Origin: Herpetosiphonaceae bacterium
Lineage (GTDB): Bacteria; Chloroflexota; Chloroflexia; Chloroflexales; Kallotenuaceae
Length of the DNA stretch: 64,000 bases
Reading direction: 5' to 3'
Assembly: GCA_036374795.1 (NCBI GenBank)
Contig: DASUTC010000123.1
Span: forward strand, 1 to 64,000
Within the stretch, counting starts at the first letter, position 1. Each line of letters opens with the position of its first letter. The notes under the pieces are model-generated. The model saw only the letters and a list, made by a program, of their open reading frames with translations, had not been told where the DNA came from and searched no databases. Of this stretch, positions 1 to 64,000 are shown in pieces. The position numbers and the translations under genes are program-made.

Positions 1-126
1 ATCGACGTGTGGGAGCACGCCTACTATCTCAAGTACCAGAATCGCCGCCCTGAGTATCTTCAGGCCTGGTGGAACGTGGTAAACTGGGACGAGGTCAGCC
101 GACGTTTCGAGCAAGCGGGCCGCTAG
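1..126 (+). CDS. Superoxide dismutase (Fe/Mn), C-terminal fragment
   Basis: The window opens inside a gene read in frame 1 and closed by TAG at 124-126. The 41 visible residues contain [19 protein letters not shown] followed by a [10 protein letters not shown]-like end. This is the C-terminal signature of iron/manganese superoxide dismutase, in which the Asp and His of DVWEHAYY are two of the metal ligands. The enzyme dismutates superoxide to oxygen and hydrogen peroxide in the cytoplasm. The N-terminal domain lies outside the window, so Fe versus Mn preference and the choice between sodA and sodB cannot be decided. A hairpin terminator follows. Confidence 0.93.
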
Positions 127-149
127 GTGGACCAGGGAGTCAGGATGTG

Positions 150-184
150 CAACGGCAGGGGTGGAAGCCTGCCGTTGTTGGTTT
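150..184 (+). terminator. Intrinsic terminator after the superoxide dismutase gene
   Basis: A perfect 10-bp stem (150-159 with 168-177, arm CAACGGCAGG) has an 8-nt loop and is followed by TTGGTTT. It lies 24 bp after the stop codon. The T-run is interrupted, so efficiency may be moderate. Confidence 0.65.
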
Positions 185-316
185 AATGGCCCGCTATGCC
201 GGGGTCTGGCAAGGCTCCCAAACGATGGCATCCCGTGCCATTGACGCGATCTCGGAAGTATGCGACGATGCGCGATGAGAACATCAACCAGCAAGATGCA
301 ACCTGATCGATAGCTT

Positions 317-1489
317 ATGATCCGTCGACGCCGCCTGAAACACCGCAGCACGTCTGCGCAGCCTGTAGCGCCTGTAGCGCCGTCCAATCCGAGCGAAGAG
401 ATCCAGCGCGCGCTGCGGCTCGGCTGGGCCGTCGCCGAAACCTTCGGGCGGCTGCGGGTCTACCAGCCCGAATACGCCAGCAAGCGCAACGATCCGCACG
501 AGCTGCCGCGCTTCTCGTACTCCAACGGCGATCTCAGCGGCGCGCAGCGCCTTGAGGTCAGCTACCGCCAGCTCGTTGAGCTATCCGCCGCGCTCAAGCT
601 ACAGCCGCCGGAGATCGCGGATCTGGCCCACTTCACCGCCGACACGGTGCCCGCGCTGAGCACCGAGCAAAAAAAGCAGATTCACGGCGCGCTCGAAGCC
701 TGGAGCCGCACCGCCTGGATTCAGCTCAACGTCCGGTCGGCGGCGCTGGGACGCGCTATGACCTACGGCGGCAGCATGGCCGACACCTACTGGTACATGG
801 CACAGCCAGCCGAATCGGCGTTTCTCAGCGGGCGACAATCCGCCGAGGCCTTGCTCCGTCCGCATCGGCTCCAGCGCATTCAGGAGCGCATGGCCGAGCT
901 GAACGAAGCTTTCAGCGACGAGCTTTGCAGCGCGATCGGGCATAGCATCGAAGCCTGGAAGTGGGACGCGCAAAAAGAGGCATGGACCACGGCAAACGAG
1001 TGGAGTCAGGTGGGCGTCGCGGTGCAGGGCCGTCCGGCGCGCACACCAGCGCAGCAGATCCACTTCAATCTCTTTCGCCAGGTGCGCACCTGGCGCGACC
1101 TGCTCTTCGCCTCGCGGCAGCCGTCGGACTACGTAAGCCCCGGCTTTCGCCGCCGCGCCAACCTGCTGGCCGGAACGATCACCATCCTCATGGTGCTGCT
1201 CATCGCCGTCGCGGTCGGCTTTCTGGTCTTCTCGGTCTTCAGCCTGGCGCTGGTCGCCGTCGATCGGCTCAACATCGGCTCGCAGGTGCAGAGCGAGTTC
1301 ATCGAAGCGATCTCGGTCTTTCTCAGCCTCGTGTCGACCCTGGCGATCGTGATCGCCAGCCTGCTCTCGCGCGCATCGACGGCGGTACATCAGTTCGACA
1401 CCTGGCTGGAAAACACGATCGTCCAGCGCTCGATCCAGCGCGCCACCACGATCCCCTGGGACGAGCCGCCGCGTAAAACAGCCGAGTAG
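317..1489 (+). CDS. Hypothetical membrane protein with C-terminal hairpin of two TM helices
   Basis: I do not recognise this family. The 390-residue product starts with a basic stretch (MIRRRRLKHR) and a short low-complexity linker. A mostly helical soluble region of about 250 residues follows. Two strongly hydrophobic segments lie near residues 288-315 and 330-352, and a short charged tail ends the protein. The architecture suggests a cytoplasmic domain anchored by a C-terminal membrane hairpin. The start ATG has no clear Shine-Dalgarno sequence. It is a stand-alone gene converging on rluD. An overlapping minus-strand reading frame of 308 codons is most likely a high-GC shadow, because the plus-strand product has coherent membrane segments. 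Confidence 0.7.
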   Translation: MIRRRRLKHRSTSAQPVAPVAPSNPSEEIQRALRLGWAVAETFGRLRVYQPEYASKRNDPHELPRFSYSNGDLSGAQRLEVSYRQLVELSAALKLQPPEIADLAHFTADTVPALSTEQKKQIHGALEAWSRTAWIQLNVRSAALGRAMTYGGSMADTYWYMAQPAESAFLSGRQSAEALLRPHRLQRIQERMAELNEAFSDELCSAIGHSIEAWKWDAQKEAWTTANEWSQVGVAVQGRPARTPAQQIHFNLFRQVRTWRDLLFASRQPSDYVSPGFRRRANLLAGTITILMVLLIAVAVGFLVFSVFSLALVAVDRLNIGSQVQSEFIEAISVFLSLVSTLAIVIASLLSRASTAVHQFDTWLENTIVQRSIQRATTIPWDEPPRKTAE

Positions 1490-1495
1490 CGGAGG

Positions 1496-1610
1496 AAGTT
1501 TCAGGTTCCAGGTTTCGAGTTTCAAGTTTCGAGTTCATTTCCCCGATCCCTGGCCCGTGACCCCTGATCCCTCGGTCCTTTGTGCTTTTGTTCCTTTGTT
1601 CCCTTGTTCA
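1496..1610. repeat. Heptad repeat, copy 1
   Basis: GTTTCAA/GTTTCGA-type units (1498-1540) are followed by GTTCCTTT-type units (1575-1610). The repeat fills the gap between the converging gene at 317-1489 and rluD. The TGA stop of rluD (complement of 1608-1610) lies inside the last GTTC unit, so the repeat sets the C-terminus of RluD. Confidence 0.8.
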
Positions 1611-2594
1611 ATCGTCCTGCGGCAGCCACCAGGGCGTGGCCGAATCGAACGAGTCGCTCGTGCCGCTGCCGTAGCGTGCGTGAAGCTGATCGAGGACCGT
1701 TTGCAGATCGGCGGGGAGCGGCGACACACACTCGATCCACTGGCCGTCCAGGCGGGTAAAGCCCAGCCGATGCGCGTGGAGAAACTGGCGCTTCAGGCCA
1801 AGCTGCTGCGTGCCCCGGCGCGAGCCGTAGAGCGGATCGCCGACGACGGGATGATGCTTGTGGGTGAAATGCACGCGAATCTGGTGGGTGCGTCCGGTTT
1901 CCAGCTTGGCCTCGATCAGACTGTAGGGGCCGAGGATATCGCAGGTGCGGTAGTGCGTGCGCGCCGGGCGTCCGCTCTGGACGATCGCCATGCGCAGCCG
2001 ATCGGTGGGATGCCGATCGATCGGCGCGTCGATCGCGCCCTGCGGCTCCTTGAAGTGTCCTTCGATCAGCGCCAGATAGATCTTGAGCATCTGCCGCGCC
2101 TGCTGCTGGTTTTGGAGATGCGTCTTGGCGCGATCGTTCTTGGCGACGACCAGCAACCCCGACGTGTCGCGGTCGATGCGATGGACGATGCCAGGCCGCA
2201 GATCGTCGCCGATCTGCATCGTCGGGTAGTGGTAGAGCAGTGCATTGACCAGCGTACCCGTCGCGTGGCCGGGCGCGGGATGCACCACCATGCCCGCCGG
2301 TTTGTCGACGACCAGCAGGTCGGCGTCCTCGTAGATGATCGTCAGCGGAATATTTTCGGCGACGATGTCGGTCGGCTGCGGCAGCGGCAGCGTCACGCTG
2401 ATCTCGTCGGCGGGCTGCACCGCGTAGCTCGGCTTGACCACCTTGCCGTTGACGCGAACATGCGCGTCGCCGATCAACTGCTGGACGTACGAGCGCGACG
2501 TATCGGGCAACACCTGTGCCAGATAGCGATCGAGCCGGATGCTGGCATGCTCCGGCCCGGCAACCAGATACAGCGGCTCAAGCTCAGCGCCCAT
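1608..2594 (-). CDS. rluD: RluD-type 23S rRNA pseudouridine synthase
   Basis: The 328-residue product has an N-terminal S4 RNA-binding domain (about residues 15-80, with RLDRYLAQVLPDTSRS) and a RluA-family catalytic domain. The signature HRIDRDTSGLLVVAK carries the catalytic Asp. Upstream lie YEDADLLVVDKPAGMVVHP and downstream GRTHQIRVH, both typical of RluA/RluC/RluD enzymes. Family members isomerise uridines in 23S rRNA helix 69 or nearby. The gene overlaps the end of lspA by 11 bp, which suggests translational coupling, and the lspA-rluD order is common in bacteria. Length is normal. The exact target uridines cannot be assigned, so RluD is the closest label rather than proven. The last residues are encoded at the edge of a heptad repeat. 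Confidence 0.93.
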   Translation of the reverse strand: MGAELEPLYLVAGPEHASIRLDRYLAQVLPDTSRSYVQQLIGDAHVRVNGKVVKPSYAVQPADEISVTLPLPQPTDIVAENIPLTIIYEDADLLVVDKPAGMVVHPAPGHATGTLVNALLYHYPTMQIGDDLRPGIVHRIDRDTSGLLVVAKNDRAKTHLQNQQQARQMLKIYLALIEGHFKEPQGAIDAPIDRHPTDRLRMAIVQSGRPARTHYRTCDILGPYSLIEAKLETGRTHQIRVHFTHKHHPVVGDPLYGSRRGTQQLGLKRQFLHAHRLGFTRLDGQWIECVSPLPADLQTVLDQLHARYGSGTSDSFDSATPWWLPQDD

Positions 2595-3117
2595 CTTCGG
2601 CCTCGATCGTCGGCGCGACCCGTGGCGGAGGCGAGCGATCTTCGGATTGCGCCAAAAAGATTGCCATCACAAACACGCCGACCACAATACATGAGTCGGC
2701 GACATTGAAGACTGGAAAGCGGCCATCGAACGTCTTGATGAAATCGACGACGTAGCCGAAACGAATCCGATCGACGACATTGCCGAGCGCGCCGCCGACG
2801 ATCAGGCCCAGGCTCAGCGCCAGCCAGCCGTGATCTTCGGGCACATGCTTGAGATAAAAATGGATCGCCACCGCGACGATCACGATCGAAGTGATCGTGA
2901 AGAGCTGGGGCACGCCGCTGAACAGGCCAAAGGCCACGCCCGTGTTCTGGATATACGTCAGCTCCAGCCAGTTATCGATGATCGGCAGATCGCCGGTGTA
3001 GGGCTGCGGCCAGGTGCGCAGCACCCAGGCTTTGCTCAACTGATCGACGAGAAGGACAACGGCGGCAATGACCGCAGGGATCATCAGCCGCCGTCCAAGC
3101 ACATAGTGTTGATTCAT
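2584..3117 (-). CDS. lspA: Lipoprotein signal peptidase (signal peptidase II)
   Basis: An inner-membrane aspartyl protease that removes signal peptides from prolipoproteins after lipidation of the +1 Cys. Four hydrophobic segments are visible. Both family blocks are present: GNVVDRIRFGYVVDFI and FNVADSCIVVG, whose Asp residues form the catalytic dyad. NTGVAFGLF is also typical. I chose the ATG at 3117 (MNQHYVLG); an in-frame TTG at 3147 would add ten residues. No strong Shine-Dalgarno is visible at either. It lies between the TraR/DksA-like gene and rluD in one transcription direction. Likely substrates in this window include the lipoproteins at 20.4, 53.8 and 56.7 kb. Confidence 0.95.
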   Translation of the reverse strand: MNQHYVLGRRLMIPAVIAAVVLLVDQLSKAWVLRTWPQPYTGDLPIIDNWLELTYIQNTGVAFGLFSGVPQLFTITSIVIVAVAIHFYLKHVPEDHGWLALSLGLIVGGALGNVVDRIRFGYVVDFIKTFDGRFPVFNVADSCIVVGVFVMAIFLAQSEDRSPPPRVAPTIEAEDGR

Positions 3118-3159
3118 AGTAGCGTTACACCAACGTCCAGCGTGCAAACATGCGCGCGG

Positions 3160-3552
3160 CTAGCCCACCGTGCGAGTCGTCCCGCCCTCCTGCTCATCGC
3201 GCTCACGCTGGTGTTGAATACAGAGTGTCGCCAGAGGCCGCGCCTCAAGCCGCTCGATCGGGATCGGCTCACCGCCCACCTCACAGATGCCATAGGAGCC
3301 TGCGTTCATCAGCTCCAGCGCGTGGTCGATCTGCTGAATCTCGCGCTGCAACTGCGCCTCGATCGCCAGGCCGCGCTCGCGGGTAAAGAGTTCGGTGGCG
3401 TCTTCCGCAGGATGGTTTTTGATCCCGTAGCTATCCGATTGATCGACATTGACGGTTTCGGCATCCAGGCTCGCCAGCTCATTCTGAAGCGATTGGCGCA
3501 TATCTTCTAAGCGGCGGCGGAAATGGTCAACGTCGAGCTGTGGCTGTGCCAT
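3160..3552 (-). CDS. TraR/DksA-family zinc-finger-like protein with altered finger
   Basis: The 130-residue protein has an N-terminal coiled-coil region (residues 8-85) and a C-terminal TraR/DksA motif around YGICEVGGEPIPIERLEA. The usual four-cysteine finger is altered: the CxxC/CxxC positions read Cys90-x2-Gly93 and Cys111-x2-His114. Relatives such as Bacillus YteA/YocK also have reduced fingers, so this is not necessarily inactivating. DksA-like proteins bind in the RNA polymerase secondary channel, but direct evidence of that role is absent here. I chose the ATG at 3552 because AGGAGG lies 6 nt upstream; the ATG at 3558 would abut the Shine-Dalgarno. It heads a traR-lspA-rluD unit. Confidence 0.85.
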   Translation of the reverse strand: MAQPQLDVDHFRRRLEDMRQSLQNELASLDAETVNVDQSDSYGIKNHPAEDATELFTRERGLAIEAQLQREIQQIDHALELMNAGSYGICEVGGEPIPIERLEARPLATLCIQHQRERDEQEGGTTRTVG

Positions 3553-3571
3553 AGCCATCCTCCTTTAAGAG

Positions 3572-3580
3572 ATTATAGCA
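3572..3580 (-). promoter_or_regulatory. Extended -10 promoter for the traR-lspA-rluD unit
   Basis: The minus strand reads TGCTATAAT (complement of 3572-3580), a full extended -10 element. It lies about 8 nt before the AAAGGAGG ribosome-binding region of the TraR/DksA-like gene. No convincing -35 box is seen. Confidence 0.65.
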
Positions 3581-3590
3581 TGGGTTGCAG

Positions 3591-3640
3591 AAATAAAGGG
3601 CCGCAGACGGAACGATCGCCCGCCTGTGGCCCGTCTGCGG
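3591..3640 (-). terminator. Terminator after the YggT-family gene
   Basis: A perfect 10-bp stem (3601-3610 with 3631-3640, CCGCAGACGG/CCGTCTGCGG) is followed on the minus strand by CCCTTTATTT. It separates the YggT gene from the promoter of the TraR/DksA-like gene. Confidence 0.6.
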
Positions 3641-3647
3641 AAGGCGT

Positions 3648-4073
3648 CTAGTAGCCGGCGGGTGGTGTTCGTGGCGCGAGTGTAATCTCAAGCAGCTTGC
3701 TCACGCCCCAGCCGATCAGCAGATAGACCGCGATGGCGATCAGGTCGGAGAACTCGACGCGCGCGCCCTGCTCGTTGAAGAGCGGCAAGAATGGCGCGAC
3801 GAACGGCTGTGTCACGCCCAGGATCAGCGCGCCAAAGCCGGTATCGACATTCGCGCCCATCAGCAGCAGCAAAAAGCGCAGCCCGATCAGCGCGACGATC
3901 AGCCCTGTGATAAACCAGACCACCTGCTTCGCGCGATAGAGCGTGCCAAGCTGGCGCTCGGCGGGCGTCGGATCGATATGCATCCGCTGCTCAACCCTGG
4001 TCGCGTCTGCTCCCTCCGGCGTCTGCACGATCTCTTCCTGCACGACGCGACGATCATATGGCTCTTGTTGCAT
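3648..4073 (-). CDS. YggT-family membrane protein
   Basis: The 141-residue product starts with a soluble acidic N-terminus (MQQEPYDRRVVQEEIVQTP). Hydrophobic segments follow near residues 53-75, 88-105 and 117-135, the last two within a YggT-like region (PFVAPFLPLFNE, then DLIAIAVYLLIGWGVSKLLE). Family members are small integral membrane proteins of poorly defined function, in some bacteria linked to cell shape or osmotic tolerance. I chose the ATG at 4073 because GGAGG lies at good spacing. A longer frame back to 4166 would only add residues encoded by the heptad repeat. It is a monocistronic gene with its own terminator. Confidence 0.8.
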   Translation of the reverse strand: MQQEPYDRRVVQEEIVQTPEGADATRVEQRMHIDPTPAERQLGTLYRAKQVVWFITGLIVALIGLRFLLLLMGANVDTGFGALILGVTQPFVAPFLPLFNEQGARVEFSDLIAIAVYLLIGWGVSKLLEITLAPRTPPAGY

Positions 4074-4140
4074 ATTTAACCTCCTGGTCGGACGTGAGCG
4101 AAAAAGGTATGTAGACGTATAGCAGAAAATATGCCAGCTT

Positions 4141-4230
4141 CCTAAGTTCCAAGTTTCAAGTTCCAAGTTTCAAGTTACGAGTTTCTTTGTTCCGTTGCTC
4201 ACCCCTTCGTTCTTTGTTCTTTGTTCTCCG
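4141..4230. repeat. Heptad repeat, copy 2
   Basis: Alternating AAGTTTC/AAGTTCC units (about 4144-4176, a 14-bp super-period) are followed by GTTCTTT units (4209-4226). The copy lies between divergent genes. A TTGTTC from the GTTCTTT block is positioned as a -35 box for the downstream peptidase gene. Confidence 0.8.
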
Positions 4231-4242
4231 CTCTGCTATCAT
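4214..4242 (+). promoter_or_regulatory. Promoter of the TldD/PmbA gene, -35 inside a repeat
   Basis: TTGTTC (4214-4219), a 17-bp spacer and TATCAT (4237-4242) preceded by TGC, i.e. an extended -10. The -35 hexamer is part of the GTTCTTT repeat block, so the repeat may have been recruited as promoter sequence. Confidence 0.5.
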
Positions 4243-4274
4243 GCTGGTATCCGCATGGTGAAAGGATTGCAACC

Positions 4275-5604
4275 ATGATTGGCTCTGATGCCATCCGCCG
4301 CATAACGGATCGCGTGCTCTCAGCGTCGCCCGCCGATCAGACCGAGGTCGTCGTCATCGCGGGCGCGGAGCAGCTTACCCGCTTCGCCAACAACGAAATC
4401 CATCAGCATGTTTCGGAGACGAACGCGCAGATTCGCATTCGCGCCGTGATCGGCCAGCAGATCGGCGTCGCGGTGACAAACGAGCCGGCGGAGGACAGCC
4501 TTCAGCGCGCGCTGGAGGCCGCCGTGGAGATCGCCATGCACCAGCCGCCCAACCCCGATTTTACGTCGCTGCCCAGGCCCCAGCCGATCACGCCGGTCGA
4601 GGGCTGGAGCCAGATCACCGCAGCCTGCACGCCGCAGCGCCGCGCCGACGATGTCGCGACGATCATTCGGCTGGCCGAGGCTCAGGGCTTGATCGCCGCC
4701 GGAGCCTACTCGACGACCACGCGGGAGCTTGCCGTCGCCAACTCGCTGGGCGTGTGGGCCTACCATCCCGGCACGTATGCGCAGATCAGCACCGTCGTCA
4801 TGGGCGAGGCGTCGGGCTGGGCTGCCGCCACCAGCCGCGACAGCGACGAGATCGACGCCGAGGCGATCGGACGCGAGGCATGCGACAAAGCGATCCGCTC
4901 GCGCAATCCGCAGCCGCTCGCGCCGGGGATCTATCCCGTGGTGCTGGAGCCGTACGCGGTAGCCGAGATGATGGCCTACCTGAATATGATCGGCTTTGGC
5001 GCGCTGGCGCTGCAAGAAGGGCGCTCGCCGCTGGAAATAGGCGCGCAGCAGGCTGCGTCGCTGGTGACGATCTACGACGACGGCTCCGATCCCACGGGCT
5101 TGCCGCTGCCCTTCGACTACGAGGGCGTGCCCAAGCAGCCGGTCCAGTTGATCAAAAAAGGCATCAGCACGGGCGTGGTGTACGACACCCAGACGGCGGC
5201 CAAAGACCACACGCGCTCGACCGGCCATGCGCTGGCCGCGCCCAACAGCTTCGGCCCGCTGGCGCTGAATCTGTTTCTCAAGCCCGGCGGCACGCCCAAG
5301 GCAGCGCTGATCAAGGGCATCGAGCGCGGCGTGTACGTCACGCGCTTCCACTACGTCAACATCGTCCATCCCAAGCAATCGCTGCTCACGGGCATGACGC
5401 GCGACGGCACGTTTCTGATCGAGAACGGCGAGATCGCGGGTCCGATCCACAACCTGCGCTTCACTCAGAGCGTGCTCGAAGCGCTGCGCGGCGTGCAGGA
5501 CATTAGCCGCGAGACGGTGCTGGATCGCGATTTCACGGGCGCGAGTTGCCGCGCTCCGGCGCTCAAGATCGGCGCGTTCAACTTCAGCAGCGCGACGGAG
5601 TTTT

Positions 5605-5606
<2 letters not shown>
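4275..5606 (+). CDS. TldD/PmbA-family modulator protease, TldE/PmbA-like
   Basis: The 443-residue product matches the TldD/PmbA fold. It has an N-terminal domain (about residues 1-180), a central region, and a C-terminal half with GHAL, NLFLKPGG and VTRFHYVN blocks. TldD carries an HExxxH zinc motif. I see none here, which favours the TldE/PmbA-type partner subunit. The TldD/TldE pair degrades unfolded peptides and matures some ribosomally made peptides such as microcins. No tldD partner is visible in the window. The ATG at 4275 is preceded by AAAGGA; the upstream in-frame ATG at 4221 lies in the promoter region. The gene stands alone upstream of mdh. Confidence 0.88.
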
Positions 5607-6744
<1,138 letters not shown>

Positions 6745-6802
6745 GCCTCCTGATACATCCGATAGGCTGGCGCTCCCGTATAGAGCTTGATAGCCCTGGC
6801 CT

Positions 6803-6839
6803 GCGAACGTGAGAATCCTCTCACGTTCGCTATTTTTTC
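6803..6839 (+). terminator. Intrinsic terminator of mdh
   Basis: A perfect 12-bp stem (6803-6814 with 6819-6830, GCGAACGTGAGA) with a 4-nt loop is followed by TATTTTTTC. This is a canonical Rho-independent terminator. Confidence 0.92.
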
Positions 6840-6879
6840 GTTTCTTGACATTTTGAGCTATGAGCGGGCATCGCTGCCA

Positions 6880-6888
6880 TGCTATACT
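6880..6888 (+). promoter_or_regulatory. Extended -10 promoter of the ECF sigma gene
   Basis: TGCTATACT is an extended -10 that overlaps the farthest in-frame ATG (6879). Transcription would start near 6895, so that ATG cannot be the start. The GGATGGAGGG ribosome site at 6901-6910 then serves a start further downstream. Confidence 0.6.
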
Positions 6889-6914
6889 ATTTGTTAACTA
6901 GGATGGAGGGTTGT

Positions 6915-7523
6915 TTGTCAGGTACTACTGACCAACACAACAGCACAACAGCCGAGGACGCTGCTCGGCTCACCGCCATTGCAAAAGGCGACATGTCAGC
7001 GCTCGAGTCGCTTTTTATGAAATATCAAGCCGCAGTCTATCAAACGGCGCTCGGCGTCACCCGCGATCCACAGGTCGCCGAGGAAGTACTCCAAGACACC
7101 TTTTTTCGGTTGTACCGTCACGCAGGTAGGCTGGATGGTTCGCTGCCGTTAGCCCCATGGCTCTACCGGGTCGCCATCAATCTTTGTTACAATCGCCTCA
7201 AGGGATTGCGTGCATGGACAGACTCGTTCCATGAGCTAGCCGAGCGGCTGTTTACGCCAAGCAGTACATCGCCGGAGCGTGCTGCCGAACGGAACGAGCT
7301 GCAAGCGCTCGTACAGTCGGCACTGGCAGAGCTGGACCCCAAGCACAGGGCCGTGCTGGTGTTGTACTATCTCCATGACTACGCAGTGCATGAGATCGCC
7401 GAGATTACAGCGGTGCCCGAAGGTACCGTCAAATCGCGGCTGTTTCACGCAAGAAAACTGCTCAGACAGCACCTGGAGCAGCGCTACGGCGCGACCGAGC
7501 TGTTAGTGCCAGATCCCGCATAG
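6915..7523 (+). CDS. ECF-type RNA polymerase sigma factor
   Basis: The product of about 202 residues has region 2 (LFMKYQAAVYQTALGVTRDPQVAEEVLQDTF) and region 4 with a helix-turn-helix (AVHEIAEITAVPEGTVKSRLFHARKLLR). It redirects RNA polymerase to its own promoters. I prefer the TTG at 6915, because GGAGG lies 5 nt upstream and the promoter -10 overlaps the ATG at 6879; an ATG at 6903 sits inside the Shine-Dalgarno. The histidine kinase gene starts 28 bp downstream, so the two are probably co-transcribed. No anti-sigma gene is adjacent, which is unusual for the class and suggests control by the kinase or by transcription. Confidence 0.9.
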   Translation: MSGTTDQHNSTTAEDAARLTAIAKGDMSALESLFMKYQAAVYQTALGVTRDPQVAEEVLQDTFFRLYRHAGRLDGSLPLAPWLYRVAINLCYNRLKGLRAWTDSFHELAERLFTPSSTSPERAAERNELQALVQSALAELDPKHRAVLVLYYLHDYAVHEIAEITAVPEGTVKSRLFHARKLLRQHLEQRYGATELLVPDPA

Positions 7524-7551
7524 CTATGCTTACCATCATTTCGGGAGATCT

Positions 7552-9288
7552 ATGGCCGCGGGTTTTGCTGCACTCCGCTCCACGACAACTCAGATCCTCG
7601 GCGGCGATCGGCTCTATGCCGTTGCGCGCTGGATCCTGCTGGTGCTGCTGTTTGGCGCGTCGACGCTGCTTCACGGTTTAGAGCTACTTCCAGTCCCCTC
7701 ACCGCATCCGTTCGGCCAAGTGTTCTGGGGCTACGCCGCGTTTTCGGTCGTCGCCGGTATCCTGGTCATCACGCCGCGAGCGCAGCGGATCATTCCGTGG
7801 TTCTATCTGCTCGATCTGCTGTGGCTGGCGGCGCTGGCCTTCGCCGGGCCGGGATCGGCCTACGGCTATACCTCGCTGTTTATGCTGCCGCTGGTCGCGG
7901 CGGCGTTTCGGCTCAAGCGGGTCAACGTCCTGGCGATGAGCGTCGTCGCGGTCATTCTGTCGATCGCGCTTCAGTTCAAGCCGCACACCTCGATCGAGAT
8001 CCTCAGCTTCACCAGCCAGGGCGTGATGTTCGGCGTATTGCCCTGGCTGTGTAACCTCCTGTCGGAGCAGTGGACGATCGATAATCGGCACCGCGTCGCG
8101 CAGGCGGAGCAGCAATCGGCGCAGGCGCTGGCCCATGCCGAGGCGTACCGCGACCGCATGCGCGCCCTGTACGAGGCTGCCGTCTCGCTCAGCACCAGCG
8201 CGCATCCACGTACCGTGCTCGAAACGATCTTGAACGAGATGGTCCGAGTGGTGCCGTATCAGACCGGCGCGATCTTGCTGCCGACCGGCGAGCTGAACGA
8301 GGTGCATGTCGCGACCGGGCGTAACCTGCAAGCTGCCGAGATGAATGCGCGGTTTACCGTCGGCGGCGGGACGCTGGGCACGATCATACGCGGCGGCGAC
8401 GGCGGTATCCTGAACAACGCCCATGCCGAGGCGGAGCTTGCCAGCCTGCCCTCGATCAGCGGACGCCGCGCGGTGCTGCTGCTACCGCTGCGCTCGGCGC
8501 GGCGCACCTACGGCCTGGCGCTCTTCGCCAGCGACACCGTACAGTTCGATCTTGAGCAGATGGAGATGGCGACGACCCTGATCAGCTATGGTCTGGTGGT
8601 GCTGCAAAATGCGCAGTTGATCGCCGAGATCCGCACCGAGCGCAACAACCTGCTCGCTCGCGAAGAAGAAGTGCGCAAGCAGCTCAACCGCGATCTGCAC
8701 GACGGACCGGCGCAGGCGCTGGCCGCGATCACGATGACGCTGGGCTTCATCAAGCGGCTGTACGAAAAAGAGCCGGAGCGCGTCGTGCCGGAGCTGGACA
8801 AGCTGGCGCAGCTTGCGCAGCGGGCTAACCACGAGGTGCGCACACTGCTCTTCGAGCTGCGTCCGCTGGTGCTCGAAACCCAGGGCTTGCTGCCGACGCT
8901 TCAGCAGTACCTTGAGCGCTTCGAGCCGAACAGCAACACGCCGGAGATCATCCTTGAGGGCGGCGAATCGATCGGCCCGCTGACCAAGCGCGTCCAGGGC
9001 ACGCTCTTCAACATCGTGCAGGAGTCGGTCAACAACGCGATCAAACATGCCCAGGCCAAGCACATCTGGATTCGCATCCAGAAGCAGGGCGACGATGTTC
9101 TGCTATGTGTTCAGGACGACGGCAAAGGCTTCGATCTGCAAAGCGTCAAAGCCTCATACGATCAGCGCGGCAGCTTCGGCCTGCTGAGCCTGGAAGAGCG
9201 CGCTCGGCTGGTCGGCGGCTCGGCTGAGATCATCTCGGCGCCAGGAGCCGGAACCACCGTCCGAGTCGGCGTGCCGCTGGAAGGCTAG
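7552..9288 (+). CDS. Membrane histidine kinase, GAF plus HisKA_3 (NarX/DegS-like)
   Basis: The 578-residue sensor kinase has about six hydrophobic segments in residues 20-180, a short coiled linker, a GAF-like domain (about 205-355), a HisKA_3 dimerisation domain with the phospho-acceptor His383 in NRDLHDGPAQAL, and an HATPase_c domain (NNAIKHA, DDGKGFD, and LEERARLVGGSAEI). HisKA_3 kinases normally phosphorylate NarL/LuxR-type regulators. None is adjacent; the nearest NarL-type gene in the window (58.5 kb) has a degenerate receiver. The neighbour upstream is an ECF sigma gene. The signal is unknown. The GAF domain may bind a small ligand or, if haem-loaded, a gas. Confidence 0.9.
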   Translation: MAAGFAALRSTTTQILGGDRLYAVARWILLVLLFGASTLLHGLELLPVPSPHPFGQVFWGYAAFSVVAGILVITPRAQRIIPWFYLLDLLWLAALAFAGPGSAYGYTSLFMLPLVAAAFRLKRVNVLAMSVVAVILSIALQFKPHTSIEILSFTSQGVMFGVLPWLCNLLSEQWTIDNRHRVAQAEQQSAQALAHAEAYRDRMRALYEAAVSLSTSAHPRTVLETILNEMVRVVPYQTGAILLPTGELNEVHVATGRNLQAAEMNARFTVGGGTLGTIIRGGDGGILNNAHAEAELASLPSISGRRAVLLLPLRSARRTYGLALFASDTVQFDLEQMEMATTLISYGLVVLQNAQLIAEIRTERNNLLAREEEVRKQLNRDLHDGPAQALAAITMTLGFIKRLYEKEPERVVPELDKLAQLAQRANHEVRTLLFELRPLVLETQGLLPTLQQYLERFEPNSNTPEIILEGGESIGPLTKRVQGTLFNIVQESVNNAIKHAQAKHIWIRIQKQGDDVLLCVQDDGKGFDLQSVKASYDQRGSFGLLSLEERARLVGGSAEIISAPGAGTTVRVGVPLEG

Positions 9289-9313
9289 CGCTCACCAGAA
9301 GCTTGCTGCTTCG

Positions 9314-9322
9314 TGGTATGAT
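9314..9322 (+). promoter_or_regulatory. Extended -10 box of a probably leaderless MFS gene
   Basis: TGGTATGAT ends 8 nt before the ATG at 9331. Transcription would therefore start at or within about 2 nt of the start codon, and no Shine-Dalgarno is present. Confidence 0.5.
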
Positions 9323-9330
9323 GCAGCGCT

Positions 9331-10542
9331 ATGGTGACAACAATCTCTGCAACACCTCGTTTATCTCGTGGACGACTGGCAACTCTGGTTGCCAGTCGTT
9401 TCGTGCTCAACGCCATCTTTCGCATCGCCTATCCGCTCGTGCCGTTTGTCGCCGCGCGCTTCAACGTCACCATCGAGCAGGCGACCTGGATCGTGACGAT
9501 CCAGGTCTTGTTCGGGCTGGCTAGTCCGCTGGGCGGCTGGCTCGGCGATCGGATCGGCTACCGCATGACCATGCTGCTGGGCCTGGGCGCGACGCTGATC
9601 GGGACGCTGGGGATTACGGCAGGGCCCAGCCTGGGGCTGTTGATCGCGGCATACGGCGCATGCGGCCTGGGCGTGTCGCTGTATCAGCCCGCAGTTCAGG
9701 CATATGTGAGCGCGCTCACATCGTATCAGCAGCGAGGCCGCGCCGTGGGGCTGATCGAGATGTCGTGGGCGCTGGCTGGCATCGCCGCCGTGCCGCCGCT
9801 GACCTGGCTGGTGCAGAGCCAGCAAAGCCTGGCTGGAACGTTCTTGATCCTGAGCGGCTGCATCGGCGCGATCATCGTGATCGCCGCGCTCGCGCTGCCC
9901 GACGAGGCGACGCATCTGCACGCCGACGGGGCTGCGGGGCCGTCGTTCTTAAGCGTGGCGCGCAGACCAGGCGTGCTGGGCTTGTTCAGCTTTTTGTTTC
10001 TGGCGCTCGGCGGCTGGGAGGTGCTGTTTATCGTGCAGGCTCCGTGGGCAACCGAGCGCTTCAACGCCTCGCTCACCGATCTGGGAACCGCCGCCTTCGT
10101 CTTCGGCATCGGCGAGCTGTTCGGCTCGATCGGCTCGACGCTCTTCACCGATCGGCTCGGCAAGCGGCGAGCGGCAACCTTAAGCTTTGTGATCGCCGCG
10201 CTCCTGTTCCTGGCACAGCCCTTCGTCAGCGTCAACTGGACGAGCTATCTGGTCTGCTACATGCTCTTCGCAATCTTCGTCGAGTTCGCGATCGTCGCCT
10301 CGCTGACGCTCGCCACAACGGTCAGCACCGTAGGCCGCGCGACGGTCATGGCGCTGGTGGTGACGGCGATCCAGGTCAGCCGCGCGATCGGCTCGCAGAT
10401 CGGCGTGCCCGTGCTGGCGGCATCATCGCTCTTCGTCAACTGCCTGATCGCCGCCATCCTGACGCTGATCGGCGTGGGCATTGCGCTGCGATACGTACAC
10501 GAGGACGAGAACAAAGAACAAAGAACAGAGAACAAAGGATAA
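9331..10542 (+). CDS. Major facilitator superfamily transporter
   Basis: The 403-residue protein has about 12 hydrophobic segments. The MFS loop motif GGWLGDRIGYRMTMLLG lies between helices 2 and 3, and a second-half echo TDRLGKRRA lies between helices 8 and 9. It probably exports a drug or metabolite by proton antiport; the substrate cannot be deduced. The gene appears leaderless (-10 box 8 nt before the ATG). The last residues, EDENKEQRTENKG, are encoded by a heptad repeat, which also supplies the TAA stop, so the ancestral C-terminus was probably near YVHE. It converges on the MBL gene. Confidence 0.88.
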   Translation: MVTTISATPRLSRGRLATLVASRFVLNAIFRIAYPLVPFVAARFNVTIEQATWIVTIQVLFGLASPLGGWLGDRIGYRMTMLLGLGATLIGTLGITAGPSLGLLIAAYGACGLGVSLYQPAVQAYVSALTSYQQRGRAVGLIEMSWALAGIAAVPPLTWLVQSQQSLAGTFLILSGCIGAIIVIAALALPDEATHLHADGAAGPSFLSVARRPGVLGLFSFLFLALGGWEVLFIVQAPWATERFNASLTDLGTAAFVFGIGELFGSIGSTLFTDRLGKRRAATLSFVIAALLFLAQPFVSVNWTSYLVCYMLFAIFVEFAIVASLTLATTVSTVGRATVMALVVTAIQVSRAIGSQIGVPVLAASSLFVNCLIAAILTLIGVGIALRYVHEDENKEQRTENKG

Positions 10543-10628
10543 AGTTTAACCTCTCTGTTCTTTGTTCCGGGTGCCATGCGGGTGCCCTTAGGGCATGGGT
10601 ACCCGGCGTCTTTGTTTGTTCCGTTGTT
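10508..10628. repeat. Heptad/GC-palindrome composite repeat, copy 4
   Basis: GAACAAA units (10508-10536) encode the MFS tail. A perfect 15-bp inverted repeat (10516-10530 with 10553-10567) could form a hairpin between converging genes. A 40-nt GC-rich partial palindrome (10567-10606) closely matches 5617-5655, and GTTTGTTCCGTTGTT closes the copy. Confidence 0.85.
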
Positions 10629-10630
10629 GC

Positions 10631-11626
10631 CTACCTCACGCGATACACGATTGGCAGCCCAGCCAATCGCTCGATCTGGCCCTGCGCTGCCAGATAATCG
10701 AGATGCGACAGCGTCTCACCGATCGCGAACTGCACCTGATGCGGCGAGAAGTCACCCATTGGAAAGACGCGGGTGGCGACCTCAAAGGCCGTGCTGCTCG
10801 CTCCGAGCGCCGCGACGATCTGCTCCAGACGCGCGGCGTGATGCTCGGATAGCTCGTGCAGCCGACCGGGCAGATCGGTGAAGACCGGGCCGTGTCCTGG
10901 CAGCACCACAGCGACATCGAGCGACTCAAGCGCCGCAAAGCTGCGCAGGTAGCGTCCGAGCGGATCAGGGCGGGTGTGGGGCAGAACGCTGATGTTGGGG
11001 CTGATCCGGGGCAGCACGTGATCGGCGGCGATCAGCGTGCGCGTGGACGGCTCGTACAGGCAGAGATGCTCGTCGGCATGGCCCGGCAAGACTAGCGGCT
11101 GAAACGGTCGGCCCGCGAGCAGCAGCGGCTCCGATGCGATCGTGTACTCCGCGCCTTCATCGATCGCGAGCGCTTCAAGCGCCGTCACGTCGGGCAGCGG
11201 CTGCGTCATCTGCTGCGTCGCGTGGGCGCGACGAGCCACGGCTACCGCCAGTGCTTCGGGCGTGCCATGCGCTTGAAAGAGCGCGCTCAGCTCGTACCCC
11301 GTCCGCTCGCCGTCGCTCCACACATCGTACACCGATCGCGCCTCGGCGGGTGTCATCAGCACGGGCGCGTCGCTGAGCCGCTGCCACCAGCCTGCCAGAC
11401 CCGCATGATCGGGGTGGTAGTGGGTCACGCAGATCGCGCGAATGTCGGCGGGCCGCAGCGACCAGCGGGCGAGCGCCGCCTGCCACGCCTCAAGCGCGGG
11501 CGGCCAGTGAATGCCGGTATCGATCAGCGCCCAGCCGTCGGGGCCGCGCACCAGATAGCAGTTGACGATCTTGAGCGGAAACGGCAGAGGGATTTCAACC
11601 TGTATAATGTCAGGAGCGACAACCAT
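10631..11626 (-). CDS. Metallo-beta-lactamase fold hydrolase
   Basis: The 331-residue product shows the MBL signature THYHPDHAGLAGW (HxHxDH metal site). The second metal ligands lie in VLPGHADEH, AADHVLP and VVLPGHGPVF. A C-terminal helical region (HAARLEQIVAAL... HLDYLAAQGQIERL) resembles the winged-helix-like tail of LACTB2-type members. The fold covers hydrolases of thioesters, lactones and nucleic acids, and the substrate here is unknown. The ATG is preceded by AAGGAG at good spacing. It is a single gene, divergent from the inositol-phosphatase gene and convergent with the MFS gene. Confidence 0.9.
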   Translation of the reverse strand: MVVAPDIIQVEIPLPFPLKIVNCYLVRGPDGWALIDTGIHWPPALEAWQAALARWSLRPADIRAICVTHYHPDHAGLAGWWQRLSDAPVLMTPAEARSVYDVWSDGERTGYELSALFQAHGTPEALAVAVARRAHATQQMTQPLPDVTALEALAIDEGAEYTIASEPLLLAGRPFQPLVLPGHADEHLCLYEPSTRTLIAADHVLPRISPNISVLPHTRPDPLGRYLRSFAALESLDVAVVLPGHGPVFTDLPGRLHELSEHHAARLEQIVAALGASSTAFEVATRVFPMGDFSPHQVQFAIGETLSHLDYLAAQGQIERLAGLPIVYRVR

Positions 11627-11753
11627 ACTGGCTCCTTTTCAAGGCATACTGTGTGCTTAGTGCGCCATCAGGCCGGGGGTGTGGGAGTGTTCCCCAAACT
11701 TCCCTTTCTGAAGCGAGCGTGGCTAAGTCTAGCACACACCAGGAAAATCGTTT

Positions 11754-12527
11754 ATGGAATTGCAGCAGATCCGCACATGGGCGCGCGAGGCAGGCGCGAT
11801 CGGCCTCAAATACTACAACGCGGTTGAAGCGCGGCGCAAGCCAGACCGCAGCTATGTGACCGCCGCCGACGAGGAGATCGAGCGCTTGCTGCGTACACGG
11901 ATCAAGGCGAGCTATCCCGATCATGGCGTGCTCGGCGAGGAAGAGGGCCAGCATAATATCGACGCAGAGTATCTCTGGGCGCTCGATCCCATCGACGGCA
12001 CCGGCGCGTTCGTCAGCGGGCTGCCGATCTGGGGCATCTCGATCGGGCTGCTCCGGCGCGGCCATCCGATCCTGGGCTGCTTCTACATGCCCGTGCTGAA
12101 TGAGTGGTACGAGGTCGACCTGGAGGGTCCGGCGCTCTTCAACGGGCAGCCCGTGGAGGTGATGCGCGAGGGCTTGCTCGATCCCGAAGCCTGGATCTGC
12201 GTGCCGTCGAACATTCACCGCCGCTACACGATCAACTATCCCGGCAAGGTCCGCTCGTTCGGCTCGATGGCGGCCTACGTCTGCTATGTCGCGCGGGGCA
12301 TCGCCGCCGGAGCGCTGATCGGGCAGCCTAAGCTCTGGGATATTGCGGCGGGCATGGCGATGCTTGAGCGGGCCGGTGGTGGCGCGCGCCTGCTGCGATC
12401 GGGCGCGCCCCTCGACCTGCGGCAGATGTTGACGGGCCGCGCCGCGCCGGAGCCGGTCGTCGTCGGCTCGCCTGAGGCCGTCGAGCTGCTGCTTGATCGC
12501 ATCAAGATGCGCGAGCGCCGCTGGTGA
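11754..12527 (+). CDS. Inositol monophosphatase-family phosphatase
   Basis: The 257-residue product carries the magnesium-dependent phosphatase motifs in order: GEEEG (residues about 62-66), WALDPIDGTGAFVSGLPIW (about 76-94) and the C-terminal WDIAAG. Members hydrolyse inositol-1-phosphate, histidinol phosphate, 3'-phosphoadenosine 5'-phosphate or fructose-1,6-bisphosphate. The DPIDGT block is shared by all, so the substrate is open. AGGAAAA lies upstream of the ATG. It shares orientation with rlmN 47 bp downstream, but rlmN seems to have its own -10 box. Confidence 0.9.
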   Translation: MELQQIRTWAREAGAIGLKYYNAVEARRKPDRSYVTAADEEIERLLRTRIKASYPDHGVLGEEEGQHNIDAEYLWALDPIDGTGAFVSGLPIWGISIGLLRRGHPILGCFYMPVLNEWYEVDLEGPALFNGQPVEVMREGLLDPEAWICVPSNIHRRYTINYPGKVRSFGSMAAYVCYVARGIAAGALIGQPKLWDIAAGMAMLERAGGGARLLRSGAPLDLRQMLTGRAAPEPVVVGSPEAVELLLDRIKMRERRW

Positions 12528-12560
12528 TCGCGGGTAGCCGCAGTTATGTCTAGTATTTGG

Positions 12561-12566
12561 TACAAT
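12561..12566 (+). promoter_or_regulatory. -10 box of rlmN, leaderless start
   Basis: TACAAT ends 8 nt before the ATG at 12575 and there is no Shine-Dalgarno. Transcription starting near 12573 would give an almost leaderless mRNA. The -35 region is weak. Confidence 0.4.
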
Positions 12567-12574
12567 ACACCGTG

Positions 12575-13675
12575 ATGCTGAACGAATCAATGACCATCAC
12601 GCTCGAACCGAATCGAGCGATTAATCTCTACGATCTGACGCTGCCGCAGCTTGGCGAGCTGATGCAAAGCTGGGGCCAGCCCGCGTTTCGCGCCAAACAA
12701 ATCTTCACCCAGCTCTACCGCAACCTCGTGCCATCCTTCGACGCGATGACGGATCTGCCGCTGACGCTGCGGGAGCGGCTGAAGGCCGAGACGCAGCTAG
12801 GCGCGCTTCAGCTTAGCCGCGAGCAGACCGCAGACGACGGCGATACGCGCAAAGTGCTCTGGCGCTTGCCCGACGGCAACGTGCTTGAGTCGGTGCTGAT
12901 GCTCTACCCCGACCGCGCCACGGTCTGCATTTCGACGCAGGCGGGCTGCGCGATGGGCTGTGTCTTCTGCGCGACCGGGCGCATGGGCCTGCTGCGCAAC
13001 ATCACGCCCGGCGAGATCGTGGAGCAGGCCTTGTACTTTGCGCGCGGGCTGCGCAACGGCAGCTTCGACGCCACGCATCGTCACGATCATATCACCAATC
13101 TGGTCTTCATGGGCATGGGCGAGCCGTTCGCCAACTACGATCGGTGGTGGGCCAGCGTCGAGCAGTTGCACCACCCGCAGGGATTCAACCTGGGCGCGCG
13201 CAACCTGACGGTTTCGACGGTGGGCCTGGTGCCCGGCATTCGTCGTCTGGCAAGCGAAAAGATCCCGATCAATCTGGCGATCTCGCTGCACGCGCCCAAC
13301 GACGAGCTACGCTCCGCGCTGATGCCGGTCAATCGCAAGTATCCGATCCGCGATCTCATGGCTGCTACAGAGGAGTACATCGACAAGACGCACCGCCGGG
13401 TCAGCTTCGAGTATGTGCTGCTGCAAGGCCAGAACGACTCGGTGGAGCTGGCACGGCAGCTAGCCGATCTGATCCAGGGTATGCTCTGCCACGTCAACCT
13501 GATCCCGTGGAACCCGGTGCCTGGCGCTCCGCTCCAGCGCTCGCATCGCAAACAGATCGAGGCGTTCCAGAACGTGTTGATCGAGCGCGGCATTCCCTGT
13601 ACCGTGCGCATGGAGCGCGGCGTCGCGATTGCCGCAGCGTGCGGACAGCTTGCAGCCGTGCCGCAGGCAGCGTAG
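12575..13675 (+). CDS. rlmN: 23S rRNA (adenine2503-C2)/tRNA methyltransferase RlmN
   Basis: The radical SAM enzyme methylates A2503 of 23S rRNA (and A37 of some tRNAs) through a methyl-cysteine intermediate. The cluster-binding motif CAMGCVFC (CxxxCxxC) follows VCISTQAG. Also seen are [27 protein letters not shown], and a C-terminal [15 protein letters not shown] whose Cys matches the second methyl-transfer Cys. The N-terminal accessory domain ([13 protein letters not shown]) is present. I chose the ATG at 12575 (MLNESM); a TTG at 12557 lies across the -10 box and an ATG at 12590 is also possible. Length of 366 residues is normal. Confidence 0.96.
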
Positions 13676-13772
13676 CGGCAGGATTAAACCAACCATCCCG
13701 GCGGGTATGGGCACAGCCGTGCCGTGCCCTGGGCGTGATCGTCAAGGTTTACACATTAATCGGGATCGAATC

Positions 13773-13823
13773 GTAGGGGCGAGGCGGTGCCTCGCCCTCG
13801 TCGATCCGTCAGGTCGCCCCTAC
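13773..13823. repeat. GTAGGGGCGA palindromic repeat, copy 1
   Basis: Outer arms are GTAGGGGCGA (13773-13782) and TCGCCCCTAC (13814-13823). A nested hairpin GGGCGAGGC/GCCTCGCCC (13777-13785 with 13789-13797) lies inside. The CTA of the right arm is the stop codon of the minus-strand gene ending at 13820. Related copies are at 21920-21947 and, weakly, 33137-33165. Confidence 0.8.
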
Positions 13824-14581
13824 GTGGTCTGGTCAGGAAGCTCCTCAAGCTGCGCCCTCAGCGCGGCGATCCGCTCGTGGCTGCGGCGCACCGCCCGCCC
13901 GATTGAAAACCACTCGGCGTTGTCGGCGGTTTCTTCTTCCAATCCCTGCGTATAGCGCATCATAAACAGATCCGTATCGATGCCCCGCTCGACCTCGAAC
14001 ACGTCCAGGTTTTGCGAAAGCTGCCCGATCAGCGTGCGCTCCCTGGCGATCTCCCGCTCGATCTCGTCGCGGTCGAGCTGTGCGGTTGCCTGCTCCGGCT
14101 GCGGCGGATCAGTGTCGCGCTCGCCGACATTGCAGACCGCCTTAACTCCGGGCAGATACAGCAGGCCAAGCAGCGGCGCGCTGGTGATCGGAATCAAGGC
14201 CATGATCCGCTCGAACGCGCACAGGAAGATCAGCGACAAACACGCCGTAAAACCGATCGCGATTGTCGCGTAGTCCCACGCATTCCAGGTGCGGCGGAAC
14301 AGCGCGGCGGCGACAAAGGCAAAGACCGCCGCAGCGGCGAAGGCGTAGCCCATATCAACGGCCACACCGCCAGCGTAGTCCCAGCCTTGCATCGCGCGCT
14401 CAATATCACGCTGAGCCAGCAGTGCTTGAACCCGGCTCAGCACGCCGCGCCGCTCTGACCAGCGCATGATGCCGAGCGTCAGCCAGCCGAGCATCGCCAG
14501 CACCGCGTAGCCCAGCGCCACCCCCCACCACCCCGGATGCGACGACCACTCCTGCGGACGTGCCTCGTGTACATCAGCCAT
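13820..14581 (-). CDS. Hypothetical membrane protein downstream of trpB
   Basis: I do not recognise a family. The 253-residue product has about four hydrophobic segments (residues about 20-42, 73-95, 103-125 and 130-148). A charged cytoplasmic tail follows with long helical stretches rich in Glu, Arg and Gln (DRDEIEREIARERTLIG and RAVRRSHERIAALRAQLEEL), likely coiled coils. The ATG at 14581 begins 1 nt after the trpB TAG, which implies translational coupling and argues against the upstream in-frame ATG at 14611. The stop codon comes from the GTAGGGGCGA repeat, so the present C-terminus may not be ancestral. Confidence 0.75.
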   Translation of the reverse strand: MADVHEARPQEWSSHPGWWGVALGYAVLAMLGWLTLGIMRWSERRGVLSRVQALLAQRDIERAMQGWDYAGGVAVDMGYAFAAAAVFAFVAAALFRRTWNAWDYATIAIGFTACLSLIFLCAFERIMALIPITSAPLLGLLYLPGVKAVCNVGERDTDPPQPEQATAQLDRDEIEREIARERTLIGQLSQNLDVFEVERGIDTDLFMMRYTQGLEEETADNAEWFSIGRAVRRSHERIAALRAQLEELPDQTT

Positions 14582-14582
14582 A

Positions 14583-15770
14583 CTAGATCGCCACTCCAAG
14601 CTGATCGGCAACCGTGAAAATATCCTTATCGCCCCGACCCGACAGATTCACCAGCACGATCATGTCGGCGTCCAGCGTCGGCGCGAGCTTGAGCGCCTCG
14701 GCGATGGCGTGAGCCGACTCCAGCGCGGGGATAATGCCCTCGGTGCGGCATAAGACCTGAAACGCATCCAGCGCCTCGTCGTCGGTTGCCAGCGTGTAGC
14801 TCGCCCGACCCGTGTCGTGGAGCATCGCGTGCTCCGGCCCGATCGAGGCGTAGTCCAGACCGGCGGAGACTGAGTGCGTCAGCGCGATCTGGCCGTCGTC
14901 GTCTTGCAGCACGTAGGAGTAGGTTCCTTGCAGCACGCCAGGACGGCCACCGGCGAAGCGCGCGGCGTGCTTCTGGGACTCCACGCCCAGGCCGCCGGCT
15001 TCGACGCCGCGCAGCGCAACGCCGGTATCGTCGAGGAACGGGTGAAAGATGCCGATCGCGTTCGAGCCGCCGCCGACACAGGCGATCACGACATCCGGCA
15101 GCCGTCCGACCAACTCCTGCATCTGTGCCCGCGCCTCGTGCCCGATCACCGACTGAAAATCGCGGACCATCGTCGGGTAGGGGTGCGGGCCGAGCGCCGA
15201 TCCGAGCAGGTAGTACGAATCGGGATTTGTCACCCAGTCACGCATGGCCTCATTGATCGCGTCTTTGAGCGTGCAGGAGCCGCTATTCACGCCGCGCACC
15301 TCAGCGCCGAGCAGCCGCATCCGAAACACATTCGGCCTCTGGCGGGCCATGTCCTCGGTGCCCATGTACACGACACAATCCAGGCCCAGCAGCGCGCAGA
15401 CCGTCGCGGTCGCCACGCCATGCTGTCCCGCCCCGGTTTCGGCGATCACGCGCTGCTTGCCCATGCGCCTGGCGAGGAGGCCCTGGCCGAGCGCATTATT
15501 GATCTTATGCGCGCCGGTATGCGCCAGGTCTTCGCGCTTGAGATAGATCTGCGCGCCGCCGCAGTGCTCGGTCAGCCGCGCCGCGAAGGTGATCGGCGTG
15601 GGACGACCGGTATAGGTCTGCTCAAGGCGGCGCAGCTCGGCAAGAAACGCAGGGTCGGCCTGCGCCTCGGCATAGGCGCGCTCAAGTTCGAGGATCGCCG
15701 GCATCAGCGTTTCGGGCACGTACTTGCCGCCATACGCGCCAAACCGACCGGCAGTGGTAGGAGTTGCCAT
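14583..15770 (-). CDS. trpB: Tryptophan synthase beta chain
   Basis: The 395-residue PLP enzyme condenses indole with L-serine to tryptophan. It shows [14 protein letters not shown] at the N-terminus, the PLP lysine in [18 protein letters not shown], the catalytic-region ETGAGQHG, the phosphate loop GGGSNAIG, and ESAHA near the end. It belongs to the TrpB1 class that normally partners TrpA. No trpA or other trp gene is adjacent, so it is a stand-alone trpB linked only to a membrane-protein gene. GAGGGA precedes the ATG at 15770. An inverted repeat overlapping its -10 box suggests regulation. Confidence 0.96.
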
Positions 15771-15792
15771 AGTACATCCCTCAGGCAATACA

Positions 15793-15837
15793 AATGCTTG
15801 CAGCAACCCCAGGTCGGTGGTCGCTGCAAGCATTATA
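15793..15837 (-). promoter_or_regulatory. trpB promoter with 12-bp inverted repeat over the -10 box
   Basis: On the minus strand TATAAT (complement of 15832-15837) is overlapped by a perfect 12-bp inverted repeat, AATGCTTGCAGC (15793-15804) with GCTGCAAGCATT (15823-15834), separated by 18 bp. The repeat could be an operator or a 5'-UTR hairpin ahead of the trpB ATG. There is no T-run after it, so it is not a terminator. Confidence 0.6.
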
Positions 15838-15858
15838 CCCATGTGCGATGAAGCTAAG

Positions 15859-17673
15859 CTACTTCACGTCGGCGGTCAGCTCTTCCATGCGCGCGACAAG
15901 CTCGCCAAAGACCTCGCACGCCTGCTGGACCGGCTCAGGCGAGGCCATATCGACGCCCGCATCGCGCAGCAGATCGATCGACGTTTTGGAGCTACCGCCC
16001 TTCAGGAAGTTGAGATAGCGCTCGACGGCGGGCTGTCCCTCGCTCAAAATCTGCTTCGAGAGCGCCGCCGACGCCGCGATGCCGGTCGCATACTTGTAGA
16101 CGTAGAAGTTCGAGTAGAAGTGCGGAATCCGCGACCACTCAAGCGCGATCTGCTCATCGGATACCACATCGGGACCGTGATAGCGCTTGGTTAGCTCATA
16201 GTAGAGTTCGCTGAAGCGATCGGCGGTCAGCGCCTCGCCAGCCTCGGCGCGGCGATGTATATCGTGCTCGAACTCGGCGAACATCACCTGGCGGAACATC
16301 GTGCGGCGGAAATCTTCGATGCGGTGATTGATCAGATAGAGCTGAAGATTGCGATCGTCGGTGTTCTGGAGCATATGCTCGACCACCAACGCCTCGTTGA
16401 GCGTCGAGGCAACCTCGGCGACAAAGAGCGTGTAGTGGCCGTAGGTGTACGGCTGCGTGCGGCGGGTGTAGAACGAGTGCATCGAGTGGCCCAGCTCGTG
16501 CGCCAGCGTAAACATGCTCTCCAGATTATCCTGAAAGTTCATCAGGATAAAGGGCTGGCTGGTGTATGCGCCATAGCTGAACGCGCCTGAGCGCTTGCCC
16601 TCGTTCTCGTAGACATCAACCCAGCGCCCATCGTACAGGCCGTGGCGCATCGCCGAGACGTAATCGTTGCCGAGCGGCTCCATGCCCGCCAGCATCATCT
16701 CACGCGCCTGAGCGTAGGTGTATTTGGCCTCGACATCGCCGATCAGCGGCACGTAAATATCGTACATATGCAGCTCGTCGAGCTTGAGCAGGCGCTTGCG
16801 CAGCCGCATATAGCGGTGGAGATGATGCAGGTTGGCGTTGATCGTGTCGACCAGATTGGTATAGACCGCCAGCGGAATAGCGTCGGGATCGAGCGCGGCC
16901 TCGATCGACGATCCATAGTTTCGCGCCTTGGCATAGAACATGTGCGTACGAATATGGCTGGACAGAAGCGTGCCCGTGGTGTTGCGCACCTTGCCGTAGG
17001 TATCGTACATCGCCTCGAACGCAGAGCGGCGGACATCGCGATTTTTGCTCTCCATCAGCCGCAGGTAGCGGCCCTGGCTCAGCTCGATGTCGTTGCCCTC
17101 TTCGTCTTTGATGACCGGAAACTTGATGTCGGCGTTGTTCAGCATCTCAAAGACCGACTCGGGCGCGCGGGCGATCTCGCCTGTCTCGGCCAGCAGCGCC
17201 TCGACCTCGGCGGAGCGGATATGATCGCGCTGCCGTCGCAACTCCTTCAGCGCATGCTCGTACACGCGCAGCTCGGCGATCGAGGCCAGAAACTCACTCA
17301 AGCGCTCATCGGACACCGCCAGAATCTCCGGCTCGAAGAAGGCTGTCGCCGCGCCCAGGCGCACGTGCAGGCTGGATGCTCGATCGAAGAGCGCCTGATA
17401 CCGCGAGTTTGCCGTGTTCTCGGACTGGCGTAGATAGGCATAAATGTACAACTGCTCGATCAGCTTGTTGGCCTCGTCGCGCTGCTGAAACGCATCCAGC
17501 ATCGATTCCGCATCCTGGCCGATCATGCCGGCAAGCTGCGACAGTTGCGGGATCAGCTCCTCAAGCCGCTTGAAGTCTTGCTCCCACTGCTCATCGTTGG
17601 CATAAAAGCTTTCCAGGTTCCAGGTGTATTCCAGGGGTAGCTCATGTCGCTTGGGTACAGCACTCGTCGCCAC
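15859..17673 (-). CDS. pepF: Oligoendopeptidase F (M3B family)
   Basis: The 604-residue zinc metallopeptidase has the active site [11 protein letters not shown] (HExxH) with the third ligand Glu downstream in [10 protein letters not shown]. The N-terminal helical region beginning [13 protein letters not shown] is typical of PepF. M3B enzymes degrade short peptides in the cytoplasm. The start is a GTG at 17673 with AAAGGAG 7-9 nt upstream. The stop is followed by an 88-bp gap before the trpB start. The phosphoesterase gene lies upstream in the same direction at about 100 bp. Length and motifs are normal. Confidence 0.95.
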
Positions 17674-17771
17674 GGCGCACTCCTTTATCGGTATATCTGC
17701 ATATCACGAACAACAGTACTATTGTACACGAGACGGGTCCGGTTTTGGATCGATCGAATTGCGCGGGCCGC

Positions 17772-18512
17772 TCAGCCGCCAAAGCTGCGCTCGGCAACCT
17801 GGCCCGCCGCGTCGACGATCAGCGAGGGCACGAAATTGAGAAAATCGCAGCTTGTGAGATGATAGCGCACGCCGTCGCGAATACCCTGCACGGCCAGGTT
17901 CCAGTCGGCGCGGCGGTGGAGGTGTCCATAGACACAGAAGGTTACTCCGGCGGCGGCAAGCATCTCGGCAAAGCGCGTTGGCCGCCCATCGGGGTAGAAG
18001 GGCGGGTAGTGCAGCAGCACGCCGATCGGCTTCGTCTCCTCGGATAGCCGCTGCGCCGCAGCCAGCGCGCGCTCCAGGCGGCCTAGCTCGCGGTTGTAGA
18101 TCCGCTCGTCTGTTTCGGGGTTGAAGGTCGGGTGGCCGGGCGTGAGCCAGGCGCGGGTCCCGCACAGCACCCAATCGCCGCACACCACCGCGTCGGCCTC
18201 CACCAGCGTCATGCTCGGCGGCAGCTCGGCGCGACGCTTGCGGGCAGTATCCCACCAGTAATCGTGGTTGCCCTTAGTCAGCACCTTGTGGCCGGGCAGC
18301 CCGGCTATCCAGCGGAGATCGACCAGCGCTTCTGGCAGCTTGAGCGCCCAGGAGTTATCGCCCGCGAGCAGCACGAAATCGTCATCGGCCACGCGGTCGC
18401 GCCACGCGGCGGCGATGCGCTGGGGATGGTCGCGCCAGCGCTCGCCGAAAACGTCCATCGGCTTCGGCGCGGCAAACGATAAATGCAGGTCGGCGATAGC
18501 CCAGATGCGCAT
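17772..18512 (-). CDS. Calcineurin-like metallophosphoesterase
   Basis: The 246-residue product carries the family metal motifs in order: DLH (IADLHLSF), GDNSW, GNHDYWWD, and a C-terminal HYPPFY followed by YGHLHRR. A binuclear metal centre would hydrolyse phosphomonoesters or diesters; the true substrate is unknown. A second, divergent family member lies at 25858-26718. The gene starts with ATG at 18512 and sits upstream of pepF in the same orientation. Its own upstream region contains a heptad repeat and then the divergent tRNA promoter. Confidence 0.9.
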   Translation of the reverse strand: MRIWAIADLHLSFAAPKPMDVFGERWRDHPQRIAAAWRDRVADDDFVLLAGDNSWALKLPEALVDLRWIAGLPGHKVLTKGNHDYWWDTARKRRAELPPSMTLVEADAVVCGDWVLCGTRAWLTPGHPTFNPETDERIYNRELGRLERALAAAQRLSEETKPIGVLLHYPPFYPDGRPTRFAEMLAAAGVTFCVYGHLHRRADWNLAVQGIRDGVRYHLTSCDFLNFVPSLIVDAAGQVAERSFGG

Positions 18513-18548
18513 AGTGGCTACATTGTAACATCAGTTCCGGGGGAGCGT

Positions 18549-18615
18549 GGGAACAAAGGAACAAGAGAACAAGGGAACAAAGGGAGCGGAGGAAGCTCTC
18601 TGTTCTGTGCTCTTC
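18549..18615. repeat. Heptad repeat, copy 5
   Basis: GGAACAAAGGAACAAG-type units (18549-18585) are followed by CTCTGTTCTGTGCTCTTC. The copy lies between divergent transcription units, just upstream of the tRNA promoter. Confidence 0.75.
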
Positions 18616-18626
18616 AAAAATCGCCC

Positions 18627-18654
18627 TTGACAAAGCCGACAGGGCTTGTATAAT
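18627..18654 (+). promoter_or_regulatory. Consensus sigma-70 promoter for the tRNA cluster
   Basis: TTGACA (18627-18632), a 16-bp spacer and TATAAT (18649-18654). Both hexamers are perfect, and transcription would begin about 8 nt before tRNA-Leu. Confidence 0.88.
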
Positions 18655-18668
18655 ACGCACGCATCCAG

Positions 18669-18755
18669 GCCGAGGTGGCGGAATTGGCAGACGCGCTACT
18701 TTGAGGGGGTAGTGGGGGCAACCCCGTAAGGGTTCAAGTCCCTTCCTCGGCACCA
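18669..18755 (+). tRNA. tRNA-Leu (anticodon GAG)
   Basis: The 87-nt class II tRNA has a 7-bp acceptor stem (GCCGAGG with CCTCGGC), encoded CCA, and a long variable arm (GTGGGGGCAACCCC). The anticodon stem CTACT/GGTAG encloses the loop TTGAGGG, giving GAG. The T-arm reads AGGGTTCAAGTCCCT. It is first in the Leu-Val-Phe cluster. Confidence 0.95.
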
Positions 18756-18767
18756 ATGTTACCTTGT

Positions 18768-18843
18768 GGGCGATTAGCTCAGTTGGTAGAGCGCTTCGTT
18801 TACACCGAAGATGTCAGGGGTTCGAGTCCCTTATCGCCCACCA
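18768..18843 (+). tRNA. tRNA-Val (anticodon TAC)
   Basis: The 76-nt tRNA has the acceptor GGGCGAT/ATCGCCC with encoded CCA, a D-arm GCTCAGTTGGTAGAGC, and the anticodon stem CTTCG/CGAAG enclosing TTTACAC, giving TAC. It lies 12 nt after tRNA-Leu and is probably co-transcribed. Confidence 0.95.
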
Positions 18844-18892
18844 TGTGTAACCAAACAACCGATAGCGCCAGTCGGAAGTCGGCGCGGGGCAT

Positions 18893-18968
18893 GCCAAGGT
18901 AGCTCAGTTGGTAGAGCACACGCCTGAAAAGTGTGGGGTCACCAGTTCGATCCTGGTCCTTGGCACCA
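18893..18968 (+). tRNA. tRNA-Phe (anticodon GAA)
   Basis: The 76-nt tRNA has the acceptor GCCAAGG/CCTTGGC with encoded CCA, a D-arm GCTCAGTTGGTAGAGC, and the anticodon stem CACGC/GTGTG enclosing CTGAAAA, giving GAA. It is the last gene of the cluster and is followed by a terminator. Confidence 0.94.
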
Positions 18969-18975
18969 ACAAGAA

Positions 18976-19005
18976 GGCCAGTCACGTTGTGACTGGCCGT
19001 TGTGT
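18976..19005. terminator. Terminator between the tRNA cluster and the converging epimerase gene
   Basis: A perfect 10-bp stem GGCCAGTCAC/GTGACTGGCC (18976-18985 with 18989-18998) has a 3-nt loop and is followed by GTTGTGTTT. On the other strand the stem is followed by TTCTT, so it may work in both directions. Confidence 0.8.
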
Positions 19006-20103
19006 TTAACTCAGCAGATCCTCGATGGGATCGACGCCGTGACCCGCGCTGACATGGCCGATCGAGAGCGTGCCGCCGTGTTGCAGCCAGCCGCCGCGCA
19101 AGGGCTGCTCGGCCATGAACATCGGTGTATCGAGATCCACGAACGAGAAGCCGCCCAGGCCCGCCGCGAAATGTGCGCTCATATTCATCGCCAGCAGCGT
19201 CTCGACCATCCCGCCGATCATCAGGCCGATCCCAGCCGCCTTGCAGATCGCCGCGATCGAGAGCGCCTCGACCACACCCGACTTCATCAGCTTGATATTG
19301 ACGACATGCGCCGCGCGCTCCTGGGCGATACGCAGCACATCTTCCGCAGTTGTCACCGACTCATCCGCCGCGACCGGCGTTGCGCCTGCGCGTGTCACCT
19401 GCGCGAGGCCATCGAGATCGTAGCGTGTCACCGGCTGCTCGAACAGCGCGATCGGAATATTAGCCGCGCGCAGGTGTTCCAGCAGCGCGAGCGCGCCTGA
19501 TGCGTCGTAGCCGCAGTTGCCGTCGAGCACCAGCGGCGCGTCGGGCACGGCGGCATGGATCGCCGCGATTCGCGCGAGGTCGAGATCGGGCGAGCCGCCG
19601 ATCTTGATCTTGATCGTCCTGATACCGCGCGCGGCGATCGAGCGAGCCGACTGTGCCGCATGCTCGATCGACCCGGCGGTAATCGTCATATCAGTCTCTA
19701 GCTCGGTACACGCGCCGCCGAAAAAGGCCCAGAGCGGAATGCCCGCCTGCCTGGTCAGCGCGTCGAGCAGCGCCGTTTCGAGCGCGCAGCGAGCGGCGGC
19801 GGCCTTTGGATCGGCGGCCTTTAGCTCAAGCGCGAGCGCGCGCCACTGCCGCGCATCACGGCCAAGCACCAGCGACCGAAGCGACTCAAGCGCGGCCAAT
19901 GTGCTCGCCTGAGTCTCGCCGGTGACGGCAGGAAAGGGCGCGGCCTCGCCGTAGCCGCGCGTACCGTCGGAGAGCCGCACCTCAAGCAGAACGTTGTGGG
20001 CAACCGGCTGTGCGCCCGTCGCAATCGCAAACGGCTCGATCAGCGGAACATCGAGAGGGCCGAAACGGAGATCGGCGATCGTGGTGGGCGTGGTGGCGTG
20101 CAT
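19006..20103 (-). CDS. Enolase-superfamily epimerase (dipeptide epimerase / muconate cycloisomerase-like)
   Basis: The 365-residue product has the two-domain enolase-superfamily fold. The catalytic residues of the muconate-lactonizing subgroup are visible: KxK in TIKIKIGG, metal ligands Asp (VLDGNCGY), Glu (LFEQPV) and Asp (VAADESV), and the second Lys in VNIKLMKSG. The GEAAPFPAVTGE block near the N-terminus resembles L-Ala-D/L-Glu (dipeptide) epimerases used in peptidoglycan recycling. o-Succinylbenzoate synthase or a cycloisomerase cannot be excluded. The ATG at 20103 follows AAGGAG; the frame's extension to 20166 is repeat-derived. It is monocistronic and converges on the tRNA cluster. Confidence 0.88.
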   Translation of the reverse strand: MHATTPTTIADLRFGPLDVPLIEPFAIATGAQPVAHNVLLEVRLSDGTRGYGEAAPFPAVTGETQASTLAALESLRSLVLGRDARQWRALALELKAADPKAAAARCALETALLDALTRQAGIPLWAFFGGACTELETDMTITAGSIEHAAQSARSIAARGIRTIKIKIGGSPDLDLARIAAIHAAVPDAPLVLDGNCGYDASGALALLEHLRAANIPIALFEQPVTRYDLDGLAQVTRAGATPVAADESVTTAEDVLRIAQERAAHVVNIKLMKSGVVEALSIAAICKAAGIGLMIGGMVETLLAMNMSAHFAAGLGGFSFVDLDTPMFMAEQPLRGGWLQHGGTLSIGHVSAGHGVDPIEDLLS

Positions 20104-20114
20104 ACGGCTCCTTC

Positions 20115-20229
20115 TAGGGAACAAAGAACAACGAAACAAAGAACAAAGCGGAGAACAAAGGAACAAGGGAACAAGCGAACAAAACGGCTAACTGCCTTGT
20201 TCCTTTGTTCCTTTGTTCCCTTGTTCCCT
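20115..20229. repeat. Heptad repeat, copy 6, with long inverted arms
   Basis: GAACAAA-type units (20117-20180) face GTTCCTTT-type units (20196-20227). A perfect 15-bp pair (20153-20167 with 20196-20210) can form a stem. The copy sits between divergent genes and would form a strong hairpin in either transcript. Confidence 0.85.
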
Positions 20230-20402
20230 ACGCTGGCTACAGCCATGATAGCGATCTGACAGCGCGATGAGTAAGTCCTACCAAAAATGAACGAAATCAT
20301 CATAGACGCATCACACCGCAAGTATACCCTTGCCGCGCGGTTTGCGCTATCGTTGAGGAGCAAGATTAAGCAACGCATCACCCCCCTTGCAAGGAGATAT
20401 TC

Positions 20403-21449
20403 ATGCCTGTCCTGCATCGATCGCATCGCCGAATGTATCCCATCTGGATCGGCTTGCTCGTCGCGCTGCTGCTCAGCGCCTGCGGCGCGCCAGCCGCGCC
20501 CTCACCATCACCAGCGCCTTCGGCATCGCCCTCGCCCGCAGCAGAAACACCCACGGCGCCCCAGACTAGCCAGGAGCCGACAGCGGCGACAGAGCCGCCA
20601 ACGCCCCAATCCGCTGCATTCGCCTACCTCTGGCCGACCAAACTCCCCGCCGGATTCGAGATCCGCCCCGCCGGATCTTCCATAGATTCCAATATGTTTA
20701 CGCTTGAACTCCACAACACCGCCGACAAATCGAGCGCTTTGCTGGTCGGCGGCAAAGCCAGCCCTGCGGCAGAGCCGCCCACCGACGCGGGACAGCGCGC
20801 AGAAGTCACCGTGCGCGGTGTCAAAGGCATGGCCTACCAGCGCGGCGCGGGCTACAGCCTCTACTGGGAAGAGCAGGGCACGCCCTACGCCATCATCGGC
20901 GGCCTCAGCCTCGACCAGAACAAGGCTATCACCGAGGCGCTTCAGAGCGTCGATTTCAGCACCTGGGAGAGCAACTTAGCCGAGGTCAGCGCTGGTGGTG
21001 GAGCCAACCCGCCCGCCGGTGGAGATACAAACCCGCCGCTCGACCCGACGCCACCGCCGCAGTTGGACGCCGTTCCCTACCTCTGGCCGATGAAACTCCC
21101 CGAAGGGCTGGCGATCGATCCTACACGCTCCTCGGCGGATCAGAGCGGCTTTTCCCTCGACTTCCGCAGCACCAGCGGCACGGAGCCGATCGCGTCGCTG
21201 GTTGGCGGCAAGGGCAGCCCCGCGAGTCAGCATCCCACCGACGCGGGACAGCGCGCAGAAGTCACCGTGCGCGGCGTGAAGGGCCTGGCCTACCAGCACG
21301 GCGCGGGCTACAGCCTCTACTGGGAAGAGCAGGGCACGCCCTACGCCATCATCGGCGGCCTCAGCCTCGACCAGAACAAGGCTATCACCGAGGCGCTTCA
21401 GAGCGTCGATCTTGCCACCTGGCAATCGCGCCTGGCGGAGATCAAATAG
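20403..21449 (+). CDS. Lipoprotein with two tandem copies of a DUF4367-like domain
   Basis: The 348-residue product has a signal peptide ending in a lipobox (LLLSACGA, Cys at residue 27) and a Pro/Ser/Thr-rich linker. Two copies of a domain of about 110 residues follow (about 77-190 and 220-345), each starting YLWPxKLPxG and containing TDAGQRAEVTVRGVKG. The fold resembles the DUF4367/outer-surface families, but this is a weak match from memory. It would be lipidated and anchored outside the membrane. AAGGAGAT precedes the ATG. The copies share about 175 bp of near-identical DNA at 456-bp spacing, which indicates recent duplication or gene conversion. Function is unknown. Confidence 0.85.
   Translation: MPVLHRSHRRMYPIWIGLLVALLLSACGAPAAPSPSPAPSASPSPAAETPTAPQTSQEPTAATEPPTPQSAAFAYLWPTKLPAGFEIRPAGSSIDSNMFTLELHNTADKSSALLVGGKASPAAEPPTDAGQRAEVTVRGVKGMAYQRGAGYSLYWEEQGTPYAIIGGLSLDQNKAITEALQSVDFSTWESNLAEVSAGGGANPPAGGDTNPPLDPTPPPQLDAVPYLWPMKLPEGLAIDPTRSSADQSGFSLDFRSTSGTEPIASLVGGKGSPASQHPTDAGQRAEVTVRGVKGLAYQHGAGYSLYWEEQGTPYAIIGGLSLDQNKAITEALQSVDLATWQSRLAEIK
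20781..20957 (+). repeat. Intragenic direct repeat, first copy
   Basis: This segment of the lipoprotein gene is repeated at 21237-21413 with only about a dozen differences. It encodes TDAGQRAEVTVRGVKG through EALQSVD. The 456-bp spacing equals 152 codons, so the frame is kept. Confidence 0.9.
21237..21413 (+). repeat. Intragenic direct repeat, second copy
   Basis: This is the partner of 20781-20957. The run from GCGCGGGCTACAGCCTCTAC to the GAGGCGCTTCAGAGCGTCGAT end is identical in both copies, third codon positions included, while the flanking parts of the two domains differ widely. Confidence 0.9.
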
Positions 21450-21493
21450 CATCGAGCGAGGCCACGATGCTAAAGCCATTCTCACCATCAATC

Positions 21494-21532
21494 AGCCAGG
21501 CTGCGCAGCTACGCGGCCTGGCTTGCTTTTTG
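21494..21532 (+). terminator. Terminator after the duplicated-domain lipoprotein gene
   Basis: A perfect 8-bp stem AGCCAGGC/GCCTGGCT (21494-21501 with 21516-21523) has a loop that can itself pair in part. It is followed by TGCTTTTTG. Confidence 0.75.
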
Positions 21533-21679
21533 CCAGCTCCCCGCGCCGCAGATCACACGCAGCAGCTATGCGCCACTTACATGCCCGATATAGGCGATCT
21601 AGCGCATTGTTGGCACGTCTGATGCGGGGTAAGATCCTATCAGCGAACAGCATCAAATACCACAAGGAGACAGGCTACC

Positions 21680-21892
21680 ATGACCAAGGAATTCAATGTT
21701 CCGGCGATTTCTTGCCAGCACTGCGTCAACGCGATCACCAAAGAAGTGACGAGCCTCAGCGGCGTCCAGAACGTCAAGGTCGATCTCGGCAGCAAGCGCG
21801 TCAGCGTTCAGGCCGACGATCAAGTCTCGACCGACGCGATCGTCAACGCGATCAACGAGGCGGGCTACGACGACGTAACAGTGCTGAATTGA
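21680..21892 (+). CDS. CopZ-like heavy-metal-associated (HMA) protein
   Basis: The 70-residue single HMA domain has the metal-binding loop ISCQHC (CxxC; Met of the usual MxCxxC is replaced by Ile). The typical ending is AINEAGYDDVTVLN. Such proteins ferry Cu(I) in the cytoplasm and pass it to CopA-type ATPases; a copA gene lies 1.2 kb downstream on the same strand. AAGGAG precedes the ATG at good spacing. No CsoR or CueR gene is visible in the window, so the metal sensor must be elsewhere. Confidence 0.93.
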   Translation: MTKEFNVPAISCQHCVNAITKEVTSLSGVQNVKVDLGSKRVSVQADDQVSTDAIVNAINEAGYDDVTVLN

Positions 21893-21919
21893 TCTGGCGC
21901 GCTTTCACAATCGCATCTG

Positions 21920-21947
21920 GTAGGGGCGGAGTGGACTCCGCCCCTAC
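21920..21947. repeat. GTAGGGGCGGAGT perfect palindrome
   Basis: GTAGGGGCGGAGT (21920-21932) and ACTCCGCCCCTAC (21935-21947) form a perfect 13-bp palindrome around GG. It lies between the copZ-like and Gfo/Idh genes and is related to the element at 13773-13823. Confidence 0.85.
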
Positions 21948-21962
21948 GAAGGCCAGCATGAT

Positions 21963-23018
21963 ATGACCATCGGAGTGATTGGCACAGGCTGGAGCACGCG
22001 CGTCCAGATCCCGGCGTTTCGCGCCGCAGGATTAGAAGTCGTCGCGCTGGCCGGGCGCAACCGCGACAAAACGCGGCGGCTGGCTCAGGAGCAAAACGTC
22101 GGCTTTGCCACGGACGACTGGCGCGATGTGCTCCGGCGCGACGAGGTCCGGCTTGTCAGCATCGTCACACCGCCTAATCTGCACAAAGAGATGGCGATCG
22201 CGGCGCTTGAGGCGGGCAAGCATGTCGTGTGCGAAAAGCCGATGGCGCTGGACGCCAACGAAACGAAGGCGATGGTTGAGGCGGCCCGGAGGCACAGCCA
22301 GCTCTTCACGCTGATCGATCACGAGCTACGCTGCCTGCCGTCGCTGCACCTGGCGCGGCGGCAAATCCAGAGCGGCAGCCTGGGAGCGCTACGCCACGTC
22401 GAGGCGACGATCATCGGCAGCTCACGGAGCGATCCGAGCCGTCCGTGGACATGGTGGAGCGACGCGGAGCAGGGCGGCGGTGTGCTCGGCGCGCTCGGCT
22501 CGCACATGATCGATCAGATCCGGTTCTTGCTCGGCCCGATCGCCGCCGTCAACGGGCTGACCCACATATGTATTCGCGAGCGTCCCGGCGATACCGGCCC
22601 CAGAGCGGTGACAGCCGACGACTACAGCGCGCTGCTGCTGCGTCTGGCGAATGGCGTGCCCGGCACGATCACCATGAGCGCAGTTGCGGGCGTCGCCGAG
22701 CCAACACGCATGACCGCGCACTTCGAGCGCGGAGCGCTGCGTATCGAAGCGGGACGGCTCTTGCTCTCGGAGGGCGGTAGCGACTTCCGCGATCTCACGC
22801 CCACCGACTCGGTCGATATTCCTGACGAGCTGCGCGGCGGCGAGTTTCCACGCGGCTCGGTGTATCTGGGCCACGCGCTCAAGCGGGCGCTGAACGGCGA
22901 CCTCACGGCGCTGGCGGAGGCGGCAACCTTCGTCGACGGCGATCGGGTGCAGCGCATTCTGGACGCGGCACGTCGCTCAAGCGCGACCAACGGCGGATGG
23001 ATTGGCATAGAGGATTAA
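21963..23018 (+). CDS. Gfo/Idh/MocA-family oxidoreductase
   Basis: The 351-residue product has an N-terminal Rossmann fold ([16 protein letters not shown]) and the family motif [10 protein letters not shown] with its catalytic-region Lys. The C-terminal alpha/beta domain includes [21 protein letters not shown], whose His is near the substrate in relatives. Members oxidise or reduce sugars, inositols or bile pigments with NAD(P). The substrate cannot be read from sequence. It lies between a copper chaperone-like gene and copA, 46 bp before copA, and may be a chance neighbour. The start ATG at 21963 has no good Shine-Dalgarno. Confidence 0.9.
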
Positions 23019-23064
23019 GCGCGGCGAGACTGATGCTCGCTGTCGGAAACGGTTGGATAACGTT

Positions 23065-25626
23065 ATGGCTACCAAACAACTGAAGCTACCCGTCACGGGT
23101 ATGACCTGCGCCTCGTGCGCCAATCGGATCGAGCGCGGCCTGAAGAAGGTCGGCGGTGTCGAGCATGCGCAGGTCAACCTGGCAAGCGAGCAGGCGACTA
23201 TCAATTTCGATCCGCAGCAGGTACAGCCGCCCGCGCTGATCGCGGCGATCGAGGGCAGCGGCTACGGCGTGATCACCGACCGCGTCGAGTTTCCTGTCAC
23301 GGGCATGACCTGCGCCTCGTGCCAGACGCGCGTCGAAAAAGCGCTGCGCAAAGTCGACGGCGTGCTGAGCGCCAACGTCAACCTCGCAACCGAGCGCGCG
23401 GTCGTCGAGTATGCGCCCGGCGTCGCCGATTGGACGACGCTGAAGGCAGCGGTGGAGGCGGCAGGCTACGGCGTGATCGAGCCTGCGGCTGAGGATGCGG
23501 CGGAGCACGAGGACATCGAGGCGGCGGCCCGGCGGGCGGAGGTTGCCAACCAGCGCCGTAAGCTGATCGTCGCGGCTGTGTTTGGCCTGCCGCTGTTCTT
23601 GCTGGCGATGGCGCGCGACCTGGGCGTGATCTCGCCCTGGCTCACGCCCTACTGGGCGGCGGTCGAGGGCCAGATGGCGCACGAGGGCACCAACATCCAC
23701 CACTACCCGGCCTACGCCGATATGCTCAACTGGCTGTTCCTGGCGCTGGCGACTCCGGTGCAGTTCTACGCAGGCCGCGACTTCTACCGCAATGCCTGGA
23801 AGGCGCTGCGCCACGGCACGGCCAACATGGACACACTGATCGCGATCGGCTCGTCGGCGGCGTATTTCTACAGCCTCGCGCTGATCGTCTCCGGCGCTCC
23901 CGGCCACGTCTATCTTGAGACGGCGGCGGTGATCATCGCGCTGATCCTGCTCGGTCGCTTCCTTGAGGTCCGCGCCAAGAGCCAGACCAGCGCTGCGATC
24001 AAGGCGCTGATCGGCTTGCAGCCACGCACGGCGCGGATCATGCGCGGCGGCGCCGAGGCCGACGTGCCGATCGCCGAGGTGCGCGTGGGCGACATTGTGG
24101 TAGTGCGGCCCGGCGAGAAAGTGCCGGTCGACGGCGTGCTGACCAGCGGCCAGTCGACGATCGACGAGAGCATGCTGTCGGGCGAGAGCATGCCGGTCGA
24201 GAAGCGCGTGGGCGACAACGTGATCGGCGCGACGATCAACCGGTCGGGCGCGTTCCAGTTCCGGGCGACGCGCGTCGGCAAAGACACGGCGCTGGCGCAG
24301 ATCATCCGGCTGGTGCAGGAGGCGCAAGGCTCGAAAGCGCCCGTCCAGCGGCTGGCCGATCAGATCTCGGCGGTCTTCGTCCCGATCGTGATTGGGATCG
24401 CACTGGTGACGTTCCTGGCCTGGTACTTCATCGGCGGCGCGAGCTTCACCCAGGCGTTGATCTTCGCGGTCGCGGTGCTGGTGATCGCCTGCCCGTGCGC
24501 GCTTGGCCTCGCCACGCCGACCGCGATTATGGTTGGGACGGGCTCCGGCGCTGAGCACGGCATTCTGATCAAAAACGCCGAGGCGCTGGAGCGCGCCAGC
24601 GGGATCACGACCGTCGTGCTGGATAAAACCGGCACGATCACCGAGGGCGAGCCGACGGTGACGGATGTGGTCGCGGGCGGAGCGCAAACAGGCGGGGATC
24701 AGCGGGTCTTGCAGCTTGCGGCCAGCGTGGAGCGCAACTCGGAGCATCCGCTGGGCGAGGCGATCGTGCGGGCGGCGCAGACGCAAGGGCTGGCGCTGGC
24801 ACCGACGGAGCGCTTCGAGGCGCTGGCCGGGCACGGCGTGCGCGCCGAGGTCGAGGGGCGCACGGTGCTGGTTGGCTCGCCACGGCTGATGCGCGATCAT
24901 GGCCTGGCGATCGACGCGATCGAGTCCGCGATCGTGGGGCTGCAAAGCGACGGCAAGACCGCAGTCGTAGTCGCCGCCGACCGCGAGGTGCTGGGCGTGA
25001 TCGGCATCGCCGACACGATCAAGGAAACCTCGCCTGCCGCCATCGCGGAGCTGAAGCGCCTGGGCCTGCACGCGATTATGCTGACCGGCGATAACCGCCG
25101 CACGGCAGAGGCGATCGGGCGACGGGTGGGCCTCACGCCCGACGATGTGCTCTCCGACGTGCTGCCGGAGGCGAAGGCTGCCGAAGTCAAGCGCTTACAG
25201 TCGGGCGGCCAGATCACGGCGATGGTCGGTGACGGCATCAACGATGCGCCCGCGCTGGCCCAGGCCGACATCGGCATCGCGATGGGCACGGGCACCGATG
25301 TGGCGATGGAAGCCGCCGACATTACGCTGCTGCGCGGCGACCTGCGCTCGGTAGCCCAGGCGATCAAGCTGTCGAAGCAGACGATGCGAACGATCAAATG
25401 GAATCTCTTCTGGGCCTTTGCGTACAACGTCGTCGGCATTCCGGTCGCGGCGGGCCTGTTCTATCCCTTCACGGGCTTGCAGCTCTCGCCGATGATCGCC
25501 GCCGGTGCGATGGCCTTCTCGTCGGTGTTCGTCGTCACGAACTCGCTGCGGTTGCGGCGGCTCAAGCTTGAGCCGGTCGCGGCCACTCAGCAGCCTCACC
25601 CGCAGCTTGCGCCGCAGCGCGCATAA
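23065..25626 (+). CDS. copA: Copper-translocating P1B-type ATPase with two HMA domains
   Basis: The 853-residue heavy-metal ATPase begins with two HMA domains, each with GMTCASC (CxxC at about residues 15-18 and 83-86). About eight membrane helices follow, including a pair before the actuator motif LSGESMP. The transport motif [11 protein letters not shown] (CPC), the phosphorylation motif DKTGT, the P1B motif SEHPLG, and [13 protein letters not shown] are all present. CPC with two CxxC domains indicates Cu(I) export. The ATG at 23065 is chosen over a TTG at 23053. A strong terminator follows. Together with the upstream HMA protein it forms a copper-efflux module. Confidence 0.95.
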
Positions 25627-25634
25627 CATCATCC

Positions 25635-25675
25635 GCGCGTCCTGATGCAGCGATGTGTCAGGACGCGCTTTTTTT
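25635..25675 (+). terminator. Intrinsic terminator of copA
   Basis: A perfect 11-bp stem GCGCGTCCTGA/TCAGGACGCGC (25635-25645 with 25658-25668) is followed by seven T residues. Confidence 0.95.
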
Positions 25676-25857
25676 GATTCGTCTGCACGACGCTGACCAG
25701 CCACGAAGACGCACGCCGAAACCACATCGAAGCTGAGCGTCGCCGATCGATGCTGCGATGCGCTTGCTTTTGGCGGCTTTCAAACTATAATCAACCATGA
25801 AGATATGCACGATAGAAAGTTCCTGCTTCGATTACGACGCTCAACCCAGGCGAGCAC

Positions 25858-26718
<861 letters not shown>

Positions 26719-26980
26719 TGGTACATTACCGAATAACTTCGAGCGCCGAGCCGTCTATCGAACGATAGATAACGTAAATTCATGTACAACAAGTTGCCGC
26801 GTAGATTATAGTCGCCACAGTGCAGCCTGATACTGATGTCCTCCTAGCATCCCAATAAATATATTGCTCGTGTGATTTCCATGATTCGTTCCTTCTGCAT
26901 ACCTCACAGCATACATAAATCGTGTCATGATGGTAACAATTGCTCCAAGCGGCGATAGTCGCGGGCTGCATCACATCATC
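26719..26980. other. AT-rich convergent intergenic region
   Basis: About 260 bp between converging genes is clearly richer in A+T than its surroundings (for example AATAAATATATTG near 26850). It includes a 7-bp inverted repeat TCTATCG/CGATAGA near 26753-26769. I see no convincing gene or RNA in it. Confidence 0.5.
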
Positions 26981-28024
26981 TCACCCGCCATACTCAGGCG
27001 GAAACACCAGATAGACGGCGCGCCCCGAATGCTGCCACGCTTTGCAAAATTGCGCGCGCGGATAGCTGCGCCGCACCGACTCGCCGCGACGCGGGTCGGC
27101 GGCGGGATCGTTGACGATCACATCGCCGTTCGGCGCGATGCCCACGACGACGACTAGATGCCCGTTGCTGTGTCCGACGGGCGCGCCCTCAAGCTCGCCA
27201 TCCTGCCACGCAATGCTGGCAACCACCGGCACGCCTGCGGCAAGCCAGTGCGCCAGATCGCCCAGATCGCGCAGCCGCACGACATAGCCTTCCAGTCCCA
27301 GCGTCGCCGCATACGCCGTATTGAACGGCCAGTTACCGGTTCCGTCGTACTCCGAGTCGTACACGGCGGGCGCGACAATGTCGGGCACCGCCTGCATATC
27401 GGCGAAGCGCGCAAGCTGCGGCATGCGGGTCCGATCGAACCAGTAGGCCAGCAGCATTGTCAGCGACGTAGGCGAGCACCAGACAGGGCCGCCGCCGGGA
27501 TAGATCATCTGCGAGCGCTCAGGCACCGGCAGCGGCTCGATCGTGCTCATCGGCGCGGGCTGCGCAGCCTCTGCGGACTCTGGATCGAGCGCCACGGCAA
27601 CGCCACGCAGCACCGGCGACGCCTCGCCCGTCCGACGCAGCACAGCGCGCCACTGCACGGCCTGCGCAGGCTGTCGCAGCAGCAGCGTATCGGTCGCAAC
27701 CTCGGCGTCGGCGTCGGACTGGCCGGGTACGCTGTGCCGGAGCGTCTCATCGGATGACCACTCGGCGAGCGTGTACCAGCGCGTCCAGCGTCCATCAAGC
27801 TCGGCGCGCAGCCGCACGACGATCGACGTTCCGGCTGGCGCATCGGCCTGCCAGGAAGGAATAGCCTGCGTCCAGGCACCAAGGTAGGGCGCGCTCGTCA
27901 CCTGTCCCTCGCGCGCATCTGCGGTCAGCACAACTCCCTGCGGCTCAAGATAGACAGTGTGCTCAAACGTCACCGTCGGATCGGCGGCACGCCAGCGCAG
28001 CAGCCAGGGCGGCAATATCGTCAT
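26981..28024 (-). CDS. C39-like peptidase family protein
   Basis: The 347-residue product has an N-terminal half (about 1-165) that looks like a beta-sandwich or accessory domain. The C-terminal papain-like peptidase_C39_2 domain shows the Cys in WCSPTSLTMLLAYW, the His in NGHLVVVVGI and a downstream Asp/Asn in VIVNDPAAD. These form a Cys-His-Asp/Asn arrangement. No export signal is obvious, so the location is uncertain. The second ATG (28024) is chosen because GAGGAG is 6 nt upstream; 28027 would give 3 nt. It is a single gene; the substrate is unknown. Confidence 0.85.
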   Translation of the reverse strand: MTILPPWLLRWRAADPTVTFEHTVYLEPQGVVLTADAREGQVTSAPYLGAWTQAIPSWQADAPAGTSIVVRLRAELDGRWTRWYTLAEWSSDETLRHSVPGQSDADAEVATDTLLLRQPAQAVQWRAVLRRTGEASPVLRGVAVALDPESAEAAQPAPMSTIEPLPVPERSQMIYPGGGPVWCSPTSLTMLLAYWFDRTRMPQLARFADMQAVPDIVAPAVYDSEYDGTGNWPFNTAYAATLGLEGYVVRLRDLGDLAHWLAAGVPVVASIAWQDGELEGAPVGHSNGHLVVVVGIAPNGDVIVNDPAADPRRGESVRRSYPRAQFCKAWQHSGRAVYLVFPPEYGG

Positions 28025-28159
28025 CATCGACTCCTCGATCTACCATCGGTTTGCACAGCGCATTATAATGGAGATACCGGACGACACGTGCGTATCGCCA
28101 GGAGCGATCCGTAGCGTGTCCGGCTGAAGCTACGCTTTACTCCCATAAGGATGATGATG

Positions 28160-28741
28160 ATGTCTACGACCCGCGTACTGATTGCGGAAGACAACGAGTT
28201 AGTCTCGCTGACGCTTGAGGAGCAGCTCACCAACTTAGGCTACACCGTAGTCGGCGTGGCGCGCACGGGCGTCGAAGCCGTACGCCTGTGTACGCAGCTC
28301 AGCCCGGATATTGTGATCATGGATATGCAGATGCCGGAGCTGGGCGGCGATGCCGCAGCGCAGCAGATCGCCAAGCAGCATCCCACGCCGGTGGTAATGC
28401 TCACGGCGTACAGCGACACCGAGCATATTCGCAAAGCCGAATCTTCGGGCGCGCTCGGCTATCTGGTCAAGCCGATCAATCCCGAAGAGCTGCCGCCCGC
28501 GATCGACGTAGCAATCGCCCGCTTCCGCGAGATGCAGCGGCTCCGCGAGCAGGTCGATACGCTTCAGGAGACGCTGGAATCGCGCAAAGTGATCGAGCGC
28601 GCCAAAGGCATTCTGATGCAGCGCCGCCAGATGAGCGAGGATGAGGCATACGATCTGATGCGGCAGCGCGCCCGCGAGCGGCACTGCAAAGTCAAAGACA
28701 TCGCTCAGGCGATCGTCGAGGCGGAGTCGCTGCTGTCGTAG
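28160..28741 (+). CDS. Response regulator with ANTAR RNA-binding domain
   Basis: The 193-residue product has a canonical receiver domain (LIAEDNE; phospho-acceptor Asp in VIMDMQMPE; Thr in MLTAYSD; Lys in LVKPIN). A helical linker follows, then a C-terminal ANTAR domain (KVIERAKGILMQRRQMSEDEAYDLMRQRA). ANTAR proteins bind paired hexaloop hairpins in mRNA and prevent transcription termination, controlling for example nitrogen or amide use. I saw no clear two-hairpin target nearby. Four in-frame ATGs lie at 28151-28160; AAGGA at 28147-28151 best suits the one at 28160 (or 28157). No kinase gene is adjacent. Confidence 0.92.
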   Translation: MSTTRVLIAEDNELVSLTLEEQLTNLGYTVVGVARTGVEAVRLCTQLSPDIVIMDMQMPELGGDAAAQQIAKQHPTPVVMLTAYSDTEHIRKAESSGALGYLVKPINPEELPPAIDVAIARFREMQRLREQVDTLQETLESRKVIERAKGILMQRRQMSEDEAYDLMRQRARERHCKVKDIAQAIVEAESLLS

Positions 28742-28760
28742 GAGATCGAACGAACTAACG

Positions 28761-28902
28761 GACAAAAGAACAAGGGAACAAAGGGGAACCAAGAACCAAG
28801 AACTAAGCACGCCTTCCCCCGCGCCTGTGCCGCAGGCCGCGCGGGCCGGGAGGGGGTGGCCCGCAGGGCCGGGGTGAGGGCCTGGAACTCGCAACTTGGG
28901 AA
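28761..28902. repeat. Heptad/GC-rich composite repeat, copy 7
   Basis: GAACAAGGGAACAAA and GAACCAA units (28767-28803) are followed by a GC-rich block with short palindromes (28811-28872), then GTGAGGGCCTGGAACTCGCAACTTGG. The block order (heptads, GC palindrome, GTGAGGGCCTG, AACTCGAAA-like) matches the copy at 5.6 kb. Confidence 0.8.
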
Positions 28903-29007
28903 GCAGCGTAGCTTATGTGAGCACGTCGGATCGGGCTGGAAGCCGGGACTGATGCGTTTCGCCGGGTCCTACTGCTCCAGGGCCAAGCTGCGCATCGCGG
29001 AGTGCGC
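28903..29007. other. Intergenic spacer before the RNA promoter
   Basis: The gap from 28742 to 29230 has no protein gene. It holds the composite repeat (to 28902), this spacer in which I see nothing, then a promoter and a probable small RNA (29008-29155), and finally the SWIM gene leader. Confidence 0.5.
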
Positions 29008-29036
29008 TTGACGCCCTGTAGGAGCTATGGGATAAT
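29008..29036 (+). promoter_or_regulatory. Strong sigma-70-like promoter upstream of an RNA candidate
   Basis: TTGACG (29008-29013), an exact 17-bp spacer and GATAAT (29031-29036). Each hexamer has a single mismatch to consensus. Transcription would begin near 29043, 190 nt before the next coding region. Confidence 0.7.
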
Positions 29037-29042
29037 AAAGTC

Positions 29043-29155
29043 AACAACCTCTTAAAGAGAGGGGCAAGGACGCAATACATGCAACGATCAGCAGCACCAG
29101 TAAAGCTGTTTTGAAGGGGCGGCGCAGAGCACAGCACTCTGCGACCGCCCTTTGT
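29043..29155 (+). ncRNA. Candidate small RNA or leader element upstream of the SWIM protein
   Basis: About 113 nt between a strong promoter and a terminator-like hairpin. The 5' part has a small hairpin (CCTCT/AGAGG near 29049-29063) followed by GGGGCAAGGACGCAAT. The 3' part has the stem GGGCGGCGCAGAG pairing with CTCTGCGACCGCCC (one bulge, about 29117-29150) followed by TTTGTGTGT. No start codon follows in a plausible frame before the hairpin. It could be an independent small RNA or a transcription-attenuating leader (riboswitch-like) of the SWIM gene 75 nt downstream. I do not recognise a known class. Confidence 0.45.
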
Positions 29156-29230
29156 GTGTATATGCGGTATGTTAGTGGACACGTGTGTTTCACCCCCGGT
29201 GTCGCTTAGCTAGACGAGGAGGTTAAGGCC

Positions 29231-29518
29231 ATGCACTCCGATCTGATCAACAAGATTGAGAAGGCCAAGCGGTATGCCCAGGAGCCGGAACGCTTCACGA
29301 TTGAGAAATTGGACGCCCGCTTCCGAGGCAGTGGGGATCATATCATTACGCTCGACGGCGACTCCTGGTCTTGCGATTGTAATTTCTTCCATTCCTGGCA
29401 CACATGCAGCCACGTGATGGCCGTCCAGCGCCTGCTGGCTCCGATGCTGTCACATGACGCGCGGCGTCCGGGCGGGCCGGAATATGTGAGCGAGCAGTTG
29501 CTCGAGGCGGCTGGTTAG
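29231..29518 (+). CDS. Small SWIM zinc-finger protein
   Basis: The 95-residue product carries a SWIM motif, CxC-xn-CxH, read as CDCNFFHSWHTCSHVMA (about residues 48-64). The preceding beta-hairpin is HIITLDGDSWS. SWIM fingers bind zinc and usually nucleic acid or protein partners, and are mostly found within SWI2/SNF2 or transposase proteins. A free-standing 95-residue form is known in several bacterial phyla but its role is undefined. The ribosome-binding site GAGGAGG lies 10 nt upstream of the ATG. The long leader with an RNA-like hairpin and the following GC hairpin (GGCCCAC/GTGGGCC, 29555-29579) suggest its expression is controlled at RNA level. Confidence 0.88.
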   Translation: MHSDLINKIEKAKRYAQEPERFTIEKLDARFRGSGDHIITLDGDSWSCDCNFFHSWHTCSHVMAVQRLLAPMLSHDARRPGGPEYVSEQLLEAAG

Positions 29519-29593
29519 AACAGCACACAACGTAACACACGTACGTACAGCAGGCCCACTCGTCGCAGGGTGGGCCGCTCCCTTGCACAGAAT

Positions 29594-30328
29594 ATGCAGA
29601 CACAGATCATTGCCCATCGCGGCGCTTCCGCCGACGCTCCCGAAAATACGCTCGCGGCCTTTGAGCTGGCGTATCGCCAGGGCGCGCAGATGATCGAGTT
29701 CGACGTGCGGCCCACCGCCGACGGCGCGATCGTCGTGTTTCATGACGATACCACCGCGCGCTGGAATGGACGATCAGATGCCGTCGCGGCGCTCACGCTG
29801 GCCGCCATGCAGCAGATCGACCTGCGCGGCGAGCGCGCGCCGACGCTTGACGAGGTTTGCGACTGGGCACGCGCCACCGGCATGCTGCTGAACGTCGAGA
29901 TCAAAGTCGCTGGCATCGAAGCGGCGGTCGCGCGGACGATCCAGGCCCACGGCATCGACGAGCAGGTGATTATTTCGTCGTTCGCTCTGGGCGCGCTGCA
30001 AACCATGCGGATAGTCGCGCCGGATCTGGCGCGCGGCGTGCTGACCGATGCGGACGCCACGCCGCCGGGAGCGGCCTCGCTCTGGCCTTTGGAGCCGCTG
30101 CGCAGCCTTGAGGCGCGGGCGTGGCATCCATCGCGGCAACTGCCGCAGCTAGAGCAGCTCATCCCGCCGATTCGCGAGGCGGGCTATGCCGTCAACGTCT
30201 GGACCGTCGACGATCCGGCGGTGATGCGGCAGTTGCTGGGATTGCGGGTCGAGGGCATTATGACGAACCGCCCGGCGCTGCTGGCGGAAGTGATGCGTGC
30301 CTGGCAGGCCGAAGCCCAGTCCCCATGA
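29594..30328 (+). CDS. Glycerophosphodiester phosphodiesterase
   Basis: The 244-residue TIM-barrel enzyme shows HRGASADAPENTLAAF (catalytic His), EFDVRPTADG (metal Glu/Asp), FHDDTTARWNG (second His), LNVEIK, and the C-terminal VNVWTVDD followed by GIMTNRP. It splits glycerophosphodiesters into glycerol-3-phosphate and an alcohol. No signal peptide is seen, which suggests a cytosolic UgpQ-like enzyme. The ATG at 29594 is preferred to 29570, which would add eight residues before the conserved strand. Its TGA overlaps the ATG of the acetyltransferase gene (ATGA), so the pair is translationally coupled. Confidence 0.93.
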   Translation: MQTQIIAHRGASADAPENTLAAFELAYRQGAQMIEFDVRPTADGAIVVFHDDTTARWNGRSDAVAALTLAAMQQIDLRGERAPTLDEVCDWARATGMLLNVEIKVAGIEAAVARTIQAHGIDEQVIISSFALGALQTMRIVAPDLARGVLTDADATPPGAASLWPLEPLRSLEARAWHPSRQLPQLEQLIPPIREAGYAVNVWTVDDPAVMRQLLGLRVEGIMTNRPALLAEVMRAWQAEAQSP

Positions 30329-30963
30329 TCATCAGCACGTCACGGCTTACGCTACGGCCCTTGCAGCGCTCCGACATTGATGCGATGGCGCGGTGGCCGC
30401 GCTATCCCGATCCGCTGGATGCCATCTGGAACTGGCCGCACACGCTGCGCGAGCACGGCACGACGGATATGTTTTTTCTGGCGCGGACATCCGATCACCG
30501 GCGGCGCGAGTGGACGATTACCACCACGGATGGTGCTGTTGTCGGGCATCTCGGCCTGCGTGATATTCAGCCGGGCCAGAAGAGCGCGCGGCTCGGCATC
30601 GGCATGGGCTACCCCTACATCGGCATAGGCTACGGCTCCGAGGCGCTGCGCGCGTTTCTGGATGCGTTCTTCGGGCCGCTCGCCTTCGCACGGCTGCACC
30701 TTGATGTCAGCCTGCACAACCAGCGCGCGCTGCGGCTCTACCAGCGGCTTGGCTTCCGCGAGACAGGCACCTTCTGGTACGAGCTAGGCGCTGCCGCAGA
30801 ATTCGCGTTCCTCGCCGATCCGCGCTACGAGTCGCTGCGGCAGTATCTTCGCTGGAGCGTCGAGAGCGTGTGCATGCGCTATGCCGAGATGGTGCTCGAC
30901 GCGAGCGATTGGCAAAGCGTCGAACAAAGACGCCCGGAGGGCACCCGGAACAGCGAACAGTAG
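30325..30963 (+). CDS. GNAT-family N-acetyltransferase (RimJ/RimL-like)
   Basis: The 212-residue product has the RimJ/RimL-like GNAT core: an N-terminal RLTLRPLQRSDIDAM strand-helix, the central IGIGYGSEALRAFLDAFFG (acetyl-CoA loop) and DVSLHNQRALRLYQRLGFRETG. It would transfer acetyl groups to an amine such as a protein N-terminus or small molecule; the substrate is unknown. The ATG overlaps the upstream stop (ATGA). The C-terminal residues SVEQRRPEGTRNSEQ and the TAG stop are encoded by a heptad/GC repeat, so the original end was probably near residue 195. Confidence 0.88.
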   Translation: MIISTSRLTLRPLQRSDIDAMARWPRYPDPLDAIWNWPHTLREHGTTDMFFLARTSDHRRREWTITTTDGAVVGHLGLRDIQPGQKSARLGIGMGYPYIGIGYGSEALRAFLDAFFGPLAFARLHLDVSLHNQRALRLYQRLGFRETGTFWYELGAAAEFAFLADPRYESLRQYLRWSVESVCMRYAEMVLDASDWQSVEQRRPEGTRNSEQ

Positions 30964-31023
30964 CGCACAGAGAAAACAAAAACTTAATCTCTTTGTTCTT
31001 TGTTCGGTTGTTCGCCTGTTCCG
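30921..31023. repeat. Heptad/GC-palindrome composite repeat, copy 8
   Basis: GAACAAAGACGCCCGGAGGGCACCCGGAACAGCGAACAG encodes the acetyltransferase tail and supplies its stop codon. CTTTGTTCTTTGTTCGGTTGTTC units (30990-31013) follow. Confidence 0.85.
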
Positions 31024-31042
31024 TACGTAGCGCGTTCCTACC

Positions 31043-31071
31043 TTGTCAATCGATCGTCGCGCTGGTATCAT
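31043..31071 (+). promoter_or_regulatory. Promoter of the class V aminotransferase, leaderless
   Basis: TTGTCA (31043-31048), a 17-bp spacer and TATCAT (31066-31071). The ATG at 31078 is 7 nt after the last base of the -10 box, so transcription should start at the A of the start codon. There is no Shine-Dalgarno. Confidence 0.65.
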
Positions 31072-31077
31072 CATTCT

Positions 31078-32232
31078 ATGAGCATCGGTAATGCCACCTC
31101 TATACTCGACCTGAACGCGCTGCGTCAAGCCGAATTTCCCGTCGCCGAGCGGTACACCTACCTGAATCATGCCGCGCTCGGCCCGCTGCCCCGCCGCACC
31201 GCCGATGTCGTCGCCGAGCTGGCGCAGGACTTCCGCGACAAAGGCGTTCTGGCCGAGGCCAAATGGTTCCGGTCGATCGCTCGGACGCGCGGGCTGGTCA
31301 GCCGGCTGCTCAACGTGGCGACCGACGAGATCGCCTTTACCAAAAACACCAGCCAGGGCCTGAGCATCGTCGCGGCCAGCCTGCCATGGCAGCCGGGCGA
31401 CGTGATCGTCAGCGTGCGCGGCGAGTTCCCGGCCAATGTCTATCCCTGGCTCGCCTTGCAGCAGCATGGCGTCACGGTGCGGTTCGTCCAGCCGCGCAAC
31501 GGGCGCATCTGCCTGAACGATCTCGACGCCGCGCTCGCGGGCGCGCGCCTGCTGGCGATCTCCTGGGTGCAGTACAGCACCGGCTTTCGGATCGATCTTC
31601 CGGCGGTCAGCGAGATGTGCGCGCGGCGTGGCGTGCTGCTCAGCCTGGACGCGATCCAGGGCGCGGGCGCTCTGCCGCTCGATCTGAAGGCCGTCCCCGT
31701 CGATTTCTGCGCGTTCGGCGCGCACAAGTGGCTGCTCTCGCCGCAAGGCGTGGGCGTGCTCTACATCAACCAGCGGGTGCGCGATCTCCTCCAGCCGACA
31801 AATGTGGGCTGGCTCGGCGTGGACTGGCGCGACTACACCGCCTTCGATTATGACACGCCGCTCACAGACGGCGCGGCGCGCTACGAAGAAGGCACGCGGT
31901 CGCTGGTGGGCATTGCCGGGCTGGAGCAAAGCCTGGGCCTGCTGCTGGAGGTCGGCCAGGAGCGGATCGAACATCATCTGCGGATGCTGACGGATCGGCT
32001 GGCGCAGCAGTTGGCGGTGCTGGGCTACCGAATTTTAACGCCGCTGGAGTCCGAGCATCGTTCGGGGATCATCGCCTTCTCACATCCGCAGCGCTCGGCG
32101 CAGGAATTGTTCGACGCATTGCGGGCGGCGCGGATCGTCGGGGCGCTGCGCGAAGGGGGCGTGCGTCTCTCGCCGCATCTTTACAACACGCTGGACGACA
32201 TCGACGCTGTGCTGGATGTTTTGCAGGTATAG
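31078..32232 (+). CDS. Class V aminotransferase (cysteine desulfurase-like)
   Basis: The 384-residue PLP enzyme of fold type I has its Schiff-base Lys in FGAHKWLLSPQG, with the cofactor region SLDAIQGAGALPLDL upstream and YLNHAALGPLP at the N-terminus. The overall pattern is closest to cysteine desulfurase/isopenicillin epimerase-like class V enzymes. The mobile-loop Cys of true desulfurases is not evident, so I do not call it IscS or SufS. It has its own promoter with a leaderless start. The sortase gene begins 14 bp downstream and may be co-transcribed. Confidence 0.9.
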   Translation: MSIGNATSILDLNALRQAEFPVAERYTYLNHAALGPLPRRTADVVAELAQDFRDKGVLAEAKWFRSIARTRGLVSRLLNVATDEIAFTKNTSQGLSIVAASLPWQPGDVIVSVRGEFPANVYPWLALQQHGVTVRFVQPRNGRICLNDLDAALAGARLLAISWVQYSTGFRIDLPAVSEMCARRGVLLSLDAIQGAGALPLDLKAVPVDFCAFGAHKWLLSPQGVGVLYINQRVRDLLQPTNVGWLGVDWRDYTAFDYDTPLTDGAARYEEGTRSLVGIAGLEQSLGLLLEVGQERIEHHLRMLTDRLAQQLAVLGYRILTPLESEHRSGIIAFSHPQRSAQELFDALRAARIVGALREGGVRLSPHLYNTLDDIDAVLDVLQV

Positions 32233-32246
32233 ATCGTGCGATACCT

Positions 32247-33122
32247 ATGTTACGTAGATTACAACAGTACGAACGATGGGAAGCGGAAGCACGCTCTGGT
32301 ATGACACGATCTCGCAAAATTTTTTGGACCTTCGGCAACCTGTTGACGCTGATCGGCCTGTACCTGCTGCTGATCGTCGGCGGTCTGAAGGCCGATGAGC
32401 AGTACAACGTCTATGCCGCCAGCGGCGATAACGACATTGCCGTGCCAACTCCGGCGGTCGTCGAGCCGGTTGCGAGCCAGCAGGCGGCATCGGCCTCGCC
32501 AGCGCCATCAGCGACACCGAGCCGCAGCAGCATTCCGGTGCTCAACAACGAGACGGGCGGCGCGCCGACCAATGCCGTTCCCAGCAAGACCAGCCAGGCC
32601 GGGCCTTCGACGATCAGCCGGATCGTGATCCCGGCGATCAAGCTCGACAAAAAGGTGATCGAGGTCGGCTGGATGATTCAGCAGGCGGCTGACGGACAGG
32701 AGATCGCGGTCTGGGATGTCGACAAGTACCGCGTGGGGCACCACAAAGGATCGAGCAATCCGGGCGGCGGCGGCAACATCGTGCTCGCCGGCCACAGCGG
32801 CGGCTATGCCTATCCCTTCAACGAGATCTACTACCTCAAGCCCGGCGATCTGATCGAGCTCTACAGCAGCGACCAGCTCTACCAGTACACCGTGACCGAC
32901 CGTATCCTGGTAGATGAGGTTGGGCAGCCGCTCGAAAAACGGCTGGAGAACGCCCGCTACATCGAGCCGACCGACGAAGAGATGATCACGATGGTCGCGT
33001 GCTGGCCGCTGACCGGCCCCGACAAATTCAAGCAGCGTATCATCATCCGCTCCCGTCCGCTGGGCGCGCCGCCAACCGGCGATCAAGCGAATCAAGAGAC
33101 GAGCGCCTGGACGATGCGCTAG
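32247..33122 (+). CDS. Sortase (class D/E-like transpeptidase)
   Basis: The 291-residue product has an N-terminal membrane anchor (about residues 26-47), a Pro/Ser/Ala-rich spacer (about 60-120) and a sortase domain. The catalytic His lies in VLAGHSGG, the Cys in TMVACWPLTG (the TLxTC equivalent) and the Arg in IIIRSRPLG. Sortases cut surface proteins at an LPxTG-like signal and join them to an acceptor amine. No substrate with a sorting signal was noticed in the window. In a Chloroflexota lineage without a classical thick wall, its acceptor would be of interest. The start is taken as the ATG at 32247; the one at 32301 is possible. Confidence 0.9.
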   Translation: MLRRLQQYERWEAEARSGMTRSRKIFWTFGNLLTLIGLYLLLIVGGLKADEQYNVYAASGDNDIAVPTPAVVEPVASQQAASASPAPSATPSRSSIPVLNNETGGAPTNAVPSKTSQAGPSTISRIVIPAIKLDKKVIEVGWMIQQAADGQEIAVWDVDKYRVGHHKGSSNPGGGGNIVLAGHSGGYAYPFNEIYYLKPGDLIELYSSDQLYQYTVTDRILVDEVGQPLEKRLENARYIEPTDEEMITMVACWPLTGPDKFKQRIIIRSRPLGAPPTGDQANQETSAWTMR

Positions 33123-33165
33123 GGCAACGCCAACCCGGGGCGAAGGCGTGCTGCCCGGCCCCTAC
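33123..33165. repeat. Degenerate GTAGGGGCG-type repeat, copy 3
   Basis: GGGGCGAAGGCG and GGCCCCTAC (33137-33165) resemble the elements at 13773 and 21920, but the arms pair for only about 5 bp. It directly follows the sortase stop codon. Confidence 0.4.
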
Positions 33166-33188
33166 GGTATCGGTTCGAGAGCGCGCGA

Positions 33189-33557
33189 TCAGCGCCGCGT
33201 GTGAGACAATCGTAGCAGGCCGTTCACTTTGGAGATCAGCTCGTTAATATCGAAGGGCTTGGCGAGGAAATCGTTCGCGCCGCTTGTGTGGGCGCGCTCG
33301 CGGTCGGCGCGCTCGGCGTGAACCGTCAGCATCATGATCGGAGTAGCGTTCTGCTCGCGAATCCGGCGGCAGACCTCCCAGCCATCCATCACGGGCATGC
33401 TCCCATCGAGCACGATAGCGTCGGGTTTGTGCATCAAGGCCCGCTGGAGCGCTTCAAGCCCATTTTCCGCCAGGACCACCTCATGGCCTGCATCTTCCAG
33501 AACTTGCTGAACCATCATCCGAATCGCAGCATTATCTTCGGCGACCAAAATACGCAT
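33189..33557 (-). CDS. Single-domain response regulator (CheY-like)
   Basis: The 122-residue stand-alone receiver keeps all phosphorylation residues: the acidic pair in VAEDNAA, the acceptor Asp in IVLDGSMP, Thr in MLTVHA and Lys in LAKPFD. It has no output domain, so it probably relays phosphate or binds a partner protein. The ATG at 33557 (MRILVAEDN) is preferred to the longer frame starting at 33590. No kinase is adjacent. It stands between the sortase gene (converging) and the glycosyltransferase cluster. Confidence 0.92.
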   Translation of the reverse strand: MRILVAEDNAAIRMMVQQVLEDAGHEVVLAENGLEALQRALMHKPDAIVLDGSMPVMDGWEVCRRIREQNATPIMMLTVHAERADRERAHTSGANDFLAKPFDINELISKVNGLLRLSHTRR

Positions 33558-33718
33558 ACGTGCTCCACGGGGGGAATCAATAGACCGCACTCAAGAAATA
33601 ACAGGAACAGGATAGGCGCATTGTAGCGCGTTTCATCTACTCCTTCGCGGTACGTTATTCACGGCTACCCGGCTCCATGCGGCTAGATGCAACGCGGACC
33701 ACGACAGAGGCTCGTAGG

Positions 33719-35854
33719 CTACCGCGCCAGCGCAACCCTCACCGCAGCATCCACGAGTACGCCCAACCGGCGCTCATCCTGAGAGCGTGGATCGAACCGG
33801 CGCGGGCTGAACGTGGGAGCATCGATGGTGACATAGTACTGTGACGCGGCTGGTACTGCCAGCCAGTACACGCGCCACTCGGCATCCAGCACAAGCTGCT
33901 GACAGATCTGGTTGGCGCAGACGCGCACCGGCACCGACGCGCCGCTCGGCCAGGGCGCGGCGAGTGCCAGCCCGATCCGAACGCCGGTTGCGCTGCCCGC
34001 CAGCTTGATTGCCGCGTGCTCCTTCGTCCAGCGCACCTGGCGCTGCTGCTGGATCTCATCGGGATACATGCCGGAGACATAGCCAAAATCCAGCCCATCG
34101 CCAACCTCAACCGCCGCAGGTGGCGGCGAGTCCAGTTCGCTCCAGCCCCAGTCGAGCATCTGCTGCTCGTCGTTGTAAAAGCCCTCAAATGCCTGCCGCG
34201 CCTCGTCGAAGCGGCCCAGGTGACGCAGCAGATCGCCGCGCAGCAGGTTGACCGTGGCATAGGACGGCGTTTGCGCGTAGGCGGCATCGTAGGCAGCAAG
34301 AGCCTGCTCATACTGGTCCAGCCGCTCGTGGAGCTGGCCCAGCGCCAGCGATACATCCGGCGAGCCGGGATCGGCGGCATTCGCCTGGCGGTAGTAGCCG
34401 ATCGCAGCGGACGGATCACCGGCTTTCAGCGCCCACTCAGCCCGCTGGACCGCCCAGCCGCGCTTGAGATTACGGAGCGCCCAGGGCCGATCGTACGCTC
34501 CCACGATCGCCGTCCAGAGCAGCGCCACCACCATAGCCAGACTCGCGCCGCGCCACCACCCGAACGCCGAGCGCGACGAGCAGCGACGCAGCAGCATGAT
34601 CTGCTGCGCGGCGTAGGGCAGCAGCACCGGAAAGATAAAGTGTCGGTAGCGTCCCTCGCCGTGCGTCAGCAGCACCACGACGACGACAAACGCCAGCCAG
34701 CCGCCAAGCAGCGCCTTGCGCCGATCGAGCGGCGCGGACAGCAGGCCCCACAGACCGAGCAGCGCCAGCCCGACGTAGAGCGCATCGTCGAGCACGAGCG
34801 CCGTGCCGAACATACTCAGCGGCACGTCCTGATAGTACGTCGGTAGCAGAAAGCGGTCTTCGATCGGCTTGATCATCCAGAGCGCGTTCCAGTTCGGCCA
34901 GAGCTTATGCAGCAGAATCGTGGGATCTTCGCGCAGCCGCGCCAGTCCTTTGCTCGTCGCGTAATCAGCCCGCTCAGCAGGATTCGCGATCGACTCAAGC
35001 GTCTTGAAGATCGTGTCGGGGTCTTCGTGCGGCTCGTTGAACGCCCAAAGGTTGTACGAGAGGCCAGTCTCGACGGCGATCACGTCACCGTACGCAAGAT
35101 AGTTGCGGATCGTCCAGGGCGCGATCGTCAGCAGGCAGCTCAGGCTGAAGCCAGCGCCGTACACCAGGCCGTAGCGCAGCGCTCGCCGCCCGGTGCCAGG
35201 CTCTACCTGCCGGTACACATTCACGAGCAGCCAGAGCGCGGCAAAAGGCACGATCGGCAGCGGCATCGAGCGCGTCAGGATCGCCAGGCCAAGCAGCACA
35301 CCCGCGCCGAGAGCCAGCCACAGCCGTGGACGCGCCGCACAGCGCAGCAGCAGCAGCAGCGCGCCCACAAACAGCGCCGTGAAGAGCGTCTCCGACATCC
35401 ACAGGCTGGCGAATGTCGCCAGCGTCAGCAGCAGCGCCGCGCTGCCAGCGCTCAGCAGCCCCACCTGCTCGGCATCGCGCAGCGCGTGAGGCTCCGCAGC
35501 ACGACGATGCAGCCCAAGCTCGCGGCCCAGCAGATAGAACAGATAGACCGTCGCGCCGCTGAGCGCGATATTCGGCAGCGATGCCAGCCGCAGATCGTCG
35601 AAGAGCCACAGCGATCCTGCCAGCCAGAGCGAGTAGAGCGGCGCGCGCAGCCAGTGGTAGCTCTCGTAAAAGCGCCAGCCTCGTCCGGCGAGCAGATCGC
35701 GGGCCACGGCGATATACTCCGTCTCGTCGTTAGCCGCCTGATGGATCGGCGACCGCCACCACAGCCATAGCCGCAGCGCCAGCCCAATCAGCAAGATCAA
35801 TCCGAGCGCCCAGCGACGCCGCCGGGTCGTCGGCCAGAAAAAAGGATCGTTCAT
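33719..35854 (-). CDS. GT39/ArnT-like membrane glycosyltransferase with TPR region and C-terminal beta domain
   Basis: The 711-residue product has about ten membrane helices and the glycosyltransferase-C catalytic motif after helix 1 (HQAANDETEYIAVA, Asp-Glu). A TPR-like region (about 485-590, with AIGYYRQANAADPGSPDVSLALGQL) follows. The C-terminal beta-rich tail begins VGDGLDFGYVSGMY and ends RRLGVLVD. It would move a sugar from a polyprenyl-phosphate carrier to an outside acceptor. The ATG overlaps the upstream gene's TGA (ATGA). It is the last gene of the minus-strand cluster. Three paralogues here share this layout. Confidence 0.88.
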   Translation of the reverse strand: MNDPFFWPTTRRRRWALGLILLIGLALRLWLWWRSPIHQAANDETEYIAVARDLLAGRGWRFYESYHWLRAPLYSLWLAGSLWLFDDLRLASLPNIALSGATVYLFYLLGRELGLHRRAAEPHALRDAEQVGLLSAGSAALLLTLATFASLWMSETLFTALFVGALLLLLRCAARPRLWLALGAGVLLGLAILTRSMPLPIVPFAALWLLVNVYRQVEPGTGRRALRYGLVYGAGFSLSCLLTIAPWTIRNYLAYGDVIAVETGLSYNLWAFNEPHEDPDTIFKTLESIANPAERADYATSKGLARLREDPTILLHKLWPNWNALWMIKPIEDRFLLPTYYQDVPLSMFGTALVLDDALYVGLALLGLWGLLSAPLDRRKALLGGWLAFVVVVVLLTHGEGRYRHFIFPVLLPYAAQQIMLLRRCSSRSAFGWWRGASLAMVVALLWTAIVGAYDRPWALRNLKRGWAVQRAEWALKAGDPSAAIGYYRQANAADPGSPDVSLALGQLHERLDQYEQALAAYDAAYAQTPSYATVNLLRGDLLRHLGRFDEARQAFEGFYNDEQQMLDWGWSELDSPPPAAVEVGDGLDFGYVSGMYPDEIQQQRQVRWTKEHAAIKLAGSATGVRIGLALAAPWPSGASVPVRVCANQICQQLVLDAEWRVYWLAVPAASQYYVTIDAPTFSPRRFDPRSQDERRLGVLVDAAVRVALAR

Positions 35855-37959
35855 GGAGCCATGCGTGTGCCGGTCGTCGCCACCCAATCGACCTGCACGC
35901 CAAGCGCGCGATTATCCGGGCTGGCGCGATCATAGGCGCGCGGCTGAAACGTTGTGGTACGCAGCGCGAGCATGGCCTCATGCCCGCGCAGCCGCTCCGG
36001 CACTTCAAATGTAAACGTCTGCCACTCCCCGCCGACCCGGGCCGTTCCGAGCGAGACGCCGTCGAGCGCAAGCTCCACGATCGCCGGATCTGCCGCCGCC
36101 GGACGCGGACTGGACAGCCGTACATGTACAAACGATTCGAGCGCGAGATGATCGACCGCCGCGCGGGAGCGCGTCCAGCGCGCACCGGCACCATCCTGCG
36201 CCAGGTAAAACCCGCTGATCGCGCCGAGGTCCAGCCCATCGCCCAGATCGATGCGTGTCTCAGCAGGCCGATCGAACATACGCAGCGACCAGCGCTGGAG
36301 ATCTTCCAGCGAGCTGGACTCGAAGGCTAGCTCACGCCGGGCGGCTTCCAGATCGCCCGCGCCCCGCAGCCGGTTGCCAAGCAGCAGATGCGCGTAGGGA
36401 TGACCCGGCAGCACGTCGATCGCCTCACGCCACCAGCGCTCCGCCTCGGCTCCGCTCGACGCCAGCCCCAGCGCGACCCGTGCCAGCGCCGATTCGCGAT
36501 CGAGCGCGAGCGCAGCCTGGGCCTGTTCGAGCGCCTGCGCGGGCCGTCCACTCTCACGAGCCTGTGCCGCCTGCCAGAGATGCAGATGTTTGCGCGCAAG
36601 CATCGTCGCCTCGCCGGGGTACGGACGATGCAGCAGCACCAGCGCCAGCACGCCGATATTGGTCGCCACCGCTCCCAGGCCGCGCCAGCTCCACAGCACG
36701 CGGCGCGGCAGACGCAGCGTAGACGCCGCGATCCAGCCGGTGTACGGCAGCAGCGCGGGATAGAGCGGCAGCCGGTAGCGCAGCTCGACATGAAAGAGCA
36801 GCCCCGTCAGCGCGACGTAGGCAATCCACGGCACGATCAGCCACTTGAGCGCGCTCGGCGGGCTGAGCCACAGTCCCGCGAGGCCGCCGAAGAGCAGCAG
36901 CAGCCAGATACCATCGCCCAGCAGCAGACGCAGCCAGACTTCCTGCGGCGGCACCCAGATTTCTGGCCGCGCCCGCAGATCGTCGAAGTATTCGAGCGCG
37001 ACAAACTTCTTGGCCTCGCCCCACGCTTTCGCCACGAAGCGCCCCGGATCGCCCGTGATCGTCGCCAGGCCGCGCTCCATCGCTAGCCGCTGGCGCAGCC
37101 CCCGATCCTCGCCCAGCGCGTAGAGCTGCCGCTTGACCGCCTCGCGTCCGGCAGGATCGTTGTCGAGCCACAGATTTTCGGCGCCCGTGGTATCGATCAG
37201 GATCGGCGTGTGGTAGCGCGCATAGTTGCGCAGCGTCCACGGCATGATCACGAGCAGAGCGCCGAGGAGAAGGAACAAGGGAACAAGCGAACGAGCGAAC
37301 AGGGGGCGTAATTCTTTGTTCTTTGTGTGCCCAGAGGGCACCCGTTCTTTGTTCGTCAATAGCAGCCACACAGCCCCCAGCGGCAGCAGCGGCAGTGCGA
37401 CCGAGCGCAGCAGGCTGAGCAACCCGACGATGGCGCCAGCCAGCAGCGCCCAGCGCCAGCTTTTGCGCTGCGCGGCCTGGACGATCAGCCAGAGGACGAG
37501 CGTCAGGCCCGCGACAAAGAGTGTCTCGGTGAGCAGTTCGGTAGCATTGGCGGCGAAGGTGTAGCAGCACGCGGCAATCGCGGTCGAGATCAGCGCGGCG
37601 CGATGACCACACTCGGCACCGGCCCACACAGCGCGCGACCAGAGCCAGACGAGCCCGATCGCGCCGGTGCTGATCAAGGCCTGTACCAGCCGCACCCGCT
37701 GGACCTGCGAGTCGAAGAGCTGGAAGACGACCGCGAGAAAGACCGTGTAGAGCGGCGGTCGCATCAGTTGTAGCTCGCGGTAGCCCTTGCCCCGGAGCCA
37801 CGTGAGCGCCTGATTGAAATATTCGGTTTCGTCGCCGCCGAGCGGATAGAACTCGTGCCAGCGCCAGATCAGCAGCCGCAGACCAAGGCCCAGCACGATC
37901 AGCCCCGGCAGGATCACGATCGTCGAGCCTCGTCGCATCGACGCGAGCGAACGTCGCAT
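35851..37959 (-). CDS. GT39/ArnT-like membrane glycosyltransferase, paralogue 2
   Basis: The 702-residue product has the same layout as its neighbour: many membrane helices, the motif PLGGDETEYFNQA after helix 1, a TPR-like region (about 460-530) and a C-terminal domain LGDGLDLGAISGFY ... ALGVQVDW. A cytoplasmic loop near residues 208-236 is encoded by a heptad/GC repeat (TNKERVPSGHTKNKELRP), in frame. The ATG at 37959 is chosen; a TTG at 37974 is possible. The upstream paralogue ends 18 bp before, and its own stop overlaps the downstream start. The donor is presumably a polyprenyl-phosphate sugar. Confidence 0.88.
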   Translation of the reverse strand: MRRSLASMRRGSTIVILPGLIVLGLGLRLLIWRWHEFYPLGGDETEYFNQALTWLRGKGYRELQLMRPPLYTVFLAVVFQLFDSQVQRVRLVQALISTGAIGLVWLWSRAVWAGAECGHRAALISTAIAACCYTFAANATELLTETLFVAGLTLVLWLIVQAAQRKSWRWALLAGAIVGLLSLLRSVALPLLPLGAVWLLLTNKERVPSGHTKNKELRPLFARSLVPLFLLLGALLVIMPWTLRNYARYHTPILIDTTGAENLWLDNDPAGREAVKRQLYALGEDRGLRQRLAMERGLATITGDPGRFVAKAWGEAKKFVALEYFDDLRARPEIWVPPQEVWLRLLLGDGIWLLLLFGGLAGLWLSPPSALKWLIVPWIAYVALTGLLFHVELRYRLPLYPALLPYTGWIAASTLRLPRRVLWSWRGLGAVATNIGVLALVLLHRPYPGEATMLARKHLHLWQAAQARESGRPAQALEQAQAALALDRESALARVALGLASSGAEAERWWREAIDVLPGHPYAHLLLGNRLRGAGDLEAARRELAFESSSLEDLQRWSLRMFDRPAETRIDLGDGLDLGAISGFYLAQDGAGARWTRSRAAVDHLALESFVHVRLSSPRPAAADPAIVELALDGVSLGTARVGGEWQTFTFEVPERLRGHEAMLALRTTTFQPRAYDRASPDNRALGVQVDWVATTGTRMAP
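37269..37355. repeat. Heptad/GC repeat, copy 9, in frame inside a glycosyltransferase gene
   Basis: GGAACAAGGGAACAAG-type units, a core GTGCCCAGAGGGCAC (37329-37343) and GTTCTTTGTTCG lie inside the gene at 35851-37959. They replace no conserved motif and keep the frame. The encoded loop lies on the cytoplasmic side between two membrane helices. Confidence 0.85.
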
Positions 37960-37977
37960 GTCAGCTACTCTCAACGC

Positions 37978-40254
37978 TTATCCTTGCTCCTCAAGCTCGG
38001 CCCAGTCGACCTGCACGCCGAGCAGCCGCAACTGGAGGCCAACCTGCTGCCGCGCCTGCAAATCGGCAGGCCCCGGCACGAATACCGTCGATCGTAGCGC
38101 CACGATCACATCCTCGCCAGCGGACGTGGCGGGGAGCGGTACGGTCACGATCTGCCAATCCGCCGATACCTCGAAGGCTCGCGCCTGCACGCCCTCGCCG
38201 CCGACGATCAGACGCGCGGGCGGCTCGACCGGACGGCGAACCCGCAGCTTCAGGGTTTGCGGCAGGCCCGTGCCAGCGCCCACGAAGCGCAGCCGCGCCT
38301 GCGGGCCGGTCCAGCGAAAGCCATCTTTGAATGGCTCCGGCGATTCGGGCGGAAACTCGCGCTGGAAAAAACCGTCGATGTAGCCCCAGTCCAGGCCATT
38401 GCCCAGATCGATCCGCTTGGTCGGCGGCGGGTGCAGATGATCCCAGGCCCAGCGCGTCGGGTTTTGCGGCTCCAGCCGACTGGCCGCGAACGGATTGCGC
38501 GCCGCATCAAGATCGCCCATCATTCGGTATATATCGCCTTCGAGCAGATAGCGCTGCGGAATCTCGGCCATAGATTGCAGCAGATCGAGCGCCCGGTGAT
38601 ACTCGCCGCGCGCCGCGAAGATCTGCGATTGCAGCAGCGCCAGGCAGGTGCGTGGATAGCGCTTATCCTCGGCGTCGTGGAGCTGCTGCGCCCGATCGAG
38701 CTGTCCCTGGTTGAGCAGCGCCTCGATCTCTGCGCAGCGGCCCGCATCGAGCAGCCCGCCGAAGCCGCGTATCGTCTCGGCCACCGTGGCCTTATGGCCG
38801 CCCCAGTCCTCGCGCCAGTAGAGAAACGGCGGCACAAGCACCAGCGCGAGCACGGCAGCCAGTCCCACGCCCGCCAGCTGCCGGGGCGCGCTGGTCCAGG
38901 CCGCGCGCCACTGCCAGATGCCGCACGCCGCGTAGATGAAGACGAACGGCAGCAGCGGCAGCCGAAAGCGGTTGATCGCGAAGAAGAGCGGGCCGGTGAC
39001 AAGGTTGTAGAGCAGCCAGGCCAGCACCAGCCCTTTGCCGGCCCGGTCCTGCCGCCGTGCCAGACCGAGCAGCGCCAGCGGCGTCGCCAGCACGTAGAGC
39101 GCATCGTCGATCAGCAAGCCCAGCAGATGCGGGATCGGCACCTCGCCGACCGCGTAGCCGTTGTACAGCCGCTCCGCGCCGCCGTAGTTTACCAGCAGCA
39201 GATCGAGCAGCTCGCGGCCCGTCTTGCGCAGGAAGCCGCCCGGATTTTCGGCGATCCAGCGCCAGGCCGTGCTGTAGGCAAGCCGCTGCCGATCGGCATG
39301 ATCCTCCACCGCGCTCAACGTTGTGTAGATACCGGCCTCGCAGCGTGTCGCCGTGGGAGCGCAGGCCGGATCGGGATCGATCTCCTGGTGCGCTGCCTGC
39401 GCGCCGAGCATCGCGTTGTAGCCGCCAGTGGTATCGATCAGGATCAGGCCGCTCGCGCCGTAGAAGCGCGTGTTATAGATGCTCCACGGCAGGATCAGGC
39501 TCGACACCACGATCGTCAGCAGAGCAGCGGGGAAGAACAAAGAATAATAAAACGATAGCGACCTATGCTTTGTGCTCCGTTCTTTGTTCTTGAGCAGACC
39601 CTCATCCCTTGGCCTGTCTGCCCTCTGTTCCACGTACGTCTCCCACCACACCCACAGCGCGATCAGCGGCAGCGCGCCCGCCAGGACCGCACGTGTCAGC
39701 GCGCCGAGGCCAAGCAGCACGCCGCCCGCGATCAGCCAGCGGTGTTGTCGGCGCTGTGCCCAGCGCGTCAGCGCGAGAAACGCAGCCAGCAGCAGCGTGA
39801 CGAACAGCGTCTCCGAGAGCAGCAGGAAGGCGAAGGTGATAAAGCTGTAGGTCAGCGCCATCGCCCAGCCCACCGCCAGCGCCACCTGCCGCGCCCGATC
39901 GGGTGGTGCCAGCGCCGCGCCCAGGCGCATCGTCAGCCAGACCGAGAGCGTGCCGAGCAACGCCTGCGACAGGCGGATCGGCCAGAGTATTTCGGGACCG
40001 AAGAGCGTGATATGCGCCGCCAGAAACATCACGTAGAGCGGCGGTCGCGTCCAGATCCAATCGCGGAAGAAGCTAAAGCCACGGCCATCCGCCAGCCACG
40101 CCGACGCCGCGAGATACTCCGCCTCGTCGCTGATAAAGCCGCGATACGGCAGAATCCACCAGCCTAGCAGCCGCAGCCCGAACGCCACCAGCAGGATCGC
40201 CGCGACATGCCGCGTTTCGCGTCTTGAGTTCAACGTTTCAGGTTTCAAGTTCAA
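37978..40254 (-). CDS. GT39/ArnT-like membrane glycosyltransferase, paralogue 3
   Basis: The 758-residue product has about ten membrane helices, the catalytic motif GFISDEAEYLAAS, a helical repeat region (about 520-620) and the shared C-terminal domain LGNGLDWGYIDGFF ... LGVQVDWAE. Residues near 222-252 (DEGLLKNKERSTKHRSLSFYY) are encoded by a heptad repeat in frame. The first residues (MNLKPETLNSRRETR) come from another repeat copy; the only plausible starts are TTG codons at 40254 or 40233, both inside that repeat. The first internal ATG lies after helix 1. The upstream gene stops 10 bp away. Confidence 0.86.
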   Translation of the reverse strand: MNLKPETLNSRRETRHVAAILLVAFGLRLLGWWILPYRGFISDEAEYLAASAWLADGRGFSFFRDWIWTRPPLYVMFLAAHITLFGPEILWPIRLSQALLGTLSVWLTMRLGAALAPPDRARQVALAVGWAMALTYSFITFAFLLLSETLFVTLLLAAFLALTRWAQRRQHRWLIAGGVLLGLGALTRAVLAGALPLIALWVWWETYVEQRADRPRDEGLLKNKERSTKHRSLSFYYSLFFPAALLTIVVSSLILPWSIYNTRFYGASGLILIDTTGGYNAMLGAQAAHQEIDPDPACAPTATRCEAGIYTTLSAVEDHADRQRLAYSTAWRWIAENPGGFLRKTGRELLDLLLVNYGGAERLYNGYAVGEVPIPHLLGLLIDDALYVLATPLALLGLARRQDRAGKGLVLAWLLYNLVTGPLFFAINRFRLPLLPFVFIYAACGIWQWRAAWTSAPRQLAGVGLAAVLALVLVPPFLYWREDWGGHKATVAETIRGFGGLLDAGRCAEIEALLNQGQLDRAQQLHDAEDKRYPRTCLALLQSQIFAARGEYHRALDLLQSMAEIPQRYLLEGDIYRMMGDLDAARNPFAASRLEPQNPTRWAWDHLHPPPTKRIDLGNGLDWGYIDGFFQREFPPESPEPFKDGFRWTGPQARLRFVGAGTGLPQTLKLRVRRPVEPPARLIVGGEGVQARAFEVSADWQIVTVPLPATSAGEDVIVALRSTVFVPGPADLQARQQVGLQLRLLGVQVDWAELEEQG
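39529..39602. repeat. Heptad repeat, copy 10, in frame inside a glycosyltransferase gene
   Basis: GGGAAGAACAAAGAATAATAAAA and CTCCGTTCTTTGTTCTTGAGC lie inside the gene at 37978-40254 in its coding frame. They encode a charged cytoplasmic loop rich in Lys, Arg and Ser between two membrane helices. The stretch is markedly AT-richer than the gene. Confidence 0.8.
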
Positions 40255-40297
40255 AGTTTCAAGTTCAAAGTTTCAAGTTCTTGGTTCTTGGTTCTTC
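40223..40297. repeat. Heptad repeat, copy 11, spanning a gene junction
   Basis: GTTTCAAGTTCAAA-type units (40233-40279) and TTCTTGGTTCTTGG (40277-40297). The copy supplies the last residues (EEPRTKNLKL) and TGA stop of the gene at 40265-42352, and the TTG start of the gene at 37978-40254. Confidence 0.85.
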
Positions 40298-42352
40298 TAC
40301 GTCCACCTCTCCCAGCACCAGCGCGTCGCTCTCCACGGGCTGCCGCGTGTCACCGATCGGCAGGCGCGCGCCGTCCTCAGGCCGGTACACGCCCAGGCGC
40401 AGCACATAGCGACCGGGCGGCAGCGTCGCGGGCAGCGGCAGCGCGCGATCGTCGTGGTAGAGCATGCCGGGCTGCGTCCAGAGCCGCGTCGGCTGGCCGC
40501 CCTCCATCGGACGACCGTCGAGCTGCGCCAGCGGCTTGGGATCGTCGGGGAGCGTCAGGTGGACGAATACCTGATAATCGGTGCCGTCGAGCGAGCGCAG
40601 CGGCTCCCAGAAGAGCGAGAGCGGCAGCGTCCCGCCTGCATGGATACCTGTGGAGAAGGGCGTCAGCGTATAGCCGCGCAGCTTGAGCGCATCGCCGAAG
40701 CGCGCCTCGACCGGATGCTCGATGCGGCTGCGGACGGTCGGAATATTGTTGCAGTACAGCCGCACGCCGACAAAGCCCGCGTAGGGCACCTCGCCGCACT
40801 GAAGTCGATCGTTGAGATCGCCGTACTGGAAGGCCAGCCCGACCAGGCCCAGCTCATCGCCCTGTTTCGGCGGATCGGCTACTCGCGCGTGGTCCGGCGC
40901 GATGATCAGCCAGGCGCGCTTGCGGCTGCCGAGATCGGCCCGAATCTTCCAATCGAGTTCGCGCAGACCAAAGCCCTCGGCCCGCCCCAGCTCAGGGTAG
41001 GTCGTCGGCTCCGGCAACGGCTGATCCGAGACGCGCGGCGCGTAGTAGCGGTACAGCGGCAGGATCGAGTCGGGATGGACGATCACCAGGTCGTCGGGGT
41101 GGACGTGCCGGGCAAGTCTGGCAATCGCGTCGCGGTAGTTCTCTTTGACGATGCTGCCGCTGAAGATGCCTTTTTCGGGCAGGGAGAGCGCCCAGCTTGA
41201 GACGATCAGCGCGCCGACGAACACCGCCAGCGCCGCAAGCTGCCCGCCGAGCCGCGCAACATGCACGCGGCGCAGGTTCAGATCGCGCCACTCAGGCAGG
41301 CTCCAGCCCAGGGCCAGCAGCCAGAAGGGTAAGACGATCGTCAGGTAGCGCGCCTCGAACGCGGGCTGAACAAGCAGTACGATCGCGAAGAGCAGCGCGG
41401 GAAGGCCGCCAAGCGCCAGCACCAGCAGCGTGCCCCGTCGATCCGCGCGCCGCAGATCGAGCAGCAGCCGCAGACCGCCGAGCAGCATCAGCAGCGCAAA
41501 CGGCAGCAGCCAGAGCCGACGCACCGCGCCGGGCCACTGTCCGATCGCAAACTGGCTGAAGGTGAGCCATGCCGCCCGCACGGGACCGACCGCCGCGAAC
41601 TGGCCGCCCGCGTTTTGATACGCCAGCGAGAAGGCCAGCGCCGCCACCAGCGCGCCGCCCATCAGCGCCGCGCCCGCCAGCACCCAGCGCCGCCAGCGAT
41701 GCTCCGTCGCCAGCGCCCACGTGACGACGCAGCCCAGCAGCGAGAAGACCAGCAGCCGATGGACGAACGGCGCGACCGCAGCGACCGCGACGAAGACCAG
41801 CCAGCTTCGGCGGGTGTTCGATCGCAGCGCGCGCATCAGCGCCCAGGCCAGCACGATCGCCGTCAGCAGCGTCAGGCTGTACGCTTTCGCATCCTGCGAT
41901 TGCCAGATCCCGAACGGCGAGAGCAGCAGCAGCAGCGCCGAGGCCAGGCCAAGCACCCAGCCGCGCACGACGCGACCCAGCGCGAAGATCGCCGGAACCG
42001 CCAGCGCGCCCGCCAGCGCCGACGGCAGCCGCAGCGCCCACTCGCCGTCGCCGAGCAGCCGCGTATCGAGCTTCAGCAGCACGTGAAACAGTGGATACGC
42101 CTGCGACGGACGGAAGAGATCGAGCAGCAGCGTGCTGATCTTGCTGCCTGTCACCTGCGCCCAGGTCGTGCCCTCGTCCAGCCAGAGCGGCTGCGCGTCC
42201 AGGCGGTAGAGTCGCAGCCACAGCGCGGCCACCAGCAGCAGCGCGATCGGCAGCCACACGGCCAGCGCGGAGGAGCCAGTGAAGGGTGAGATCGATACCG
42301 AATCCGGCTCTTTGTTCTTTGTTCTTTGTTCGCTGTGCTCGACCAGCCTCAT
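40265..42352 (-). CDS. GT39/GT83-like membrane glycosyltransferase with C-terminal beta domain
   Basis: The 695-residue product has about eleven membrane helices and the catalytic-type motif LWLDEGTTWAQ after helix 1. A soluble C-terminal half contains a jelly-roll-like region (about 560-685; FGDALKLRGYTL, LPLSLFWEPLRSLDGTDYQVFVHL, PPGRYVLRLGVY). That tail, recalled from other Chloroflexota glycosyltransferases, may bind carbohydrate. The N-terminal EHSEQRTKNKEP and the C-terminal EEPRTKNLKL are both repeat-encoded. The ATG overlaps the upstream dehydrogenase stop (ATGA), so it is coupled to UDP-sugar synthesis. Confidence 0.88.
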   Translation of the reverse strand: MRLVEHSEQRTKNKEPDSVSISPFTGSSALAVWLPIALLLVAALWLRLYRLDAQPLWLDEGTTWAQVTGSKISTLLLDLFRPSQAYPLFHVLLKLDTRLLGDGEWALRLPSALAGALAVPAIFALGRVVRGWVLGLASALLLLLSPFGIWQSQDAKAYSLTLLTAIVLAWALMRALRSNTRRSWLVFVAVAAVAPFVHRLLVFSLLGCVVTWALATEHRWRRWVLAGAALMGGALVAALAFSLAYQNAGGQFAAVGPVRAAWLTFSQFAIGQWPGAVRRLWLLPFALLMLLGGLRLLLDLRRADRRGTLLVLALGGLPALLFAIVLLVQPAFEARYLTIVLPFWLLALGWSLPEWRDLNLRRVHVARLGGQLAALAVFVGALIVSSWALSLPEKGIFSGSIVKENYRDAIARLARHVHPDDLVIVHPDSILPLYRYYAPRVSDQPLPEPTTYPELGRAEGFGLRELDWKIRADLGSRKRAWLIIAPDHARVADPPKQGDELGLVGLAFQYGDLNDRLQCGEVPYAGFVGVRLYCNNIPTVRSRIEHPVEARFGDALKLRGYTLTPFSTGIHAGGTLPLSLFWEPLRSLDGTDYQVFVHLTLPDDPKPLAQLDGRPMEGGQPTRLWTQPGMLYHDDRALPLPATLPPGRYVLRLGVYRPEDGARLPIGDTRQPVESDALVLGEVDVEEPRTKNLKL
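42308..42340. repeat. Heptad repeat, copy 12, (GTTCTTT)n at an N-terminus
   Basis: CTCTTTGTTCTTTGTTCTTTGTTC is a pure 7-bp tandem array. It encodes EQRTKNKEP near the N-terminus of the downstream glycosyltransferase. Confidence 0.85.
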
Positions 42353-43677
42353 AGCAGCACGACTTTATCGCGGCCTTCCTGCACGTTGCGGGTCGCGTTA
42401 CGGGTATCCACCACCACCGCCGACTCGCGCACGATATGCTCGTAGTCGAAGGCGCGATGGTTCGTGATAATCACCACACAGTCGGCGCTACGCAGCAGAT
42501 CGTCGGTCAGCGGCGTCGTGCGGTGCTCGTGGCCGTGATGATCGCAGAAGACCTCGACATGTGGATCGACCGTCACCACCTGCGCGCCCTCCGCCTCCAG
42601 CAGCTCGATGATCTTGAAGACCGGCGACTCGCGGTAGTCGTCGATGTCGGGCTTGTACGCGACGCCCAGCAGCACCACCGTCGCGCCGTTGATGCTCATC
42701 CGCCGCCGGTTGAGTCCGCGACCGATCAGGTTGACCACGTGGTAAGGCATGCCGTTGTTGATGTGCCCGGCCAGCTCGATAAAGCGCGTGTGAAAGCCGT
42801 ACTCGCGCGCCTTCCAGCTCAGGTAGAACGGATCGAGCGGGATGCAGTGACCGCCCAGGCCCGGCCCCGGCGTGTGCTTCATAAACGCGAACGGCTTGGT
42901 CGCGGCGGCATCCAGCACTTCCCAGATATTCAGATCCATGCGGTCGCAGAGCAGCGCCAGCTCGTTGACCAGCGCGATGTTGACGTTGCGGAAAATATTT
43001 TCGACCAGCTTGGTCATCTCTGCCGTTCGCGCCGACGAGACTTCGACCACCTGCTGCACGATCTGGCCGTAGAGCGCCGTCGTCAGCGCGGTACACGCGC
43101 CCGTCACGCCGCCGACGACCTTGGGCGTGTTCTCGACCGTCCAGCCCTGGCTGTTGGTCTGGCCGGGATCGATCCGCTCCGGCGAGAACGCCAGGAAAAA
43201 ATCCTCCCCGACCGTCAGGCCGCGCGCCGCGAAGCGCGGCAGCAGCACCTCGTCGGTCGTGCCGGGCCATGTCGTGCTTTCGAGCACGATCACCTGGCCG
43301 GGACGTAGCGTAGCCGCAATCGCATCGCCCGCCCGCTCGATGTAGGAAATATCGGGCTGTCCGTGCTCATCCAGCGGCGTCGGCACGCAGATAATGATCG
43401 CGTCGCACTCCGCCAGACGGCTAAAATCGTTGGTCGCCGCGAAGCGGCCCTCCGTCACCAGTGGCGCAAGATCCGACGACAGAACATCGCCCACATAGCT
43501 CACGCCGCGCATGATCTGCTCGACACGCTCAGGGCTGACATCGAAGCCCAGCACGCGAAATCCGGCGCGCGCCGCCCGCGCCGCCAGGGGCAGACCCACG
43601 TAGCCCAGCCCATTGACCCCGATCAGCACATCCCGTCGCGCGATGCGCTCCTGCAAATCCGCAAATTGTTGCTTCAT
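42349..43677 (-). CDS. UDP-sugar 6-dehydrogenase (WbpA/WecC/TviB-like)
   Basis: The 442-residue NAD-dependent enzyme has the Rossmann motif GVNGLGYVGLPLA, CVPTPLDEHGQPD, ESTTWPGTTDEVL, and the catalytic Cys in GPGLGGHCIPLDPFYLSWKA, followed by GVAYKPDIDDYRESP. The pattern matches dehydrogenases acting on UDP-N-acetylhexosamines, giving uronic acid donors for surface polysaccharide. UDP-glucose cannot be excluded. The ATG at 43677 lies just outside the right end of the IscB element, so its original leader has been replaced and no clear Shine-Dalgarno is present. The stop overlaps the next glycosyltransferase start. Confidence 0.93.
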   Translation of the reverse strand: MKQQFADLQERIARRDVLIGVNGLGYVGLPLAARAARAGFRVLGFDVSPERVEQIMRGVSYVGDVLSSDLAPLVTEGRFAATNDFSRLAECDAIIICVPTPLDEHGQPDISYIERAGDAIAATLRPGQVIVLESTTWPGTTDEVLLPRFAARGLTVGEDFFLAFSPERIDPGQTNSQGWTVENTPKVVGGVTGACTALTTALYGQIVQQVVEVSSARTAEMTKLVENIFRNVNIALVNELALLCDRMDLNIWEVLDAAATKPFAFMKHTPGPGLGGHCIPLDPFYLSWKAREYGFHTRFIELAGHINNGMPYHVVNLIGRGLNRRRMSINGATVVLLGVAYKPDIDDYRESPVFKIIELLEAEGAQVVTVDPHVEVFCDHHGHEHRTTPLTDDLLRSADCVVIITNHRAFDYEHIVRESAVVVDTRNATRNVQEGRDKVVLL

Positions 43678-43694
43678 AAAAACCGGCGCGGAAA

Positions 43695-43714
43695 CCCGCC
43701 CGTTTACGGGTGGG
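43695..43714. repeat. Right-end subterminal hairpin of the IscB element
   Basis: CCCGCCCG (43695-43702) pairs with CGGGTGGG (43707-43714; one G-T pair) around TTTA. The iscB TAA stop lies within it. The matching left-end hairpin is at 45039-45058. Confidence 0.75.
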
Positions 43715-44879
43715 AGGAAGCGCCGCCTCCGTGCTGATAGGAATAGCCATCACTCCGCTGAAGGCGTTGGCAATACCGATGCGTGATGCCCTGGACCGTG
43801 CCGCTGGCCGTGGTGATATTGAAGCTGCCACTGGTCCGCACCGCCACGCGCCCGACAAACGTGCCGCGCTGCTTCCCGTGAGGCACCACCGCGCGGATCA
43901 GGAGCGGGTCCACGCCCCGTGTTCGCAGATCCTCCGGGGTGGACGCGCCGACGCACGCGGCATCCAGCCAGTGGGCTTTCGGCAGGCCACGCCGGGTACG
44001 ATTGAACTTCGTGCGACCGCCCGACCCAACCTCGACCAGCAGCCTTGCTGCGACGAGGCGCTGGTAGAGCGCCCAGCGCGTGCTATTGACCGCAGCCGCA
44101 GCCTTCAGTGGCTGTTTGGCTCGGGCCTGAAGGTGCGGATAGCCAAATTCCGCCGCCGTCTGATTCCCTTTGCGATGGTTGCAGGCGTGGCAGGCCAGCG
44201 TTAAATTGCTGACCCGATTGGAGCCACCACGACTCTTGGGAATCAGGTGTTCAATCTCCAACGGCACGTTGGTCGCGCCACAATAGGTACAGCTCCGCTG
44301 CCATTTGGCGAGCACGTACTCCCGCACCTCGTAGCCCGCCAGGTCGCCCTGCTGATACTGGACGCCCCGGATCTCGGCATCTTGCAGTTGCTGGGTATCG
44401 AAGCGCACCAGTTCGACACTGATCGCCCCGATGGGCGCGGAGCGCCGTAGCCGTTCGACCCAGGTCAGCGTGGTCTGGACCCGATGCTCGAGGCTGGGAG
44501 CAAGCCAACCGACGGGACGCCTGCGGTTGAGAAACTGGGCTTGCCGGTACCGCGTCTTCCGCTGCCGCCGATTGCGCCGGATGGCGCGCCGCGCCAGGAG
44601 CCGATCGCGAATCTGCTGGCCGCGATGGGTCAGTTCGGCCGCCCAGACGACGTGGCCGGTGGTATCGTTGACCACCGCGATGCCCGTCGTCTGAGACCCG
44701 GGATCGAGCTTGAGCCGCAGCGACTCCGGGTCGGCGGTGCGGACTGTCTTGAGGATGAGGGTGAACGGATAGCGTCGCCACACGGCGGCTTGTCCACTCG
44801 ATAAGAGCTTCCGTGCGTGCGCTGGATGGACCGGATCGCAGGGCTGTTTGTGGGTGTCGATGACCAAGACATGACTCAT
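43704..44879 (-). CDS. iscB: IscB RNA-guided nuclease (RuvC plus HNH)
   Basis: The 391-residue product matches IscB, the ancestor-like relative of Cas9. Seen in order: a PLMP-like N-terminus (residues about 12-36, HPAHARKLLSSGQA), RuvC-I with Asp59 in LDPGSQTTGIAVV, an Arg-rich bridge helix (RRAIRRNRRQRKTRYR, 97-112), RuvC-II with Glu156 in ISVELVRFD, and HNH (Cys197/Cys200, Glu210-His211 in IEHLIPKSRGG, Asn225, Cys230/Cys233, His235, Asn239). RuvC-III follows with His303 and Asp306 in HWLDAACVG, then a C-terminal region ending YCQRLQRSDGYSY. All catalytic residues look intact. At 391 residues it is at the short end of the family. It is not Cas9: no recognition lobe and no CRISPR array. Confidence 0.92.
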   Translation of the reverse strand: MSHVLVIDTHKQPCDPVHPAHARKLLSSGQAAVWRRYPFTLILKTVRTADPESLRLKLDPGSQTTGIAVVNDTTGHVVWAAELTHRGQQIRDRLLARRAIRRNRRQRKTRYRQAQFLNRRRPVGWLAPSLEHRVQTTLTWVERLRRSAPIGAISVELVRFDTQQLQDAEIRGVQYQQGDLAGYEVREYVLAKWQRSCTYCGATNVPLEIEHLIPKSRGGSNRVSNLTLACHACNHRKGNQTAAEFGYPHLQARAKQPLKAAAAVNSTRWALYQRLVAARLLVEVGSGGRTKFNRTRRGLPKAHWLDAACVGASTPEDLRTRGVDPLLIRAVVPHGKQRGTFVGRVAVRTSGSFNITTASGTVQGITHRYCQRLQRSDGYSYQHGGGASSHP

Positions 44880-45083
44880 ACAAAAACCTCTCTGCTTGCG
44901 CAGGTGATGGTCGCCTCGCTCAGTGGATCGGGCTTCTTCGATCCAGCCGCTTCACCCCTTGCCCCAGGGTGTCATGACCCGATCAACGGTTCCCATCACG
45001 CGATAGGGAGCTGGTCAGTATGGGCTTGTTCGCACAAGCCACCCCGTTCACGGGGTGGTTACTGACCTATCTCACACTCTGTT
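44880..45083 (-). ncRNA. Putative omega-RNA (HEARO) of the IscB element with 5' guide
   Basis: The minus-strand leader of iscB is non-coding and folds well. An outer stem GGTCAGTA/TACTGACC closes a three-way junction holding CCACCCCG-TGAA-CGGGGTGG and CTTGT-GCGA-ACAAG. Further stems follow: CCC-AUC/GAU-GGG, CACCC/GGGTG and GGATCG/CGATCC, ending next to the iscB ATG. This matches the known position and style of omega-RNAs, in which the guide is the 5' segment just before the first stem. Here that would be about 16 nt, AACAGAGTGTGAGATA (45083-45068), immediately after the neighbouring gene's stop codon. The boundary between guide and scaffold is inferred. Confidence 0.75.
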
Positions 45084-46321
45084 TAGCGCGCGGCAAAGTG
45101 GGCCTGTGCCTCCAGGTACACCGCCTCGAAGCGCGCCGCAATATGCGACCAGCGTAGCTCTTGCTCGACACGTCGCCGCGCCGCGCGCCCCAGCTCCGCA
45201 GCGAACTCCGGCTGATCCAGCAGCCGCGTGATCGCCGCAGCCAGCGCCGTGTGATCGCCCTCCGGCACCAGCAAGCCGTGTCGCTCGTGCTCGATCACTT
45301 GGGGAATGCCCGCCACGCGGCTGGCGACGATCGGACGACCGGCGCTCATCGACTCCAGAATGATGTTCGGCAGACCATCGACGTTGCCGCGATGATCATG
45401 GATCGCGGGCACCACCACCAGATCGCCCGCGTTCCAGTAGGCGTTGATCGCCTCGCGGCCAACCGGCCCCGGAAAGATCACGCTGCCGCCGATGCCAAGC
45501 TGCCGCGCCTGCTGCTCAAGCGCGTCACGCAGATCGCCGTAGCCGCCCAGCACCAGCACCGCTGTCGGATGCTGCCGCAGCACGGCGGGCATTGCGCTGA
45601 GCAGCACGCTCAAGCCTTTTTTATAGACCATCCGGCTGACCCAGACCAGCATCGGACGGTCGGACGCGGCGCCAAGCTGCTCGCGGATCTTAGCGCCTGC
45701 CGCCGCCGCTGGATAGAACTGCTCGGCGTCGATCCCATACGGGATCACTCGCATGCGCTCGGCAGGACCGCCCAGGCCCGCCAGCCGCGCCGCCAGATCG
45801 CCGGAGCACGAGGTGATGGCGTCGGCGCGCTGCGCGGCCCAGCCCGCCACCCAGGCCGTCGGCACGCTCTGCTCCGCCAGGAACACATCCGAGCCATGCA
45901 GCGAGAGCACCAGCGGCAGCCTGCGAAGCTGCGCGACAAGCGCGGCGACCGCGCCGCTCGGCAGCACCCAATGGCCGTGGATCATATCGTAGCGCTCAGC
46001 TCGCGTCAATCTGAGCAGCGACCGCAGCCCGCTTCCGAGCGCCAGCGGCGCGGCGGCAAGTGTCGCGGGCCGCACGCCGACATCGCCATGCAGCGCCGCA
46101 GAGTAGCCCCAGACCTCAAGCGCCTGCGTGGGAGCGTAGCGATAGGTATGCAGGTACACGCCGCGCTCGAACGGCTGGCGACGCAGATCGCTGCGGTGCG
46201 GCATCAGCACATGCACCTCATGCCCGCGCGCCGCGACGCTGGCCGCGATCTCCTCGATAAACGGAGCGGTCGTCTCGCCGGGCCACTTGGGATACGACGA
46301 TGTCAGCATCGCGATTTTCAT
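45083..46321 (-). CDS. Glycosyltransferase family 4
   Basis: The 412-residue GT-B enzyme shows an N-terminal MKIAMLTSSYPKWPGETTAPFI, HGHWVLPSGAVAA and SLHGSDVFLAEQ. The C-terminal nucleotide-sugar domain has VWVSRMVYKKGLSVLL, GYGDLRDALE and the EX7E-type block PNIILESMSAGRPIVASRVAGIPQVI. It transfers a sugar from a nucleotide donor to a growing surface glycan on the cytoplasmic side. The ATG at 46321 is the first codon matching the family; the frame's extension to 46660 overlaps the upstream gene. The stop codon directly precedes the IscB element. Confidence 0.93.
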   Translation of the reverse strand: MKIAMLTSSYPKWPGETTAPFIEEIAASVAARGHEVHVLMPHRSDLRRQPFERGVYLHTYRYAPTQALEVWGYSAALHGDVGVRPATLAAAPLALGSGLRSLLRLTRAERYDMIHGHWVLPSGAVAALVAQLRRLPLVLSLHGSDVFLAEQSVPTAWVAGWAAQRADAITSCSGDLAARLAGLGGPAERMRVIPYGIDAEQFYPAAAAGAKIREQLGAASDRPMLVWVSRMVYKKGLSVLLSAMPAVLRQHPTAVLVLGGYGDLRDALEQQARQLGIGGSVIFPGPVGREAINAYWNAGDLVVVPAIHDHRGNVDGLPNIILESMSAGRPIVASRVAGIPQVIEHERHGLLVPEGDHTALAAAITRLLDQPEFAAELGRAARRRVEQELRWSHIAARFEAVYLEAQAHFAAR

Positions 46322-46371
46322 ACTACCCGCGCATTCCTCATCCAGAGCCAGCATCGAACATCCACGATCGA

Positions 46372-49299
46372 CTACTTCCCCGTAGCAATCTTGTATCCCG
46401 GCGGAAAGCGGTAGATTTTGACCGCGCCGGTCGCGCCCTCGAATGTCTCCGGCACCTCGTGGACCAGTTCCCAGCCCGGCAGCGGCGAGCCGTCGACCAG
46501 TGCCTTGAGCGCGCCGCCCTGACGCTCCGGCTGCGAGGTCGACGTGCCCTTCAGCAGGAGGTAGTCGGCTCCGTAGTGCTGCGCGACGCGCAAGATCTGC
46601 TCTATGTCGCCGTTCGGGATCATCACCGCCGGTCGATCGGCGTGATAGTTGAGCTGCCACGGCACCCGCGTCATAATCACCGCGTCGCGCGGCGTGTTCT
46701 CGCGCAGCCAGTCGTACGCCTCAAGATTGGCCTGCCAGACGCGGCCCCAGTGCTTGCCGCTGCCCGGATCGAGAAACGTATCGATCGCGTTCCAGTGCGG
46801 CGCAGCCGACGCGAAGAGCGCTAGCGTGAGCAGCAGACCGCCCAGGCCAGCCAGCCGCCCCTGCCCGATCGACGCGATCCGATCGAAGAGCCAGCACGCG
46901 CCCCAGGCCGCCACCAGCGCCATCCACGGCACGAACGGCACGAAGTAGCGCGGCTCGTCGAAGGTGTGCCAGTACAGGATCAAAAACAGCGTGTACGGCA
47001 CCAGCGCCGCCGCCACCAGCCCGATCAGCGCACGCTGCCGTGGCCGCAGCACGATCAGGCCCAGCAGCATCAGCCAGGTTGCTACAACGCCGCGATTCTG
47101 CTCGTCGCCGCTTCCCAGGCCGAGCAGCTCGCCTCTGGGCGGCGCGAAAAACTTCCAGGCATCGCGCGCCTGCTCCGCGATCTTGCCCAGCGTCCGATCG
47201 TAGCCCCAGCGCAGAATCCACGAGCGATCCGGCGTGCCCGGCCCGCCAAATGCGGGATCGTAGATCTTGTAGATGTCCTCCCAAGCTTCCTTGCTGGTGC
47301 CTCGAAAGAAGAGCACCCAGGCGTCGTATGCCTCGGTCGAGAAGAACGGACGGTCAAAGACCAGCAGATTCCGCGCGAGATACGGCGATACCACCAGCAC
47401 CGTTACTGCCGTCCAGACCACCAGCGGACGCAGCCAGCACACGGCCTGTCGGAAGGGCAGCGCCATCGCCCGCCGCTGCTGCTCAAGCCGCGCCAGCGCC
47501 CACAGCCCCACCCCGACCGCGAAGATCGCCGAGCTGGGCTTTTGCAGAATCATCAGCCCGGTGAAGATGCCTGCCCACAGCCAGCGCGAGCCGAGTTTCA
47601 CGTTCCACGTTCCACGTTCCACGTTCCACGTTCCACGTTTCGAGTTTTTGGTTCTTGGTTCTTCCACCCCCCGATACACCAGCCAGAACGCCGCCATGCT
47701 CCAGACGACGAGCGCGAGATCGCTGGTGGTGTAGATCGCCAGCCGGAAGAAGAGCAGATTGGTCAGCGTCAGCACCGCGCCGATCAGCCCCACCCGCCGA
47801 TCCCAGATGCGCGCGCCGATATGGTAGATCAGAATCGTCAGCGCGATCAGCATGACGATGTTGATCAGCCGCGCGGCGAACGGGGTCGGGCCAAGCAGCG
47901 CCATCGCGGGCAGCATCAGCACCGGCTGAAGCAGCGGCCACGTCTCCTGCGGACGAGTCACGGAGCCGCCCGGCACAAGCTCGTAGAACTGCGAGACGTA
48001 ATCGACCACCCAGCCGCGACCGCGCAGCAGATTGCGCGCGACCACCGCGTTATCGGCGTAGTCGGCGTGGCCGACGAAGGGCAGCGTCGCGATCAGCCAG
48101 ACCTCGTAGCCGATCCAGACGCCCGCGATCAGCCCCAGCACCACCGCCGCCAGGCGCCCGGTCAGCAGCCGCCGCCGCAGCGCCAGCACCCAGTTCGGCA
48201 GTAAGGTGACACTCGCCAGCACGGCCAGCGCCGCGCCGCTGTAGAGCGACAGCCGCGTCAGCAGCCGCGCCACGCGATCGGAGGAGTCGTTGGTGAAAAG
48301 ATCGCCGCGCGATGAAGACGATAGGCCCGGCACTACGATCAGCGCCAGCAGATAGCTGCACGCCAGCGCTACCACCGCGATCAAGGCCCAGCTTAGCGCG
48401 TTGCTGCCGCTCAGACGCCAGCGCAGGCTGCGCACGACACCCACGAACCAGCGCCAGTTGACCACCGCCAGCAGCGCGGCCACGCCGATCAGCAGCGCGG
48501 GTAGCAGCGCCACGAGCCACACCCGCCAGATCGCCAGCGCCGTCACGCTCAGCGTCGCGATGCCCATGCCGAGGAGCAGCGCCAGCCGTCGCCGTCGTGC
48601 AACCGCTAGCCCTGGGCCAAGCGTCAGCACCGTAGCCATCGCCAGCGCGGTGATCAGCATCAGCTCGCCAAGCACCCGCCAGTCGGGCTGCGCGCCCCAG
48701 CCTCGCGCCCGCACCTCGATCGCATCCAGCCGAATGCCTTTGTCGCGCCCGTCGGCGTAGGTTGCCGTGCTGGTAAACGTCGCGGAGCTACGCAGCGTCA
48801 GCTCAAGATCGGGGCTGGATTGAGCAGCGGCGGGGATTGTGATCGAAAACGGCGCGACCGCGGCGGAGTCGGGTGTGAATGTGCCCACGGCCTGCTGCTC
48901 GACCAGCGCCGTCACCTCAGGCTGCTTGGGCTCCTCGCGCACAGTATCGGCGGGCCAGCCGCCCACCAGCAGCGTTATGTCCAGGTCGCGGCCCTGCCCA
49001 ACCCCCGGCAGGACGATCGCGCCGCGCGCCCGGCTCCAGCGACTACGTCCCGGCTGATCGAGCTGATCGACGTGCCAGCGGCCTAGCTCGATCTGTGCCC
49101 CGTCCTGCGCCTCTGAAGATTCAAGAAAGAGCCGGTCGCCAGGCTCGCCGATGGAAATGCGGGTGTGAAATGGGAATTGATAGGCCACCAGACCGGCCAG
49201 CAGCGCCCAGAGCACGGGCAGCACAAAGAGCGCACTGCCGATCTTCTGACGGCGTGCGCGCATGCGTCGAGCCTGATGTAACGACACAGCCGGTTGCAC
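46372..49299 (-). CDS. Large membrane glycosyltransferase (PMT_2/ArnT-like)
   Basis: The 975-residue product has an N-terminal helix and an outside beta-rich domain (about 40-205). Several helices and a GT39-like core (about 400-850; HADYADNAVVARNLLRGRGWVVDY in the first outer loop) follow, with a soluble tail (about 860-970). The Asp-Glu of the paralogues is not seen at the usual place, where Asp-Tyr-Ala-Asp occurs instead. Near residues 554-567 a loop RGTWNVERGTWNVK is encoded by six 7-bp repeat units, in frame. The GTG at 49299 lies 9 nt after a TATAAT box, so the mRNA may be leaderless; an ATG at 49263 is the alternative. It heads the polysaccharide cluster. Confidence 0.88.
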   Translation of the reverse strand: MQPAVSLHQARRMRARRQKIGSALFVLPVLWALLAGLVAYQFPFHTRISIGEPGDRLFLESSEAQDGAQIELGRWHVDQLDQPGRSRWSRARGAIVLPGVGQGRDLDITLLVGGWPADTVREEPKQPEVTALVEQQAVGTFTPDSAAVAPFSITIPAAAQSSPDLELTLRSSATFTSTATYADGRDKGIRLDAIEVRARGWGAQPDWRVLGELMLITALAMATVLTLGPGLAVARRRRLALLLGMGIATLSVTALAIWRVWLVALLPALLIGVAALLAVVNWRWFVGVVRSLRWRLSGSNALSWALIAVVALACSYLLALIVVPGLSSSSRGDLFTNDSSDRVARLLTRLSLYSGAALAVLASVTLLPNWVLALRRRLLTGRLAAVVLGLIAGVWIGYEVWLIATLPFVGHADYADNAVVARNLLRGRGWVVDYVSQFYELVPGGSVTRPQETWPLLQPVLMLPAMALLGPTPFAARLINIVMLIALTILIYHIGARIWDRRVGLIGAVLTLTNLLFFRLAIYTTSDLALVVWSMAAFWLVYRGVEEPRTKNSKRGTWNVERGTWNVKLGSRWLWAGIFTGLMILQKPSSAIFAVGVGLWALARLEQQRRAMALPFRQAVCWLRPLVVWTAVTVLVVSPYLARNLLVFDRPFFSTEAYDAWVLFFRGTSKEAWEDIYKIYDPAFGGPGTPDRSWILRWGYDRTLGKIAEQARDAWKFFAPPRGELLGLGSGDEQNRGVVATWLMLLGLIVLRPRQRALIGLVAAALVPYTLFLILYWHTFDEPRYFVPFVPWMALVAAWGACWLFDRIASIGQGRLAGLGGLLLTLALFASAAPHWNAIDTFLDPGSGKHWGRVWQANLEAYDWLRENTPRDAVIMTRVPWQLNYHADRPAVMIPNGDIEQILRVAQHYGADYLLLKGTSTSQPERQGGALKALVDGSPLPGWELVHEVPETFEGATGAVKIYRFPPGYKIATGK
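47591..47668. repeat. Heptad repeat, copy 13: (CACGTTC)6 in frame inside a glycosyltransferase gene
   Basis: Six units, CACGTTC five times then CACGTTT (47599-47640, 42 bp), are followed by CGAGTTTTTGGTTCTTGGTTC. 42 bp is a multiple of both 7 and 3, so two identical 7-residue units (RGTWNVE/K) are encoded. The adjoining part encodes EEPRTKN, the same peptide as at the C-terminus of the gene at 40265. Confidence 0.92.
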
Positions 49300-49308
49300 A
49301 ACGCCGCC

Positions 49309-49314
49309 ATTATA
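49309..49314 (-). promoter_or_regulatory. TATAAT box heading the polysaccharide cluster
   Basis: The minus strand reads GGGTATAAT 9 nt before the GTG at 49299. The hexamer is perfect; the -35 region is weak. It would yield an almost leaderless mRNA for the large glycosyltransferase. Confidence 0.5.
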
Positions 49315-49430
49315 CCCAAAAATTCGGAGTCGTTGATGATAGGCGGCTTATAGCCAGCAGCAACCGCGATCCGCGCGTTTAACCAAGCAAGGAACGCTCA
49401 TCAAAGCGTCCCTCGTTCGTGTGTCGTGTA

Positions 49431-49472
49431 TTCGAGTTCCGATTTTCGAGTTTTGGAACTTGAAACTTGGTT
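49431..49472. repeat. Heptad repeat, copy 14
   Basis: TTCGAGTTCCGATTTTCGAGTTTTGGAACTTGAAACTTGG lies immediately downstream of livF. An imperfect hairpin (GGAACGCT/AGCGTCCC, 49391-49412) further downstream may be the operon terminator. Confidence 0.7.
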
Positions 49473-49473
49473 G

Positions 49474-50190
49474 CTAATCCATACCGAGATACGCCTTTTG
49501 CACCACCTCGTTGCGCCGCAAGTTCACCGCCGTATCGTTGAAGACGATCTCGCCGGTTTGCAGCACATAGCCCGTGTGAGCGATCTCCAGCGCCTTGAGC
49601 GCGTTCTGCTCGACGAGCAAGATCGTCGTGCCCTGCCTGTTGATGTCCTGCACGATGCTGAAGATCTGATCGACCAGGATCGGCGCGAGGCCCATGCTCG
49701 GCTCGTCCAGCAGCAGAATACGTGGCCGCGACATTAGCGCCCTGCCGATCGCGAGCATCTGCTGCTCGCCGCCTGAGAGCGTGCCGCCCTTCTGGGTCAC
49801 GCGCTCCTTCAGGCGCGGAAACAGCTCAAAGACCCGTTGCAGATCGGACTCGAACTCGCCGTCACGGCCCGTGCGAGTGTACGCGCCCATTTCGAGATTT
49901 TCCAGCACCGTCAGCCGGGGAAAGATCCGCCGTCCTTCGGGCGCTTGCGACAGGCCAAGCTTGACGATCTCATGCGGCGGGATATTGTCGATGCGTTTGC
50001 CGTGGAGCAGCACCTGACCACGGCGCGGCGTCAGCAGCCCCGAAATCGTGCGGAGCGTCGTGGACTTGCCCGCGCCGTTCGAGCCGATCAACGTGACGAT
50101 CTCGCCCTCGTTGACGACCATTGAAATGCCTTTGAGGGCATGGATGTTCCCGTAGTAGCTGTGGACATCCTGCAATTCGAGCAGCGCCAT
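49474..50190 (-). CDS. livF: Branched-chain amino-acid ABC transporter ATPase LivF
   Basis: The 238-residue ATPase has Walker A GSNGAGKST, signature LSGGEQQMLAIGRAL, Walker B ILLLDEPSMGLAP and the switch-like VEQNALKALEIA with LivF-type Gln-Asn. The short length and YYGNIHALKGIS start separate it from LivG. It powers uptake with LivG. The ATG at 50190 lies 7 bp after the livG stop. It is the last gene of livJ-livH-livM-livG-livF. Confidence 0.95.
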   Translation of the reverse strand: MALLELQDVHSYYGNIHALKGISMVVNEGEIVTLIGSNGAGKSTTLRTISGLLTPRRGQVLLHGKRIDNIPPHEIVKLGLSQAPEGRRIFPRLTVLENLEMGAYTRTGRDGEFESDLQRVFELFPRLKERVTQKGGTLSGGEQQMLAIGRALMSRPRILLLDEPSMGLAPILVDQIFSIVQDINRQGTTILLVEQNALKALEIAHTGYVLQTGEIVFNDTAVNLRRNEVVQKAYLGMD

Positions 50191-50197
50191 GATTATC

Positions 50198-51064
50198 TCA
50201 CTTCTGGTTAGGCGTTGGATGCGGAAGCGTCGATGGCTGTGAGTCCACCGGGTGCGGCGTGTTGAGCGTGCCGTCCTGTGCCTGCTTCTCAAGCGCGGCG
50301 GCAGCGCCGGGGCCGAGATAGGCCTCGATCACACGCGGATCGCGGCGCACATCGAGCGGCGTTCCTTCCGAGATCTTTTTGCCGTAATCCAGCACCACGA
50401 TCCGCTCGGAGATCTCCATCACCAGGCTCATATCGTGCTCGATCAGCACCACGGTAATGCCGAGGTCGTCGCGCAGCCGCCGGATCAGATCGGTTGCCTC
50501 CTCAGTCTCCTGCGGGTTCATCCCCGCCGCAGGCTCGTCCAGCAGAATCAGCTTCGGATCTGAGGCCAGCGCCCGTGCAATCTCCAGACGGCGCTGCTCG
50601 CCGTACGCCAGACTACGCGACAGATCGTTGGCGCGATGCGACAGCCGCACGAAGTCCAGCAGCTTCCGCGCGCGCTGCTCCGCCTTGCGCTCCTCTTCTT
50701 TGAACGCCTGCGAGTGCAGCAAGATCTGCCAGACGCTGGTCTTGAGACGCGGGTGCATCCCGACCAGCACGTTTTCCAGCACGGTCATGTTGTTGAACAG
50801 GCGAATGTTCTGGAACGTGCGGGTGATCCCCTGCGCGGCGATCTGATCGGGCCGCAGGCCGATCAGCGATTGACCGTCGAGCGTAATCGTGCCTTCGTCG
50901 GGCTGGTAAATACCGGTGACGATGTTGAAGAACGTCGTCTTGCCCGCGCCGTTCGGTCCGATCACGCTGATGATGCTGTGCGGATCGACCTGGAGCGACA
51001 CATCGTTGACCGCCGTCAGACCGCCAAAGCGCTTCGTGATGTGCTGTGCTTCCAACAATGCCAC
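50198..51064 (-). CDS. livG: Branched-chain amino-acid ABC transporter ATPase LivG
   Basis: The 288-residue ATPase has Walker A GPNGAGKTTFFN, the LivG-typical ITRTFQNIRLF, the signature-type SLAYGEQRRLEIARAL (first residues SLAYG instead of LSGG, normal for LivG), Walker B LILLDEPAAGMNP and the H-loop IEHDMSLVM. A Pro/Gln-rich tail of about 30 residues (ALEKQAQDGTLNTPHP onward) extends beyond the usual end. The start is GTG at 51064 with an AGGAA upstream. It pairs with LivF on the LivHM channel. Confidence 0.95.
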   Translation of the reverse strand: MALLEAQHITKRFGGLTAVNDVSLQVDPHSIISVIGPNGAGKTTFFNIVTGIYQPDEGTITLDGQSLIGLRPDQIAAQGITRTFQNIRLFNNMTVLENVLVGMHPRLKTSVWQILLHSQAFKEEERKAEQRARKLLDFVRLSHRANDLSRSLAYGEQRRLEIARALASDPKLILLDEPAAGMNPQETEEATDLIRRLRDDLGITVVLIEHDMSLVMEISERIVVLDYGKKISEGTPLDVRRDPRVIEAYLGPGAAAALEKQAQDGTLNTPHPVDSQPSTLPHPTPNQK

Positions 51065-51123
51065 GGCTTATGTTCCTCGTCTACCGCATGCAGATCGGCG
51101 CATCTGCCGATCCGCACCGTCGG

Positions 51124-52491
<1,368 letters not shown>

Positions 52492-52500
52492 CGTCTCCCC

Positions 52501-53670
52501 CTACACCTTCTGCGCTACCGCCTCGCCGAGCAGGCCCGACGGACGGAAGATCAGGATACCAACCAGAATCAGAAACGCCGCCATGCTGGCATAGTCGGCG
52601 CCGCCAAAGTGCCCACGGGTAAAGAGCGACAGATACCCGGCGACGAACGCCTCCAGAAAGCCGAGCACAATCCCGCCGACCATCGCGCCGGTGATGTTGC
52701 CGATGCCGCCCAGCACGGCGGCGGTAAACGCCTTCAGGCCGTACAAAAAGCCGACGTACGGGTTGATCGTGCTGTAGCGAATGCCGAAGAGCACGCCCGC
52801 CGCGCCGCCCAGCGCACCGCCGATCAAGAAGGTCAGCGCGATGATCAGGTTGACGTTGATGCCCATCAGGCTTGCCGTAGGCCGATCCTGCGCCACGGCG
52901 CGAATCGCCTTGCCGAGCTTGGTCGCGTTGACCAGATAGTTCAGGCCGATCAGCATTACCAGCGCCGTCACGATCAGGATCAGCGACTTGCTATCGATCG
53001 TCACGTTGAGGTTGCCGCCACCGGCGCGCGCTACCTGAAAGAGCTGATAGCGCTGGTTGAGGCCCAGATCCGGGAATGCCAGGTAGAAGCGGCGCGGCCC
53101 TGCGATCAGCCGCACGAGGTCTTGCAGCACCAGCGAAACGCCGATCGCCGAGATCAGCGGCACCAGGCGCGGCGCGTTGCGCAGCGGACGATAGGCTACC
53201 CGCTCGATCGACATCGCCAGCGTTCCGCTCACGGCCATGCCCAGCAGCACCGCGATCAGCACAAAGAGCAGCGGCGGTATCGCGGCCAGCAAGCCGTTCG
53301 AGGCGAGAAACAGGGCCAGGCCACCGGCCACAAACGCCCCCACCATGAAGATTTCGCCGTGCGCAAAGTTGATAAACTCCAGCACGCCATAGACCATCGT
53401 ATAGCCCAGCGCGATGGTCGCGTAGAGAAAGCCGAGCACCAGCCCATCAACGATCACGATCGGCAGCAGCAAAAATACGCCGTTCAGCATATTCGGCTGC
53501 TCCATGACCCGGCTAAGCACCAAACCAAGCAGCACGACAATAAGGCCCAGGATAACGGCGCTGCCTACAATAAACACAAGAATTTGGCCGATCGGCGCGA
53601 ATACCTGGCGCAGTGTGTTCCAGGACGACTGTCGCGTGATCATTGGTTTCGATTGCGCTTCTACTGCCAT
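52501..53670 (-). CDS. livH: Branched-chain amino-acid ABC transporter permease LivH
   Basis: The 389-residue permease has about nine helices with the LivH blocks GLVLGFLYATIALGYTMVYG and LEFINFAHGEIFMVGA, and the coupling loop TKLGKAIRAVAQDRPTASLMG. An extra N-terminal helix (about 30-55) precedes the usual start. It is the first permease gene after livJ, separated by 144 bp that contain a hairpin; this may set a higher level of binding protein than of permease. Confidence 0.94.
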   Translation of the reverse strand: MAVEAQSKPMITRQSSWNTLRQVFAPIGQILVFIVGSAVILGLIVVLLGLVLSRVMEQPNMLNGVFLLLPIVIVDGLVLGFLYATIALGYTMVYGVLEFINFAHGEIFMVGAFVAGGLALFLASNGLLAAIPPLLFVLIAVLLGMAVSGTLAMSIERVAYRPLRNAPRLVPLISAIGVSLVLQDLVRLIAGPRRFYLAFPDLGLNQRYQLFQVARAGGGNLNVTIDSKSLILIVTALVMLIGLNYLVNATKLGKAIRAVAQDRPTASLMGINVNLIIALTFLIGGALGGAAGVLFGIRYSTINPYVGFLYGLKAFTAAVLGGIGNITGAMVGGIVLGFLEAFVAGYLSLFTRGHFGGADYASMAAFLILVGILIFRPSGLLGEAVAQKV

Positions 53671-53764
53671 ACGCCCTCAAACATCCAACGGTTGATGCCG
53701 CGCCGACGCTGCAACGAAATGGTCGACGACAAACGGTTAAATGTTCTGCTTGATTGATGATAGG

Positions 53765-53796
53765 ACAGGAGGGCGAGCTAGCGCCCGTCCTCCTGT
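53765..53796. other. Intercistronic hairpin between livJ and livH
   Basis: The lower stem ACAGGA/TCCTGT (53765-53770 with 53791-53796) and upper stem GGGCG/CGCCC (53771-53775 with 53782-53786) are joined with a 4-nt bulge. There is no T-run in the transcribed direction. It probably stabilises the livJ mRNA 3' end or partly attenuates transcription. Confidence 0.5.
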
Positions 53797-53814
53797 TTCG
53801 TACGTTGACCGTGC

Positions 53815-55179
53815 CTACTGTCCTTCTGGCGAGATGTCGATCTTGTTGATGATCTGGTTCGCCTGATCCCACTGTGCCGGATCGCCCGTCTTGACCTCGA
53901 TCACGAAGTAGGTCGCTGGGACGCGGTCGCCCTTCTCGTTGAAGGTGACGGTGCCGGTCACGCCATCGTATGGGCCGATCTCCTTCATCGCCTCCAGCAC
54001 CTGCTGGCGCGTCGGGCGGGCGTTGGCCTTCTCGGCGGCCTTGGCAATCGCCAGCACGCACAGCGCGGCGGCGTCGTAGCCCTGCGCTGCAAACGACGGC
54101 GTGGCCGCGCTGAACTTGGCCTCGTAGTCCTTGGCAAACTGCGACGCCGCGGGATACTGGCCCACCGGACCGGCGATCGTAATGAAGTTGACGCCGACTG
54201 CCGCCTCACCGGCCAGACGCGACAGCTCCGACGAGTCGAGGCCGTCGGTGCCGAGGAAGCGAGCCTCGATGCCCTTCTCGCGCATCTGCTTCAGCAGCGG
54301 GCCACCCTCGGAGTAGATGCCGCCCCAGAAGACGGCTTCGGGCTGCGCCGCCAGAATCGGGTTCAGCACCGGGTCGAAGACCGACTTCTCATCGGTGCCC
54401 TCGAAGCCAAGCACCTGAACGCCGGCCTTCTCAGCCAGCTGGCGGAAGAAGTCTGCCACGCCCTGGCCGTAGGCCGTCTTGTCGTGCAGGATATACACAT
54501 TCTTGACCTTCAGCGTCTCGAAGGCGTGCTTGGCGGCCACGGCAGGCTGCACGTCGTCGCGACCGACGACGCGATAGGCCGGATTCGCGCCGAAGTCGTC
54601 GGTGATGCGCACGTTGGTGTTGGCCGGCGAGATCATCAGCAGGCTGGCGTTCTTGTAGGTCGGAAGCGCCGCCAGCGCCACGCCTGAGTTCAAGTGACCG
54701 GCGACGCACAGGATGTCCTGGTCGGCGGCGATCTGGTTCGCGTTCGACGCGCCAATATCCTCGGTCGCCTGATCGTCGAAGGGCACGAACTGCACCTCCA
54801 TGCCCACCTTCTTCGACATCTGCTCGACGCCTAGCTCAGAGCCGTTGCGAATACCGGTGCCCAGCGCCGACTGTGGGCCGGAGAGCGGGGTCTGCGACGC
54901 GATCTTGATCGTGCCGAGATCCAGGCCCTCGACGTTGGGCAGCTCTGCCGCTGCGCCAGCCGTTGCGGTTTCTGAGGTAGATGGAGAGGCAGCCGCCGAC
55001 GCTGCGGGCGAGGCCGAGGCCATCGGTGATTCTGCGGGCGAGGCCGAGGCCATCGGTGATTCTGGGGCCGGCGAGGCGGCGCCGGTGGTTGCGGACGGGC
55101 TTGCTGTTGTCTGACCACACGCGGCCAGCAGCGATGCCATGAGGACCAGCAGCATGAGCGCTGAAGCAAAACGTTTCAT
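53815..55179 (-). CDS. livJ: Branched-chain amino-acid ABC transporter binding lipoprotein
   Basis: The 454-residue product has a signal peptide with lipobox (LLAACGQT, Cys at residue 21). A low-complexity Ala/Ser/Pro spacer of about 60 residues follows, built partly by a 30-bp tandem repeat (PMASASPAES). The periplasmic-binding-protein type I fold then starts at IKIASQTPLSGPQSALG, with GVEQM, CVAGHLNSGVA and YGQGVADFFRQLAEKAG. It captures leucine, isoleucine, valine or a related amino acid outside the membrane and delivers it to LivHM. The ATG at 55179 is chosen for the signal peptide; the frame's extension to 55296 has no good start. Confidence 0.94.
   Translation of the reverse strand: MKRFASALMLLVLMASLLAACGQTTASPSATTGAASPAPESPMASASPAESPMASASPAASAAASPSTSETATAGAAAELPNVEGLDLGTIKIASQTPLSGPQSALGTGIRNGSELGVEQMSKKVGMEVQFVPFDDQATEDIGASNANQIAADQDILCVAGHLNSGVALAALPTYKNASLLMISPANTNVRITDDFGANPAYRVVGRDDVQPAVAAKHAFETLKVKNVYILHDKTAYGQGVADFFRQLAEKAGVQVLGFEGTDEKSVFDPVLNPILAAQPEAVFWGGIYSEGGPLLKQMREKGIEARFLGTDGLDSSELSRLAGEAAVGVNFITIAGPVGQYPAASQFAKDYEAKFSAATPSFAAQGYDAAALCVLAIAKAAEKANARPTRQQVLEAMKEIGPYDGVTGTVTFNEKGDRVPATYFVIEVKTGDPAQWDQANQIINKIDISPEGQ
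55004..55063. repeat. 30-bp tandem duplication in the livJ spacer
   Basis: Two perfect 30-bp units (55004-55033 and 55034-55063) encode ESPMASASPA twice in the linker after the lipobox. Slippage here would change linker length in 10-residue steps without a frameshift. Confidence 0.9.
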
Positions 55180-55640
55180 AGGTTTCGTAGCTCCTCGTTT
55201 AACACAATCCGATATGTGAACACGGACGCTGTGGCACACGTTAGGGTACACCACACTCATTCGCACGGTTATGATCTTGCTCTTGACGTGGGACACCTCC
55301 TTTGTGACCGGATCGTAGGTGTAGAAAATACGTACGAAGGTTGGTGCGTGCTACGGCCACAGTGCTGTCCAAACTTATCGATCGACCGCTGCCGGGCGCT
55401 GGTACGGCGCTGGCTAGGCAGCTCTCTGTCCCGGCGACAAGGATGGCGCTGATTGTATTGCTGGGTTCGGTGCATCTAACCTCCACGACTCGTCTGTACG
55501 TGTGTCAGCAATTAATCGAGCGCCTTGCCCGCCAGAGCAAAGTTCGATATAGATTGGAAGATTGGAAAGAGTGTACAACGTGCCTCAAATAATTGTCAAG
55601 AAAAACAACCTGTGGCACACTGCACACAAAGAGGCTAGCT
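55180..55640. other. Divergent intergenic region between livJ and an exported-protein gene
   Basis: About 460 bp without a supported gene. On the minus strand AAAGGAGG lies 120 nt upstream of livJ, but no suitable start codon follows it. I see no convincing -10/-35 pair for livJ. The part nearest the plus-strand gene (55540-55630) is A+T-rich. Regulatory sites for livJ may be here but are not recognisable. Confidence 0.4.
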
Positions 55641-56231
55641 ATGCGTGTCTATGGCAATCCGCAGAATCGTTGGGCAAATTGGCTGACCGCCATTTTGATT
55701 TTCGTCTTCCTTGTCGCGCTGATCCAGATCATCGAGCGGCGCGGCCCCGCTCAGGAGCGCCTGCTACAGCAGCAGTTCGCGGCCAGCCCTCCGCCCGCCG
55801 ACGCTGGAACCATTCCGCTTCCGCCGATCCCCACCGATATGGTCGCCCTGGCGCGCACGACCACCGCGCGGCTGCTAGGCGGTCAGGCAGGAGCGCCCTT
55901 GAACTCGGTTGCGCAGAACGAGACGCTCCGGGTGCGCGTCGATAGCGTCAAGGCCGAGGGCGAAACGCTGCGGATGACCGGCACCGCCACGAACATTGGT
56001 ACAGCGCCCGCCCAGGTTTCGCTCGATGCGTTCAAGTTCATCGACGCCTCCGGCACGGTCTACGCATCCTCCGGTGGGCCAAGCACCACGCTGGAGCCTG
56101 GGCAGCAAGCGCCGCTCGATATTACGCTGCCGATTGCCAACCCGACCGTGCTCAAGCTCGAGGTGGAGCAGCCAGACCAGGGCAAGATCGAGCTGCAACT
56201 GCTCAACACGCCGCCCACGCCGACGCCATAG
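55641..56231 (+). CDS. Membrane-anchored protein with DUF4352-like domain
   Basis: The 196-residue product has one N-terminal membrane segment (about 14-31, WLTAILIFVFLVALIQII), a Pro-rich linker, and a C-terminal domain of about 100 residues. That domain has an immunoglobulin-like pattern: ETLRVRVDSVKAEGETLRMTGTATNIGTAPAQVSLDAF, with TTLEPGQQAPLDITLP later. This resembles DUF4352/telokin-like outer domains, weakly recalled. It would face outwards. The ATG at 55641 follows GAGGC; an upstream in-frame start at 55593 lacks a ribosome site. Function is unknown and it appears monocistronic. Confidence 0.8.
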   Translation: MRVYGNPQNRWANWLTAILIFVFLVALIQIIERRGPAQERLLQQQFAASPPPADAGTIPLPPIPTDMVALARTTTARLLGGQAGAPLNSVAQNETLRVRVDSVKAEGETLRMTGTATNIGTAPAQVSLDAFKFIDASGTVYASSGGPSTTLEPGQQAPLDITLPIANPTVLKLEVEQPDQGKIELQLLNTPPTPTP

Positions 56232-56249
56232 CGCCGCGAGGTCGGGGAA

Positions 56250-56425
56250 TGAAAGAATCGAGAAACAAACGAAAGAGCAAAGGAACGAGCACTAGGCACC
56301 CAATTCCCCATCACCGCGCAACGAACGCAGAGGCCCGCCTGACCGCAGGCAAGGCGGGTGCCCTCCGGGCGCGGGGTACACGCTGGGCGGCGATTGGGGT
56401 ACGGGCCTGAGCTCAGAACCCGAAA
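56250..56425. repeat. Heptad/GC composite repeat, copy 15, degenerate
   Basis: GAGAAACAAACGAAAGAGCAAAGGAACGAGC (56259-56289) is followed by CGGGTGCCCTCCGGGCGCGGGG (56355-56376) and GGGCCTGAGCTCAGAACCCGAAA (56403-56425). The block order is the same as in copies 3 and 7. It fills the gap between converging genes. Confidence 0.7.
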
Positions 56426-56426
56426 T

Positions 56427-56675
56427 TTAGAGCGCGCTGAACGCCACCTGAAGCATCCAGATCGCCAGGTATAGGGTAAACGCGGCGATCATCAGAATCG
56501 GCAGAACCACACCCAGCGCCGTCAGCACAAGCGAGCCAGGATTGGGCCGAACCATCCTGAAGCCGGGCAGCACCTCGTCTTTAAGCGCCAGCCAGCCGCT
56601 CCAGAGCATCAAGCCAGCGGCTCCAGCCGCCACGACCGCCAGACCGAGAACCAGGACTACTCCGATGATCGTCAC
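56427..56675 (-). CDS. Small two-helix membrane protein
   Basis: The 82-residue product is unrecognised. It has two hydrophobic segments (about 4-27 and 47-75) joined by the charged loop LALKDEVLPGFRMVRPNPG. The start is GTG at 56675 after AAAGGATGG. It lies 22 bp after the stop of the WD40-like lipoprotein gene and ends next to a repeat, so it is the third gene of a regulator - lipoprotein - membrane protein unit. Confidence 0.7.
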   Translation of the reverse strand: MTIIGVVLVLGLAVVAAGAAGLMLWSGWLALKDEVLPGFRMVRPNPGSLVLTALGVVLPILMIAAFTLYLAIWMLQVAFSAL

Positions 56676-56697
56676 GCTGCCATCCTTTCTGCTTCGG

Positions 56698-58464
56698 CTA
56701 CTGCGTCGCCACCTGCAAGCCGGTCACGGCAGCATCGGCTGCCCATAGCTCAGCCCGATTCGTGCCGTCGCTCGACATGGCCCAGATCGTACTGACATCA
56801 TCCGGCTCCGGCTCGACGTACGCGCCCCGCACACCCGTCGCCTCCGATGGCGTCCGCACGTAGAGCAGCGTATCGCCCACCACCGCCGCCGCGCCGATCG
56901 CCGCGTTGGTATCGCCCGCAGCCAGCGCCTCGATCGTGCCCTGCGGCGAGCGACGATGCACCGTGTAGCTCAGCACCGTCTCCGAGGGACACTGCGCCGT
57001 CAGGTAGATCAGCCCCGCCGAGGTGAACGCCAGCGGACGCTGCCAGAAGCCGCGCTTCTCGGCGGCGACCTGCGTCCCGTCAGGTCGCAGGACTACCAGA
57101 TCCGCGCCATCGTCGGCGGCGTGCAGCGCCTCGATCGCCAGCAGCCCATCGACGGGATCGACCACAAAGTCTCCCACGCCGCGATACTCCGCGCCGGTTA
57201 GCAACTGCGCCGTGATCTCGCGCTCGTCGCCGTCGGTTTCGCGCACGTAGATGCTGTTCTGGCCGCTATCGTTGCGTGCCCGATAAACCAGGCGCCCGTC
57301 GGGCAGCCAGCGTGGCTGGAAGCGGCTCCACTCGTCGATCCCGTTTGTCGCCGCCGTTACCTCGCCGCCGACGACCGGCAGCGTAAAGACTTGCAGGACC
57401 GCAGGCGGGCTAGCGGCGACGTTGGCGGTAAAGGCGATCGTTTTGCCGCTGGCCGCAAAGACTGGCTCGGCGCAGCCGCCGATGTCGGCAAGCTGGCGCG
57501 GATCAGAGCCGTTGGCCTGCATCACCCAGAGCGTCGCCCGCACATCGTAGGGCAGCGCAAACGGCTCGACATCCGCAGCGGCGCGACACACGGCCAGCAG
57601 CGTGCCATCGGGGCTGACCGCCAGGCCGATCTCAAGCTCCGGCGTTTCCACCACCGGCTGTGCGCGCCCCGCTTCGAGACGATACACATCACCATCTTTG
57701 AGGAAGAAGACTGGCCTGTCGCTCTCCGGCGCGGCTCCGGCCTCCTCGCCGAGCGGATCGTTGGCGGGCGGATAGACCGCGCTACGCGCCACCTCGACGA
57801 TCAGCTCGTTGTCCTCAACGCGCACCCTGAATGGATGCGGCTCGCCAAGACCGATCCCCAGGATCGCGCCCCGGCTCTCCAGCGGATCGGCGGCGAAGGC
57901 CACTCGTTCGAGGATACCGCTGGGCGTGATCTCCATCGTCTGTGTGAGCGGCGATGCGGCGAAGAGATCGTCGTGCAGCCAATCGTCGAGGTGCAGCGCG
58001 ATCATTGCCTGGCCCGGCGCGTCGGTCGAGCCATAGCTGACCGCTGTCGGCCACGCCGCGCCGAACATGCAGGCTGCCGTGCCATGCAGCAGGCCATCGG
58101 TGTCGGTAAAAACGAAAGTGAGCTGCTCGAACTGAGGCAGATCGGCGGCGCGGATTTCGCTCAGCCGCGCGCTAAACTGCGCGCCAGCGCCTGACCCGAA
58201 CGTGCGGCGGCAGTAGGAAACATCGACCAGCGCCTGGCCCGGATCGGCCACGGCGGTCGTCGTCTCTTCGCTTGGCGCGACAGTCTCAACCGGTACCGCT
58301 GTCGCCGTCGCCGTCGGCTCGACCGTCGCGGTCGGCGGAGCGGCTGTCGGCTGAGGAGTGGGCGCGTTCGCCGTCTGGCGGTTGATGGGGGCCGGAGGCG
58401 TCGCATCCACGGCGCAGGCCGCCAGCAACAACAGGCATATCGGCAGCAGCCAGCGATGTTTCAT
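56698..58464 (-). CDS. Lipoprotein with TolB/WD40-like beta-propeller region
   Basis: The 588-residue product has a signal peptide with lipobox (LLLLAACAVD, Cys at residue 17), a Pro/Thr/Ala-rich spacer (about 20-75) and a domain with a GerMN-like or spore-germination-like feel (about 80-235; uncertain). A beta-propeller-like region (about 250-585) with TolB-type strands follows, such as LAVSPDGTLLAVCRA, PVFAASGKTIAFTANV and RFQPRWLPDGRLVYRA. It would be anchored outside the membrane and bind a partner or ligand. The ATG lies 5 bp after the stop of the NarL-type regulator, so the two are coupled. Confidence 0.85.
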   Translation of the reverse strand: MKHRWLLPICLLLLAACAVDATPPAPINRQTANAPTPQPTAAPPTATVEPTATATAVPVETVAPSEETTTAVADPGQALVDVSYCRRTFGSGAGAQFSARLSEIRAADLPQFEQLTFVFTDTDGLLHGTAACMFGAAWPTAVSYGSTDAPGQAMIALHLDDWLHDDLFAASPLTQTMEITPSGILERVAFAADPLESRGAILGIGLGEPHPFRVRVEDNELIVEVARSAVYPPANDPLGEEAGAAPESDRPVFFLKDGDVYRLEAGRAQPVVETPELEIGLAVSPDGTLLAVCRAAADVEPFALPYDVRATLWVMQANGSDPRQLADIGGCAEPVFAASGKTIAFTANVAASPPAVLQVFTLPVVGGEVTAATNGIDEWSRFQPRWLPDGRLVYRARNDSGQNSIYVRETDGDEREITAQLLTGAEYRGVGDFVVDPVDGLLAIEALHAADDGADLVVLRPDGTQVAAEKRGFWQRPLAFTSAGLIYLTAQCPSETVLSYTVHRRSPQGTIEALAAGDTNAAIGAAAVVGDTLLYVRTPSEATGVRGAYVEPEPDDVSTIWAMSSDGTNRAELWAADAAVTGLQVATQ

Positions 58465-58469
58465 GCGCG

Positions 58470-59159
58470 CTATGCCCGCTCGCTTTGATTGACCTTGATC
58501 CAGCCGCGCCGCATCGCAAACACCACCGCCTGCGTGCGGTCGTTGACGGCCAGCTTGCGCAAGATCGACGAGATGTGATTTTTGACGGTCTGGTTGCTGA
58601 TGTTGAGCCGCACCGCGATCTCTTTGTTGGTCCGCCCGGCAGCGACCAGCTCCAGCACCTCGATCTCGCGCGGAGACAGCGGCGAGTAGATGTTATCGCC
58701 CTGCTCTTCGGCGCTCAGCGCGCGAAACTCCTCCAGCACCGACGCGGCCATCTGGGGCACCGACAGCACCAGATCGTTGATCGGATAGTCGCCCCGGCGC
58801 ACGTTTTGCAGCACCTTCAGCAGATCTTCCCAGGGCACGTTGCGCGGAATAAACGCGGCAACGCCCGCGCGCAGCGCTTTGATCATCAGCCGCTCGTCCT
58901 GATCGGCGCTGAGCAGCACGATGCCGATGTTCGGATGACTCCGTTTGATCGCCCGCGCGACCTCCAGACCGTTCACGCCCGGCAGATCGATCTCGATCAA
59001 CACAATGTCAGGATCGGTGTAATCGACAAGCTGAATGGCTTGCTGTCCATTACCAGCCTCACCGGTGATCCGAAATTCGGGATGCCCGGATAAATGATAA
59101 CGCAAGCCCTGACGAAATAGCGGATGGGCATGCACAAGAACGACGCCTGATTTGCTCAC
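58470..59159 (-). CDS. NarL/LuxR-type regulator with degenerate receiver domain
   Basis: The 229-residue product has a receiver-like domain (1-125) and an intact LuxR helix-turn-helix (LSPREIEVLELVAAGRTNKEIAVRLNI and TVKNHISSILRKL). The phosphorylation residues are changed: the acidic pair is His10-Ala11 (LVHAHPLFRQGL), the acceptor Asp is Glu56 (IVLIEIDLPG) and the conserved Lys is Arg (FIPRNVP). It is therefore probably not switched by phosphorylation. Glu56 may mimic the phosphorylated state. The start is GTG at 59159 with GGGAGGG 5 nt upstream; the frame's extension to 59411 overlaps the purB promoter. It heads a unit with the lipoprotein. Confidence 0.92.
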   Translation of the reverse strand: MSKSGVVLVHAHPLFRQGLRYHLSGHPEFRITGEAGNGQQAIQLVDYTDPDIVLIEIDLPGVNGLEVARAIKRSHPNIGIVLLSADQDERLMIKALRAGVAAFIPRNVPWEDLLKVLQNVRRGDYPINDLVLSVPQMAASVLEEFRALSAEEQGDNIYSPLSPREIEVLELVAAGRTNKEIAVRLNISNQTVKNHISSILRKLAVNDRTQAVVFAMRRGWIKVNQSERA

Positions 59160-59368
59160 CGCAACCCTCCCTTCCTCCGCGCATCCTGTAACAGCCAACC
59201 ATGGAGGCAAACAACATAAGAAGATGGTGATAAGTTCAGATTGACGAGCATGATTCCTCGAAACAACGGATGTACATTGGTACAACAAATTTTTAAGCAA
59301 TGCTGGCAGGAAAGCAGCGGCATTATACGCTAAGCGCAGACCGTCTCGCAAACGTTTATCGCTGAGTA

Positions 59369-59377
59369 TGCTACCAT
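59369..59377 (+). promoter_or_regulatory. Extended -10 promoter of purB
   Basis: TGCTACCAT (59369-59377) lies 32 nt before the ATG, leaving room for GAAGGAG. It is divergent from the NarL-type regulator gene. Confidence 0.4.
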
Positions 59378-59409
59378 ATCTTGACAACCTCTGCGAAGGA
59401 GTTGCCATC

Positions 59410-60774
59410 ATGCAAACAGCATTAGATACATTATCGCCGCTCGATGGTCGTTATGCGGCAGATGTCGCACCGCTCCGCGCGTACCTGACCGAGGCGGCGC
59501 TGTATCGCGCCCGCGTTCAGGTCGAGATCGAGTACCTGATTTTTCTTTCCCGCTCGCCGCAGGTCCACTTCGTCCCCCCGCTCGACGCCGCCCAGCAGGC
59601 GTCGCTCCGCGCGCTGTATCGCCACTTCTCGCCGGACGATGCGGCGGCGATTGCCGCGTGGGACCAGCGCGTCAATCACGACGTGAAGGCGGTCGAGTAC
59701 TGGCTCCGCGAGCGGCTGACCGCGCTGGGCATGGCTCAGTGGAACGAGGCGCTTCACTGGGCGCTGACCTCGGAAGACGTGAACAACCTGGCCTATGCGC
59801 TGCTGGTGCGAGAAGCGCGCGACAAGGTGCTGGTGCCCGCAGTCGCCGAGATTTATGTCATGCTGCGCGACTTCGCGCTCGCCTATGCCGACCTGCCGAT
59901 GCTCTCGCGCACCCACGGCCAGCCCGCCACGCCGACGACGCTCGGCAAGGAGCTGAACGTCTTTGCCCATCGCCTGGGCCGCGCCAACGATACCGTAGCC
60001 CGCGTGGTGCTGACCGCCAAGCTGAATGGCGCGACCGGCACCTACGCCGCCCAGGTGTCCGCGCTGCCGGAGGTCGACTGGATTCGCTTTAGCCAGGCGT
60101 TTATCCGCTTCCTTGAGCTATCGCCGACGCTGCTGACCACGCAGATCGAGCCGCACGATTCGCTGGCCGAGCTCTGCGATGCGCTACGTCGCGTCAACAC
60201 GATCTTGCTGGATCTCGATATGGATATGTGGCGCTACATCAGCGACGGCTACTTTGTGCAGCGCCTGGCTGCCAACGAAGTCGGCTCGTCCACGATGCCG
60301 CACAAGGTCAATCCGATCAACTTCGAGAACAGCGAGGGCAACCTTCAGGTCGCCAATGCGCTGCTTGAGCTGCTGAGCCGCAAGCTGCCCGTCTCGCGGT
60401 TGCAGCGCGATCTCTCGGACAGCACGGTGCTGCGAACGCTCGGCACGGCCTTCGGGCATAGCCTGGTCGGGTATCGCCGCGCGCTGCGCGGCCTTGAGCG
60501 GGTCCAGCCCAGCGAGGCAACGATCCGCCAAGAGCTGGCGTCGCATCCCGAAGTGCTGGCCGAGGCAATCCAGACGATTCTGCGCCGCGAAGGCTACCCC
60601 GAACCCTACGAGGTGCTCAAGCGCCTGACCCGTGGACGCACGCCGACGCTGGACAATATTCGGCAGTTCATCGAGACTCTCGACGTAGCGCCGACGGTCA
60701 AGGCAGAACTGGCAGCGCTCACGCCTGAGGAGTACACCGGCCTGGCCGAGAAGCTGGCACGGCTGCAACCATAA
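59410..60774 (+). CDS. purB: Adenylosuccinate lyase
   Basis: The 454-residue enzyme makes AMP from adenylosuccinate and AICAR from SAICAR in purine synthesis. It has the fumarase/aspartase-superfamily signature SSTMPHKVNPINFENSEGN, HGQPATPTTLGKE (catalytic His region) and ALTSEDVNNLAYALLVR. Starting LSPLDGRYA and this length point to the Escherichia coli PurB subtype rather than the shorter Bacillus type. The ATG at 59410 follows GAAGGAG. It is monocistronic with a downstream terminator; no other pur gene is present in the window. Confidence 0.96.
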   Translation: MQTALDTLSPLDGRYAADVAPLRAYLTEAALYRARVQVEIEYLIFLSRSPQVHFVPPLDAAQQASLRALYRHFSPDDAAAIAAWDQRVNHDVKAVEYWLRERLTALGMAQWNEALHWALTSEDVNNLAYALLVREARDKVLVPAVAEIYVMLRDFALAYADLPMLSRTHGQPATPTTLGKELNVFAHRLGRANDTVARVVLTAKLNGATGTYAAQVSALPEVDWIRFSQAFIRFLELSPTLLTTQIEPHDSLAELCDALRRVNTILLDLDMDMWRYISDGYFVQRLAANEVGSSTMPHKVNPINFENSEGNLQVANALLELLSRKLPVSRLQRDLSDSTVLRTLGTAFGHSLVGYRRALRGLERVQPSEATIRQELASHPEVLAEAIQTILRREGYPEPYEVLKRLTRGRTPTLDNIRQFIETLDVAPTVKAELAALTPEEYTGLAEKLARLQP

Positions 60775-60952
60775 GCCTTGTCGGGGCGTAGGTCTGAGTA
60801 CTAGCGTTAGTTTGACCTGCCTTCCTATGGCATGCTGTTAGGGCATGTAGTATTGTTTAAAGCGTCTTCTTGGTCCGAAAGCGACAGGTCCACTGCACTT
60901 AGCGCTGAGCGCCGCCTGCTCGTGATCCAGCCGGGAGCAATCTGTATGAAAT

Positions 60953-60986
60953 AGCGCTACGAATCGACTCGTAGCGCTGTTTCGTT
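60953..60986. terminator. Bidirectional terminator between purB and the flavin reductase
   Basis: A perfect 10-bp stem AGCGCTACGA/TCGTAGCGCT (60953-60962 with 60969-60978) is followed by GTTTCGTTGTG on the plus strand and ATTTCATAC on the minus strand. It separates converging genes. Confidence 0.7.
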
Positions 60987-60994
60987 GTGTATGG

Positions 60995-61501
60995 CTAAGC
61001 AAGCTGATGGTAGCCGCTGCGGAAGTAGAGCAGCGGACGGCCCTCGCGAGGAACCTCTGTCCGCAGCACCTCGCCGACAAAGATCGTATGATCGCCGCCC
61101 GGAAACTTCTCGGCCAGGCGACACTCGATCGTCGCCAGCGCGCCGTCGAGCAGCGGCAGACCTTTGTGCCCGCTATGGTAGGCAACCTTTGAGAATTTAT
61201 CAAGCTCGCGGCTGGCAAAATGGCGTGAAAGCCACTCGCCGTCTTCCGCCAGGATATTGATGGCAAACATCCCAGAGCGCTCGATCAGCTCATGGCTGTT
61301 GACTCGCCGATCGATACAGATCAAGACCAGCGGCGGCTCTAACGACAACGAACAAAAGGAGCTGACGGTTATTCCGTGACAAAACCCTTCGTGGCACGTG
61401 GTGACAACGGTGACGCCTGAGGCGAAATGTCCCATGACACGGCGAAAGTCTGCCTGATCGATGCTCACATGACGCTCCTGTTTAAGCTCTACAATCGCCA
61501 T
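60995..61501 (-). CDS. Flavin reductase-like domain protein
   Basis: The 168-residue split-barrel FMN-binding protein has VMGHFASGVTVVTT, GITVSSFCSLSLEPPLVLICI (flavin-binding region), SGMFAINILAEDGEWLSRHFAS and the C-terminal PLLYFRSGYHQL. Members reduce FMN or FAD with NAD(P)H, usually for a partner monooxygenase. No partner gene is in the window. The ATG at 61501 is preferred to a TTG at 61528. It converges on purB across a shared terminator. Confidence 0.93.
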   Translation of the reverse strand: MAIVELKQERHVSIDQADFRRVMGHFASGVTVVTTCHEGFCHGITVSSFCSLSLEPPLVLICIDRRVNSHELIERSGMFAINILAEDGEWLSRHFASRELDKFSKVAYHSGHKGLPLLDGALATIECRLAEKFPGGDHTIFVGEVLRTEVPREGRPLLYFRSGYHQLA

Positions 61502-61705
61502 TGTACAAAGGGTACCATAAGCCTGCAAATAGTGCTGCTCCGATTCCCAGGACCCATCAGGCCTGCGCCGCGCTCAACGCGCTGTGAGGACATGGTGGCC
61601 GCCGCTTCCAGCTCGAAACGCGCAACCTGGAACTCCTGTTTCCCGACCAGGCGCAGTGATTCCGCATTAACCATCCTTCGGTAGAGCGGTTCTTAATCTT
61701 TTTTC

Positions 61706-61742
61706 GTGTGTCGGTGCGCGCTTACAGGGCGCACCGACACAC
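61706..61742. other. Long perfect hairpin of unknown role
   Basis: A 14-bp perfect stem GTGTGTCGGTGCGC/GCGCACCGACACAC (61706-61719 with 61729-61742) has a 9-nt loop. Neither strand has a T-run after the stem; the TTTTTT on the plus strand precedes it. It is thus not an ordinary intrinsic terminator. A smaller hairpin CAGGCTTG/CAAGCCTG follows near 61772-61790. Confidence 0.6.
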
Positions 61743-61843
61743 CTTCATCCTAGGTCGTACCTTGCTGCCGCAGGCTTGTATCAAGCCTGTAGCTCCTTGA
61801 CGACACCAGTCCTGGCATCGAACGCCGGATTGTTCGACAAAGC

Positions 61844-61870
61844 AAAAAGCTATGGTCGAGTGACCATAGC
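61844..61870 (-). terminator. Terminator of the gene at 61897-62310
   Basis: The minus strand shows GCTATGGTC/GACCATAGC (61849-61857 with 61862-61870) with a 4-nt loop, followed by TTTTTGCTTTG. Confidence 0.85.
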
Positions 61871-61896
61871 CTTTGCTCGAAGCACGATCGCGAGGA

Positions 61897-62310
61897 TCAG
61901 GCGGCGTCTTTGAGGGAGCGCTCCTCGTCGATCGTCACGACGCTGGGCACGTACACAAACAGCAGCGTCGTCTGGCGGGTAAGCTCCACTGCCTCATCCA
62001 GATCAACCAGCGGCCTGCCGTCGTAGAGCAGCAGGTATTGCCCGGCGCTAAACGAGCGGCACGCTTGCGCGATGGCGAGCTGCTCATCCAGCGGCCCGAA
62101 GCCGATCTCAGCGCCGTTGGGCAGCAGCAGCGCCAGGGATGTCGTACACATGCCGCCGGCACGCGCCTTGCGCAACTCGGCCCGAACCTTCTCGGCGATT
62201 AATGCACGCGCCGTGATCGGGCCGCGAGTGAACAAAATATAGCACTGGCCGCTGGGTAGAACCGCCTGACCAGGTAATACCGTTGGAACACGTAGTGCGA
62301 TTGTTGCCAT
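61897..62310 (-). CDS. Hypothetical 137-residue protein
   Basis: I do not recognise this family. The product looks like a compact alpha/beta protein without signal peptide or membrane helices. It starts MATIALRVPTVLPGQAV and ends VVTIDEERSLKDAA. It contains a charged helix (LIAEKVRAELRKARAG) and two beta-strand pairs around SLALLLPNGAEIGFG and YLLLYDGRPLVDLDEAVEL. The ATG at 62310 has a strong GGAGGGG 6-8 nt upstream, and a clear terminator follows, so it is a well-expressed single gene. The longer frame to 62385 has no ribosome site. Confidence 0.75.
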   Translation of the reverse strand: MATIALRVPTVLPGQAVLPSGQCYILFTRGPITARALIAEKVRAELRKARAGGMCTTSLALLLPNGAEIGFGPLDEQLAIAQACRSFSAGQYLLLYDGRPLVDLDEAVELTRQTTLLFVYVPSVVTIDEERSLKDAA

Positions 62311-62430
62311 GCTAACCCCTCCACATCCGTTGTACGTACTCGGTTCAACTTGACAATAGCAGAGATTTGTGACAGCTACGGTCACAACTCTGGGCTGATC
62401 GTGCTATTCGTGCGTTTCGTCTTCCGATGG

Positions 62431-62436
62431 TAGAAT
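62431..62436 (+). promoter_or_regulatory. -10 box of a probably leaderless methyltransferase gene
   Basis: TAGAAT ends 8 nt before the ATG at 62445, with no Shine-Dalgarno between. The -35 region is weak. Confidence 0.4.
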
Positions 62437-62444
62437 GGACGACC

Positions 62445-63029
62445 ATGAGGAATTCGCGTTTTCAACTTCCAGCGTGGGCCTTTCTCAAAGGCTTTTTACG
62501 CGAACCACGCACGGTCGGCTCGATCGCGCCGTCGTCGCGCTGGCTGGTCGGCGCTATGCTGGACGAGGCAGGCGTTGATACAGCGCAGGTGATCGCGGAG
62601 TTTGGGCCGGGCACGGGTGTGTTCACCGACGAGATCATCCGGCGCATGCAGCCCGATGCGCGCCTGCTGGTCTTCGAGGTCCATCGTCCGTTTTTCGCCA
62701 GCCTCCGCGAGCGCATCCGCGATCCACGGGTTGAGCTGATCGCCGAATCGGCTGCCGAAGTCGGGCAGCATCTTCAGCGGCTGGGCCTGCAACAGATCGA
62801 TTGTATCGTTTCGGGCCTGCCCTTCACGTCGCTGCCGCGCCCGGTGACACACGCGATTTTACAGGCGACCGCTGCCGCGCTCCGGCCCGGCGGCGTCTTC
62901 GTCACCTACCAGTACACGCCCGTGCTGCGCGGCCTGCTGCGCTCGTACTTCCCGACAGCGCGCATCACCCGCTACGTCCTCCGCAACATTCCACCCGCGC
63001 TCGTTTTCGTCTGCCGCAAACCGGCATGA
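62445..63029 (+). CDS. SAM-dependent methyltransferase (PmtA / phospholipid N-methyltransferase-like)
   Basis: The 194-residue class I methyltransferase has the SAM motif VIAEFGPGTGVFTDEI, the acidic strand LLVFEVHRPFFASL, IDCIVSGLPF (post-II motif) and an N-terminal FLKGFLREPRTVGSIAPSSRWL. The last block is typical of bacterial PmtA-type phosphatidylethanolamine methyltransferases and related rRNA-dimethylase-like proteins. The lipid substrate is an inference. The ATG at 62445 seems leaderless. Its TGA overlaps the ATG of the following glycosyltransferase (ATGA), suggesting both act at the membrane. Confidence 0.88.
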   Translation: MRNSRFQLPAWAFLKGFLREPRTVGSIAPSSRWLVGAMLDEAGVDTAQVIAEFGPGTGVFTDEIIRRMQPDARLLVFEVHRPFFASLRERIRDPRVELIAESAAEVGQHLQRLGLQQIDCIVSGLPFTSLPRPVTHAILQATAAALRPGGVFVTYQYTPVLRGLLRSYFPTARITRYVLRNIPPALVFVCRKPA

Positions 63030-64000
63030 CCACGCCGCTACCAGATACGGATCGAGCCGAGCAGGCGGATTGGCAAAATCTCCTGCGCTTCGCGATGATC
63101 CTCGTCAGTATGCTGGCACTGTACGCGGCGCTGACTTCGCTATTCGCGCTGCCCACATTCCTCCCCAGGGCGCGCGTCACGATCGGCACCGTGACCAACC
63201 GTTCGGCGGCGGGCGCGACCCTGCTGGCGATCACCGGAATCGCACTCTACGCGCTGTATATCAGCGGATTCTTACTCCTCTGGCGCAGCCCGCCGCGCCA
63301 GGCGATGCGGCTGATCTGGAGCGGCGCGATCCTGGCATCCGCGCTGCTGATCTGGGCCTATCCCGTTACGTCAACCGATCTCTTCGACTATCAGTTTCGC
63401 TCGCGCATGGCCGTGGTCTACGGAGCGAATCCGTATCTCGCGCTGCCAAATCAGTTTAAAAATGATCCGTTTTTTCGCTACTTAGGATGGCCCAACGCGC
63501 CATCGGCGTACGGACCGCTCTGGGAAGATCTAAGCTGGCTGCTGGTCTGGCTCGGCGGCAGCTCGCTGCTGCGCAACATCCTGCTCTACAAGCTCCTGGC
63601 GGTCGCGGCGCATCTTCTGAGCGGCGCTGTGCTCTGCGCGATCGTGCGCGACTCGCGCTGGAAGGTGCTGGGCGCGTTCATCTGGCTGTGGAGCCCGCTC
63701 GCGCTGTGGGAGTTTGCGGCGGTCGGGCACAACGACGGCCTGCTGGTGCTGGCGCTGCTGCTGGCGCTCTGGGCCGTGCAGCATAACCGACATTGGACGG
63801 CGGTGCTGGCGCTGACCGGCGGCGCGCTGCTCAAGTTTTTACCGGCGATCTTTCTGCCGCTGGTTGTGCTGCACTGGATGCAGCGCCAGCCGACGTGGCG
63901 CAGACGGGGGGTGGTTTTTGGGGCTGCGCTACTCTTGTTTTTCATCCCGCTGGCGCTGCTGTACGCGCCCTACTGGGATCTGCCAGCGACATTTGCCCAG
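63026..64000 (+). CDS. Membrane glycosyltransferase (GT87/MptB-like), N-terminal part
   Basis: The reading frame starts with the ATG overlapping the upstream TGA and stays open to the window end (325 residues). It has an N-terminal helix, an outer loop, and YPVTSTDLFDYQFRSRM followed by YGANPYLALP. This is the Asp-containing first-loop motif of polyprenol-phosphate-mannose-dependent transferases (MptA/MptB, PIG-M or GT87-like). WSPLALWEFAAVGHNDGLLVL and LLKFLPAIFLPL support this. About eight hydrophobic segments are visible. It probably adds a hexose from a lipid-phosphate donor to an outer glycan or glycolipid. The C-terminus is outside the window. Confidence 0.85.
   Translation, partial: MTTPLPDTDRAEQADWQNLLRFAMILVSMLALYAALTSLFALPTFLPRARVTIGTVTNRSAAGATLLAITGIALYALYISGFLLLWRSPPRQAMRLIWSGAILASALLIWAYPVTSTDLFDYQFRSRMAVVYGANPYLALPNQFKNDPFFRYLGWPNAPSAYGPLWEDLSWLLVWLGGSSLLRNILLYKLLAVAAHLLSGAVLCAIVRDSRWKVLGAFIWLWSPLALWEFAAVGHNDGLLVLALLLALWAVQHNRHWTAVLALTGGALLKFLPAIFLPLVVLHWMQRQPTWRRRGVVFGAALLLFFIPLALLYAPYWDLPATFAQ

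What the first reader, a model, noticed from the sequence alone, without database searches (positions are those of the whole stretch)
43704..45083. Apparently intact IscB nuclease with a structured omega-RNA leader
The ORF has every recognisable IscB part (PLMP-like N-terminus, RuvC-I Asp59, bridge helix, RuvC-II Glu156, HNH Glu210-His211 with a four-Cys zinc site, RuvC-III His303/Asp306). The 200 nt before it, transcribed in the same direction, fold into a three-way junction closed by GGTCAGTA/TACTGACC. The seen residues and stems support a working RNA-guided nuclease at the short end of the family (391 residues), from a lineage (inferred Chloroflexota) where IscB is known to occur. Activity is inference.
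Basis: partly seen in the sequence, partly recalled or inferred. Interest (0 to 1): 0.85.

Follow-up and report, generated by a model that had tools for sequence, protein, structure and literature searches.

The report
Internally deleted, probably inactive IscB element
This is a recognisable copy of a known mobile gene for an RNA-guided DNA cutter (IscB), but both the protein and its guide RNA have lost a piece that every relative checked keeps, so it is probably a broken copy and not a working enzyme.

Summary
The ORF at 43704-44879 (-) is an IscB: 432 bits to NF040563, with all RuvC and HNH catalytic residues present. The RNA upstream, 44904-45066 (-), is a HEARO/omegaRNA. But "apparently intact" is wrong.

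Compared with a 429-aa sister copy in the same genome and 32 other full-length homologues, the protein alone lacks a 38-residue segment between residues 328 and 329. This is the conserved Wedge motif (GHGTRQMC...YGFP...GFQTGD), which in OgeuIscB binds the nexus stem and pseudoknot. The missing DNA is 114 nt, flanked in the sister by the near-repeat CTGATCC/CTGGTCC.

The RNA lacks 48 nt: the hairpin whose loop forms the nexus pseudoknot. In all 25 homologues aligned, that loop pairs with a downstream triplet and covaries; the window keeps only the 3' half. Its Rfam score (52.9 bits) falls below the gathering threshold of 83; the sister scores 106.7.

The element (43684-45066) sits between a glycosyltransferase gene and a UDP-sugar dehydrogenase gene, directly before the latter's ATGA start. 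A same-genus genome has the empty site. The host genome shows only a fragmentary Y1 transposase match.

Best reading: a known kind of mobile element, internally deleted and most likely inactive. Loss of activity is inferred, not measured.

The parts
43684..45066 (-). Whole inserted HEARO/IscB element. The right end may extend to 43678, just before ATGA.
   Evidence: Identity with the sister copy starts exactly at GTCAGTAA. Joined flanks align through the junction with the empty site of same-genus G001.
45067..45082 (-). Position of the ~16-nt guide (host flank read into the 5' end of the omegaRNA): ACAGAGTGTGAGATAG
   Evidence: Sequence and the known IscB layout (PMC9640706). The only exact match in the genome is this locus; near matches are no commoner than with the reversed control pattern.
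44904..45066 (-). HEARO/omegaRNA, 163 nt, lacking the nexus pseudoknot hairpin
   Evidence: RF02033, 52.9 bits against gathering 83; alignment A2; folds
44967..44969 (-). Junction of the 48-nt omegaRNA deletion (GACACC^CTGGGG)
   Evidence: Comparison with the sister copy
43704..44879 (-). iscB reading frame, 391 aa, catalytic residues retained, 38-aa internal deletion
43895..43901 (-). Junction of the 114-nt in-frame iscB deletion (between I328 and R329), at CTGATCC; the sister has CTGATCC ... CTGGTCC
43684..43727 (-). Right-end hairpin overlapping the iscB 3' end (CGGCGC...CCCACCCGTAAACGGGCGGG...GCGCCG)
   Evidence: Fold, z-score -2.41; shared with the sister copy
43674..43677 (-). ATGA directly after the right end; also the start codon of the UDP-sugar dehydrogenase gene (42349-43677)

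Best explanation
It is a copy of a HEARO/IscB element (the ISC branch of IS200/IS605-type elements) that inserted between a glycosyltransferase gene and a UDP-sugar dehydrogenase gene, immediately before the latter's ATGA start. After it split from its sister copy it lost 114 nt inside iscB, probably by recombination at a short direct repeat, and 48 nt inside the omegaRNA gene. In an intact copy, the RNA carries about 16 nt of the left flank as its guide and the IscB-RNA complex cuts the matching site next to the target-adjacent motif. Here the protein lacks the Wedge motif that grips the nexus stem and pseudoknot, and the RNA cannot form the pseudoknot, so assembly and cleavage most likely fail. 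Shown: homology, insertion, both losses, conservation of what was lost, and absence of an intact Y1 transposase in the assembly. Inferred: loss of activity, and the order and mechanism of the deletions.
For: IscB and HEARO identity. All 33 distinct full-length homologues keep the segment that the window lacks; four viral-contig homologues also keep it, judged by match length. The segment aligns to OgeuIscB residues 369-380 and beyond, which contain the contacts R373, H374, R376, Q377, A378, C379 (omegaRNA), H380, K381 (TAM) and A382 (target-strand phosphate) (PMC9640706). The pseudoknot triplet pairs in 25 of 25 homologues, with GCC/GGC, GCT/AGC, TCC/GGA and CTC/GAG variants (0 of 500 shuffles reach the paired fraction or covariation score); the window has only the 3' triplet. 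Empty site in G001. Only a Y1_Tnp match to 35 of 121 positions, with a stop inside, in the genome.
Against: The frame is open and the protein deletion is in frame. dN/dS against the sister is 0.15, and the window has no significant excess of amino-acid changes over the sister (20 against 14, p = 0.39). So the lesions are recent or the protein is still under selection; the data cannot separate these. No activity was measured.
Confidence: 0.8

Rival explanations
1. A working, naturally miniaturised IscB in which the nexus pseudoknot and the protein motif that binds it were lost together, leaving a smaller but active RNA-protein complex.
For: Both losses hit the same physical site in the known structure (PMC9640706). 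The frame is preserved, catalytic residues are intact and dN/dS is low. The 5' guide-adaptor and the outer helices still form.
Against: Unique among 34 full-length sequences. Pseudoknot replacement abolished activity in OgeuIscB and nexus-hairpin truncations reduced it in OrufIscB (PMC9640706, PMC13180657). The TAM and target-phosphate contacts (H380-A382 equivalents) are lost too.
Confidence: 0.06
2. One reading: an intact IscB that is merely short.
For: All catalytic residues and a 5' RNA structure are present.
Against: The shortness is an internal deletion of invariant sequence, not a short family variant. The HEARO score is below threshold for the same kind of reason.
Confidence: 0.03
3. 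The two gaps are assembly errors in a copy that is really intact.
For: Draft assembly of 373 contigs with 4.9% estimated contamination; no reads could be inspected; a sister copy exists.
Against: Sequence on both sides of each junction differs from the sister by about 15-21%, so a collapse between the two copies does not explain it. The coding gap is in frame and the RNA gap is separate.
Confidence: 0.06
4. A defective copy that still matters in trans: its RNA is used by the sister IscB, or the protein binds something without cutting.
For: A sister IscB gene with a complete HEARO RNA is in the same genome; HNH and RuvC motifs are retained.
Against: The RNA lacks the pseudoknot and the protein lacks the RNA-binding motif. 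This is not the engineered R-IscB case, which removes the TI domain and keeps the Wedge/P1D (PMC12991159); here it is the reverse.
Confidence: 0.05

Closest known systems
HEARO/IscB nucleases, e.g. MG35-1 (429 aa; PMC9755519), and the sister copy G000:C347:195061-196347 (429 aa)
   Same: Same domain order, catalytic residues, 5' omegaRNA position and left-flank guide layout; the sister element has the same ends
   Different: The window copy lacks 38 conserved residues of the Wedge segment and 48 nt of the omegaRNA
OgeuIscB-omegaRNA (PDB 7xht, 8csz, 8ctl, 7utn; PMC9640706)
   Same: PLMP, RuvC, bridge helix and HNH regions alignable
   Different: OgeuIscB has the Wedge contacts R373-A382 and the nexus pseudoknot; the window has neither
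Engineered R-IscB (TI domain removed; PMC12991159)
   Same: An IscB with part of its C-terminal half deleted
   Different: R-IscB keeps the Wedge/P1D and loses TI. The window keeps the sequence after the deletion, predicted as TI strands only in a low-confidence model, and loses the Wedge motif
Rfam RF02033 HEARO RNA
   Same: Matches the model end to end, same 5' helices and 3' GAGGC segment
   Different: Below the gathering score; the nexus pseudoknot hairpin is absent

Membership tests
IscB (RNA-guided endonuclease) | Curated family profile (NF040563) and RRXRR domain (PF14239) | tested here: met
   432 bits against cut-off 175; 225.8 bits against cut-off 25
IscB (RNA-guided endonuclease) | RuvC D-E-H/D and HNH catalytic residues with four zinc-site Cys | tested here: met
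   D59, E156, H211, C197/C200/C230/C233, H303, D306 invariant in A3, window included
IscB (RNA-guided endonuclease) | Wedge omegaRNA-binding motif (GHGTRQMC...GFP...GFQTGD) | tested here: not met
   Absent in the window, present in all 33 distinct homologues; maps to OgeuIscB R373-A382
IscB (RNA-guided endonuclease) | RNA-guided, TAM-dependent cleavage | not testable with these tools
   Needs a biochemical or plasmid-interference assay
HEARO/omegaRNA (RF02033) | Score at or above the Rfam gathering threshold | tested here: not met
   52.9 against 83 bits; the sister scores 106.7
HEARO/omegaRNA (RF02033) | 5' guide-adaptor helices directly upstream of iscB | tested here: met
   Helices 1-3 of A2 and the fold of the window RNA
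HEARO/omegaRNA (RF02033) | Nexus pseudoknot (hairpin loop paired with GAGGC downstream of the nexus stem) | tested here: not met
   25 of 25 homologues pair with covariation; the window lacks the 5' half
IS200/IS605-type (ISC) mobile element | Discrete element with an empty site in a relative and a hairpin end | tested here: met
   Empty site in G001; right-end hairpin
IS200/IS605-type (ISC) mobile element | Y1 transposase TnpA in the element or genome | tested here: not met
   None in the element; one 35-of-121-position match containing a stop in the genome. Published HEARO nucleases are only sparsely near TnpA (PMC9755519), so this does not exclude an ISC origin.

The most novel reading that the evidence does not exclude
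A naturally miniaturised IscB complex that works without the nexus pseudoknot and without the Wedge motif that grips it: protein and RNA shed the same contact site together and the remainder is still an active or binding-competent RNA-guided protein.
Probability: 0.05. Interest if true: 0.75.

Novelty: new member of a known kind. Interest (0 to 1): 0.22.

Why it matters
It prevents a decayed copy from being put forward as a ready-made ultra-compact nuclease, and shows that catalytic-residue checks alone miss internal losses. The apparently intact sister in the same genome is the better candidate. If, against expectation, the deleted pair worked, it would show that the nexus pseudoknot and Wedge motif can be dispensed with together, which would matter for the design of small editors.

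Tried and rejected
(1) Relaxed selection as a sign of decay: conserved-position substitutions (8 in the window against 5 in the sister) and lineage-specific amino-acid changes (20 against 14) are not significantly raised, so decay rests on the two deletions, not on substitution rate. (2) Natural counterpart of TI-deleted R-IscB: rejected, because the deletion is in the Wedge/P1D. (3) AlphaFold model of the window protein: mean pLDDT 58, pTM 0.35, too poor to use or to fold-search. (4) Guide targets in the own genome: no second exact match. (5) Other copies with the same deletion in 158 genomes of the class or in IMG/VR: none. (6) Promoter and terminator scan of the region: nothing found. (7) Literature on decayed IscB or on start-codon insertion of IscB elements: nothing relevant found.

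Full report
What is there. The minus-strand ORF 43704-44879 (391 aa) matches RRXRR (225.8 bits) and HNH profiles in Pfam, the curated NCBI family 'RNA-guided endonuclease IscB' (432 bits, cut-off 175), and the solved IscB structures including OgeuIscB. D59, E156, H211, H303, D306 and Cys 197/200/230/233 are invariant in the family and present here. Upstream, 44904-45066 (-) matches the HEARO/omegaRNA model end to end at 52.9 bits, E 1.9e-9, but below the gathering score of 83. The default Rfam scan therefore did not list it.

It is not intact. The same genome holds a second IscB element (G000:C347, locus L060) whose RNA scores 106.7 bits and whose protein has 429 residues. The two elements are 79% identical over 1225 nt and then 85% over 230 nt, separated by a gap in the window copy. 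Residue by residue, the window protein lacks 38 residues between I328 and R329. They correspond to QATGHSSRQMCRMDRYGFPRTGPKGARVIRGFQTGDLV in the sister. Every one of 33 distinct full-length homologues, from Chloroflexota, Cyanobacteria and Pseudomonadota records and from unnamed relatives, keeps this segment. Four IMG/VR homologues also keep it, judged by match length. Eight of its positions are invariant in a 14-sequence alignment. In the sister, the 114 nt are flanked by CTGATCC and CTGGTCC, a plausible recombination footprint; the mechanism is inference.

What the missing protein segment does. A profile of the homologues aligns the segment's start, GHGTRQMCR, to OgeuIscB RRHDRQACH380. In the OgeuIscB structure (Kato et al. 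2022, PMC9640706), R373, H374, R376, Q377, A378 and C379 of the Wedge domain contact the nexus stem, the nexus pseudoknot and the linker. H380 and K381 contact the TAM duplex, and A382 the target-strand phosphate. The window protein has lost the equivalents of all of these. The sequence that forms the TI domain, after the deletion, remains, so this is not a natural version of the engineered TI-less R-IscB (PMC12991159).

What the missing RNA segment does. The 48 nt absent from the window RNA comprise a hairpin, GTCCGG..GTTGCCAG..CCGGAC, the 3' strand of its enclosing helix, and the 5' strand of the next helix (fold of the sister RNA). In the 25 homologues aligned, the hairpin is 95% paired. 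Its loop triplet pairs with the triplet after the nexus stem in every sequence, as GCC/GGC, GCT/AGC, TCC/GGA or CTC/GAG (0 of 500 shuffles reach the observed pairing or covariation score; slid registers give at most 45% paired). I identify it with the nexus pseudoknot of the published structures by position and pairing. The window keeps only GGC, without a partner. Replacing the pseudoknot loop abolished editing by OgeuIscB (PMC9640706), and even small truncations of the nexus hairpin reduced OrufIscB activity (PMC13180657).

The element and its site. Identity between the two copies begins at GTCAGTAA (45066) and ends at the right-end hairpin. Joining the window's two flanks gives a sequence that aligns through the junction with the glycosyltransferase / UDP-sugar dehydrogenase intergenic region of same-genus genome G001 (76.5% over 434 nt). 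That is the empty site, so the element is an insertion. Its right end abuts ATGA, which is the start of the dehydrogenase ORF. Seven further Chloroflexota-group copies (L060, L061, L062, L063, L064, L065, L095) abut an ATGA or GTGA that opens an ORF of at least 133 codons. My recollection is that HEARO elements were originally described as integrating next to ATGA/GTGA (Weinberg and colleagues, 2009); I could not read that paper here. The only Y1 transposase match in the genome covers 35 of 121 profile positions and contains a stop, so no obvious mobilising enzyme is present in this assembly.

Is it still under selection? Against the sister, dS is 0.71 and dN/dS 0.15; window-specific changes are not significantly in excess (20 against 14, p = 0.39). 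Most of the divergence thus accumulated under constraint. Either the deletions are recent or the remaining protein is still used. This is the main reason for not putting confidence above 0.8.

Verdict. A known kind of element, HEARO/IscB, in an internally deleted copy. The claim that it works like an IscB is unlikely: two parts needed in characterised relatives are gone, one from each partner of the complex. Descent from the IscB family is well supported by profile; membership as a complete, functional IscB fails two tested features. The most novel reading, joint loss of the pseudoknot and its binding motif as functional miniaturisation, is not excluded but is improbable.

Limits. No reads were available to check the junctions. 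The structure prediction was too poor to use.

Noticed in passing
L060 (G000:C347:195061-196347, -): Apparently intact sister IscB (429 aa, the same length as the active HEARO nuclease MG35-1) with an above-threshold HEARO RNA (106.7 bits) in the same genome; a better candidate for an active enzyme than the window copy.
   Followed up: partly
L060, L061, L062, L063, L064, L065, L095 and window 43674-43677: IscB elements repeatedly sit directly before an ATGA/GTGA that is a host gene's start codon, so the guide region covers the gene's former ribosome-binding region (e.g. GAGGAGG in L060).
   Followed up: partly
L025, L067, L113/L114: Other broken IscB copies: L025 (Nostoc mirabile) lacks RuvC-II and HNH in one frame; L067 and L113/L114 are split between frames. 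Decayed copies appear common in the family.
   Followed up: no
L029 (G000:C210:33821-33928): Only Y1 transposase trace in the genome: 35 of 121 profile positions with a stop inside.
   Followed up: no
window 44953-44970: The omegaRNA deletion fuses CACCC to GGGTG, predicted to form a new short hairpin (CACCC..GGGTG) in place of the lost nexus hairpin.
   Followed up: partly
window 18669-18965: Three tRNA genes in a row on the + strand (Rfam RF00005).
   Followed up: no
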